Shown piece after piece: positions 1 to 40,154 of a DNA stretch of 40,154 nt. The translations under genes and the position numbers were made by a program. Where the stretch lies: assembly GCA_012798115.1 (NCBI GenBank), contig JAAZNV010000007.1, positions 89,586 through 129,739 on the forward strand, read 5' to 3'. Source of the stretch: a candidate division WWE3 bacterium. GTDB taxonomy: Bacteria > Patescibacteriota > WWE3 > UBA101185 > UBA10185. Below the pieces are notes generated by a model. That model was not told where the DNA came from and made no database searches. It worked only from the letters and a program-made list of their open reading frames with translations. Position 1 is the first letter of the stretch; each line of letters opens with the position of its first letter.

Positions 1-1
1 C

Positions 2-1174
2 TTATTTTTTATTCTCTTTTCTATTTACTTCTTTTTATCCTATGAAAAACGTTCAAAAGCAAAAGATTTTGTGCTGTTTAATTTAGGGGGTCTTTTAGCA
101 TTTTTTTCCAAGCAAAACGGAATAATCATTCAAGTAGCATCTATCCCATACTTTTTACTTAAAAAGAAATACAAGGAAGCTTTAATGCAATCTTTCTTTA
201 TTCTTTCTGTGTTTAGTTGCTATTATTTTTTATTTCCAAGAACAGATGAGATGAAAGATAAGGATTTTCTTTTTGAGAATATATTAAATGTTCAATATTC
301 TTATTCCTTGGTTTATGGAATATTAGTTGTTGTATCTTCCTTTGTACTTCCTGTTCTCTTTAATTTTGTGTTAAGTGCTTATTTAAGCAAGAAAAAAGAT
401 ATTAAGTTAATTTTGATACTAATAGCTTCTTCTGTTCTTTGCTTCATTTTCTTAAATAAGTGGTTTATTCCTGGAAAAATATCATGGGAAGAATACCCTT
501 ATTTTGAAAATACGTTTGAAAGAACAGGGTTTTTTCCAAGATCAATTTCTGGTACTAAGTACCAATTCAGATGGAATTATGATTTATATAAGTACTGGGA
601 TGCAGTTTCTAAAATACTTTTAAGTTTGACCATTCCTTGTTTGTTCCTATATAAAAAGAAGATTATAAATATTTATTCAATATCTATAGTAGGATATGCC
701 ATTTTAATGATTTTTGTTAAAACGTTTTTTGATAGGTACCTTTTGCCTCTTATTCCTTTGTTTATTCTTTTCTTTTTATATATCAACCCTCAACTGTTCT
801 TTGCTGCTAGTTTGTCTAGCAAGGTTTTTAAGATGTTTTCTTTTACTACTACACTAACTAGCGTTCTTTTTGTTTTATTTACTGCATTTCTTTCAATGCA
901 AATGTCTATAGATTTTGTATTAACTAACAATTATGTATGGGAAAGGAGTGAAAACTTAGTAAATAGCGGAACCTCTCCAAGTAGCATTAAGGCAACAATG
1001 GCTTGGGAAAAACTTCATGGTTTATCTAGCAAGCCCAAGTATTTGTTTTCTTTTGATGATTATGTTAAAAATCCAGGATTAAGGAACTCATATTCTCTGA
1101 TAGAAAAAAAGGAAATTGATTATCCTGCAAATATATTTATAGATTCTGCAATTTACTTGTATCAAGAAAAGTAG
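2..1174 (+). CDS. GT-C type membrane glycosyltransferase (5' truncated by window)
   Basis: The reading frame stays open to the left edge of the window. The track start at 71 is an in-frame GTG, so the true start probably lies outside. The visible part has many hydrophobic segments, and the stretch 'LGGLLAFFSKQNG' resembles the loop found in GT-C glycosyltransferases of the ArnT/PMT type ('all..lsKqtG'). Such integral membrane enzymes transfer sugars from polyprenyl-phosphate carriers to glycans or proteins outside the membrane. The catalytic first loop, with its acidic residues, is not visible. Two further GT-C genes lie at 7322-10035, so envelope glycosylation is a theme of the window. The family call is moderate; acceptor and sugar are unknown. 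Confidence 0.6.
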   Translation, partial: LFFILFSIYFFLSYEKRSKAKDFVLFNLGGLLAFFSKQNGIIIQVASIPYFLLKKKYKEALMQSFFILSVFSCYYFLFPRTDEMKDKDFLFENILNVQYSYSLVYGILVVVSSFVLPVLFNFVLSAYLSKKKDIKLILILIASSVLCFIFLNKWFIPGKISWEEYPYFENTFERTGFFPRSISGTKYQFRWNYDLYKYWDAVSKILLSLTIPCLFLYKKKIINIYSISIVGYAILMIFVKTFFDRYLLPLIPLFILFFLYINPQLFFAASLSSKVFKMFSFTTTLTSVLFVLFTAFLSMQMSIDFVLTNNYVWERSENLVNSGTSPSSIKATMAWEKLHGLSSKPKYLFSFDDYVKNPGLRNSYSLIEKKEIDYPANIFIDSAIYLYQEK

Positions 1175-1220
1175 TTTTGCATATGTGGCGGGGGTATTAT
1201 GTACGTTGTTGCGAACCTTT

Positions 1221-1814
1221 TTATTCTAGGCCAAAGTCTTTCTTACGCTGACTAACATCCATTTTATTTAATTCTTCACTGTATAATGCTAGTACATCAA
1301 TTAGAGTTGCATAACTTTGTCCTATGATTTCGTCTCTCGATTTCCCTGGAAAGTCATAACCTATGATCTTAAGATTATTGTATGAGAACTCTTTGTATAA
1401 GTCTTTATCTTTTACAAAGTCCATAAATGCTTTGGAAATAGTACCTATATCAGCTTGAAGAAGGAAGTGCATAGAAATCCAAATAACTTTGCTTTTTCTA
1501 ATCAAGTCGCAGTAAACAATTATTTCATCATTTTTACTTAGATTTTCTCTGGCAAACTCAAGATTTTGGTTCGTAGTTATAGATTTTTCTTCTAATATAT
1601 AATTTGTGAATCCAGGTTGTATACTAAGCAAATAGTCTTTTGCTGTGGAAGCCTCTGATTTGTCATGAACTCTTGGATTTGTAAAGCCCCCACATAGTAT
1701 AACTTTCTCGATATTCTTATCTTTTATCTCTGTCGCTAAGAAATCAAAGTAGCCTTTGTAATCTGATCTTTCAGGAGAAAATAAACCATAAAGTAGTATA
1801 ACTGCCGTTTTCAT
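1221..1814 (-). CDS. DUF218 (YdcF/SanA-like) protein
   Basis: This 197-aa protein shows the DUF218 layout: a hydrophobic N-terminal strand ('MKTAVILLYG'), a central 'VILCGGFTNP', then 'EASTAKDYLL' and 'SITTNQNLEFAR', which match the conserved Gly-rich, E-A and T-x-EN-type blocks of that family. DUF218 members include E. coli YdcF and the envelope proteins SanA and ElyC; the reaction is not settled. No membrane anchor is seen, so it may be cytoplasmic. On the minus strand a TATAAT lies at 1826-1821 and ends exactly 6 nt before the ATG, which places transcription start at or next to the start codon (predicted leaderless mRNA). Confidence 0.6.
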   Translation of the reverse strand: MKTAVILLYGLFSPERSDYKGYFDFLATEIKDKNIEKVILCGGFTNPRVHDKSEASTAKDYLLSIQPGFTNYILEEKSITTNQNLEFARENLSKNDEIIVYCDLIRKSKVIWISMHFLLQADIGTISKAFMDFVKDKDLYKEFSYNNLKIIGYDFPGKSRDEIIGQSYATLIDVLALYSEELNKMDVSQRKKDFGLE

Positions 1815-1886
1815 AAGACTATTATACCTAAAATAATTAGAAGTCTAAATTTCTTGGAGAGCAATAAAAAGAACGACCGTCCCAAT

Positions 1887-1972
1887 TGGTGCCCGAGGCG
1901 GGAGTCGAACCCGCATGTCCATAAGGACACAACATTTTAAGTGTTGCGTGTATGCCATTCCACCACTCGGGC
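1887..1972 (-). tRNA. tRNA-Leu (UAA)
   Basis: The minus strand folds as a type II tRNA. The acceptor stem GCCCGAG/CTCGGGC is followed by discriminator A and encoded CCA. The anticodon loop is CTTAAAA with anticodon TAA, and there is a long variable arm (TGTCC..GGACA). U34 makes it a potential substrate of wobble-uridine modification. Its 5' end touches the stop codon of the HNH gene with no gap. Confidence 0.97.
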
Positions 1973-2452
1973 TTATTGTTTATTTCTTCCTATATTTCTA
2001 CCCCTATGATTAGGTTTCAGACTATGACAATTTGGACACAAGACTCTTAAGTTTTCAATTCTATTATCTCTATGGTCCCCGTTTATATGATCTAGTTCTA
2101 ATGGAAGTCTACCATCAGAAGACATTTTCTTCCAACCACACTCCTCACAATACATAGGTTTCAAGCCTGCAGAAAATAAGCGCTTCTTAAGTTTAAACGA
2201 TTGATAATCACTTCCTTTAGTTAGTATATCTTCTAGAGGAATTCTTGGGATTACTTCCAATTTTCTGCCTTTACTCCAAAGCTTTCCTGTAAAGTGAGAT
2301 TTATCTATATTGTAGGTTTTTATATACTTTTCAATTTGCTTGTAATTTCCACCTGCCGGTTTAAGCCCAAGGGTTTTGATTACACAACGAATGCTCTTAC
2401 ATTTTTTAACTGCATGCTTTAGTTTTTCTACATCCCAGGACTTTCTAGACAT
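1973..2452 (-). CDS. HNH endonuclease family protein between two tRNA genes
   Basis: The 159-aa protein has a basic N-terminal helix-turn-helix-like part ('CVIKTLGLKPAGGNYKQI') and a C-terminal zinc-supported HNH nuclease domain. Two Cys pairs (CEEC near residue 100, CPNC near 138) and the block 'LELDHINGDHRDNRIENL' followed by NCH give the His-Asn-His metal site. Such proteins are common as free-standing or mobile homing-type nucleases, often with phage-like N-terminal modules. The gene sits 14 nt after tRNA-Arg and its stop codon directly abuts tRNA-Leu, so the mRNA is probably released by tRNA processing. No Shine-Dalgarno site is visible. Its target is unknown; it could be a selfish insertion into a tRNA operon. 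Confidence 0.8.
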   Translation of the reverse strand: MSRKSWDVEKLKHAVKKCKSIRCVIKTLGLKPAGGNYKQIEKYIKTYNIDKSHFTGKLWSKGRKLEVIPRIPLEDILTKGSDYQSFKLKKRLFSAGLKPMYCEECGWKKMSSDGRLPLELDHINGDHRDNRIENLRVLCPNCHSLKPNHRGRNIGRNKQ

Positions 2453-2466
2453 AGAAACTTCATTTA

Positions 2467-2542
2467 TGGCGCACCTGGAGGGAATTGAACCCCCGACCTT
2501 TTCCTTAGAAGGGAACTGCTCTATCCGCTGAGCTACAGGTGC
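2467..2542 (-). tRNA. tRNA-Arg (UCU)
   Basis: On the minus strand the acceptor GCACCTG pairs with CAGGTGC, followed by discriminator G and encoded CCA. The D arm is GCTC..GAGC, the anticodon loop CTTCTAA has anticodon TCT, and the T loop is TTCAATT. In eukaryotes tRNA-Arg(UCU) is a classical substrate of the Elp3/Trm9 wobble pathway, homologues of which are encoded at 12.3-14.6 kb. A TACAAT 11 nt upstream may be its -10 element. Confidence 0.97.
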
Positions 2543-2720
2543 AAATATTCTCTATTGTATCTAATTTTATATAATTTTCCATCTTTTGTTTAAGAATTAC
2601 ACTTATATTTATTGTTTACCTTTTGCTATCAATTTTATAATCTACACTACCTATGGCAGAAGAACTTTTATGAAAAATATAATGACTCACTATTTGCTTT
2701 GATTTCTTATACCTTATAGT

Positions 2721-2749
2721 TTGACAAGATTAAAATATTGTGTTATAGT
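2721..2749 (+). promoter_or_regulatory. Consensus-like sigma70 promoter of the ncRNA
   Basis: TTGACA, a spacer of exactly 17 nt, and TATAGT. It is the closest match to the vegetative consensus that I found in the window, and it predicts a start near 2756. No protein gene follows on this strand. Confidence 0.85.
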
Positions 2750-2755
2750 GCTCCT

Positions 2756-3012
2756 ACTTAGTCTCCAACCAGCCTAAAAAAGGCTAATCCAAAGGTGAAG
2801 AGATAAGTAGGGGTAGTTTAGTCTTGTCGCCCCGAATCTTAAAGGAGAAAGCCATGAACTGGCCTTAAGCCTTTATAATAATAAAAAATAAAAGACTAAA
2901 AAAACCGGATCAAAAAGACCTGTTTCTACTGTAAGTTAAACTTACGCAGGTCAAAAATGTCGAAAGTTATTAAACCCGAGATAAAAGTAGATTATTTCGG
3001 GTTGTTTTTTTT
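2756..3012 (+). ncRNA. Unrecognised structured RNA, about 257 nt
   Basis: This fills the 480-nt gap between tRNA-Arg and the MFS gene. It starts at the promoter 2721-2749 and ends at a strong intrinsic terminator. Visible structure: CTACTTA..TCTC pairs with GAGA..TAAGTAG (2755-2814 region) and encloses the hairpin AGCCT/AGGCT; then GGGG..CCCC; then a long hairpin GACCTG/CAGGTC with inner GTAAGT/ACTTAC (about 2918-2953). Inside is a four-codon ORF, ATG-AAC-TGG-CCT-TAA (MNWP), with AAAGGAG 6-7 nt upstream. I do not recognise it as RNase P RNA, tmRNA, SRP RNA, 6S RNA or a riboswitch class I know. The rest of the gap (2543-2720) is AT-rich with nothing identified. Confidence 0.7.
2973..3012 (+). 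terminator. Intrinsic terminator of the ncRNA
   Basis: AACCCGA pairs with TCGGGTT (inner ATAA/TTAT), followed by GTTTTTTTT. The gene to its right, on the minus strand, converges on it. Confidence 0.9.
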
Positions 3013-3023
3013 GTTACACTTTC

Positions 3024-4271
3024 CTACTTTCTAGACCTTAAAATCTTTCCTATTTCTTGCTGAGGCATTTTGATTTTTCTTGGAACGATTGCCAATGCAA
3101 ACACTGCAGATGCAAATAAAATAATTCCTGTTGATATAAAAGACCAGCCATATCCCCATTCTTTAACAATAAACCCTAGAAGAACTGGACCTATTGTATA
3201 AGCTAAGTTTCCAGAGAACTGTCCAATACTAACAAGGTCGTGTCCTGTTTCATCTAACCTTGTTACGTAATCTTCAAATACAGCAAATAGCAGTATGTTA
3301 GCTATGTCTATAAAAACAGAAGTTAATAAAACTAAACCTAAGATAACAAAAATATTATTTGAAACTCCAATTAGAGTTAAAGTAACTCCAGCTAAAATGC
3401 CTGCAATAAAAGAAGTTCTCTTCTTTCCTAATGGTTTAAATATGTATGGAATAATCCATCCTACAAACATAGTAGGAAGACAATATAAAACTAGGAACAA
3501 ATTCCCCCACTTACTTTGTTGTCTTAATTGCTCTGCATATAAGACACCTGTTGTCCAAAAAGCTACATCAAGAAGAGTAGTAGTAAATCCATAAATTACG
3601 AGAACCCATACTCTTTTTGTTAATACTTTTAAGATATTTAGTTCTTTCCAGAAGCTTCTAGGTTTTTCTCCGTTTGTTGCTTCTTTGGCATGTTGTCTTC
3701 CATACAACCCAATGAAGAAAAAGAACAATAATATGGAAGCTGTAGTTAGTATTAAAGAAGCATAAAGAGGAAGTTCAGTGTTTTTAGTAAGTAAAAAAAC
3801 AGTAACAGCAGGACCTAGCATATAAGAAGCTGATTGAAATATGGTCATGATAGCCCAAGCTTCTGTATTTTTTTGAACAGGTAAAAACTTATGAACAAAA
3901 TCAAATTTAGAATAACTTCTAAGTTCATAATAAACAGACCATACAACCATGGCAAATACAAATGGTGCTAAATCTCTTGGTAAGTATAGAAAAATCAAAG
4001 GAAATGCTATTGCAAATATCAACATCCAGATCATGAAGAATACATAATTCTTTTTATTGAAAAATTGAGCAACTATGAAATCAAAAAACATTCCAAAAAG
4101 AGAAGAAGTAGATAAAACTAGTCCAACAAGAAGAGTGTCGTGTAATTTTTCTTCAACTATAACGGGAGCCATGTAAGACATAATTCCATCGTGAAGAGAA
4201 ACAAGAAAAATGATAAAAGAAAATATAAAAAGTGGAATATACGCTTTAAACCTTGGAGCAGGTACTTTCAT
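3024..4271 (-). CDS. MFS transporter
   Basis: A 415-aa protein with about 12 hydrophobic segments in two halves, separated by a charged loop near residue 195 ('GRQHAKEATNGEKPRSFWKE'). This is the usual length and layout of the major facilitator superfamily. Gly-rich pairs such as 'GMFFDFIVAQF' near residue 60 and 'AYTIGPVLLGFIVKEWG' near residue 360 fit MFS loop and helix motifs. Substrate cannot be told; distant drug/sugar-type exporters look similar. An extended -10 element, TGATATCAT, ends exactly 6 nt before the ATG on the minus strand, so the mRNA is predicted leaderless. Confidence 0.85.
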   Translation of the reverse strand: MKVPAPRFKAYIPLFIFSFIIFLVSLHDGIMSYMAPVIVEEKLHDTLLVGLVLSTSSLFGMFFDFIVAQFFNKKNYVFFMIWMLIFAIAFPLIFLYLPRDLAPFVFAMVVWSVYYELRSYSKFDFVHKFLPVQKNTEAWAIMTIFQSASYMLGPAVTVFLLTKNTELPLYASLILTTASILLFFFFIGLYGRQHAKEATNGEKPRSFWKELNILKVLTKRVWVLVIYGFTTTLLDVAFWTTGVLYAEQLRQQSKWGNLFLVLYCLPTMFVGWIIPYIFKPLGKKRTSFIAGILAGVTLTLIGVSNNIFVILGLVLLTSVFIDIANILLFAVFEDYVTRLDETGHDLVSIGQFSGNLAYTIGPVLLGFIVKEWGYGWSFISTGIILFASAVFALAIVPRKIKMPQQEIGKILRSRK

Positions 4272-4359
4272 GGAATAATGATATCAGTTTCGGAAGGGAT
4301 AAAAAAGATTAGTTATTAAATCTTTTGATTTGTTTTGCTTAGTTTTATATACACAAGAA

Positions 4360-4394
4360 TCCCTAGCATAACATTTATCTTATTATGCTAGGGA
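4360..4394 (-). terminator. Hairpin after the repeat-protein gene
   Basis: A perfect 12-bp inverted repeat TCCCTAGCATAA/TTATGCTAGGGA lies 16 nt past the stop codon at 4410. The T-tract is poor in the minus direction and better (TGTTTTT) in the plus direction, so it may act both ways. Confidence 0.6.
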
Positions 4395-4409
4395 CTGTGT
4401 TTTTAATTC

Positions 4410-5258
4410 TCACAAAGATTTATACGCCTTTTCAAGAGCCTTAGCCTTGACTCCACTGTCTGAAGCTTCCAAATAAATCCTTGCGTACTCTTCGGAGGAA
4501 TTTTCCATACTTAAGAATTTCTCGAGAATTTTGTTTCTCATTTCGTCCCAAACTGGAATTTTCTCATCATAAATATCCATGTATTCCCGGAGAGATTTTG
4601 TATTATCCACAAAGTTTAATGTTACATCAATGATTTCATCGTGGAGCTCCCTTTCAGCTAGACATCTGGCGTAAAGTTCTATTCCTTTTTGGAAGGAATC
4701 AACTGTGTTTAAAGCTTTATTAAGAACCTTGTACTTGAGTTCATGCATACCCAGAGTTTTGTCGCAGATATCCATATACTCTTCAAAGGAATCTGCCATA
4801 ATAAAAGCTTTTTCTAGAACTTTAACCATAATTTCACTGCAGGGTAAAGTTTCTTCATTGCAAACTTTTATGTATTCATGGAGCAAGCTTTTGTCGTTCA
4901 TAAAACTAAGTGTTTTATTAATGACCTTATTGTAAAGATCTTCTCCATACTCATATGGGTCCTCAACATGGATTTTTATGCATTCCTGGAATGATTTAGC
5001 CCTACTTAAAGTTTTCTTAAGAGCTTCAACTGCAACAGCACTCATATATGGAGCTTCTAACCAGATCTCCATACATTCCTGGAATGATTTAGCCTTCCTA
5101 AGAAGGCTTTGTATTTTCTTAAGAGCTTTTTTTTCGAGTTCACTTTCTTCTGTTCTTTCAAAGAAAATTAGTGTGCACTCTCTGACAGAATTTGTTTTGC
5201 GAAGCAAATAAGTAAGAACCTCCACACTCATTTCATACTTTGTAATTTCACTTCCCAT
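4410..5258 (-). CDS. Helical repeat protein, eight ~31-35 residue repeats
   Basis: No known family recognised. The 282 residues divide into about eight units, each opening with S-(F/L)-x-E-(C/Y)-(M/I)-x-I, for example 'SFQECMEIWLEAPYM', 'SFQECIKIHVEDPYE', 'SFEEYMDICDKTLG' and 'SLREYMDIYDEKIP', and ending in an amphipathic 'ALKK..L..AK'-type helix. This suggests an alpha-solenoid, comparable to TPR or similar scaffolds. There is no signal peptide or membrane segment. Adjacent repeats are also alike at DNA level (ATTCCTGGAATGATTTAGCC appears at about 4982 and 5077), a sign of recent internal duplication. AAGGAGA precedes the ATG and TATAAT lies at 5287-5282, so this gene uses a Shine-Dalgarno start. 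Binding partner unknown. Confidence 0.75.
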   Translation of the reverse strand: MGSEITKYEMSVEVLTYLLRKTNSVRECTLIFFERTEESELEKKALKKIQSLLRKAKSFQECMEIWLEAPYMSAVAVEALKKTLSRAKSFQECIKIHVEDPYEYGEDLYNKVINKTLSFMNDKSLLHEYIKVCNEETLPCSEIMVKVLEKAFIMADSFEEYMDICDKTLGMHELKYKVLNKALNTVDSFQKGIELYARCLAERELHDEIIDVTLNFVDNTKSLREYMDIYDEKIPVWDEMRNKILEKFLSMENSSEEYARIYLEASDSGVKAKALEKAYKSL

Positions 5259-5373
5259 CTTTATCTCCTTTTCTTGTCTATATTATAGGTTGGATTGTAG
5301 CATACTTAGTTGTGAGGTACAAACCTTGTAATTTATCTGTTGGTTTGTTTAGGAAGTGGAGCTTTAGTGTATC

Positions 5374-5450
5374 TGGAGCGACGGACCGGATTTGAACCGG
5401 CGACCTTCTCCTTGGAAGGGAGACGTTCTAGCCAACTGAACTACCGTCGC
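5374..5450 (-). tRNA. tRNA-Gly (UCC)
   Basis: Minus strand: acceptor GCGACGG/CCGTCGC, discriminator T (normal for bacterial tRNA-Gly) and encoded CCA. The anticodon loop CTTCCAA gives anticodon TCC, and the T loop is TTCAAAT. It lies 21 nt downstream of the 87-aa gene on the same strand. In yeast tRNA-Gly(UCC) carries the mcm5U34 made by Elongator and Trm9. Confidence 0.97.
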
Positions 5451-5471
5451 ATGTTTAGAACAATCCTAGCA

Positions 5472-5735
5472 TTAATCTAAATCAGAATCGAATTCTTCTT
5501 CAAAATTAGATTTAGATGTATCCTCTATTCCAAAATCATCAAGTCCATTTTCAAGTTCTGAAACATAATCAATGTCATTAAACTTAGATTTAACTTCTTT
5601 TTTCATCCCCAATGCTACTTTTACATCTTCTGGTAAATCTTCTTCTAACTCTTCTACTTCTTCATGCCCTTGGTTTTTCTTAATAACTTTTTCTTTCTTT
5701 ATTTTATTTTCTTTCTTCTTGTTTTCTTTTTTCAT
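5472..5735 (-). CDS. Small charged hypothetical protein (87 aa)
   Basis: Not recognised. The first ~20 residues are almost only Lys, Asn and Glu ('KKENKKKENKIKKEK'); the remainder is strongly acidic and ends 'FEEEFDSDLD'. A short 'LPEDVKVALGMKKE' in the middle is the only hydrophobic patch. It is probably largely disordered and could bind nucleic acid through the basic tail. It reads into tRNA-Gly 21 nt downstream and may share its transcript. Low complexity makes the coding call less certain, but frame length, a clean ATG and the lack of a competing frame support it. Confidence 0.6.
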   Translation of the reverse strand: MKKENKKKENKIKKEKVIKKNQGHEEVEELEEDLPEDVKVALGMKKEVKSKFNDIDYVSELENGLDDFGIEDTSKSNFEEEFDSDLD

Positions 5736-5798
5736 AATTATTTAATTTAAATTAATCAAACATTTTTAAATAATACATAAGTGTAATACAATACTTTT

Positions 5799-6755
5799 AT
5801 GATAGATTCAAGTACCATTTTTGATGTGATAGTTTTAGGTAGCGGACCTGCTGGTTCAACAGCAGCTCTTTATACGTCAAGGGCATTCTTAAAAACACTT
5901 GTAGTAGCAGGAAATCCTGCTGGCGGCCAATTAACTACAACCACAAAAGTTGAAAACTTTCCTGGGTTTCCTGATGGAATATCAGGATCGGAACTAATTG
6001 CTAACATTAGAACTCAAATAGAAAAGCATGGGGCCTTTTTTATGGAAGAAAATGCAGTTAAGGTTTCTGGATCATTTAAAGATATGTTTAAAGTGGAAAC
6101 AGATTCAGGAAATGTTTATAAAGGAAGAATGCTAATTATTGCAACAGGCGCTTCTGCAAGATGGTTAGGTCTTGAAAGTGAACAAAGACTAATTGGAAAA
6201 GGAGTATCTGCTTGTGCAACATGCGATGGATTTTTCTTTAAGGATAAAGTAATTGCAGTGGTTGGCGGTGGAGATGCAGCTATGGAAGAATCCACATATC
6301 TTTCTAAATTTGCATCAAAAATCTATATTCTTGTTAGAGGAGATAAAGGAAAGCTTAGAGCAAGTAAGTTTATGCAGAAAAAAGCGTTTGAAAACCCAAA
6401 AATAGAATTTTTATTTAACACAGAAGTTAAGGAGGTGTTAGGAAGAGATTTTGTAGAAGGAGTTAAAGTAATAAATAACAAGAATGAGGAAGAAAAAATA
6501 ATTAGTGATGTAAAAGGACTTTTTGTTGCAATTGGCCACACCCCAAACACCAAGTTCTTAGATGGTTTTGTGGAACTTGATGAAAAAGGGTATATTAAAT
6601 CACATGAAGACAACAAAACATCTGTAGAAGGTGTTTACGTTGCAGGAGATGTGCATGATTTTAGGTACAAACAAGCAATTACTGCTTCAGGGTTTGGTTG
6701 TGCAGCAGCAATTGAAGCTGTAAGGTTTTTATCTGATAATAAACCAGTTAGTTAA
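5799..6755 (+). CDS. trxB: Thioredoxin reductase
   Basis: This 318-aa flavoprotein has the standard thioredoxin reductase order: FAD-binding GSGPAGSTAA (residues 14-23), 'GQLTTTTKVENFPGFP', the redox pair CATC (139-142), the NADPH-binding VGGGDAAMEES near 155, and a C-terminal 'GVYVAGDV'. Length matches low-molecular-weight bacterial TrxB. It moves electrons from NADPH to thioredoxin in the cytoplasm. No thioredoxin gene is nearby. TACAAT at 5787-5792 ends exactly 6 nt before the ATG (predicted leaderless). The 3' end overlaps the convergent gene by 8 nt. Confidence 0.95.
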   Translation: MIDSSTIFDVIVLGSGPAGSTAALYTSRAFLKTLVVAGNPAGGQLTTTTKVENFPGFPDGISGSELIANIRTQIEKHGAFFMEENAVKVSGSFKDMFKVETDSGNVYKGRMLIIATGASARWLGLESEQRLIGKGVSACATCDGFFFKDKVIAVVGGGDAAMEESTYLSKFASKIYILVRGDKGKLRASKFMQKKAFENPKIEFLFNTEVKEVLGRDFVEGVKVINNKNEEEKIISDVKGLFVAIGHTPNTKFLDGFVELDEKGYIKSHEDNKTSVEGVYVAGDVHDFRYKQAITASGFGCAAAIEAVRFLSDNKPVS

Positions 6756-7254
6756 ATCCTGGTAGCTTTGGTTGCTCTGTCTCTTCAAGCCTTTTCCCTT
6801 CGTCAATGTCTGGTTGTGTTACTATGGCATGAGGGTTGGTTATGTAATAATACTCGAGTTTTAAATTTTCTTCGTCCAAAAATGGGTAGCCTACTCTTAT
6901 AAAATACTTAGGTTCATCACCAAACACTTTGTTCATTGTTTTATTTACTTTTTCTTTAGGTTCTCCCTTTTGTAATAATTGCTCTTCTACCCATTCCTTT
7001 GTTGCCATGTGAAAATGTCTTTGCTGATTATTTATTTCTTCCTTCCAAATTAGTTTTGATGTTTCAACAACGTCTTTTACTTCTGCAAAAGCAGGAGCAT
7101 CCTCTACTGGTACTATTATTTCTTCTGTGGGGACTCCTTCTACTGTTTTTTTGACTCTATTAGAAATAATTTGACTGATTTTAAACTTTAAATCTGCTAC
7201 TTTTCTTCTTTCCTCCTCTCCTTCCGATGATGTTTCTAAAGTATTTATCCTCAT
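6748..7254 (-). CDS. Hypothetical protein (168 aa)
   Basis: Not recognised. It is soluble, with an N-terminal charged helix ('EGEEERRKVADLKFKISQII') and a C-terminal half with alternating strands ('KYFIRVGYPFLDEENLKLEYYYI'). The segment 'MATKEWVEEQLLQKGEPKEKVNKTM' looks helical. There is no signal peptide, no Cys pair and no obvious catalytic motif. TATAAT ends exactly 6 nt before the ATG on the minus strand, supporting both the start and the reality of the gene. It converges on trxB with an 8-nt overlap, which suggests nothing about function. Confidence 0.7.
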   Translation of the reverse strand: MRINTLETSSEGEEERRKVADLKFKISQIISNRVKKTVEGVPTEEIIVPVEDAPAFAEVKDVVETSKLIWKEEINNQQRHFHMATKEWVEEQLLQKGEPKEKVNKTMNKVFGDEPKYFIRVGYPFLDEENLKLEYYYITNPHAIVTQPDIDEGKRLEETEQPKLPGFN

Positions 7255-7321
7255 GCCTATATTATACTTTATTATGTGATGGTGTGGCTTACTAGTTGTA
7301 TCTTATGTAAAATAAGTACAT

Positions 7322-8458
7322 ATGAAAAGTTTAATGAAAGATGTAAAAAAACTAGACTTTCTTTTTAAAGTAGGGTTAGTGCTTTGTGTCTTTCTCTCAT
7401 CTTCTTATCTTAAGTATAGGGTTTTAGATGAGGCTGGTGGTGATTTTTCTACGTATAAAAAAGCAGTAAGGGACTTTATTGCAGGGAAAAACATTTATAA
7501 AGACACTGTTGAATCTTATGAACCTGGATCTAACGAAGAGCATGGTTATGCTTATTTTCCGACCATGCTTTATATCTATACTCCTTTATATAAGTTAAGT
7601 CTTGCAACACACTACCCTCTTCAAAGAGTATGGAAAGCATCTGTTTTTATAGCTGATATTGGTGTGGGATTAATGATATTGAAGATTTTATGGAAGAAAA
7701 ATTATTGGGCATCTTTAGCTGGAGTGGCTTTTTGGTGGTTGAATCCCTTTTTAATAATTAGAAAATCAGGAGTTTATACTGAACCATTTGGAGTGTTTTT
7801 TATACTTCTTGCTCTTTATTATCTTGAAAAAGATGATGTGAAGTCAGGAATATTTTATGCTATTTCCTTTTCTTTTAAATCTTTTCCCATAATTCTCTTA
7901 CCACTGTTTTTAATAAAATCTAAAAATAAGCTTAAGTTTTTGCTTGGTGCAGCAGCTTTTGCGTTAATTATAAGCATTCCTTTCATGAGAAGCGTACAAG
8001 ATTTTATTTGGTATTTGCAAGGAGCTTTCTTTGTACATGGTGCTAGAGAACCACAAGGAAGGCCACTTCTTTTCTTTATAACTTACTATACATCAGTTCC
8101 CTTGTTTTCTCTTGCTATAGCTAATATTTATAGATATGCTTGCATAATACTTGGTTGGATCTCCACGTCTTATTTAATCCTTAAAAAGAAAATACAAGAC
8201 AAATATATTTTAAGTATGATTTCTTTTATTATTTTTTACCTGTTTACTCCAGTACTAACAAGAACGTATATGCTTTGGTTCATACCAATCTACACGATTG
8301 GAATGTTTAACGTGTTTGAGAGGAAAAAAGAAGGGTTTGCTGGGAAAAACAAGATATATTTCTTCCTTTCTTTAATTGCTTTTTATGTATTTTATGCATG
8401 GTATTTATCGTTATGGTCAAAGGGTTTAAGAATAAAAGGTAATGTAGTTTCTTTATGA
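7322..8458 (+). CDS. GT87-like membrane mannosyltransferase
   Basis: A 378-aa protein with about 9-10 hydrophobic segments. After the first segment comes 'GGDFSTYKKAVRDFIAGKNIY', then 'YAYFPTMLYIYTPLYKL', the pattern of polyprenyl-phosphate-mannose-dependent (GT87, DUF2029) glycosyltransferases with an early Asp in the outer loop. 'SFSFKSFPIILLPLFL' further on also fits that family. The reaction is transfer of a sugar from a lipid carrier on the outer membrane face; acceptor unknown. The stop codon overlaps the next gene's ATG (ATGA), so the two GT-C genes form one operon. TAAAAT lies 8 nt before the ATG. Confidence 0.75.
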   Translation: MKSLMKDVKKLDFLFKVGLVLCVFLSSSYLKYRVLDEAGGDFSTYKKAVRDFIAGKNIYKDTVESYEPGSNEEHGYAYFPTMLYIYTPLYKLSLATHYPLQRVWKASVFIADIGVGLMILKILWKKNYWASLAGVAFWWLNPFLIIRKSGVYTEPFGVFFILLALYYLEKDDVKSGIFYAISFSFKSFPIILLPLFLIKSKNKLKFLLGAAAFALIISIPFMRSVQDFIWYLQGAFFVHGAREPQGRPLLFFITYYTSVPLFSLAIANIYRYACIILGWISTSYLILKKKIQDKYILSMISFIIFYLFTPVLTRTYMLWFIPIYTIGMFNVFERKKEGFAGKNKIYFFLSLIAFYVFYAWYLSLWSKGLRIKGNVVSL

Positions 8459-10035
8459 ACAAAAAAGAAGTTTTTTTGATAAAGGCAAAGAAAGTTTTTA
8501 ATTGGATACTAAGATCAGATTTAATTATTATAGTCATTCTTATTCTTGCATCTTCTTATCTTAGATTTAAGAATCTTGGCTACTCAGATTACATTGGAGA
8601 TGAACATAAAGCTTTTATTGAGTTGTCCAAGGGTCAAACTTTAACTGACTTTTTTTTATCTAGGAGAAAGGGTCCTATGCAATTTGTTGTTTCGCATATT
8701 CCATATCTTCTTACTCACAACTTTAGAAATGAACTAGCTGAAAGAATACCTTTCTCCATCATCTCTGTTTTATCTGTTGTTGTCTTTTATCTTATGGTAA
8801 AGAGAATAACAAAAAACTGGATATCTGCATTTATTGCATCGTTAATATATTTGTGCAATGGTTTTATTGTAGGGTTTGGAAGAATAGCTCAGTACCAGAA
8901 CTTAAACCTCTTATTTTCTTTCCTAGCAATATATTTCTATAGCTATCTTTTAGATGAGAAAAAACATCTTATTAGATTCACTCTAATAGGTACTTTGTTT
9001 TGGTGTTTATCTTTTTTTTCTCATTGGGATGCTATATTCATATTACCCATTGTACTTTGGATGTTTATTAAGTTCTTACTTGATAAGTCCTTTGGTAAGG
9101 GTTACAAAATTAGAATACTAATATATAACTTTCTTTTAGGCTGCTTAATTCTTCTCCCTTTCATGATTCCTTATTGTTTTCATCAAAAAAGCTCTGATGA
9201 AAACCTTGGTTACTTGTTTAGAAGATTGGGTATGGGCTACTCAAACAACCATCTTTATGAGATGTACATTGATCTTTACAGTCCTTTTGTGTCTTTATGG
9301 TTTTTAATTATATGTGGTGTGCTTGGAGTTTTATTTTTAAAAGAAAGTTACATGTTTGTAATATGGTTCTTATTTGGGTATGGCGTATTTGAGATATTTG
9401 TTAGAAAGCCTGGTACACATATATATAATTTTTTAATCCCTGTTTTTATCTTGTGTGGTATTGGAATAAGCCACTTAATAAAATCAGTTCCAAAATTCCT
9501 GAAGCTTCTTGTATGTTTATTATCCTTGCTTTTAATTACATTTCTTTATTATCAGTCTTATGTACTCTTTGTTGACCATGCTAAGGAATACCCTTGGGAG
9601 CAAAAATATGTATTAAGTATAGATTTGAAATGCAAAAAGGGTAATAAGTTATGTAACAAGATACAGCCTTATACAATGCTTCTTACTAAGAGGTACTATT
9701 ACGACTATGAGGGACAAAAGTTGCCTTTGTTTGGGTTTCCACACAAAAGGTTTTGGAATGAAGTAAATGACTTTATTCAAGAACAAAATAGCATAAATAA
9801 TGAAGATCTTGGGTATTCATCAAATGAAGATAAAACAGTCAGTGAGTGGTACATACAAGGAGGATACAGGACATCAGGCGATTTTTACTTTATAGGTGTA
9901 AGAAAACCAGGAAACTTTGTTGAGGAAATGAATCCGCCTTACTCAGGATCTAAGGTTTTAGTTAAAGAATTTAAATCTGAAACTGGTGTAAATCAAACAA
10001 AGGTATTCAGAGTAAGCACCGTGAAAAGTAGATAA
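8455..10035 (+). CDS. GT39/ArnT-like membrane glycosyltransferase
   Basis: 526 aa. The first membrane helix is followed by 'YSDYIGDEHKAFIELSKG', with the acidic pair typical of the first outer loop of PMT/ArnT (GT39/GT83) enzymes, where Asp/Glu help catalysis. About 10-11 membrane segments follow, and then a soluble C-terminal domain from about residue 385 to the end. It starts 4 nt inside the preceding glycosyltransferase gene. Expected role: sugar transfer from undecaprenyl-phosphate-type carriers to an envelope glycan or protein. Length agrees with the family. Substrate not predictable. Confidence 0.8.
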   Translation: MNKKEVFLIKAKKVFNWILRSDLIIIVILILASSYLRFKNLGYSDYIGDEHKAFIELSKGQTLTDFFLSRRKGPMQFVVSHIPYLLTHNFRNELAERIPFSIISVLSVVVFYLMVKRITKNWISAFIASLIYLCNGFIVGFGRIAQYQNLNLLFSFLAIYFYSYLLDEKKHLIRFTLIGTLFWCLSFFSHWDAIFILPIVLWMFIKFLLDKSFGKGYKIRILIYNFLLGCLILLPFMIPYCFHQKSSDENLGYLFRRLGMGYSNNHLYEMYIDLYSPFVSLWFLIICGVLGVLFLKESYMFVIWFLFGYGVFEIFVRKPGTHIYNFLIPVFILCGIGISHLIKSVPKFLKLLVCLLSLLLITFLYYQSYVLFVDHAKEYPWEQKYVLSIDLKCKKGNKLCNKIQPYTMLLTKRYYYDYEGQKLPLFGFPHKRFWNEVNDFIQEQNSINNEDLGYSSNEDKTVSEWYIQGGYRTSGDFYFIGVRKPGNFVEEMNPPYSGSKVLVKEFKSETGVNQTKVFRVSTVKSR

Positions 10036-10044
10036 GGCAACTAA

Positions 10045-11274
10045 TCAGCTTTTAATCCAAGTATCTTTTACTTCATTTTCATTTATGTTTTCACCTACAA
10101 TGGTAATTTTGGGGTTTTGAGAAAAAATTTCTTTTGAAATATTCTTAATATCACTTAAGCAACATTTGCTTATCATATTTATTTCATACTTGTAGTTTTG
10201 ATCCTTTCTTCCATGACTTAATAAGTCTGAATAATACTCTGCTCTTACAGAAACCTTTTCCATCTCAAAGCTTAAGTTAGATAACACCCTTCTCTTAGAG
10301 CTTTCTATGCTTCTTAAGCTTATTAGTGATGAAAAGTTTATTGTATTTCTTTTTATTTCGCCCAAAATTATATTTAAGTCTTTCTTTTCACATAAGAAGT
10401 AAATACTAAACAATCCATAACTTCCTGATGAAAAGGATACACATCTTATGGTGTATGTTGCCCTTAACTGTTCTTTTATCAACTTATTTAAAAGCATATC
10501 TAAAGTATTTGAAATGATAAAAGAAGAGTATTTCTTGTTATCTGAAGTCCTAAACCCGTAAAAATCTATCTTGACTGCTATTTGACTAGTTCCTTTAAAC
10601 TTATAACTTTTTACAGTAAGCTTACTCAACGTTTTGTGTTCTAAGTGTTTTGCTACGTTACCAGCTTGATAATCTCCAAATAACTTTTTAATATAAGGAG
10701 CAACGTTTCTTATTGTTACATTTCCACTTAATACTAAAGTAAAGTTATTTGGGTGATAATATAGATCTCTAAAATCTAAGACATCTTTGATCCTTAAATT
10801 ATTTAAATTCCGTTCTCCTCCGATGTTTAATATTGACATCCTATCTTTTGGAAAAGAAGCAGCACAAGAAAACCTTCCTAGTATTCTTTCTGGGCTGTTT
10901 TTTATCCTTTTTATTTCTTGAAGTGATATCTGTTTTAACTTGTTGAAGTCGTCAAGATTGATAGCTTCCTTGGTGAAAACTTTGGATAAAAACTCTAATC
11001 CATCAATTACATTTTCTTTAGGTATCTTGATCATGAATAAAACATCATCTCTACTTGTTACTCCAATGATTTTCCCTCCATTTGATGTTATTTTATTTCC
11101 ATAGTTACTAGATACATAAAAATGTTCTAATATATGAGCTGAGCCAACCTGCAACTTGTTTTCTAAGTTACTGCCTGCTTTTCCCTTTAAATGAATGGTA
11201 ACAGTATTAAAGCTTTTATCTTGGATAAAACAAACCTTTAAACCGTTTTTTAGATTAATATGGTTGACATTCAT
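10045..11274 (-). CDS. M16 family zinc peptidase (insulinase type)
   Basis: A 409-aa protein with the inverted zinc motif HxxEH as HILEH (47-51), preceded by 'HLKGKAGSNLENKLQVGSAH', the usual M16 lead-in. A downstream Glu near 120 ('SLQEIKRIKNSPERIL') is the probable third zinc ligand. The C-terminal half is the M16 inactive-type domain ('YHPNNFTLVLSGNV' fits the family block). Length matches single-unit M16B processing-peptidase-like proteins. There is no signal peptide, so it is probably cytoplasmic, with a role in peptide turnover. The intergenic gap to the divergent surface-protein gene is only 33 nt and holds TATACT/TATAAG-like boxes for both directions. Confidence 0.85.
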   Translation of the reverse strand: MNVNHINLKNGLKVCFIQDKSFNTVTIHLKGKAGSNLENKLQVGSAHILEHFYVSSNYGNKITSNGGKIIGVTSRDDVLFMIKIPKENVIDGLEFLSKVFTKEAINLDDFNKLKQISLQEIKRIKNSPERILGRFSCAASFPKDRMSILNIGGERNLNNLRIKDVLDFRDLYYHPNNFTLVLSGNVTIRNVAPYIKKLFGDYQAGNVAKHLEHKTLSKLTVKSYKFKGTSQIAVKIDFYGFRTSDNKKYSSFIISNTLDMLLNKLIKEQLRATYTIRCVSFSSGSYGLFSIYFLCEKKDLNIILGEIKRNTINFSSLISLRSIESSKRRVLSNLSFEMEKVSVRAEYYSDLLSHGRKDQNYKYEINMISKCCLSDIKNISKEIFSQNPKITIVGENINENEVKDTWIKS

Positions 11275-11307
11275 TTGATCTAGATTTAACTTATACTTAT
11301 CTTAAGT

Positions 11308-11850
11308 ATGATTTCAAAATATGAAAAATACATTAAATCCTTTTCTTTTGTTTTACTTCTGTTAGTTATGTTTAAATACTCTCTGGCATCCACCTTGCAG
11401 CTTCAAAAAATAGGAGCTCTTGATTTGGGAGGTAAAACATATCCTGAATGGTGGTATACAGGAACAAACCCAGTTTTATATGGTGTTTCAGTTGCAGATT
11501 CAAAAGTTGATATCAAAATAGGAGAAAATTCTTATTCAACTACCTCAAATGATTCTGGTGCGTGGAGCTATCCTACAGTTCTTGATAAGGGAGATTATAA
11601 AATAACTATTTCTCAAGGAGTAGAAACCTTATCTTTTACTCTTCATCTAGGTCAAAACGTTCCAGAAAATGTTGGAAGCACAAATGCAGAATCCACTCAG
11701 TCAGCAACAAACGTTCCAACCACAGGGTTTAATCAGTATGTAGCTTTGTCCTTTGGCTTTGGTGTAATACTTCTTGCAACTTATTTTTATTTTTCTACGG
11801 ATTCAAAGAAAAAATCAGTATTTGAGAATAGAATGATAAAAGAAGATTAG
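11308..11850 (+). CDS. Secreted Ig-like surface protein with VPTTG sorting-type tail
   Basis: 180 aa. Signal peptide at 10-28 ('SFSFVLLLLVMFKYSLAS'), then a beta-rich domain (about 50-115; 'GTNPVLYGVSVADSKVDIKI' and 'NDSGAWSYPT' resemble bacterial Ig-like/carboxypeptidase-regulatory folds). A Ser/Thr/Asn-rich linker leads to VPTTG (136-140), a hydrophobic helix (144-162) and KKK (167-169). This is the arrangement of a sortase substrate, with VPTTG in place of LPXTG; the charged tail is a little longer than usual. A sortase domain is encoded at 30301-31569 and could be its partner (inference). Alternatively the tail is a plain membrane anchor. Confidence 0.75.
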   Translation: MISKYEKYIKSFSFVLLLLVMFKYSLASTLQLQKIGALDLGGKTYPEWWYTGTNPVLYGVSVADSKVDIKIGENSYSTTSNDSGAWSYPTVLDKGDYKITISQGVETLSFTLHLGQNVPENVGSTNAESTQSATNVPTTGFNQYVALSFGFGVILLATYFYFSTDSKKKSVFENRMIKED

Positions 11851-11864
11851 TTTACTCTTACCCC

Positions 11865-12275
11865 TTATTCACTTTTAGCTTTGATTATATCAAGTGCAGT
11901 TTTATGTAAATCTTCTGGTGTAGGTTTAGAGTAGTTTGAGTTTAAGATTCCTTTTATAGAACTATCTTCTTTTAATGGGAACATTTTAACATGTAAATGG
12001 TTCACTTCTAATCCTTCGAAAATAACAGCTATTCTTTTTACCTTGAAGGTTTTTTCTAGCATTTTTGCTACCACTTTTGAAGCTTTCATTATTTCTCCCA
12101 TGTCTTCATTTTCATCATTAAAAATATATGAGCTTGTGTGCTTTTTTGGAATCAACAAAGTCATTCCAGAAGTAACTGGGTTAATATCTAAAAAAGCTAC
12201 AAAATCATTGTTTTCCCAAACTATTTCTGCAGGGACTTCTCTATTTGCAATTTTGCAAAAAATACAATCGCTCAT
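11865..12275 (-). CDS. HIT family nucleotide hydrolase
   Basis: The 136-aa protein opens with the zinc-type Cys pair of HIT hydrolases (CIFCKI, residues 4-9) and has 'PKKHTSS' and the histidine triad region 'EVNHLHVKMFP' near 100. These are hallmarks of Hint/Fhit-like phosphoramidases and dinucleotide hydrolases. In the family the middle His of the triad is the nucleophile that attacks an alpha-phosphate. The true substrate is unknown. TAATAT ends exactly 6 nt before the ATG on the minus strand. The methyltransferase gene ends 2 nt upstream, so a shared transcript is also possible. Confidence 0.9.
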   Translation of the reverse strand: MSDCIFCKIANREVPAEIVWENNDFVAFLDINPVTSGMTLLIPKKHTSSYIFNDENEDMGEIMKASKVVAKMLEKTFKVKRIAVIFEGLEVNHLHVKMFPLKEDSSIKGILNSNYSKPTPEDLHKTALDIIKAKSE

Positions 12276-12277
12276 AC

Positions 12278-12937
12278 TTAAATATTACCAAATATTAAAT
12301 ACAAATTTTCTTTATCAGAAATGAACTTATCTATTAACTTAAGGCCTTTTTCTTCATATGTTTTTATTACTTTATCTAATTCTTTGTTTGAATATTGATG
12401 ACAATACCTTTTTATGTCTTTTCTCTCTTTCCATCTTAAGAAATAATCTCCTGGTTTATCCTTAAATCTCCAAAAAGTTAAAATGAGTACTCCCTTTTTG
12501 TCTAAAAGATTGGATAGTTTATTAAACCATGTGAATCTAAGTGATTGACTTGGAATATGGTGAGTCAAGCCAAATGCAGCAATAATATTGTACTTCTCTT
12601 TGATGTTGTTTAAGTCTTGAATAACATCGCCCTTTACAAATGAAGCGTTCTTGGTTTTGTTTGCCCTTCTTTTTATGAAGTCGTTATTTGTATCTATGCC
12701 TACGTACTCAATATTCATATTCTTGTTGTTTATAAAGTCATAGAATCTTCCGTTTCCACATCCTAAATCTAGTACCTTTATCTTTTTATCATTACTCCCA
12801 AGCGCCTCAAATGCTTTTTCCACTGCCCTATCCCATCCTTTCCATGGCTTTTGTCTAGATCTTGAAAATTCTTCAGATATTGATTGGTAAAAACTTTCAT
12901 TTAGCTTTAAAATATCCTTAATTTTCTTTAGGTTCAT
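12278..12937 (-). CDS. Trm9/ABH8-like SAM methyltransferase
   Basis: 219 aa, class I methyltransferase with the SAM-binding loop VLDLGCGNG (55-63) and an acidic motif II end ('YVGIDTN'). The N-terminus 'FYQSISEEFSRSRQKPW' (16-32) closely follows the signature of eukaryotic Trm9/ALKBH8 ('vYneIAphFsqTRykpWp'), enzymes that methylate 5-carboxymethyl-U34 to mcm5U in tRNA. The gene is back-to-back with Elp3, the enzyme that makes the cm5U precursor: the two ATGs are adjacent with no base between them. Motif similarity is seen; tRNA U34 methylation is inferred from family and neighbour. Alternative: a general small-molecule methyltransferase. Confidence 0.75.
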   Translation of the reverse strand: MNLKKIKDILKLNESFYQSISEEFSRSRQKPWKGWDRAVEKAFEALGSNDKKIKVLDLGCGNGRFYDFINNKNMNIEYVGIDTNNDFIKRRANKTKNASFVKGDVIQDLNNIKEKYNIIAAFGLTHHIPSQSLRFTWFNKLSNLLDKKGVLILTFWRFKDKPGDYFLRWKERKDIKRYCHQYSNKELDKVIKTYEEKGLKLIDKFISDKENLYLIFGNI

Positions 12938-14581
12938 ATGAAAACAAAAAACAATAACTCAACTGATAAAGATATTTTACTTCAAATAATAAGGGAAATC
13001 TTGTCTTTAAAGGATCCTAGTGAACAAGATATATCAAAAGTAATATGTAGACATCCTTCTACTGGATCAAAAACATTTTCTAAGTCACAGATTATTAGTC
13101 TTTTTGGAATCTATAAGACAGAGATGGGTTTGAGTGAAAACGATAAAAAACGTTTCTTGTCTTTAGTAAGAATGAAGAAAGTTAGAACACTATCTGGGGT
13201 CACGCCTGTGACTGTACTAACAAAACCATATGCGTGTCCTGGAGATTGTATTTACTGCCCTAATGATTCTAGGATGCCAAAAAGCTACATTGTTTCAGAA
13301 CCTGGTGCTCAAAGAGCATACTTGAATAAATTTGATCCCTACCTTCAGGTCTACAACAGGCTTGTTGCTTATAAAAACATTGGTCATCCTACTGATAAGG
13401 TTGAGTTAATTGTTCTTGGAGGAACGTGGTCCTTTTATACAGAAGAATATCAAATTTGGTTTATAAAAAGATGTTTTGATGCTATGAATGACTTTACTCC
13501 AGATTCTATTAAATGTGTCTCTAAAATATCACAGGATACTCAAAGTTCTTGGGAGCTACTGGTGCATACACAAAAAAAGAATGAAATATCTAAAACTAGA
13601 TGTGTAGGTTTGGTTGTGGAAACAAGACCAGATTATATTACGGAAAAGGAAATAGTTAGGTTGAGGAAGCTGGGAGTTACAAAAGTACAAATTGGAGTTC
13701 AGAGTTTAAATAATAAAGTACTAAAGATAAACAATAGAGGACACAACGTAGAATCTACTGCAAACGCATTTAAACTCTTAAGAATGGGAGGATTCAAAAT
13801 ACACGCTCATTGGATGCCTAACCTCTTGGGATCTACCCCAAGAAAAGATATTAAAGATTTTAAGAAATTATTTACTGATGGAAGATTTAAACCAGACGAA
13901 CTAAAGATATACCCTTGTTCATTAATCAAAAACACCAAGCTTTTTGATTATTACACCAGAAGGGAATGGAAACCATATACTGAAAAGCAAGTACTTGATG
14001 TTTTAACAAAATGTTTTCTTCTAACACCTAGATACTGCAGGATAACTAGAGTAATAAGAGACATATCCTCAGAAGATATCTTTGTTGGAAATAAAAAGAG
14101 TAATTTTAGACAAGTTGTTGAAAGAAAATTGAAAGAAAGCTGTAGGAAGATAAGAGAAATTAGATTTAGAGAAATTAAAGATGAAAAGGTACTGCTTGAT
14201 GACTTAAGTTTAAAAGTAACTTGTTATAAAACTAAATTTTCTACGGAATACTTCTTAGAATATGTAACTAGTGAAGATAAAATAGCAGGATTCTTAAGGC
14301 TTTCACTTCCGAAAAGCAGCAATCATTTTATTGAAGAAATAAGCAAATGTGCAATGATTAGAGAAATTCATATTTATGGTCAAACTTTAGGCATCGGCAC
14401 CGAGGAGAAAGGAAAAGCTCAGCATTCTGGTTTAGGAAGGAAATTAATACAAAAAGCAGTAGAGATATCTAGAAGGAAAAAGTATACAAAGCTCTCAGTA
14501 ATTTCGTCTGTTGGTACAAGGTCTTACTATAGAAGTAATGGGTTTAAAGATGGGGAACTATATCAATACTTATATTTATAA
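12938..14581 (+). CDS. elp3: Elp3: tRNA U34 carboxymethyl-type radical SAM/GNAT enzyme
   Basis: The 547-aa length fits archaeal and bacterial Elp3. Radical SAM cluster motif CPGDCIYC (Cys 100, 104, 107), followed by the Elp3-specific 'EPGAQRAYLNKFDPYLQVYNRL' and 'VQIGVQSLNN'. The C-terminal GNAT domain has the acetyl-CoA loop 'QHSGLGRKLI' and the family block 'GTRSYYRSNGF'. Elp3 builds the cm5 group on wobble U34 using acetyl-CoA and SAM. Archaeal and bacterial homologues work without the other Elongator subunits. Three U34 tRNAs (Leu UAA, Arg UCU, Gly UCC) are in this window. Only a weak AGG lies before the ATG; its promoter must be inside the divergent methyltransferase gene. Confidence 0.95.
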   Translation: MKTKNNNSTDKDILLQIIREILSLKDPSEQDISKVICRHPSTGSKTFSKSQIISLFGIYKTEMGLSENDKKRFLSLVRMKKVRTLSGVTPVTVLTKPYACPGDCIYCPNDSRMPKSYIVSEPGAQRAYLNKFDPYLQVYNRLVAYKNIGHPTDKVELIVLGGTWSFYTEEYQIWFIKRCFDAMNDFTPDSIKCVSKISQDTQSSWELLVHTQKKNEISKTRCVGLVVETRPDYITEKEIVRLRKLGVTKVQIGVQSLNNKVLKINNRGHNVESTANAFKLLRMGGFKIHAHWMPNLLGSTPRKDIKDFKKLFTDGRFKPDELKIYPCSLIKNTKLFDYYTRREWKPYTEKQVLDVLTKCFLLTPRYCRITRVIRDISSEDIFVGNKKSNFRQVVERKLKESCRKIREIRFREIKDEKVLLDDLSLKVTCYKTKFSTEYFLEYVTSEDKIAGFLRLSLPKSSNHFIEEISKCAMIREIHIYGQTLGIGTEEKGKAQHSGLGRKLIQKAVEISRRKKYTKLSVISSVGTRSYYRSNGFKDGELYQYLYL

Positions 14582-14605
14582 TCTAAATTTTAGTGAAAAC
14601 TAGTG

Positions 14606-15256
14606 TTATTCTTCCATGATTTCAACGGACTCGATTTTAACTGGGTTTATTGGTTTAGATAACTCCTTTGAACTACTATAATCAACAGGATCATTTGCTA
14701 TTTTATCTACGACATCCATTCCTTTAACAACTTTTCCAAAGATTACGTAGCTTTTTGGAAGATCTACTTTTTGGTGCATAATAAAAAACTGACTTCCATT
14801 TGTATCTGGTCCATAATTTGCCATAGCAACAACTCCTCTTTCATATTCATCTTCTATTGGCTCATCCTTAAATGTATACCCTGGTCCTCCTGTACCATCT
14901 CCTTTGGGGTCTCCTCCTTGGATCATAAATCCTTTGATTACCCTATGAAATATTGTGTTGTTGTAAAAACCTAGTTTTGAAAGATATACAAAATTTGTGG
15001 CAGTGACTGGAGTATCTATGGCATTTATTTTAATTTCTATGTCTCCATAAGTGGTTTTTAATATTGCTTTGTAGTCTTTAGTTACATCAATCCTTGTAGT
15101 AGGAGGAGATAGATTGCTTTTATCCCTAGATTCCATAACAAGCTCTTTTGAACTTTTGTATGGAACACCACCAAAGTTTTTGTCATTTAATACAATAACA
15201 ACAATAAATATTAGTACTGGTATAAAAATTAAGATAAGTATAAGTTTTGACTTCAC
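14606..15256 (-). CDS. Membrane-anchored cyclophilin-type peptidyl-prolyl isomerase
   Basis: 216 aa with an N-terminal membrane anchor (residues 3-24, '[21 protein letters not shown]') and a cyclophilin domain from about 60. Active-site blocks are present: '[25 protein letters not shown]' (catalytic Arg in FHRV) and 'GSQFFIM'. It should catalyse proline cis-trans isomerisation during folding of proteins outside the membrane. It is the last gene of a three-gene minus-strand operon and overlaps the epimerase gene by 4 nt (ATGA). Confidence 0.92.
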
Positions 15257-16209
15257 TTAATTCCTTCTAAACTTAGTTTCTTAGCAAAGTATTCAACTGT
15301 AATTTCTAGGCCCTTATCAACATTAAATGAAGGTTTCCAGTTGAGCTTTTCCTCAGCTAAAGAGATATCTGGCTTTCTTTTTTTAGGATCATCTTCTGGA
15401 AGTTTTTTGAATTCAATTTTAGATTTAGATGATGTCATTTTTATTATCTTTTCAGCAAGTTCTAATATGCTATACTCGCCTGGATTACCAAGATTTACTG
15501 GGCCCGTAAAGTTTTCAGTATTCATCATTTTATGTATTCCTTTTATTAAATCTGAGACGTAACAAAAAGATCTAGTTTGTGTTCCATCTCCATATATTGT
15601 TATTGGTTCATCTTTTAATGCTTGAACTATGAAGTTTGAGATTACTCTTCCATCGTTTTCATACATCCTAGGTCCATAAGTGTTAAATATTCTCACTATT
15701 TTTATATCTAAATTGTGTTGCCTTTTGTAATCAAAGAATAAGGTTTCGGCTACTCTCTTTCCTTCATCATAACAAGCTCTTGGTCCAATTGTGTTCACAT
15801 TTCCTCTATATGTTTCTTTTTGAGGATGTTCAAGTGGATCCCCATAGACTTCCGATGTAGAAGCTTGGAGTATCCTTGCTTTATGTTTTTTTGCTATTCC
15901 TAACATATTTATCACCCCTAAAGTGTTTGCTTTTATTGTCCTAACAGGGTTTAACTGATAATGAATGGGTGATGCAGGACAAGCTAAATTATATATTTGA
16001 TCAATAATTAAGTTATCTAAATATATAGGGTTGATAATATCATGGTTAATAAACTCAAAGTTTTTGTTTCCAATTAAATTTTCAATGTTATCTTTATTGC
16101 CGGTAAAAAGATTATCTATACAAATAACATGATCTCCTTTCTCCACAAGAAAATCACAAAGATGACTGCCTAAAAACCCTGCTCCTCCTGTTACCACTAT
16201 TGTCTTCAT
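15253..16209 (-). CDS. UDP-glucuronate decarboxylase-like NAD-dependent epimerase
   Basis: 318-aa short-chain dehydrogenase of the extended type. NAD-binding GGAGFLG is at 8-14, '[10 protein letters not shown]' at 116-125 and the catalytic Y147-x3-K151 in 'CYDEGKR'; then '[11 protein letters not shown]' and '[16 protein letters not shown]'. The combination '[15 protein letters not shown]' and '[10 protein letters not shown]'-like blocks is typical of UDP-xylose synthase (UXS), which oxidises and decarboxylates UDP-glucuronate. dTDP-glucose dehydratase-type activity is the alternative. It overlaps the patatin gene and the cyclophilin gene by 4 nt each. Likely supplies an activated sugar for the glycosyltransferases. 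Confidence 0.85.
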
Positions 16210-17048
16210 TTATTCTTCCCCATTAATTTTTTAATTTTTGAAATTTCTTTAAGAGCAGCTTCTTCTCCTGCTTTTACTATCCCCTTTTCTTGTATGAAAT
16301 TAGTAAACCACTTCATGCCAAGATCAGAGTTCAAGGGGGCAGTTATTATTGGACCTATTGATATATCTGATTCTTTATCACTGTAGTAGGCCAATCTATT
16401 AAGTAAGGTTCTGTAGGAAACAAGAAGAATTTCTGGTTTTGTTAGTCTTCTTCCATTTTTTGGAATTTCTTTGATTGGAAAAGAATTATAAAATAAATTT
16501 ACTCCAATAACTATGTCAGCCCCCATCTTTTTAACTGCTTCTGTAGGTACTGCTTCAACCATCCCACCATCTAGTAAGTATTTATCTTTATATGCAGGAA
16601 CTTCAAAAAGCAATGGTACAGATGAACTAGCTCTTATTGCACTAGATAATCTACCTTTATCTATATAAACTGGAGTTCCATTAACTAAATCTGTTGCAAC
16701 AGCACAAAAGGGTATCTTCAAATCTTCAATGTCGACTCTTCCTGCTATGTCTTCAATAAACTTTATTATTTTGTCTCCTTTTAATACTCCTGTTTTTAAT
16801 GTTGGGTCAGAAAAAACTGTAAACAAATCCTTTTTATTAAATTTATTGATAATATCTTCAATTTTATGTATGTCTCCCAAAGCTGCATATATTCCTCCGA
16901 TTAGAGCTCCTGCACTACTTCCAGCTATATAGTCAATTGGAATATTATTCTCAACTAAGGTTTTAATAACACCAATATGTGCTATTCCTTTCCACCCGCC
17001 GCTACCTAAGGCAAGTCCTATTTTCTTTCTTTTATTATTACTCAACAT
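16206..17048 (-). CDS. Patatin-like phospholipase (RssA/NTE type)
   Basis: 280 aa. The serine-Asp dyad of patatin hydrolases is complete: oxyanion loop GSGGWKG (15-21), nucleophile elbow GSSAG (Ser45) and DGG (Asp160). '[25 protein letters not shown]' fits the bacterial RssA/YchK subgroup. There is no signal peptide, so it is a cytoplasmic or membrane-associated lipid acyl hydrolase. First gene of the patatin-epimerase-cyclophilin operon, joined by ATGA overlaps. AT-rich sequence upstream contains TAATA-like boxes but no clear Shine-Dalgarno site. Confidence 0.9.
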
Positions 17049-17172
17049 ATCATTTATTAATAATAAATATTGATATTAACTGGCTAATTTATAATTATAC
17101 AAGGAAATGGTAAACAAACATATTATTGTTGATCTATTATATAAAATAATATAGTGCTAATATTTATCAACA

Positions 17173-18021
17173 ATGTATATTTCCATAGATATAGGAAAAT
17201 CAAGTACAAGAGTAGCTTCAACTCAAAACCTAGTAGATATACATAAAATAATAAAATTTTCCACAGATCAAAACTTAGAAGAACAAAAAAAGCTTTTAGC
17301 TGATGCAATTTATAATGTTAGAGACAATCAGGATATTAAGTTAATTGTGTTGGGTGTAACTGGTGTAGTTGATAAGGTCAATAAAAAATTTATTAAGAGT
17401 CCAAACTTTCCAGCTTTAGATGGACTAAACTTTAATTTTTTACTTCCTGAAGTTTTAAGACATATTCCTATATATGTTGAAAATGATGCTGCACTTGGAG
17501 CTTTAGGAGAAGCTTATTTTGGATCAGGAAAGAGTAAATCTCTTGTTGCTTATTTAACTTTAAGTAGTGGTGTTGGAGGAGCCTTGATTTTAAAAGGAAA
17601 GAAAGGTTACAACATTATTAGTTCTGAGCCCGGCCATCATATAATATGTGAACTTGATAATTTGGTAGATAAGAGTGGTCTTTCTGGTACATTTGAATCT
17701 TATTGCTCGGGGTCTATGTTTGAAACAAGGTATGGAGTAAAACCTCAAAGAGATATTAATCAAGAAATATGGAAGACGTATGCAAGACATTTATCTACAG
17801 GAATAATAAATATTACTGCCTTGTGGAGACCTGAAGTAATAATATTAGGCGGTGGGTTGTCTAATTATAATTTTGATATTTTTTATCCCTATCTTAGTGA
17901 AGAATTAAAGAAACAATCATTCTTTGTTATTCCAGGAATTAAAAAAGCACTGCTTGAGGATAACTCTGGAGTATACGGAGGATTTGTCTTACTGGATATT
18001 TTATCAGAAAAGAATTTATAA
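17173..18021 (+). CDS. ROK family sugar kinase/transcription-factor-like protein
   Basis: A 282-aa actin-fold ROK protein. N-terminal phosphate loop 'SIDIGKSSTRVA', 'VENDAALGALGEAYFG' (catalytic Asp in END), 'SSGVGGALIL', the EPGHH block near 153, and 'PEVIILGGGL' near the C-terminus. ROK proteins usually carry a CxCGxxGCxE zinc site after ExGH; here the corresponding region reads 'DKSGLSGTFESYCSG', so most zinc Cys are lost. Hexokinase-type phosphorylation of a sugar is expected, but the missing zinc site leaves activity open. TAATAT lies 9 nt before the ATG. Followed 33 nt later by a deoxyribosyltransferase-like gene. Confidence 0.8.
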   Translation: MYISIDIGKSSTRVASTQNLVDIHKIIKFSTDQNLEEQKKLLADAIYNVRDNQDIKLIVLGVTGVVDKVNKKFIKSPNFPALDGLNFNFLLPEVLRHIPIYVENDAALGALGEAYFGSGKSKSLVAYLTLSSGVGGALILKGKKGYNIISSEPGHHIICELDNLVDKSGLSGTFESYCSGSMFETRYGVKPQRDINQEIWKTYARHLSTGIINITALWRPEVIILGGGLSNYNFDIFYPYLSEELKKQSFFVIPGIKKALLEDNSGVYGGFVLLDILSEKNL

Positions 18022-18054
18022 TAAACTTAAACTAAGTTACTTAGGTAAACAAAT

Positions 18055-18483
18055 ATGAAATTTTGCATAATCTATAAATATTCTTCATCTAAAGATAAGT
18101 CTCAACTTGGAAAGGAGCTTGAACAATTATCTTCGATACTAAATGATCTTAGTCATACCACATTTATTTTTGATAGGGATGTTAAGAACTGGCAAAACAT
18201 TGATATACCAAGAGAAGAATCATCAAAGATGGTTTTTACAACAATCAAAGAATGCGACGGGGTTATAGCTTATGTTAGTCATAACGAATTAAGTGAAGGA
18301 ATGGCTATGGAAGCTGGTTATGCAAAAGCATTGGACAAGAAAATACTTCTTGCATTAAAAAAGAATACTGATTCTCCAAGAGTAAGGAGTATAAGTGATG
18401 AACACTTTGAGTTTGAAGATATGGAAGATCTGAAAGAAAAGTTACCTTCTTACTTAAATAAAGCCTTTGCGGTATCCCAATAA
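18055..18483 (+). CDS. Nucleoside 2-deoxyribosyltransferase-like protein
   Basis: 142 aa. The fold cues are an N-terminal strand ('MKFCIIYKYS'), 'CDGVIAYVSHNELSEGMAMEAGYAKALDKKILL' with the Ser-x-Gly-x-x-x-Glu-type catalytic region of the deoxyribosyltransferase/RCL/DNPH1 group, and length close to small family members. These enzymes exchange bases on, or hydrolyse, deoxynucleosides or their monophosphates. The exact activity is uncertain. It follows the ROK kinase by 33 nt in the same direction, and its 3' end overlaps the convergent glycosidase gene by 34 nt. Confidence 0.7.
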   Translation: MKFCIIYKYSSSKDKSQLGKELEQLSSILNDLSHTTFIFDRDVKNWQNIDIPREESSKMVFTTIKECDGVIAYVSHNELSEGMAMEAGYAKALDKKILLALKKNTDSPRVRSISDEHFEFEDMEDLKEKLPSYLNKAFAVSQ

Positions 18484-19529
18484 AAAGAGTTTCCTTGAAG
18501 CTTTTCAAAGTACCACCACTCTACCCCCCATAAATATAAATCTTTAAATCCAGATTTTTGTGCATAACTAATGGTTGATAAAAAGTCATTCTTGCTCATT
18601 GTTTTATCTCTTTCTTCGTCTGAAAGTTCAGAGTTAATGCCTGGCCCCCATGGTTCCCCTTGAAGTTCTGTAATTATTATTTTATCCATTGGGACTCCTA
18701 CCAAGTTTGCCTTTATTTTATATGTCCAATGGCTTAGTGGATATTGAAAATATATAAACTTGCCAAAAAATACTCCCCAAAAGTCATACCAAATCTTCCT
18801 ATACATTGATATACCAAGATAATCACCCATTTTGTATGTTGGTTTCCATAAACCTCCTTCCCCGCTGTCTTGAACAAGAATAGGTCTTGAATCTAAACTT
18901 TTGGTTAACTCAACCTCTTTTATTACCGTTTCCTTCTTGATTTCAGGAGAATCACAAACACCAAAAGGCCAAAACGGTTCATTTTCTACTTGCCACATCT
19001 TAATTGATTTGTAGTCTTTAAATGTATTTACAGTTTCTTTAATATATTCAAGTAAAGCTTGGTCTCTTAAGTTATTGCTAGGTAGTTCCTTCCACCATAT
19101 AGGTTCAAAACATTCTGGATATCTAGGGACTTTTCTTCCAATCGAAAGAATAACATTCAAATTCCTCTTTTCTGCTTCGTCAAGTTGAAACTTGATATTT
19201 GAATAGTCGTAATTGTCTTTTACTTCTTCAATTTCATCCCAGTATGCGACAAGCCTTAAGTTTTTTGTTCCTAAGTCATCTAATGTTTTAATATAGACCT
19301 CCTTCCAGTTTAATCCTATTTGTTCTGCGTATTTATCACTGAATGTAACTCCATAATTTATATTGCTTTGGACTTTTGGTCTTAGTGTTATAAACAGTAC
19401 TATTGGTGCAAAGATTAAGGTGAGTAGAATGATAAAAACAACTCTAATAATTTTTAAAGAAAATAACCTTCTTATTAAGCTCCCTGCTTTATCAAGTTGT
19501 TTTTTAATAGAAAGTTTATGGTTAAACAT
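18450..19529 (-). CDS. Membrane-anchored GH-A clan glycoside hydrolase (cellulase-like)
   Basis: 359 aa with one N-terminal membrane helix (about 28-52, 'IIRVVFIILLTLIFAPIVLFI') and an outside TIM-barrel domain. GH-A catalytic positions are visible: acid/base Glu in 'WQVENEPFWPFG' (near residue 178) and nucleophile Glu in 'IIITELQGEPWG' (near 285). It resembles GH5/GH39-type enzymes; the substrate is unknown. It is the last gene of an aldolase-GH1-GH operon (12 nt after the GH1 gene). A 34-nt 3' overlap with the convergent gene shows tight packing. Confidence 0.8.
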   Translation of the reverse strand: MFNHKLSIKKQLDKAGSLIRRLFSLKIIRVVFIILLTLIFAPIVLFITLRPKVQSNINYGVTFSDKYAEQIGLNWKEVYIKTLDDLGTKNLRLVAYWDEIEEVKDNYDYSNIKFQLDEAEKRNLNVILSIGRKVPRYPECFEPIWWKELPSNNLRDQALLEYIKETVNTFKDYKSIKMWQVENEPFWPFGVCDSPEIKKETVIKEVELTKSLDSRPILVQDSGEGGLWKPTYKMGDYLGISMYRKIWYDFWGVFFGKFIYFQYPLSHWTYKIKANLVGVPMDKIIITELQGEPWGPGINSELSDEERDKTMSKNDFLSTISYAQKSGFKDLYLWGVEWWYFEKLQGNSFYWDTAKALFK

Positions 19530-19541
19530 TTGGTTGATAAT

Positions 19542-20723
19542 TTATTTTATAACTTCATTATTATTGCAGACTTCAGCATAGTAATAAAAGGATTTTCTTG
19601 GTTTTCTTTCCAGTGTTTTTCTATCTATTGCTACAAGACCAAATTTAGGCCAATACCCTTCATGCCATTCAAAATTATCAATCAAGGACCAATAAAAGTA
19701 ACCTTTAAGAGGTGTTCCTTGCTGTATGGCTGATAAGCATGCAACCAGCATGGACTTGATAAAAACTTTTCTTAATCTATCCTCTGAGTCTGCAAGGCCA
19801 TTTTCAGTAATATATATAGGCATCTTGTATTTTTTTAAATGTATTAATACTTCTTTTAATCCTTCAGGATTAATCCACCAGTTTAGATTGCTAACCATGC
19901 CTGCTGGATGTATTGCCTTTAATCCCTTGATTTGATTGGTAAAGTAGTAATTTAAACCTATAACATCTAGTTGTTTTTTAATAGGTTTGAGAAAGAAATC
20001 ACAATTTAAGTAAAACATGAATTTTGCAACAAGCGTATCTAAGAAGCGAGGTTTTTCACCGTAAGCTTCATACCAAACAATGTTTTTAACTATACCTACA
20101 GTGTAATTATCCACTGACTTGATTGCTTTATAAGCTTTCTTGTGCGTTCTTATGAAATTTATTTGACATATTAAAGACTTAATAGGATCTATTTTGTTTG
20201 GAGGCCACTTTCCTATTGTATAGCACATTAATGCGTATACTTGAGGTTCATTTATAGTAAAAAATGTATCTATAAGAGGTCCTAGTTCCTTAGCGCAAAC
20301 TTTTGCATATCTAGCAAAATACCAAGGAGCTTTAGGATTAATCCAGCCTCCTTTCTTAAAAAACCACAATGGGTTAGTAAAATGATGAAGGGTAACAAAA
20401 GTTTTTAATCCTCTTTGTTTGGCAGAAGATAATACTCTTTTATAATGATCCAGCTCTTTTTGGTCAAACTTCCCTGGTTGAGGTTCTATTCTTGCCCATT
20501 CTATTGATATTCTTACTCCATTGTTATTTAGTTGTTTACACAAGTCAAAGTCTTCATCATATTTGTTATAGGAATCACATGCTATCCCAGAAGGTTCTAG
20601 TGGATATTTTTGTCCTCTTTTTTTATTTAATTCCCACTGCCACCATTCACAATTACTATTGCCTCCTTCAGTTTGATATGCAGATGTAGCTGTTCCCCAA
20701 ATAAAATCAGATGGAAATTTCAT
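19542..20723 (-). CDS. GH1 family beta-glycosidase
   Basis: 393 aa. Starts with the GH1 signature 'FPSDFIWGTATSAYQTEGG', has acid/base Glu in 'FFTINEPQVYALM' and nucleophile Glu in 'IYITENGLAD', and ends 'GYFYWSLIDNFEWHEGY..FGLVAID', all diagnostic for GH1. It is shorter than most GH1 enzymes (about 440-470), with trimmed loops in the middle. No signal peptide: a cytoplasmic enzyme cleaving beta-linked di- or oligosaccharides. Its start overlaps the aldolase gene by 17 nt; a membrane-anchored GH-A enzyme follows, suggesting outside cutting, uptake and inside hydrolysis (inference). Confidence 0.93.
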   Translation of the reverse strand: MKFPSDFIWGTATSAYQTEGGNSNCEWWQWELNKKRGQKYPLEPSGIACDSYNKYDEDFDLCKQLNNNGVRISIEWARIEPQPGKFDQKELDHYKRVLSSAKQRGLKTFVTLHHFTNPLWFFKKGGWINPKAPWYFARYAKVCAKELGPLIDTFFTINEPQVYALMCYTIGKWPPNKIDPIKSLICQINFIRTHKKAYKAIKSVDNYTVGIVKNIVWYEAYGEKPRFLDTLVAKFMFYLNCDFFLKPIKKQLDVIGLNYYFTNQIKGLKAIHPAGMVSNLNWWINPEGLKEVLIHLKKYKMPIYITENGLADSEDRLRKVFIKSMLVACLSAIQQGTPLKGYFYWSLIDNFEWHEGYWPKFGLVAIDRKTLERKPRKSFYYYAEVCNNNEVIK

Positions 20724-21546
20724 TTTGAGTAGTATAACTATTTACTATATTTTTAATCTCATCAAATCTGGATGGAAGGGTATCTTTTAAAAATATTTCC
20801 TTTTCTTTACCATCTTTCATATTTAATAGTTCCTGCCATAAGGATCTTCCAGCAAGGAATCCTTGACATCCATTTTTAGAAGCAATTTCTAATTGATCAC
20901 AAAACATGCTATAGTCAGTTCCTTTTGTTAGTAAAATCCAAGGTGTGTCTCCAAGTAATTTAGTAACACTAATACATTGTTGTTCACTTCCAGGGAATTC
21001 TATTTTAAACACATCTGGCTTTACGCCTTCTTTTAAAAACTCTTTAATAGAGTTGTATACTCTGTCTTCCAAGTTAGAGTTGTATGTAACTATTTCTAAA
21101 AATACTGGTAAACCATTTTCATGGGAGTCTTGCACTATCTTTTTTGCGGTTTCTATTTGCATATTTGAAGACTTGGAATTTGGACAGAAGTAAACAAGAA
21201 GCTTAACAGCTGAAGCCCCTAGGTCTTTTAATTGTTCTACTGTCTTTTTTACTACTGTTATTCTTTCCCCATCTTCATTTCTATAGCCTGTATCTTCTAT
21301 TGGTAAAAGATATGGTGTAGTAATTGGTGGAGTAATAGATTTATAAGCAGGAAGTCCATAATCCTCATCTATAAGACAAGCACTAAATTTGTCCCTTAGT
21401 GATTCAAGTATTTGTTTTTTGTACTCAATAGCTCTTTCTTTTGACGCTAAGTTAGGATTTTCTGGATTCATTAATTTTTTAAATCCATCTCTATGATCAA
21501 GAGCAAGCATTAAGTATTTGCAATTAGGCAGTGGTCTTGAACCCAT
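20707..21546 (-). CDS. Class I aldolase, LacD/IolJ-DUF2090 type
   Basis: 279 aa. 'YLMLALDHRDGFKKLM' near the start fits the 'aDHRgsf' opening of the DUF2090/LacD aldolase group. 'SAVKLLVYF' (near 115) and 'DVFKIEFPG' (near 180) supply Lys residues at the places where Schiff-base aldolases of this fold carry theirs, and 'GFLAGRSLW' matches the phosphate-binding end strand. Likely reaction: retro-aldol cleavage of a phosphorylated sugar to triose phosphates. Leads the glycosidase operon. TAAAAT ends exactly 6 nt before the ATG on the minus strand (predicted leaderless). Confidence 0.72.
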   Translation of the reverse strand: MGSRPLPNCKYLMLALDHRDGFKKLMNPENPNLASKERAIEYKKQILESLRDKFSACLIDEDYGLPAYKSITPPITTPYLLPIEDTGYRNEDGERITVVKKTVEQLKDLGASAVKLLVYFCPNSKSSNMQIETAKKIVQDSHENGLPVFLEIVTYNSNLEDRVYNSIKEFLKEGVKPDVFKIEFPGSEQQCISVTKLLGDTPWILLTKGTDYSMFCDQLEIASKNGCQGFLAGRSLWQELLNMKDGKEKEIFLKDTLPSRFDEIKNIVNSYTTQNEISI

Positions 21547-21621
21547 ACCTATATTTTATATTTGTTTAGGTATTTTTTAAATACTTTGCAGTAGGAACTT
21601 AAAACTAATATAATCTTAAAT

Positions 21622-22212
21622 ATGTACTTTACACACAGTTTAGCTGGAGCTATTGCAGTAAAACCAATAATTGAAAAGGTAGAAAAAAACTTCACGGAAA
21701 AAGAAAAAGTTGTGTTATGGTTTATAGGTATTACAGCTTCTGTTCTTCCTGATTTTGACCTTTTGTATATGTTCCTTTCAAAATCAGAAAGTCACAGATA
21801 CTTTGCTACTCACGGAATTGCTTTATATCTTATTATATTTGTCGTTACTTATTTGTTGAGATTTATTCAAGAAAAGAAAGAATTTGGAAGAAAGTTCTTT
21901 AAAGTTGCTCCATTTATATTTTTAGCAGGGGTGTTAACACATTTTATTCTTGATGCTTTAGTTGGCGGTATAGCATTCTTTTCTCCTTTTTCACATAGAA
22001 TAATAGGATTTGATATGAACATAAGAAAAGAAGGAGTTAATTGGTTATCTGAATATTTAAAATCTAAATATATGTACTTGGAATTTTTAGTAACCTCCAT
22101 TTTCTTATATGTGTTCAAAGAAAAGAAATCCATAGTTCCTAGAATATTTTCGTTATTCTACTTTATAGTTGCACTTGTTTCTTTTATTCTTATAAGTACT
22201 TTAATGTCTTAG
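21622..22212 (+). CDS. DUF457 (YdjM-like) membrane protein
   Basis: 196 aa with four or five membrane segments. 'YFTHSLAGAI' at the N-terminus, 'VLPDFDLLYMF' near 50 and 'SHRYFATHG' near 62 are the His/Asp positions of the membrane-bound metal-dependent hydrolase family DUF457; 'GVLTHFILDAL' supplies the second His/Asp pair. E. coli YdjM is a LexA-controlled member; biochemical role is not settled. TATAAT at 21609-21614 lies 7 nt before the ATG. Divergent from the aldolase operon. About 60 nt downstream a long AT-rich inverted repeat (GCAGAAAA..TTTTCTGC, 22275-22312) may end its transcript. Confidence 0.8.
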   Translation: MYFTHSLAGAIAVKPIIEKVEKNFTEKEKVVLWFIGITASVLPDFDLLYMFLSKSESHRYFATHGIALYLIIFVVTYLLRFIQEKKEFGRKFFKVAPFIFLAGVLTHFILDALVGGIAFFSPFSHRIIGFDMNIRKEGVNWLSEYLKSKYMYLEFLVTSIFLYVFKEKKSIVPRIFSLFYFIVALVSFILISTLMS

Positions 22213-22342
22213 GTATGTAGTTTCTTATAAAAGTAATCAAAATAAAGGGATGCCATAAGTGTTGCATGAAGAAAGCAGAAAAGATAATGATTTTAAGAAA
22301 AATATTTTCTGCACTTGACTAAGGGTGTAAAATTTCATACAT

Positions 22343-22393
22343 ATGATAAACAAATTATCTTTTAGATACCATAACTGGCATACTTCTGCGTAA
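22343..22393 (+). CDS. Leader peptide 1 (16 aa), upstream of M20 dipeptidase
   Basis: Too short for the ORF track. The peptide MINKLSFRYHNWHTSA has F, R, Y, H, N, W and H within residues 7-13. Stop TAA at 22391-22393 directly abuts a segment (22394-22401) that is complementary to the left arm of the terminator at 22436-22460. TAAAAT at 22328-22333 lies 9 nt before the ATG; no Shine-Dalgarno site is seen. This is the arrangement of a translated attenuator leader. Coding is inferred from composition and geometry. Confidence 0.65.
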   Translation: MINKLSFRYHNWHTSA

Positions 22394-22460
22394 GCGGGTT
22401 TGCAGTTGGTGTCAATGAAGATACATACTTGATTAAACCCGCATAAAGCGGGTTATTTTT
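22394..22460 (+). promoter_or_regulatory. Three-segment transcription attenuator 1
   Basis: Segment 1 GCGGGTTT (22394-22401) is fully complementary to segment 2 AAACCCGC (22435-22442). Segment 2 also pairs with segment 3 GCGGGTT (22448-22454) to make a terminator with an ATTTTT tail. A ribosome at the leader stop codon would cover segment 1 and allow termination. A ribosome stalled at TGG (22376-22378), 18 nt before segment 1, would leave it free to form the antiterminator. The M20 ATG follows 3 nt after the T-tract region. Confidence 0.75.
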
Positions 22461-22463
22461 ATT

Positions 22464-23801
22464 ATGAAAGAAGGAAATGAACTATTAAATAAATTTAAAG
22501 AAAACTTAAGCGAGCTTATTAGGTATAGAAGTATCTCTACTGATAGTAGTTCTAAAAATGACATTGATAAGACATCAACTGCATTGGCTAGTATGTTTAA
22601 AAAGAATGGTTTTAAGACAAAAGTTCTCTATGGAAAAACCACAAACCCGTACGTTTTTGCAGAATACAAGATAGGTTCAAGCAAAAAGACAGTACTCATA
22701 TATGGCCATTATGATGTAATGCCTTCTGGTGATGAGAATAGTTGGAAGTCAAAACCATTTGAATTGACAGAAAGGTCAGGAAGACTATTTGGCAGAGGTA
22801 GTGTTGATAATAAAGGACAGCTACTTATTCACTTAACTGCAATTTCAGATTTAATTAAGAGTAAGAAGATTTGTTGTAATGTTAAGTTTCTTGTTGAAGG
22901 AAATGAAGAAACAGGAAATATTGAAATAGCTGATCTCATTAAGAGGAATAAAGAATTATTATCTTGTGATTATGTTTTAATATCTGATGGAGAGTTATGC
23001 GGCAACAAGCCAACAATTGAAGCCGGCTTTAGAGGTGGTGGAAACGTCAAAATAACTTACACTACTGCTAAATGTGATGTTCACTCTGGTCTATATGGTG
23101 GAGCTATACCAAACCCAGCTCATGAATTAAGTATTTTAATATCAAAGTTTTATGACAAAAACAACAAAGTAGCAATTCCTGGTTTTTACGAAGGGGCGGA
23201 TAAAATATCTCTTGAGGAAATAAGAAATAATAAGAGCTTGAAATTTAGCTTATCTAAGTTAAATGACTTAACAGGAATAAAAATCTTGAAAACTGAAAAA
23301 GGAATTGATTACTTTACTCAAGTAGGCTTAAGGCCTATGTTAACTGTTAGTGGACTTAAATCTGGTTATATAGGCGAAGGTTTTAATAACATTGTTCCTT
23401 GTTCTGCAGAAGCAAGGGTAAACTTCAGACTTGTTTCTTCACAAGATCCTAAAAATATTATCAGCAGTTTCTTGAAGTTTGTTAAGAAAAACACTCCATC
23501 TTACGTTAAGTATAAAGTTGAAGTAGATAATACTTTTAGTGCAATAAAATTAAATATTAAATCAAAATTAGTTATTGAATTAAAAAGTATTCTTGAAGAG
23601 GTTTATGAAAGTAAGGCTGTTTTTGTATTTGTTGGGGGGAGCGTTCCGGTTGTAAATTTCTTTAGAGACATATTAAATGTTGAAGTTGTATCAATACCTT
23701 TTGGAAATGAAGATTGCAATATGCATGGTTTAAACGAAAACTTTGATTTAAAGTTAGTGGAAAAAGCATTAAAAGTTTCAAAGGATATATTTAGTAAATA
23801 A
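22464..23801 (+). CDS. M20 family dipeptidase/metallopeptidase
   Basis: 445 aa. Zinc-site motifs of M20 are complete: GHYDV (H82, D84), 'RGSVDNKGQ' (bridging D115), 'EGNEETGN' (catalytic Glu and ligand near 148-149), 'DGEL' (D175) and 'NEDCNMHGLNE' near the C-terminus for the last His. The 'W..kPFel....grlfGRGs.DnKGq' wording is typical of the dipeptidase/CNDP-like branch. It should cleave di- or small peptides in the cytoplasm. There is no Shine-Dalgarno site; the ATG sits just behind attenuator 1, so expression is predicted to rise when charged Trp/His/aromatic tRNAs are scarce. Leader ORF 2 begins 2 nt after the stop. Confidence 0.92.
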   Translation: MKEGNELLNKFKENLSELIRYRSISTDSSSKNDIDKTSTALASMFKKNGFKTKVLYGKTTNPYVFAEYKIGSSKKTVLIYGHYDVMPSGDENSWKSKPFELTERSGRLFGRGSVDNKGQLLIHLTAISDLIKSKKICCNVKFLVEGNEETGNIEIADLIKRNKELLSCDYVLISDGELCGNKPTIEAGFRGGGNVKITYTTAKCDVHSGLYGGAIPNPAHELSILISKFYDKNNKVAIPGFYEGADKISLEEIRNNKSLKFSLSKLNDLTGIKILKTEKGIDYFTQVGLRPMLTVSGLKSGYIGEGFNNIVPCSAEARVNFRLVSSQDPKNIISSFLKFVKKNTPSYVKYKVEVDNTFSAIKLNIKSKLVIELKSILEEVYESKAVFVFVGGSVPVVNFFRDILNVEVVSIPFGNEDCNMHGLNENFDLKLVEKALKVSKDIFSK

Positions 23802-23803
23802 CA

Positions 23804-23881
23804 ATGAACAAATTAACATATACATATTATTGGCATTTTTGGAGACCTAGTTTTCGGCGGGATGTATCCTTTGTGATTTAG
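23804..23881 (+). CDS. Leader peptide 2 (25 aa), Tyr/Trp/His/Phe-rich
   Basis: Missed by the ORF track. Starts MNKLTYTYYWHFWRP (two Trp, three Tyr, one His, one Phe in residues 6-13) and ends at TAG 23879-23881. Its last codons run through segment 1 of attenuator 2. It begins 2 nt after the M20 stop codon, so it can be read by re-initiation, or from a TATATT at 23786-23791. Shares the start 'M(I)NKL' with leader 1. Composition in a 25-codon ORF placed exactly before a switchable terminator makes a regulatory leader very likely. Confidence 0.72.
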   Translation: MNKLTYTYYWHFWRPSFRRDVSFVI

Positions 23882-23932
23882 TTTTATATTAATAATTAAG
23901 AAGGATATAACCCGCTAAGAGCGGGATTTTTT
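23857..23932 (+). promoter_or_regulatory. Three-segment transcription attenuator 2
   Basis: Segment 1 GCGGGATGTATCCTT (23857-23871) pairs with segment 2 AAGGATATAACCCGC (23901-23915) in 14 of 15 positions, counting one G-U. Segment 2's CCCGCT also pairs with AGCGGG (23920-23925) to form a terminator followed by ATTTTTT. The second Trp codon (23840-23842) is 17 nt before segment 1, nearly the same spacing as in attenuator 1 (18 nt). Ribosome stalling there would favour read-through into the 81-aa gene; completing the leader would cover segment 1 and favour termination. Confidence 0.8.
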
Positions 23933-23960
23933 ATATTAAAGAATAGAAAGGACGAGAAAA

Positions 23961-24206
23961 ATGTGTAACTATGTGAATGGAGAATGTACTTGTTTGTATG
24001 TATGGAAAGTAGAGTATCTTACTGAAAGCGGAAAGAGGATGATAAATGAAGGTATTTACTCATCAAGATTGGATGGTAGTCATAAGGATGAAGACATTTT
24101 AAACTATGTTTATAACAAGGTTTTGGATTTAAGTAAGGAGACTGGAGATCTTGTTAAAAGCTTCTTAAAATGTGATTACCATGTTGTTACTGGGGGATAC
24201 AACTAA
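23961..24206 (+). CDS. Hypothetical Cys/Tyr-rich small protein (81 aa) behind attenuator 2
   Basis: Not recognised. N-terminus 'MCNYVNGECTCLYVWKVEYL' has three Cys within 11 residues (C2, C9, C11) and one more (C70) in 'LKCDYHVV', which could bind a metal. The middle is mostly helical and charged ('EDILNYVYNKVLDLSKETGD'). No membrane segment or signal peptide. AAAGGA lies 8 nt before the ATG, so it has its own Shine-Dalgarno site. Control by a Trp/Tyr/His/Phe leader and closeness to tRNA-Trp and trpS suggest a role in aromatic amino acid supply or in sensing uncharged tRNA (inference only). A hairpin at 24211-24247 follows. Confidence 0.7.
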   Translation: MCNYVNGECTCLYVWKVEYLTESGKRMINEGIYSSRLDGSHKDEDILNYVYNKVLDLSKETGDLVKSFLKCDYHVVTGGYN

Positions 24207-24210
24207 AATA

Positions 24211-24250
24211 GATGCTGAGAGACAGTGTTTCTTTGCCTCTCAGCATCTTG
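24211..24250 (+). terminator. Hairpin between the 81-aa gene and tRNA-Trp
   Basis: Perfect 11-bp stem GATGCTGAGAG/CTCTCAGCATC with a 15-nt loop. The T-tract is weak (TTG), so it may be a terminator or a processing/stability element. Confidence 0.6.
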
Positions 24251-24253
24251 CAA

Positions 24254-24262
24254 TGATATACT
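24254..24262 (+). promoter_or_regulatory. Extended -10 promoter for tRNA-Trp/trpS
   Basis: TGATATACT (TGnTATACT) predicts a start near 24269, 14 nt before the tRNA. No convincing -35 box, as expected for an extended -10 promoter. Confidence 0.55.
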
Positions 24263-24282
24263 TTGACCAGGTCGTTTATCTT

Positions 24283-24357
24283 ACCGGCGTAGCTCAAGGG
24301 TAGAGTAGCGGTCTCCAAAACCGTTGGTTAGAGGTTCGATTCCTCTCGCCGGTGCCA
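24283..24357 (+). tRNA. tRNA-Trp (CCA)
   Basis: Acceptor ACCGGCG/CGCCGGT, discriminator G (normal for bacterial tRNA-Trp) and encoded CCA. The D arm is GCTC..GAGT, the anticodon loop CTCCAAA has anticodon CCA, and the T loop is TTCGATT. It lies 39 nt before the gene of its own synthetase, trpS, in the same direction. Confidence 0.97.
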
Positions 24358-24396
24358 GGCTTTTATTATAATTAAATAATTAAGGTATAAGAATAT

Positions 24397-25425
24397 ATGA
24401 ATGAAAAAACCAAAAGAGTATTAACAGGAATTAGACCTACAGGTCCATTACACCTTGGTCATTATGCTGGTGCCTTGAAGCAATGGATTCCTCTTCAAAA
24501 GGATTGTGAGTGTTTTTTTATGATAGCTGATATACAAGCATTAACTACTCATGTTGACAATCCAAAGTTAATAGAAGATTCAGTAAGAGAGGTTACCCTT
24601 GATTTTTTGGCTGTTGGGCTTGATCCTAAGAAGTCAAACGTTCACTTTGTTCTTCAAAGTGCTATTCCAGAGCTAACTGAACTTACTGTTTACTTAAGTA
24701 TGGTAACTCCATTTACATGGATGCAAAGCAATCCAACAATTCAGACTGAAATGAAGCAACTTGGAAAGGAAATATCTACTGGTTTTATGTGTTACCCTGT
24801 AAGCCAAGCTGCAGATATTTCTTTTGTTTCTCCAGATCCAAATGAATCGAGTGAACCAACTCTTGTTCCAGTTGGAGAAGATCAAGTTCCACATATTAGA
24901 GATAATAACAGTATAATATCTGCTTTTAATAGAAAATACTCTCCTACTTTTGTAGAGTGTGAGGCTCTTCTTGGAGATGTGAAAAGACTAGTTGGTACTG
25001 ATGGCCAATCTAAAATGTCTAAATCGTTAAATAATGCTATTTACTTAAAAGATGATGAGGGAACAATTGAAAAGAAGATAAGGAGTATGTTTACAGATCC
25101 TAATAGAATCCACCCAAATGATCCAGGAACTGTAGAAGGCAACCCAGTTTTCATCTACCACGATGCATTCAATAATAATAAAGAAGAAGTTAAAGATTTA
25201 AAGGAAAGGTACATAAAAGGAACTGTAGGAGACGTTGAAGTTAAAGAAAAGTTAAATGTTGCAATCCAAGAATTTCTAGGGCCAATAAGGGAAAAGAGGA
25301 AAGAATATGAAAAAGAAGATGTTAAGAAGATATTAGAAGAAGGAACAGTTTATGCTAGAGCTATTGCACTAAAAACACTAGAAAGAACAAGGAAAGCAAT
25401 GCACCTAAATTACCCAAGCATTTAA
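24397..25425 (+). CDS. trpS: Tryptophanyl-tRNA synthetase
   Basis: 342 aa, normal for bacterial TrpRS. Class I signature as '[11 protein letters not shown]' (17-27, HIGH equivalent), '[12 protein letters not shown]', the Trp-specific middle ('NPTIQTEMK', '[11 protein letters not shown]', '[11 protein letters not shown]') and KMSKS (206-210). Charges tRNA-Trp, whose gene is immediately upstream. No T-box features (no AGGGTGGnACCGCG-type sequence) precede it. TATAAG lies 5 nt before the ATG, so it may also be made from a near-leaderless mRNA in addition to the tRNA read-through transcript. It converges on the next gene. Confidence 0.97.
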
Positions 25426-25462
25426 AAATATCTTCTTAACACATTTAGTGGGTTATAACTAC

Positions 25463-26107
25463 TTATTTAAACAGCTTAGAAAACCATCCAAGTAAACTAA
25501 ACTTTCCTAACTCATTTGTTATCTTATCCTGAAGAGTTACATTTTGGTTGTTTAAAGAATCAATTAACCCTTGAATGTCTTGTTTTTCAGCAAAACCAAC
25601 CACTTGATCTTTTAACTGAAGAAGAGTTCTTACTCTTTCCTGATTTTGCTCCATTTCCTGTTGCATTGTTCTAAGAGCATCATAATTAGTTCCAAAAAGA
25701 AACTTTAGCAACTTGTTTTTGTTTTCTATATTGTTTATTTGTTTCTTAATTTCTTCTTGTGATTGGTTTTGTGTTCTTGCTATTTCTCTTACTTGGTCTC
25801 CAATACCTCCAGAAAGATTTGTGCTGTTTAGTAAGTTTTGAACGTATTTAGCAACACTGCTTGCATGTTCACTTAAGTTGCTATTTGTTCCTCCTTTTTC
25901 TTCATCTTCTGTTTGTTGCTGAGTATGTACTTGAATCTGTTGATTATCTCCTTTGTCTGACACATCACTTTCTGAGCTACTGTTGTCTTGCTCTTGTTTT
26001 GAACTGCTGGAAACGTTTTGCTGACCTTGGGAGTTACTTCCTTTTGCAAAAGTACAGGTAGAGAGCAAGGAAGCTAAAATTATTAATGAAAGTATTTTGA
26101 TTCTCAT
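25463..26107 (-). CDS. Secreted coiled-coil protein
   Basis: The ORF track begins at 26176, but AAAGGAGG ends at 26115, so the true start is ATG 26107 (7-nt spacing) or the preceding ATG 26110. That gives a signal peptide 'MRIKILSLIILASLLSTCTFA' directly at the N-terminus; the Cys in 'LLSTC' might be a weak lipobox. A Gln/Ser/Asn-rich low-complexity stretch follows, then long helices with coiled-coil spacing ('KKQINNIENKNKLLKFLFG', 'MQQEMEQNQERVRTLLQLKDQ'). No known domain. Promoter TATAAT is visible upstream with TTGATA 18 nt before it. Role unknown; outside the membrane. Confidence 0.75.
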   Translation of the reverse strand: MRIKILSLIILASLLSTCTFAKGSNSQGQQNVSSSSKQEQDNSSSESDVSDKGDNQQIQVHTQQQTEDEEKGGTNSNLSEHASSVAKYVQNLLNSTNLSGGIGDQVREIARTQNQSQEEIKKQINNIENKNKLLKFLFGTNYDALRTMQQEMEQNQERVRTLLQLKDQVVGFAEKQDIQGLIDSLNNQNVTLQDKITNELGKFSLLGWFSKLFK

Positions 26108-26188
26108 CATTGTACCTCCTTTTAAATAAACATAAGTGTGGTATTTATTATACGATTCTATGAAAAAGTTTATCAACTACTAAAAGTA

Positions 26189-27466
26189 TTACTTGGTAGG
26201 AGATTGCTTTAATGTGTAAGAAGTATTATCTAGTTTTTCTAAAAATTTATGAAGAGAAAATCTAGAAAACAGTGCAAAGATTATCATTGCAAAAACAAGA
26301 CTTCTTGCTCCCAATAACTCTATAATTGAAGCCGATAGAGTTAATGGAATGATTGATGCAAGAGTAACAATAAACCAGATATTACCAAATATTCTTCCTA
26401 GCATATTTTTTGGAGCAGCTTCTTGAAGATAGGTTTGTACAGGTATAAATATTCCCATGAAGGCAAGACCAAAGATGATAGAAGAAACAGGGATAAGAGC
26501 AAGTCTTATCCAAGAATTAACAAAACCTATTGCTGTTAGAGAAACTAAACTTACAACTACTAGAATAAGAGAGTTTTCAACGAGGGTTTTCTTTCTAAGC
26601 GTTTTTCCCAAAAGTTTGGGAAATACTAATACTCCTAGTATAGTACCAAGAAGAACTGGGGTAACAATAAGAATAGCAGCATCTTCTATTTTGGTGTTTA
26701 ATACTTGCTTTGCAATAGCAGGTACATTTAATGCAAATATCGTGGAGCAAACATCAATAGCAGATATGAATATTAAGGGATAAAGAATATTCTTATTATT
26801 TTTAATAAATTTGTAGCCATTGATAACTTCTTTTAGAAAGTCTAACAATGTATTTTCTATATCTACTTTCTTTCTTAAATCAAAGCTTGGGAGTGTTAAA
26901 ACACTAAAAAATGCAATAAGTGCAATAAATGCACAAACTAGTAAGCTAGTTTCAAACCCTAAGAATTTGTTTAAAAATCCAGCTGCTGCATACCCAACAA
27001 AAGTACTCACTTGTTTTGTTAAATAAAACACACCATTTGCTTCAGCAAGTTCTGAATTTTTGAATAAGCAAGGGACATAAGCAGATTCTGCAGGAAGATA
27101 AAATTGATTTAAAAGGGAATAAACAAAGACTACTGTATAAATAAGCATGTACTTATCTGCTACTGGTACAAAAAGGAGGATGGTAATAGCCTGAAAAAGA
27201 TTAGTAAAAATAAGGAGTGTCTTTCTATTTACCATATCTACTATTGTCGAAGCAAAAGGTCCAATAAGAATCACAGGAATACTGTAAGCAAACCAAAGGA
27301 GCGTAATAGCATATGCTGAGTTTGTTTCTGCATATATTTTAAGGATTAATAGGTAGTTGATAATGCATTGAGCTAGCAAAGATGTTATTTGAGATGTAAG
27401 AAGCTTTAAAAAGTCTTTGTTTTTAAGAGTTGATTTAGCAAGCATTGTTGAGAAGTATTTTATCAT
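26189..27466 (-). CDS. MFS transporter (MFS_3/enterobactin-exporter-like)
   Basis: 425 aa with about 12 membrane segments. 'GPFASTIVDMVNRKTLLI' near residue 73 is the MFS loop 2-3 motif (G-x-x-x-D-R-x-x-R type, here with N-R-K). 'NQFYLPAESAYVPCLFKNSELAEANG' and the C-terminal 'VPVQTYLQEAAPKNMLGRIFG' are typical of the DHA3/MFS_3 group that includes EntS and macrolide pumps. An export role is likely; substrate unknown. It is separated by about 80 nt from the secreted coiled-coil gene downstream. Confidence 0.85.
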   Translation of the reverse strand: MIKYFSTMLAKSTLKNKDFLKLLTSQITSLLAQCIINYLLILKIYAETNSAYAITLLWFAYSIPVILIGPFASTIVDMVNRKTLLIFTNLFQAITILLFVPVADKYMLIYTVVFVYSLLNQFYLPAESAYVPCLFKNSELAEANGVFYLTKQVSTFVGYAAAGFLNKFLGFETSLLVCAFIALIAFFSVLTLPSFDLRKKVDIENTLLDFLKEVINGYKFIKNNKNILYPLIFISAIDVCSTIFALNVPAIAKQVLNTKIEDAAILIVTPVLLGTILGVLVFPKLLGKTLRKKTLVENSLILVVVSLVSLTAIGFVNSWIRLALIPVSSIIFGLAFMGIFIPVQTYLQEAAPKNMLGRIFGNIWFIVTLASIIPLTLSASIIELLGARSLVFAMIIFALFSRFSLHKFLEKLDNTSYTLKQSPTK

Positions 27467-27520
27467 TTTTTATTAATTTACGTCATTTTAATGTTAAATT
27501 TATCTATGATATCAAGGTCT

Positions 27521-28483
27521 TTAGGTAAGGTTAGCACCTTCAAGTTCTTTTATTGTCTCAACTACTTGATTGTAGTTTTGACACTTCATTAGCTCTTGTC
27601 TAAGTTCATTTGATCCCTTAAATTCTCTAACATAAACCTTAAAAAATTTCTTTAAAGCATTAAAGTTTTTAGTATTTTTCCACGTTTCTTCATAGAGTTT
27701 AGTATGTTTAAGTAAAAGGTTAATTAAATCTTCTTTTGAATGTTTGACAACATCATCTTTTTTGAATACCCATGGGTTGGAGAGTATTCCCCTTCCTATC
27801 ATTACTCCATCTACTTTATATCCATTGTACTTACCTAGTGCTTCTTTGTAGCTTTTAACATCTCCATTACCAATTATGATTGTCCTTGGTGATAGTTTAT
27901 TTCTTAAACTTGCTACTTTTTTAATTTCATTCCACATTGTTTTTCCATCTGATTTATTTGCTATGCGACCATGTATTGTTAAAGCATTAAGATTTTGTTC
28001 CAAAAGAAATGACGTCCATTCTTCAGTAATTATTTTGCTATAGCCTATTCTTGTTTTAACACTTATGGGAATATCTTTAGCACCTTCTTTCGTAGCTTTT
28101 ATTAATTCCTTTGCAAGATTAGGATTTTTAATCAAGGCTGCACCTGATCCGTTTTTAACAACTGATCTTTCTGGACACCCCATGTTTATATCTATTCCAT
28201 CAAACCCCATTTTGCTTATTTCTTGAGCTGCTTTAAAAAACATATCAGGATTTGTGCCCCATATTTGAGCTACTATTGGACGTTGCTTTTTGCTAAAGCA
28301 CAAGTCTTTTGTTGCTTTTTCTTTTCCGAAAGAGCAAATTGCATTAGTATTTACAAATTCAGTAAATAGAACATCTGGTTTGGCAATTTCAGATATTATT
28401 TCTCTAAATACAAAATCTGTTACATCATACATTGGGGCAAGAACTAAAAATGGCTTTTTAAGATTATTCCAAAAATTTCTCAC
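27521..28483 (-). CDS. tRNA-dihydrouridine synthase (DusB-like)
   Basis: 320-aa FMN enzyme. 'LAPMYDVTDFVFREI' at the N-terminus, the catalytic Cys in 'INMGCPERSVVKNGSGAAL', 'VKTRIGY', 'LTIHGRIA', and FMN-binding 'IIGNGDVKSYKEAL' and 'GVMIGRGILSNPWVF' are all Dus hallmarks. Reduces uridines in the tRNA D-loop using NADPH. Start codon is GTG. TATAAT ends 5 nt before it on the minus strand. Which of the DusA/B/C positions it modifies cannot be told from sequence alone. Confidence 0.93.
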   Translation of the reverse strand: MRNFWNNLKKPFLVLAPMYDVTDFVFREIISEIAKPDVLFTEFVNTNAICSFGKEKATKDLCFSKKQRPIVAQIWGTNPDMFFKAAQEISKMGFDGIDINMGCPERSVVKNGSGAALIKNPNLAKELIKATKEGAKDIPISVKTRIGYSKIITEEWTSFLLEQNLNALTIHGRIANKSDGKTMWNEIKKVASLRNKLSPRTIIIGNGDVKSYKEALGKYNGYKVDGVMIGRGILSNPWVFKKDDVVKHSKEDLINLLLKHTKLYEETWKNTKNFNALKKFFKVYVREFKGSNELRQELMKCQNYNQVVETIKELEGANLT

Positions 28484-28531
28484 AACGGATTATATTTATA
28501 ATTAGTGTTTAATTGCAAATTTAACTTAAGA

Positions 28532-29464
28532 TTAAAGGATGAACTCTAATATGACAAATACAATATAAAGTAAAACTAGGACTAAGGCTTCCTTTCGTTC
28601 AAATTTTTTATCTCTTGAGAAAAGCAAGAAAAGCCCAGCACCTAAAGGAAGTACAAGTAAGTTGTACTTAGTGCCTTGAGTTATCTTTATGCTTCCACCG
28701 TTTGCAAAAACAAGTAATCCAAGAATAAGAGTATTTAATGTTGCTGATCCTAAATAATCTCCAAGAGCAATATTTCTGCTTTTATGCATGTACGATCTTA
28801 TTAATATTGTTATCTCAGGAATACTTGTGCCTATTGATAATGCTAATAGCCCTATGATGAAAGGAGAAACGTTTAGTTGTTCTGCCAATAGTATCATGTT
28901 GCTTACTATGATTTTGCTGGAGATAATAGTAATAACGGATCCTAATAACAACTTTAATATTTCCTTTAGTATACTTAAAGGCTTATGAGAAATGGATTGC
29001 TCAAGATTGTTCATTATTGTCTCCTTGTTAGATACAGTAAAGAGAAGATACGTATAAGCTATAACCATTAACAGTGCATCATATAAACTAAGGTTTCCAT
29101 CAAGAATAAGCATTACTGGTAAAGATGCTACTAAGTATGCAGTAGGAAAGTTAATATAATCTGATTTTGTATTAACAACTATTCCCTTACTGCACATTAC
29201 TTGTATTGGTATTACAAGAAGGGTCACTATAGTAGAAGCTCCAAGTAAGTTTCCAACTGATATTCCGGGTGTTTCGTTTATAGTTGAAAAAAGTGCAACT
29301 GATATCTCACTTAGTGATGTAACAAGTCCTAGTATGAAAAATGAAGCAATAAAAGAAGATATGTGAATCTTTTTTGATAGTCTTTCAATTGAAGATATGG
29401 ATATTCCAGTACCAATCCACAGTGTAATAAAGGAAGCAAGCAAGTAAAGTAACATACTAAACAT
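28532..29464 (-). CDS. CaCA family cation exchanger (Na+/Ca2+ exchanger-like)
   Basis: 310 aa with about ten membrane helices and two alpha-repeats: 'TSLSEISVALFSTINETPGISVGNLLGAST' (about 48-78) and 'LSIGTSIPEITILIRSYMHKSRNIALGDYLGSATLN' (about 212-250). Each holds the acidic residue and the G-N/D-xx-GS/A-T/A block needed for ion binding. Length matches YrbG-type bacterial exchangers. Likely antiports Ca2+ or a similar cation against Na+ or H+. TATACT lies 7 nt before the ATG on the minus strand. Confidence 0.9.
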   Translation of the reverse strand: MFSMLLYLLASFITLWIGTGISISSIERLSKKIHISSFIASFFILGLVTSLSEISVALFSTINETPGISVGNLLGASTIVTLLVIPIQVMCSKGIVVNTKSDYINFPTAYLVASLPVMLILDGNLSLYDALLMVIAYTYLLFTVSNKETIMNNLEQSISHKPLSILKEILKLLLGSVITIISSKIIVSNMILLAEQLNVSPFIIGLLALSIGTSIPEITILIRSYMHKSRNIALGDYLGSATLNTLILGLLVFANGGSIKITQGTKYNLLVLPLGAGLFLLFSRDKKFERKEALVLVLLYIVFVILEFIL

Positions 29465-29505
29465 ATTATTAAGTATACTAGAAAATATTAAGCACTATCT
29501 TTTGT

Positions 29506-30186
29506 TTATTCTCTTGGGGTTGTGCCATATATTATCACTTTTGTTCCTGGGTTTTCTTCTGTTGCTGTGATACTACTTATGTTTTGAGGAAGAATAGGAT
29601 TTGCCCAATAGAACAGTTTTTCTGCATCCTCAATTCTCATATTCACACAGCCATGACTCATTGGGTGTCCAAAGTTATCATGCCAGTAAGCACCGTGTAT
29701 GCCGTAATCCTTATAGAAAAACATTGTATATGGAACGTTTGGAAGGTAATAGTAAGTTCCAAGATCCTTTGATCCTCCAGTCATTAATGTATATTTAAGT
29801 TTTGACCAAACTTTAAACTCTCCTGTTGGTGTTTGACTCCACTTTCCTGTGGAGACATCGAAACTCATTTTTTTATCATTACCTTCATACGCAAAAAGTT
29901 TTTGAGAACTTAAATCTACTTCAATTCTTTTATCTTTTTTAGATTTAGATCCTAAAACATTTGATTCTATAGAAGTATCTAGATTTGCAGAGTTATCCTC
30001 ATAGCTTAGAATTACTGTTCTTTCTTCTGGTACTGTGTATTTTTTACCATTAAATACAGCTGTTTTCTTTGTATCATCATAAGCTCCATTATTTGGTTTA
30101 GAAGAAATTTTAAGAATGGCAAAGAGTGTTAAAGTTGCAATTAAAGGAACAATGTACAAAAAGTTGAAAGTCTTTAACCTTTTCAT
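29506..30186 (-). CDS. L,D-transpeptidase (YkuD domain), membrane-anchored
   Basis: I place the start at 30186 rather than at the track's 30237, because 'MKRLKTFNFLYIVPLIATLTLFAIL' then forms a clean signal anchor and TATTAT sits about 10 nt upstream. The C-terminal YkuD domain has 'IEVDLSSQKLFAYEGN', 'TGKWSQTPTGEFKVW' and the catalytic block 'HGAYWHDNFGHPMSHGCVNMR' (His and nucleophile Cys). It makes 3-3 cross-links in peptidoglycan or attaches proteins to it, outside the membrane. Divergent from the deacetylase-sortase operon, which also acts on the envelope. Confidence 0.92.
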   Translation of the reverse strand: MKRLKTFNFLYIVPLIATLTLFAILKISSKPNNGAYDDTKKTAVFNGKKYTVPEERTVILSYEDNSANLDTSIESNVLGSKSKKDKRIEVDLSSQKLFAYEGNDKKMSFDVSTGKWSQTPTGEFKVWSKLKYTLMTGGSKDLGTYYYLPNVPYTMFFYKDYGIHGAYWHDNFGHPMSHGCVNMRIEDAEKLFYWANPILPQNISSITATEENPGTKVIIYGTTPRE

Positions 30187-30247
30187 ATATGAGAAAATAA
30201 TACCACTTTGTTTTGCATGTGGCATAAGTTTATGCATCTACAATTGG

Positions 30248-30276
30248 TTGAATATCCTATAAGTTTATGGTAAGAT
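30248..30276 (+). promoter_or_regulatory. Promoter of the deacetylase-sortase operon
   Basis: TTGAAT, 17 nt, TAAGAT; predicted start near 30283, then AAAAGGAGAG and ATG at 30301. Confidence 0.7.
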
Positions 30277-30300
30277 ACCAGCGAATAAAAAGGAGAGAAA

Positions 30301-31569
30301 ATGCTTAAGCTTAAGAAAGAGTTATTTCTGTTGCTTTTAATTCTTTTAACTGGCTGTTCCAGCTTAAAGGTCAAAGCTTCAGAATTAAGTGGTACTAGTA
30401 CCTTTAAAACTAATATAAAAGAGAACAACAACGGGAAAACAGGCTATGTTACATTTTGGTTTGATGATGGCTATAAATCTACATTTGATAATGCTTTTCC
30501 TTTGCTTAAAGAGCAAGGGTGGCCTGGTGTAGTAGCAGTAGTGAGTAGTATTGATGATGTAAGTTCAAATTTCTCAGACGTGGATGAGCCTATGAGCTTA
30601 GATGATATTAAGATCTTAAATGATAACGGATGGGAGATTTCTAGTCATTCTAGCTATCACTTAAGGCCAAGTGAAATAACAAATCCAGAAGTTGCAGAAG
30701 AAGAAGTTTTAAATTCTAAGAAAGCTCTAGAGCTATTGGGCTTTGAGATTGAAACTTATACTCTACCCTATGGAGAAAGCGGTCTTGATTTTTATCAATC
30801 ATTAGTGATGAATAATTATCATAAGTGGAGGACTTTAAGTGAAGGAGTAAACACTGTTCCTTCAGGAAGAAAGCTATACTCCTACTCTTTTCCAAAAGAT
30901 ATAAATTGGGAAAATATTGATAAGATTATAGACCAAACTAAGGAAATGGGAGGATGGCTAATAATAACTTTGCATGCAACTACAGACAATCCAACATCAT
31001 CATGGAGTCATACAACATCACAATTAGAAGAATTAATCAAAGTAGTGGATGAATCTGGATTGAGAGTAATTACCCCAAATCAAATGGAAGATAAGCTGTT
31101 GATTCCATCGGAATTTAACGAAAGTTTGGTTATGCTAAAGATTAATGACATAGATGTTAGTTCCCCATTGTTGTTAGTAGAACAAAGCCTTAAATCTGAT
31201 TCAAAAGATTGGGGGGATTTCTCAAGTCATCTACTAGGTCCCATGTGGCTTCCCGTAAGAGCAGTTGGTGAAAAGGGTTTGACATTGATTGTTGGTCATA
31301 GACAATGGGGCCCAGAGCCAAAGGTTTTTGCAAATCTGGACAAACTTCAAATTGGTAATGAGGTGGTAATAAGTGTGAATAATGAAGATAAGTATGTTTT
31401 TACTGTATCTAGCGCTCAAGTAATTAATCCTGAGGATTTATGGAGCTTTTATGGTAGTAAAGACGAAGAATGTATTAAGAGCAACAAGTCTTGTCTTAGT
31501 TTAATTACTTGTACACCTTATGGCACTACCAAACAACGTTTAATTGTAACAGCAACCTTGAATGAGTAA
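30301..31569 (+). CDS. Polysaccharide deacetylase (NodB)-sortase fusion lipoprotein
   Basis: 422 aa. Lipoprotein signal with lipobox LTGC (16-19). Residues about 47-260 form a NodB/CE4 deacetylase: FDDG (54-57), metal ligands in HSSYH (H116, H120), and 'TLPYGESG'. Residues about 275-422 read as a sortase: 'WLPVRAVGEKGLTLIVGHRQWG' (His333), 'VFANLDKLQIGNEVVISV', 'YVFTVSSAQVINPEDLW' and 'LSLITCTPYG..KQRLIV' (Cys404, Arg413), so the His-Cys-Arg triad is complete. I know of no standard family with this fusion. A Shine-Dalgarno site precedes it; a PgaC-like synthase follows 22 nt downstream. Predicted: N-deacetylation of a glycan at the cell surface, coupled to covalent attachment of a protein or glycan. 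Confidence 0.88.
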   Translation: MLKLKKELFLLLLILLTGCSSLKVKASELSGTSTFKTNIKENNNGKTGYVTFWFDDGYKSTFDNAFPLLKEQGWPGVVAVVSSIDDVSSNFSDVDEPMSLDDIKILNDNGWEISSHSSYHLRPSEITNPEVAEEEVLNSKKALELLGFEIETYTLPYGESGLDFYQSLVMNNYHKWRTLSEGVNTVPSGRKLYSYSFPKDINWENIDKIIDQTKEMGGWLIITLHATTDNPTSSWSHTTSQLEELIKVVDESGLRVITPNQMEDKLLIPSEFNESLVMLKINDIDVSSPLLLVEQSLKSDSKDWGDFSSHLLGPMWLPVRAVGEKGLTLIVGHRQWGPEPKVFANLDKLQIGNEVVISVNNEDKYVFTVSSAQVINPEDLWSFYGSKDEECIKSNKSCLSLITCTPYGTTKQRLIVTATLNE

Positions 31570-31591
31570 CAATGATAAGGAGATGAAGTGA

Positions 31592-32665
31592 ATGAGAAAT
31601 CATCTAAATGTTGCAGTGTTGATACCTGCTCATAATGAGCAGAAGTGTATTGAAGCTTGCCTGAAATCTGTGTTTGATCAAACTTATAGACCAGTACAGA
31701 TCATTGTGGTAAATGATGCTTCTACTGATGATACGCATGGTGTTGTTACATCATTAACACAAGCATATCCGCATTTGTGCCTGGTAGATAATAAATCAGG
31801 CCATCCGCTTTTTAGGAGTGGTGCATTAAATATGGGTCTATGCAATATTGATCCGAGTGTTGATATTGTTATGGCTTTAGATGCAGATTCCTTCATATCA
31901 AATGACTGCATTGAACAAGTAGTAAAATCCTTTATTAGTGATGATAAACTTGGAGGTGTTTGTTCAATAGCAGGGTTAATAGAACCTGATCTTAGAAGCC
32001 TAAAGGGAGTTAAGAAGGTTATTAGTTGGTTGCTATGGGAGATTCAAAAGATTGAATATGGAGGTTTTGATGCTGAAAGGACAGCAACTTATGATAATGT
32101 GTTAATACTTCATGGATTATGTAGTGCCTTTAGAATCGAAGCAATAAATAACACGGGTGGCTACTCCAATGATCAGCTTCTAGAGGATTATGATCTCACC
32201 TTAAAGATCAAAGAGTTAGGATGGAAAGCTAAGTTTAATCCTAAAATTCATGCTTTCACTAAACCACCATTAACGTTTAAAGGTCTTTTGAAACAACGAT
32301 TTAGATGGATGAGAGGTGGTGTTGATATTCTTGTGAAGCATGGGGTAAATAAGTATACATGGTCGGATTTTTTCAATCATGTAGTATTTATAGCACTGTT
32401 GGTAGGAGTAATCCTTATAGTTGCTCCAACAAGTAGTAAAGGTACCTGGGAGTTTACTCTTAACTTTCATCCAATTGCAATCGCCCTAGCAGCAGTTGGG
32501 TATTTAACGTCGATCTATAAATTGAAGTTTGTCAGGGATATTAAATTTGCTGATGTTTTAATAAGGCTATTAATAATCCCTGAGCTTCTTATGTCTATCA
32601 TTTACTTTGCTTTACAGATAAGTGCTTATGTTGCAAGCATTGCAAAGATAAAGAAAACGTGGTAG
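31592..32665 (+). CDS. GT2 polysaccharide synthase (PgaC/IcaA-like)
   Basis: 357 aa. Family 2 glycosyltransferase domain at the N-terminus: 'AVLIPAHNEQKCIEACLKSV', 'VVNDASTDDT', 'ALDADSF' (DxD), 'LLEDYDLTLKIKELGW' (ED) and 'LKQRFRWMRGG' (QxxRW), which marks processive synthases of the cellulose/chitin/poly-GlcNAc type. Three or four membrane helices follow after 260. The N-terminal helices of classical PgaC are missing. With the adjacent deacetylase it resembles a compressed poly-N-acetylglucosamine (pga/ica) locus. GGAG lies 9 nt before the ATG. The substrate assignment is inference. Confidence 0.85.
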   Translation: MRNHLNVAVLIPAHNEQKCIEACLKSVFDQTYRPVQIIVVNDASTDDTHGVVTSLTQAYPHLCLVDNKSGHPLFRSGALNMGLCNIDPSVDIVMALDADSFISNDCIEQVVKSFISDDKLGGVCSIAGLIEPDLRSLKGVKKVISWLLWEIQKIEYGGFDAERTATYDNVLILHGLCSAFRIEAINNTGGYSNDQLLEDYDLTLKIKELGWKAKFNPKIHAFTKPPLTFKGLLKQRFRWMRGGVDILVKHGVNKYTWSDFFNHVVFIALLVGVILIVAPTSSKGTWEFTLNFHPIAIALAAVGYLTSIYKLKFVRDIKFADVLIRLLIIPELLMSIIYFALQISAYVASIAKIKKTW

Positions 32666-32697
32666 ACAAGTGTTAGAAAAAAAAGAAAGAAGGAGAA

Positions 32698-32859
32698 ATG
32701 TACAAGAATGTGATTACTACTGGAGGGGGATGGACAGGAGCAGTAATGCTTAGTTTTCTGGCTAAGCAATATGTTCTTGGAGTTTTATTAATCTTGCTTG
32801 GAATTATAGTTGTGGGATTTATAAAACTTCGAAAGGGAGAAAAGTCTCTCAAAAACTAA
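32698..32859 (+). CDS. Small membrane protein (53 aa) in the synthase operon
   Basis: Not in the ORF track. AAGGAG lies 3-4 nt before the ATG. The product starts 'MYKNVITTGGGWTGAVM', has one long hydrophobic helix (about 25-44, 'YVLGVLLILLGIIVVGFIKL') and ends with a basic tail. It lies 32 nt after the GT2 synthase and is followed directly by a strong terminator, so it is the third gene of the operon. By position it could be a synthase partner like PgaD/IcaD, but those are larger with two helices; no sequence similarity can be claimed. Confidence 0.7.
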   Translation: MYKNVITTGGGWTGAVMLSFLAKQYVLGVLLILLGIIVVGFIKLRKGEKSLKN

Positions 32860-32864
32860 TTGCA

Positions 32865-32905
32865 AACCACCTTAAGGGTATTAACCTAAGAGGTGGTTCT
32901 TTTTT
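32865..32905 (+). terminator. Terminator of the deacetylase-sortase/GT2 operon
   Basis: AACCACCT/AGGTGGTT stem with inner GGT/ACC, followed by CTTTTTT. It begins 5 nt after the 53-aa gene. Confidence 0.9.
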
Positions 32906-33010
32906 ACATGTGTTTAGATAAAAATCTAGCTAGGGTTGTTTGTTTTGAATAAAAATTATATTTTGTGTTTAAAAATGTTAATTTGTGAGTTAGGATCAAG
33001 CGAAAAAGGA

Positions 33011-33042
33011 AGGCAACTTATTGATAAACATAAGTTGCCTTT
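33011..33042 (-). terminator. Terminator after the lytic transglycosylase gene
   Basis: Perfect 10-bp inverted repeat AGGCAACTTA/TAAGTTGCCT with a 10-nt loop, a few nt past the stop at 33045. T-rich on both sides, so probably bidirectional. Confidence 0.7.
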
Positions 33043-33044
33043 AG

Positions 33045-33916
33045 TTATTTTATTAAGTCCGTCATCTTTTGTATGTTGTCAGCGTAACTGTATCCAACAT
33101 ACATAGGACCATAGTGAAGCAATCCTTCTCTTACGCTTCCGTATTTATTAATTAAACCTGCCAACATTTTAGATCCATATTCCACGTTGAAGTTTGGATC
33201 CTTTAATTCCTCCATGGTAGGTCGATTAACAAAACATGGTCCGTTAGGACATTGAAAAGAAGCAGCAATGCCATCACGTGGCATAACTTGCATAAGCCCA
33301 ATAGCACCATCACTAGATACTGCGTTTTGATCTCCCCCACTTTCCCAGAATATTAAAACTGCCAACATTGTTGGATCCAGCTTATAATTATTTGCAGCTC
33401 TTGAGATCAAACTGCAGTAAGTTAGTACCTTATTCCATTTTTCTTGGTAGTCCTCTCTACCCCATTGATAATAAGGTACTAAACATTCTTCTCCGGATGA
33501 ACTTGAGGATGAGTTATCTGGACTTATTGTAAAGGGCTTGCTAAACTGCTTTTTGCGCCTCCATATCCCCTAAGGAGAATGATGATATTTCCTTCCTCAT
33601 CTTCAAGGATAAGGTTTGCAAATGAAGCAACACCATCTTCCTTTGAGTAGCAAGCTGGTATTTTTTCAGAGGTGTTAGTAATGATCTCTGAATACTCTCC
33701 AATCGTTATACCCTTTACAATGTACACATATGAATCCATCTCATGGATCTTGTAAATCCCTGGCTCAACATTTTTAAGGGAGCTTCCTTCTGGCACAGAG
33801 CATGATCCTTGGGATAGAACTTCATGTGCAGATAGCCCTGCAAGCGCAATTACTACTGCCAATGCCAAGATCAAAAACTTAACAACACGACCTTTCTTCT
33901 CTTTCTTTTCATCCAT
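33045..33916 (-). pseudogene. Membrane-anchored lytic transglycosylase, interrupted by a single-base frameshift
   Basis: The track lists two ORFs (33524-33916 and 33045-33410), but the second frame has no good start and stays open upstream to about 33568, reading 'FTISPDNSSSSSSGEECLVPYYQWGRED' just before the SLT domain. Adding one A to the run of five (33550-33554) joins both into a single 290-aa protein: N-terminal membrane helix (14-34), an unknown beta domain, a Ser-rich linker, then a transglycosylase domain with catalytic Glu in 'LIFWESGG' and 'SSDGAIGLMQVMP'. It would cut peptidoglycan glycan strands outside the cell. A Shine-Dalgarno site (AAGGAG) precedes the ATG. True mutation, assembly error, or two separate genes with a TTG start at 33410 remain possible. 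Confidence 0.7.
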
Positions 33917-33948
33917 TTCTTCTCTCCTTATTTATTGGATTTGTTGGT

Positions 33949-33977
33949 ATTTTACCATAGCGCTATCTTATAGTCAA
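33949..33977 (-). promoter_or_regulatory. Promoter of the lytic transglycosylase gene
   Basis: On the minus strand: TTGACT, 17 nt, TAAAAT; then a 30-nt leader with AAGGAG. Confidence 0.75.
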
Positions 33978-34063
33978 AGGTAGATAGCACTATAATATAG
34001 TTATTTATTGTTATGACTAATGTTATGCAGACATACTTTTAAATCTTATTGTATATAGTGTTA

Positions 34064-34072
34064 TGGTATAAT
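34064..34072 (+). promoter_or_regulatory. Extended -10 promoter of the 84-aa membrane protein
   Basis: TGGTATAAT (TGnTATAAT); predicted start near 34079, leader of about 20 nt with AAAGGAG. Confidence 0.65.
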
Positions 34073-34098
34073 GCCCTTAAAGAAAAGAAAGGAGAAAC

Positions 34099-34353
34099 AT
34101 GTTCTTAATTATAGAAATTGTGTTAACGGTTCTTTTATGTAACCGTTTGCATAGAATAGGTAGAAGATGGTTGTTAGGACTTATTCCAATGACATATGTG
34201 TTTGTTCATGGGAAAATCGTTGCAGATCATCTTGTAAGCGGTCAGATAACAAAAGCACCAGTTCTGCCTGAAATCGTGGTTATAATTGTCCTGATTTTTA
34301 TGATACTTTTTATAAAACCATCACATCATAGATTCAGGAAAAAAGAAGATTAA
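34099..34353 (+). CDS. Small membrane protein (84 aa)
   Basis: Not recognised. Two or three hydrophobic segments: residues 1-15 ('MFLIIEIVLTVLLC'), a weaker one at 24-37 ('LLGLIPMTYVFVHG') and 57-73 ('PEIVVIIVLIFMILFI'), separated by a basic loop 'NRLHRIGRRW' and ending in 'HHRFRKKED'. It has its own extended -10 promoter, a clear Shine-Dalgarno site and a terminator hairpin right after the stop, so it is a complete single-gene unit. Function cannot be inferred from neighbours (a lytic transglycosylase on one side, a membrane protein on the other). Confidence 0.75.
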   Translation: MFLIIEIVLTVLLCNRLHRIGRRWLLGLIPMTYVFVHGKIVADHLVSGQITKAPVLPEIVVIIVLIFMILFIKPSHHRFRKKED

Positions 34354-34394
34354 GGCTGTCATTTATATTAAGCAAATTGACAGCCTTTAATTTT
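34354..34394 (+). terminator. Terminator after the 84-aa gene
   Basis: GGCTGTCA..TGACAGCC hairpin followed by TTTAATTTTAATT, between two convergent genes. Confidence 0.8.
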
Positions 34395-34413
34395 AATTAG
34401 TAATGAAAGCGAA

Positions 34414-35019
34414 TTAAACCCTTGCTTGGGTAATGTTATTACTTTTATTTAAAGCTTTTTTTCTAAGGTTAATCATCACTACACTTGTAGTGTTGATAAG
34501 TAATATATAAAATGGGAAAACAAGACTTCCATATGTATAGTGTTTTATAGATAAGATATTAAAGGTACTAGCAACAACATCTGACATATAAAATTTCCAT
34601 TCTTCTGTTTCAGGAAATTTCCAGGTTTTTACTAAAGTTGGTAAAAAAGCAGTAAGATCAGTAATTATAGACATGGTAAGACCAAGTACTGGATTATTGG
34701 TTGTTTTCCATATTGTTAGAGAAAGGATAGTCATAAAAAACACTACAACATCCATTCTTTCCGTTCCTCCTATTCCTTTCTTCAAAGAAAGAACAAACAG
34801 AATAAAAGTACTTAAAAGCATTGGTACTGCCATGAAGATTGAGTTTCTGTCATGTTGTGCTAAGAGTGTTCCAACAAATAACGAAGATATTAAGAAAAGA
34901 AGAAACCTTGTCATTCTTTGAGGACGAAAGCTTCCTTTAATTATGGAGTAGATACCAATGATTGGGGTAATAAAAGAGGTAATTGTTGACAATACCAAGA
35001 ATAAATCTTTAAAAACCAT
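34414..35019 (-). CDS. Six-helix membrane protein, unknown
   Basis: 201 aa with about six membrane helices and short loops. Motifs such as 'GIYSIIKGSFRPQRMTRFLLFLI' near 25 and 'IITDLTAFLPTLVKTWKFPETEEWKFYMSDVVAS' near 115-150 show an inner symmetry (helix pair, then P-x-R/W loop). This recalls PQ-loop-like small transporters, but the PQ dipeptide itself is not convincing. No function assigned. An extended -10 element TGATATATT ends exactly 6 nt before the ATG on the minus strand, and the gene is divergent from the VIT transporter, whose promoter has the same form. Confidence 0.7.
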   Translation of the reverse strand: MVFKDLFLVLSTITSFITPIIGIYSIIKGSFRPQRMTRFLLFLISSLFVGTLLAQHDRNSIFMAVPMLLSTFILFVLSLKKGIGGTERMDVVVFFMTILSLTIWKTTNNPVLGLTMSIITDLTAFLPTLVKTWKFPETEEWKFYMSDVVASTFNILSIKHYTYGSLVFPFYILLINTTSVVMINLRKKALNKSNNITQARV

Positions 35020-35100
35020 AAAGGTAATATATCATGTTTACATTATTTCTTAAATTATCTATTAAGTATGCTTGTTTGTACCTTTTGATATAATTTTAGT

Positions 35101-35973
35101 ATGGTAATTGATTCTAAAAGCACTTCTCTTTTATTGCAGGCTCAAAAGTACGAAATCTCTGAATACTATATCTATAAAAGGTTAGCCAAGACAGCTAAAG
35201 GTGAAAATAGCAATGTGCTTGTAAGTTTAGCAGAAAGCTCATTAAAGCATTATCAGTTTTGGGAGGGAGTAACAGGTAAAAAGATTTCTCCAAGTAAGAA
35301 AAGAATTTGGTTCTATACAAGTGTTGCAAAGATTCTAGGGTTAACTTTCGGTGTAAAGATGTTAGAACAATCAGAGGAAAAGATTAGAAAGTTTTACCAG
35401 CAAGTTACTCAGAGTAACAAAGATTGGACGTGGATTATTGAAGAAGAAAGGAAACATGAAGAATATGTTTCTACTTTAATCAATGAAGAGTTTTTAAATT
35501 ATGTGAGTTCAATTGTACTTGGAGCCAGTGATGCTTTAGTGGAATTAACAGGAACTTTAGCTGGATTAACTTTTGCTCTCCAGAATAATCAACTAATTGG
35601 AGCAACAGGGTTAATAACTGGTTTATCAGCTTCTTTATCTATGGCTTCGTCTGAATATTTATCAACTAAAAGCAGCGAGTCAAAGAGCAAAAATCCTTTA
35701 AAAGCTGCTCTTTACACAGGCTTAACTTATGTTTTGACTGTTTCTTTCTTAATCCTTCCTTACTTTGTTTCTCGAAATTATTTATTTTCCTTAGCCCTTA
35801 CTTTATTGAATGCTGCTATTGTCATTTTATTCTTTGCGTTTTATCTTTCTATTACTAAAGGAATATCGTTCAAACAAAGGCTTGCAGAGAATCTCTTTTT
35901 AAGTTTTGGGGTAGCTTTCTTAAGTTTTATCGTTGGCGTTTTAGTTAAGAAATTTCTTAATTTAGAAGTATAG
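35101..35973 (+). CDS. Rubrerythrin-VIT1 fusion (iron/manganese transporter)
   Basis: 290 aa. Residues 1-130 form a ferritin-like four-helix rubrerythrin domain with spaced Glu/His ('AQKYEISEYYIYKRLAK', 'ESSLKHYQFW', 'EEERKHEEYV'). Residues 135-290 form a VIT1/CCC1 transporter with 'LGASDALVELTGTLAGLTFAL' and 'GLSASLSMASSEYLSTKS', its metal-pocket helices. Such fusions are known in bacteria and archaea and move Fe2+/Mn2+ across the membrane, with the ferritin-like part as sensor or metal buffer. An extended -10 TGATATAAT ends exactly 6 nt before the ATG (predicted leaderless). Confidence 0.88.
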   Translation: MVIDSKSTSLLLQAQKYEISEYYIYKRLAKTAKGENSNVLVSLAESSLKHYQFWEGVTGKKISPSKKRIWFYTSVAKILGLTFGVKMLEQSEEKIRKFYQQVTQSNKDWTWIIEEERKHEEYVSTLINEEFLNYVSSIVLGASDALVELTGTLAGLTFALQNNQLIGATGLITGLSASLSMASSEYLSTKSSESKSKNPLKAALYTGLTYVLTVSFLILPYFVSRNYLFSLALTLLNAAIVILFFAFYLSITKGISFKQRLAENLFLSFGVAFLSFIVGVLVKKFLNLEV

Positions 35974-36152
35974 ATAATTTAAGACATCTTATCCATTGAA
36001 GAACTATACTTGATAATTTTGCCATTGTTTTCTATTTTCCTGGAGATTGTTTCTATGTTTTAGTAGGACAAATAAAATAGATAATGTCCTTCTCGTAATG
36101 TGCCTGCTGCTCATTAGAACAAATCTTATGCATTCTCACCTAGACTTAACAC

Positions 36153-36629
36153 CTACTTTTCAAAATAGAATGTTTTAATTACTTTTCTTTTGCTAGTATC
36201 GCCATCTGGTGCCATATCCACTAAGGAAAAAGAGTTAATTAACACGGTTTGATTCGCATTCAATCTACTATCTTTCTGTACCGTTGAATGTGGTTGGTAT
36301 CCTTGTCCTATAAAGCTAGTGTTATCATAATTAGCTCCATTTATATCTAGAACGTCTTTCAATCCCTTGTGGAGATTGAGAATTTCTTTATTTATTTTAA
36401 GCTTTGAAACTAAGATATCTTTTTGTATTCCAAACATAGCCTCATCTTCTACTAGTACTTCAAAGGCAGAGCAAGTTTTCACAAAAGAATCTAAGGATTT
36501 TACCAATTTATACTCCAAGGTAGGTGTGTTATGGTTACCTAACAAAGTAATGTGAAGAGGCCAGTTACTTGCAGGAAATTCCAGTTGAGATGGTTTGTGA
36601 ATAAAATGAACTATTACGTATTTATGCAT
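36153..36629 (-). CDS. 2H phosphoesterase (2'-5' RNA ligase-like)
   Basis: 158 aa with the two H-x-T/S motifs of the 2H superfamily: 'WPLHITLLG' (H26-T28) and 'QPHSTVQK' (near 112). Size fits LigT/ThpR-like single-domain members, which act on 2',3'-cyclic phosphates or join RNA ends; the cellular substrate is unknown. Cytoplasmic. TATAAT ends exactly 6 nt before the ATG on the minus strand. The 179-nt gap to the VIT gene holds nothing I can identify. Confidence 0.8.
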   Translation of the reverse strand: MHKYVIVHFIHKPSQLEFPASNWPLHITLLGNHNTPTLEYKLVKSLDSFVKTCSAFEVLVEDEAMFGIQKDILVSKLKINKEILNLHKGLKDVLDINGANYDNTSFIGQGYQPHSTVQKDSRLNANQTVLINSFSLVDMAPDGDTSKRKVIKTFYFEK

Positions 36630-36731
36630 GCAGTAATTATAACACTCGCGTTTAGCACAAGAAGGCGTGCATATGCCATTATATCAATATAAATTTTAGC
36701 TAGCTGCAGTTATATAAAACAGGTGATTAAT

Positions 36732-36769
36732 AAAAAAGAGACAAACTTATAATGGTCTGTCTCTTGTGG
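36732..36769 (-). terminator. Terminator after the 123-aa gene
   Basis: AAGAGACA/TGTCTCTT hairpin followed by TTTTTTA in the minus direction, about 20 nt past the stop at 36786. Confidence 0.85.
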
Positions 36770-36785
36770 CACTACTGTTACTTAA

Positions 36786-37157
36786 TTAACCAATAATGTT
36801 GTACCTCCGAATTTTGTAATATAGATCATCACGGACAATGGGACTTTTAGACCCATCTTTATTTGTCCTTACTTCATTGACGCGAGAACGTGCAACCACG
36901 TCAGGAAGTACCTGGAATTCCACTTTGGTTCCAACTTCAAAGTCAAAGTGCCCATCTATGCCCACAGGCCAAATTATTCCTCTTTCATCCTCCACCTTAA
37001 GTATTGTTACTTCGTGGCATTGAATGCCTTTATGTGCTTTTTCTGCACTACGAACAATGCCTGTGTGCTTTACTCGAGGTAGGATGAACAAACTAAACAA
37101 AAGAAATAGAACATAGGACAACACAAATAGCGCTGTAAAAAAAATCAGGATTTCCAT
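36786..37157 (-). CDS. Membrane-anchored small protein (123 aa)
   Basis: Not recognised. One N-terminal membrane helix (3-26, 'ILIFFTALFVLSYVLFLLFSLFI') followed by a soluble beta-rich domain: 'GIQCHEVTILKVEDERGIIWPVGIDGHFDFEVGTKVEFQVLP', which may be a small barrel (OB- or SH3-like) fold. It has its own Shine-Dalgarno site (AGAGAGG) and a strong terminator, so it is a separate unit. Base composition is noticeably less AT-rich than neighbouring core genes, hinting at recent acquisition (weak). The 300 nt upstream (37158-37457) contain only its leader and the TATAAT boxes of the divergent sugar transferase. Confidence 0.7.
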   Translation of the reverse strand: MEILIFFTALFVLSYVLFLLFSLFILPRVKHTGIVRSAEKAHKGIQCHEVTILKVEDERGIIWPVGIDGHFDFEVGTKVEFQVLPDVVARSRVNEVRTNKDGSKSPIVRDDLYYKIRRYNIIG

Positions 37158-37415
37158 TACAACCTCTCTCTTTACTTTTCAGAAATTTTAGAGCGATCAT
37201 AACACTAATAAAGAAGATCGTCAAGCACTATAAGCCTTAAAATATTGCTTTGCTCTTAGAACTACATCGATAACAGAATCTAGCTTGAGGCTTAGGAATT
37301 AGTGAAAAATTACTATTCGAAATTTGCTGTGCGAGAAAAACAAATGAATACACTTCAAGTTTTTAGCGCTTAGATTATTAATACTATAAAAACTTCTAAA
37401 AACGAGAAATGGGAT

Positions 37416-37421
37416 TATAAT
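37416..37421 (+). promoter_or_regulatory. Probable -10 element of the sugar transferase gene
   Basis: TATAAT, with a second TATTAT-like box about 10 nt downstream. It predicts a leader of about 25-35 nt. No strong Shine-Dalgarno site. Confidence 0.4.
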
Positions 37422-37457
37422 CATATTATAAATATCTGGATAGATAAAAGCATCGAA

Positions 37458-38120
37458 ATGGCGAATCAAATAGTACAAAGATTTCATTTTTTGAGTTTTT
37501 ACTCTTTTTTCAAAAGATTGCTTGATGTAGTTGGATCTCTATTAGGTATAGTCTTGGGGTTTCCAGTATTATTTTTCACTTATATTCTAATAATTTTAGA
37601 TTCAAAGGGACCTGCGGTGTTCAAACAAACTAGATTGGGCAAGGATAATAAATTATTTGAAATGTACAAGTTTAGGACGATGGTTATCAATGCAGAAGAA
37701 ATTTTGAAAAATGATCCAAATTTGTTAAGGGAATATCAAAGTAACAGTTATAAAATTAAGAATGATCCAAGGGTTACACGTGTTGGCAACTTTTTAAGAA
37801 AATCAAGTTTAGATGAGTTGCCTCAGCTTTTTAATATTCTTAAGGGGGAGATGTCCATTGTAGGTCCAAGAGCCTACAAACCAGACGAACTTGCGACTCA
37901 ACTAAAAAAACATCCTGAGTTAAGATCTTTAGCAGAGCCCGTAATTAAAACTAAGCCAGGATTAACTGGTTTATGGCAGACTAGTGGAAGATCAAATATT
38001 GGATTTGAGGAGCGTATTAAACTAGATAATAGATATGCCATATCACAGAATCTTTTCTTCGACCTGTGGCTTATTCTAAAAACCATTCCTGCAGTTTTGA
38101 AATCACGAGGTGCTTATTAA
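37458..38120 (+). CDS. Bacterial sugar transferase (polyprenyl-phosphate glycosyl-1-phosphate transferase)
   Basis: 220 aa, the minimal monotopic type (like PglC or the C-terminal half of WbaP/WcaJ). One N-terminal membrane helix ('LLDVVGSLLGIVLGFPVLFFTYILIIL'), then 'GPAVFKQTRLGKDNKLFEMYKFRTM', the catalytic 'SLDELPQLFNILKGEMSIVGPRA' with Asp-Glu, and 'KPGLTGLWQTSGR'. It moves a sugar-1-phosphate from a nucleotide sugar to undecaprenyl phosphate, the first step of envelope glycan assembly. It could feed the GT-C enzymes encoded near 1 and 7-10 kb. Confidence 0.93.
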   Translation: MANQIVQRFHFLSFYSFFKRLLDVVGSLLGIVLGFPVLFFTYILIILDSKGPAVFKQTRLGKDNKLFEMYKFRTMVINAEEILKNDPNLLREYQSNSYKIKNDPRVTRVGNFLRKSSLDELPQLFNILKGEMSIVGPRAYKPDELATQLKKHPELRSLAEPVIKTKPGLTGLWQTSGRSNIGFEERIKLDNRYAISQNLFFDLWLILKTIPAVLKSRGAY

Positions 38121-38192
38121 ACTTGAATGTTATCAAGAGATATTTGTGCCCCGTAGGACATAGATAAGATGTACCGTGTACTGTTAAGCTTA

Positions 38193-38690
38193 CTAGTACT
38201 TCTCTTGCTTGTATACCTCACCTTTATCTTTCATTTCTTTTCTTTCTATCCAGATCTTTGCGGCTTCATCTTCAAGGAACCCCTTTTTAATTTCAGGTAC
38301 CTCGCCAAAGTGCTTCGGATATTTCTGGCTAAGACTTACATCAGTTAATATTGGATATTTACTGTAACCACCCATGTCCGTGGAATATAGGGCGAATACG
38401 ACTCTACTGATTCTGTATTCTCTTATTAGTAGGGAGCACATTGGACAAGGTTCCATTGTTGTATAAAGTGTGCACTCTGAAAGATTTGTACTATTGAGTT
38501 TTTTCGTGGTCTGTAACATAGTTAAAACTTCAGCATGCTGAGTAAAATCTTTATTTGTTAAAGCATAATTTTCACTCTCAGCAACTATTTCGTTCTTGTG
38601 TACAATTACACATCCAATAGGCATGTCTAATCTTTCAAAAGATTTTCTTGATAGCTCTATTGCTCTTGTCATGTATTTGTCATCTTGCAT
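38193..38690 (-). CDS. Cytidine/deoxycytidylate-type nucleoside deaminase (TadA/GuaD fold)
   Basis: The track start (38708) is a TTG; ATG 38690 is better because TATGAT ends exactly 6 nt before it. The 165-aa product has the zinc deaminase motifs 'TQHAEVLTML' (His, proton-shuttle Glu) and 'TMEPCPMCSLLI' (PCxxC). 'MPIGCVIVHKNEIVAES' before them is typical of the TadA/guanine deaminase branch. It may deaminate a free base or nucleoside rather than tRNA: its 'STDMGGYSKYP' region differs from TadA. A second deaminase lies at 39572. Confidence 0.85.
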   Translation of the reverse strand: MQDDKYMTRAIELSRKSFERLDMPIGCVIVHKNEIVAESENYALTNKDFTQHAEVLTMLQTTKKLNSTNLSECTLYTTMEPCPMCSLLIREYRISRVVFALYSTDMGGYSKYPILTDVSLSQKYPKHFGEVPEIKKGFLEDEAAKIWIERKEMKDKGEVYKQEKY

Positions 38691-38735
38691 ATAATAATCA
38701 TATCGCAAAACAGAGATGTTTTCTGACTGAGATTT

Positions 38736-38768
38736 AAGGACGAAGTTCTAACATTTTGTGAGGAGTTG
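38736..38768 (+). repeat. Direct repeat copy 1 flanking the ParB-like gene
   Basis: AAGGACGAAGTTCTAACATT followed by TTGTGAGGAGTTG; about 28 of 31 positions match copy 2 at 39475 in the same orientation, allowing one-base gaps. Confidence 0.7.
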
Positions 38769-38792
38769 CACAGATATTTTAGGCAGATTTCT

Positions 38793-39401
38793 TTAGTATA
38801 GTTTCCAATTAGCAAAATCTTTAGAAACTCCTAATACAACCTCAAGTTTGTATGGAATACACTCGGGTTCAAGAAAGTATGCGGTTACTCTTAAATGTCC
38901 TTCTAGTATGACTATATCGTCTTCAAGCGATTTACAAACCAGAATTATAGGCGGAAACTCTCCTCCAGATTTAATGTATTTTGAAGCGTTAATAAAGTTA
39001 TTGTTACTAACATTAAAAATTTCTAAACCATTTTTTATATTCCTAGCAGCAATTACTGGTAATCTTGTCTCTGAAGAAAGTTTGTTCCAGTAATCATAAT
39101 TTATATACTTTACTTTTTCTAACTCACTTTTGGTTATCAAGTATCTATGCCAAGTAATTTTTTCTGGAAAATTATCAAATAGGTGTTTATTTATTCCGTA
39201 ACCTCTATATTTTTCTAATAACCTTCTCCTATATACGTTTTGTGTCTCTTTCGACAAATCTGGGTTAGTAATTATATTTTCGTTCTGGTTGTCTTTTTGT
39301 ATCTGGTCAGTAATTTGTTTGCCAAATCTATTTGAGTAAAGTTCGGATTTTAGGAATAACAATATTAATTCGTTTTCTGAGATCTCTTTAATTATTTCCA
39401 C
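38793..39401 (-). CDS. ParB/Srx-fold domain protein
   Basis: 202 aa. The C-terminal half has 'PPIILVCKSLEDDIVILEGHLRVTAYFLEP', the ParB-type 'v.eGhhRl.A' phosphate-binding block (near 160). The N-terminal part is helical and charged, with no HTH I can recognise. Stand-alone ParB-like proteins of this size often occur with mobile or defence-type genes; the activity (nucleotide hydrolysis or nuclease) is unknown. Start codon GTG; TAAAAT ends exactly 6 nt before it on the minus strand. The gene is bracketed by two near-identical 30-nt direct repeats, which suggests it entered as a cassette. Confidence 0.65.
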   Translation of the reverse strand: MEIIKEISENELILLFLKSELYSNRFGKQITDQIQKDNQNENIITNPDLSKETQNVYRRRLLEKYRGYGINKHLFDNFPEKITWHRYLITKSELEKVKYINYDYWNKLSSETRLPVIAARNIKNGLEIFNVSNNNFINASKYIKSGGEFPPIILVCKSLEDDIVILEGHLRVTAYFLEPECIPYKLEVVLGVSKDFANWKLY

Positions 39402-39474
39402 AGAAATATTTTACACTAACTTAGTTTTTAAGATTAAGAATATTGCTATGATAACAAAATCCATGGCTGAGCAT

Positions 39475-39508
39475 AAGGGACGAAGTTGTAACATTTTGTT
39501 GGAGTTTA
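39475..39508 (+). repeat. Direct repeat copy 2 flanking the ParB-like gene
   Basis: AAGGGACGAAGTTGTAACAT followed by TTTGTTGGAGTTTA, about 740 nt from copy 1. Confidence 0.7.
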
Positions 39509-39571
39509 TGGAAATACTTTGTTACTATTTCAGGTGTAAGCGTACGAGATATCGTCTGATATAATAAACGT

Positions 39572-39955
39572 ATGCTAAGTGAATCAGACAAAAACCTGGT
39601 AGAAGAGGCTAAAAAATTTTTTGGTAAGCGAGAAGTTAAAGGGGGTACGATAGGCCACGCTGGATGTGCTTTGATATCAGAAAGCGACCAAATTTTCACA
39701 GGAAGCAGCTTACATCTATATTGTGGTATTGGTTTCTGTGGCGAACACACTGCAATCTCTCAAATGCTTTCTCAAACAAAAGATACCTTTGTAAAAACAA
39801 TTGTTTCTTGGGGTAAAGATGGAATTCTTCCACCTTGTGGTAGATGTAGAGAACTCTTAAACCTTATTGATGAAAGAAATCTTAATACCGAAGTTATTAT
39901 CAGCAACGATAAAAAAGTTAAACTAAGTGACCTCCTCCCATATGCTTGGAAGTAA
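39572..39955 (+). CDS. Cytidine deaminase (Cdd-like)
   Basis: 127 aa, the size of homotetrameric cytidine deaminases. Zinc and catalytic motifs: 'GFCGEHTAIS' (Cys and Glu; usually CAERTAI) and 'LPPCGRCRELL' (two Cys). The N-terminal 'GHAGCALISESDQIFTG' corresponds to 'vgAAlltedG.iytG', and 'TEVII' to the end strand. Converts cytidine or deoxycytidine to uridine for pyrimidine salvage, although the Gly-for-Ala and His-for-Arg changes could alter substrate (blasticidin-S deaminase-like proteins share this fold). An extended -10 TGATATAAT ends exactly 6 nt before the ATG. Confidence 0.88.
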   Translation: MLSESDKNLVEEAKKFFGKREVKGGTIGHAGCALISESDQIFTGSSLHLYCGIGFCGEHTAISQMLSQTKDTFVKTIVSWGKDGILPPCGRCRELLNLIDERNLNTEVIISNDKKVKLSDLLPYAWK

Positions 39956-40061
39956 ATAGAGATAACTCAGTCTATCTTACTATGACAGCAAAAACCTTGG
40001 CTGGAGGTTTAGGTGAGTAGGCTGAGAAACATAGGTTACACATTGGATACAATGTTAACTT

Positions 40062-40154
40062 ATGAATAATTCTTGGTACGAACCTAACCATAGACCTACT
40101 TTAGAGTATTTTTACTTCATGCCACGTGACAAAACACGGTTAAATTTATGGACA
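40062..40154 (+). CDS. Start of an unknown gene, cut by the window edge
   Basis: ATG at 40062 opens a frame of 31 codons without a stop to the end of the window ('MNNSWYEPNHRPTLEYFYFM'). TACAAT lies 8 nt before the ATG, consistent with the other near-leaderless genes here. Too short for any family call. Confidence 0.5.
   Translation, partial: MNNSWYEPNHRPTLEYFYFMPRDKTRLNLWT

Follow-up and report, generated by a model that had tools for sequence, protein, structure and literature searches.

Sortases join proteins to peptidoglycan or to one another. The locus described here raises the question of what such an enzyme might do when it is part of the same polypeptide as a polysaccharide deacetylase. 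The locus lies in a window (the whole stretch of DNA that was analysed, 40,154 nucleotides) from a candidate division WWE3 bacterium. The gene is one frame with an ATG start and without an internal stop, preceded by the Shine-Dalgarno sequence AAGGAG at 30290-30295, and it comprises the following features:

30301..31569, plus strand: fused lipoprotein of a CE4/NodB deacetylase and a sortase, 422 aa
30346..30357, plus strand: lipobox LTGC, residues 16-19, seen in the sequence, with predicted lipidation of Cys19
30430..31086, plus strand: CE4/NodB domain, residues 44-262 (PF01522, CE4 folds, homologue in genome G205 at 37%)
31135..31560, plus strand: sortase domain, residues 279-420 (PF04203, Foldseek, relative in genome UBA5749)

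The N-terminal domain carries the Asp-Asp and His-x3-His motifs of CE4/NodB enzymes (FDDG at residues 54-57 and HSSYH at 116-120), together with LPYG (155-158) and LHAT (224-227), and residues 44-164 match the Pfam profile Polysacc_deac_1 (PF01522) above its cut-off (8.8e-12; 45.5 bits versus 23.1). Deacetylase activity is predicted from these intact catalytic motifs; CE4 pseudoenzymes do exist, and one of them, BA3943, is among the structural matches of this half. The C-terminal domain covers positions 1-124 of the 125 in the Pfam Sortase profile (PF04203; 2e-20; 73.3 bits versus a cut-off of 26.6) and has the catalytic residues His333, Cys404 and Arg413. It is predicted to cut and transfer LPxTG-type signals. 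The first-pass annotation had read both domains in one open reading frame, with FDDG and HSSYH where they are found here and the three sortase residues correctly numbered, and its reading is borne out by two Pfam scores that are far above chance. On sequence evidence, the fusion is confirmed as a genuine single protein with complete CE4 and sortase catalytic sites.

The protein had also been called a lipoprotein, in agreement with the lipobox that ends at Cys19. Lgt is encoded in the same genome (3e-59), so that lipidation of the fusion protein is feasible. A membrane helix is the usual, but not universal, anchor of a sortase. No trace of such a helix was found near the sortase domain of the fusion, which has its lipobox instead, as does the sortase of UBA5749. 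The domain resembles the class C, E and F sortases in its His-Cys-Arg site, in a fold that is nearest to Sortase E by Foldseek and in a best NCBIfam match to class C. It differs from them in scoring below the cut-off of every named class (54 bits versus 160 for C, 40 versus 160 for E and 39 versus 166 for F), in having a lipobox rather than an N-terminal membrane helix, and in its position behind a deacetylase.

An AlphaFold2 model built from a 12-row alignment, consisting of the window protein and proteins of related loci, reached a pLDDT of 66.9 and a pTM of 0.55, with low confidence in part of the sortase domain; the fusion sequence alone gave a pLDDT of 38.7. With the 12-row model, the leading Foldseek matches were sortases (Thermobifida fusca Sortase E, E 4.1e-9, TMt 0.61), in line with the annotated sortase and its profile match, and CE4 esterases were also among its matches. 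Neither outcome that the first-pass annotation had named as refuting (no sortase hit for residues 275-422, or a predicted fold other than the sortase beta-barrel) was thus observed. VIA-align placed residues 46-266 with CE4 deacetylases at Z about 16 (SpPgdA, Z 16.4, rmsd 2.8, 180 aligned). Since the VIA-align rows span residues 45-272 only, the sortase part is supported by Foldseek and by sequence. The CE4 fold is shared with the streptococcal and bacillar peptidoglycan deacetylases (PgdA, PdaC; Z about 16). The window domain differs from these in being fused to a sortase and encoded in an operon with a GT2 synthase, and its substrate is probably an exported glycan. The top VIA-align match of the NodB half (model residues 46-266) was a viral protein, the turret of Haloferax tailed virus 1 (8qpg, Z 17.9), which, judging from this model comparison, seems to have a CE4-like fold.

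Two genes and a terminator, overlooked in the first-pass annotation, follow the fusion gene:

31592..32665, plus strand: processive GT2 polysaccharide synthase, PgaC/IcaA-like, 357 aa (TIGR03937, motifs, GT2 of G205 at 43%)
32698..32859, plus strand: unannotated mini-peptide, 53 aa, MYKNVITTGGGWTGAVMLSFLAKQYVLGVLLILLGIIVVGFIKLRKGEKSLKN (AAGGAG before the ATG, homologue in G205)
32865..32905, plus strand: intrinsic terminator, with a hairpin of -20.4 kcal/mol (z -3.37) and then CTTTTTT; a simple terminator scan did not list it

GT2 starts 22 bp after the fusion gene and has its own Shine-Dalgarno sequence, and the mini-peptide gene starts 32 bp after GT2. The three genes are read as one operon (30301-32859), which probably ends at 32865-32905, because the hairpin and T-run are found there. 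The motifs of GT2 (DAD at 97, LEDYD at 197, QRFRW at 235) are those of processive synthases, with hydrophobic segments confined to the C-terminal third. Its nearest described family is the poly-GlcNAc synthase (PgaC/IcaA, TIGR03937), at 138 bits and under the equivalog cut-off of 422, and the XrtG-associated glycosyltransferase, to which its likeness is only distant, is the other of its nearest models (100 bits versus 364). The NodB half does not reach the PgaB/IcaB equivalogs either (30 bits against 322 for TIGR03938, 21 against 248 for TIGR03933). Because both proteins score under the curated PgaC and PgaB cut-offs, the glycan may not be poly-GlcNAc. The operon resembles the PNAG/PIA systems (PgaBCD, IcaADBC) in that its GT2 is nearest to TIGR03937 and its extracellular NodB domain is nearest to the PgaB, HfsH and IcaB models. 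It differs in falling under these curated cut-offs, in lacking the PgaB hydrolase domain and a two-helix PgaD/IcaD, and in adding a sortase and a sorting-signal peptide.

The third gene encodes a membrane peptide that is hardly more than a sorting signal. It has a short N-terminus (MYKN), a degenerate sorting motif, (V)ITTGGG, in which Ile replaces Pro, and then a membrane helix and a basic tail. It is homologous to the LPxTG peptides of sister operons; its alignment with the G205 mini-peptide scored 60, versus 26 +/- 5 for shuffles (0 of 2000 as high). No family for the tested mini-peptides was found in NCBIfam and Pfam. The first-pass annotation had instead named VPTTG peptides as test substrates, and one protein with this signal is encoded 18 kb away:

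11308..11850, plus strand: possible conventional sortase substrate, 180 aa, with a signal peptide, Ig-like domain, VPTTG, membrane helix and KKK (read from its sequence; a candidate for this sortase)

The nearest candidate is the signal-only peptide of the operon itself, with its degenerate VITTG, which displaces the VPTTG protein from first place.

Sister operons in other genomes show how the fusion may be composed. In G205, two neighbouring genes give the best matches to the NodB half (37%) and to GT2 (43%), and the operon order is lipo-NodB, GT2 and a 64-aa peptide with LPVTGGG. Sortase is absent from this operon, and one sits on another contig. For the sortase half, the top match comes from Ca. 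Dojkabacteria UBA5749 (37% over 161 aa, 1e-26). It is a lipoprotein sortase, and after a gap of 4 bp come a GT2 (35% to the window GT2) and then a 65-aa peptide with LPPTGGG. No NodB was found in UBA5749 with the window query, although gaps in this genome, or NodB families beyond the reach of that query, may account for this. Hence, one position in the operon is filled by a lipo-NodB in G205, by a lipo-sortase in UBA5749 and by the two as a single protein in the window, and the case of UBA5749 indicates that the set can lack deacetylation. These operons also bear on whether the fusion might be an assembly artefact or a decaying gene, as its occurrence in one genome only could suggest. Against this, its catalytic sites are intact, its frame is uninterrupted and its operon has ribosome sites and a terminator, and each half is found at the same operon position elsewhere (lipo-NodB in G205, lipo-sortase in UBA5749). 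An artefact or decaying gene is therefore extremely improbable.

The fusion had been considered unusual, and our survey agrees. No second NodB-sortase fusion was found in 379 genomes sampled across the phylum, in 27 from its own family or in 237 from a different class. Pattern scans with the fusion protein as sole query matched nothing in 84,980 species. Relatives of the sortase or NodB parts were not found in viral contigs. We had considered that long CPR sortases might commonly be fusions, and rejected this, since their extra sequence consists of low-complexity tails and a membrane helix only. One CPR sortase (L105 4956-6149) has a thrombospondin type 3-like calcium-binding stretch N-terminal to the catalytic domain, and a protein with an APRTG signal adjoins it. 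The genome of the window has 5 sortases, namely the fusion and four others, and the one NodB detected in it is the fusion. No close GT2 or NodB relatives were found in the three other genomes of the genus, so that either this lineage acquired the operon or its sisters lost it.

The same parts also occur as separate neighbours. Among 64 NodB genes whose neighbourhoods were examined, 7 lay no more than two genes away from a separate sortase gene, where chance would give ~0.6 (from an estimate of ~2 sortases per genome and ~900 genes). These seven loci come from six families (G327; G125; G139; G310 and G344; G069; G137), and each of the seven also contains a PgaC-like GT2 and a 52-67-aa peptide, in which an LPxTG-like motif is followed by a membrane helix and a basic tail. 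The motifs are LPNTA in G327, LPATT in G125 and G139, LPATG in G310 and G137, LPNTG in G344 and LPATA in G069. Across 84 NodB loci, which are not fully independent and were picked by similarity to window or G125 proteins, the mini-peptide was near 7 of the 8 with a neighbouring sortase versus 3 of the 76 without (P=2e-7). The eighth sortase-linked locus is the window, whose variant peptide escapes the strict pattern; in about 1.3 Mb of sequence from elsewhere, this pattern hit once by chance. When a profile of eleven peptides was run on the 379 genomes, it returned 12 stand-alone copies (nine seeds and three new ones), every one of them beside a PgaC-like GT2, and its other matches were mostly C-terminal signals of larger proteins. 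The tightest link is that of GT2 and peptide; sortase and NodB accompany the pair often, though not always.

The seven loci favour one part of the deacetylase-sortase coupling suggested by the first-pass annotation, namely a functional link between the two enzymes beside a PgaC-like synthase. The other part, glycan amines as the acceptor, is not supported in the form in which it was put, and UBA5749 has sortase, GT2 and peptide without a detected NodB. The possibility that cassette NodB proteins are themselves sortase substrates was rejected for those examined, which have carbohydrate-binding-like C-terminal domains and no sorting signal. G069 has a second cassette (L361, G069:C22, about 4959-7965) of GT2, mini-peptide, sortase and a 260-aa secreted protein, with no NodB gene in the stretch examined. 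In Bacterium BMS3Abin01, whose record names no CPR group, a mini LPVTG peptide lies between GT2 and NodB (L213, 6092-6250), so that the mini-peptide may extend beyond CPR. NodB-GT2 fusion proteins of about 1140 aa were seen in Alphaproteobacteria and Terriglobia (L206, L210, L214, L227).

Our tentative proposal is that the operon at 30301-32859 makes a surface polysaccharide and modifies it by means of the sortase, which would pass the mini-peptide to an amine, likeliest on the deacetylated glycan; we put its chance of being right somewhat short of even. GT2 would extrude a GlcNAc-containing chain, and the lipid-anchored NodB domain would expose free glucosamine amines on the emerging chain at the outer face. 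The sortase domain would cut the mini-peptide between Thr and Gly, and the acyl group would be passed to an amine, most likely of the deacetylated glycan. The fusion would thus set the amine-making enzyme next to the would-be amine-using enzyme. The transferred short peptide might serve as a cap or a tag, or its transfer might release a brake on the synthase, and larger sortase substrates might share the same acceptor.

A glycan amine is an attractive acceptor, because the fused partner would make it and because there are documented cases of a similar logic. In Porphyromonas, the putative CE4 enzyme VimE belongs to the pathway of a linking sugar, and the sortase-like PorU joins proteins to that sugar (PMC7468200). 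Exosortase is associated with genes for PF01522 polysaccharide deacetylases and glycosyltransferases (PMC1569441). Several observations count against the proposed mechanism: UBA5749 has no detected NodB, the G205 operon has no sortase, the window peptide has Ile for Pro, and the four other sortases of the genome could serve the mini-peptide. A wider claim would be that synthase, deacetylase, sortase and signal-only LPxTG peptide form a new kind of envelope system that acts as one unit and joins the peptide, perhaps also protein, to polysaccharide amines, with the window as its most compact form. This wider claim is rather unlikely.

The main rival explanation builds on PgaD and IcaD, the small membrane proteins that partner such synthases: the mini-peptide would be a small structural subunit of the synthase, similar to a reduced PgaD/IcaD. 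The sortase would then cut or hold it and so switch polymerisation or chain release, and a glycan amine would not be the acceptor. This would fit the 12 of 12 stand-alone peptides beside GT2, even where NodB or sortase is not near, as well as the absence of a detected NodB in UBA5749. However, PgaD and IcaD have two helices and the mini-peptide has one. Moreover, the sorting motif is kept in all copies except that of the window and one or two others, which is sensible only if a sortase acts on the peptide. We consider the subunit explanation rather unlikely.

Alternatively, the sortase domain might attach conventional surface proteins to peptidoglycan, for example the VPTTG protein at 11308-11850, and the fusion might merely place it near a cell-wall or capsule deacetylase without chemical coupling. 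Sorting signals in this genome were sought by pattern and around sortases only, and substrates with usual signals were found: besides the VPTTG protein, a 202-aa LPKTG protein is encoded immediately upstream of another sortase (L193 7693-8298; L001, G000 contig C6), an apparent dedicated enzyme-substrate pair. Next door to the fusion gene, and divergent from it, lies a gene for an L,D-transpeptidase (YkuD) with an N-terminal membrane helix (window 29506-30237, minus strand), which also fits ordinary anchoring. Yet, separate sortase genes recur with GT2, NodB and mini-peptide in six families, which points to a dedicated role, and four other sortases are on hand for general anchoring. Ordinary anchoring is, in our judgement, unlikely.

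The protein anchoring to an exopolysaccharide advanced by the first-pass annotation stands as a hypothesis. In its specific form, the sortase of the fusion would join surface proteins to amines of the deacetylated exopolysaccharide. The co-occurrence of NodB, sortase, GT2 and peptide is consistent with this, as are the two precedents (PMC7468200, PMC1569441). In the cassettes examined, however, there is no full-length substrate protein besides the mini-peptide, and substrates would need to be encoded elsewhere, which makes such a role improbable. In place of protein anchoring alone, the wider reading is of a glycan-synthase cassette that has a sortase and a bare-signal peptide of its own.

Two known systems come close to such a cassette. 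The PEP-CTERM/exosortase system (EpsH) likewise has a C-terminal signal and a sorting enzyme tied to polysaccharide genes that include PF01522 deacetylases (PMC1569441), whereas the window enzyme is a true sortase and its signal is LPxTG-like and a stand-alone peptide. Attachment of T9SS cargo to A-LPS (PorU, VimE/VimA) shares the sortase-like joining of proteins to the amine of a linking sugar, in the making of which a putative CE4 deacetylase takes part (PMC7468200). It differs in that PorU is a gingipain-type protease, the surface is Gram-negative and the linker carries serine or glycine. Beyond the precedents in these two papers, we found no description of the cassette, or of natural sortase use of aminosugars, in the open-access papers searched.

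The fusion in this tiny-genome bacterium, together with the same parts as separate neighbours in distant relatives, suggests a previously undescribed coupling of surface-sugar synthesis to sortase chemistry. To our knowledge, the surfaces of CPR bacteria are largely unstudied. If the proposed reading is true, exported glycans would come within the range of sortase chemistry, and there would be a handle on how CPR bacteria build their envelope. The cassette is a simple, testable set of parts, and it may provide an enzymatic route to peptide-glycan conjugates.
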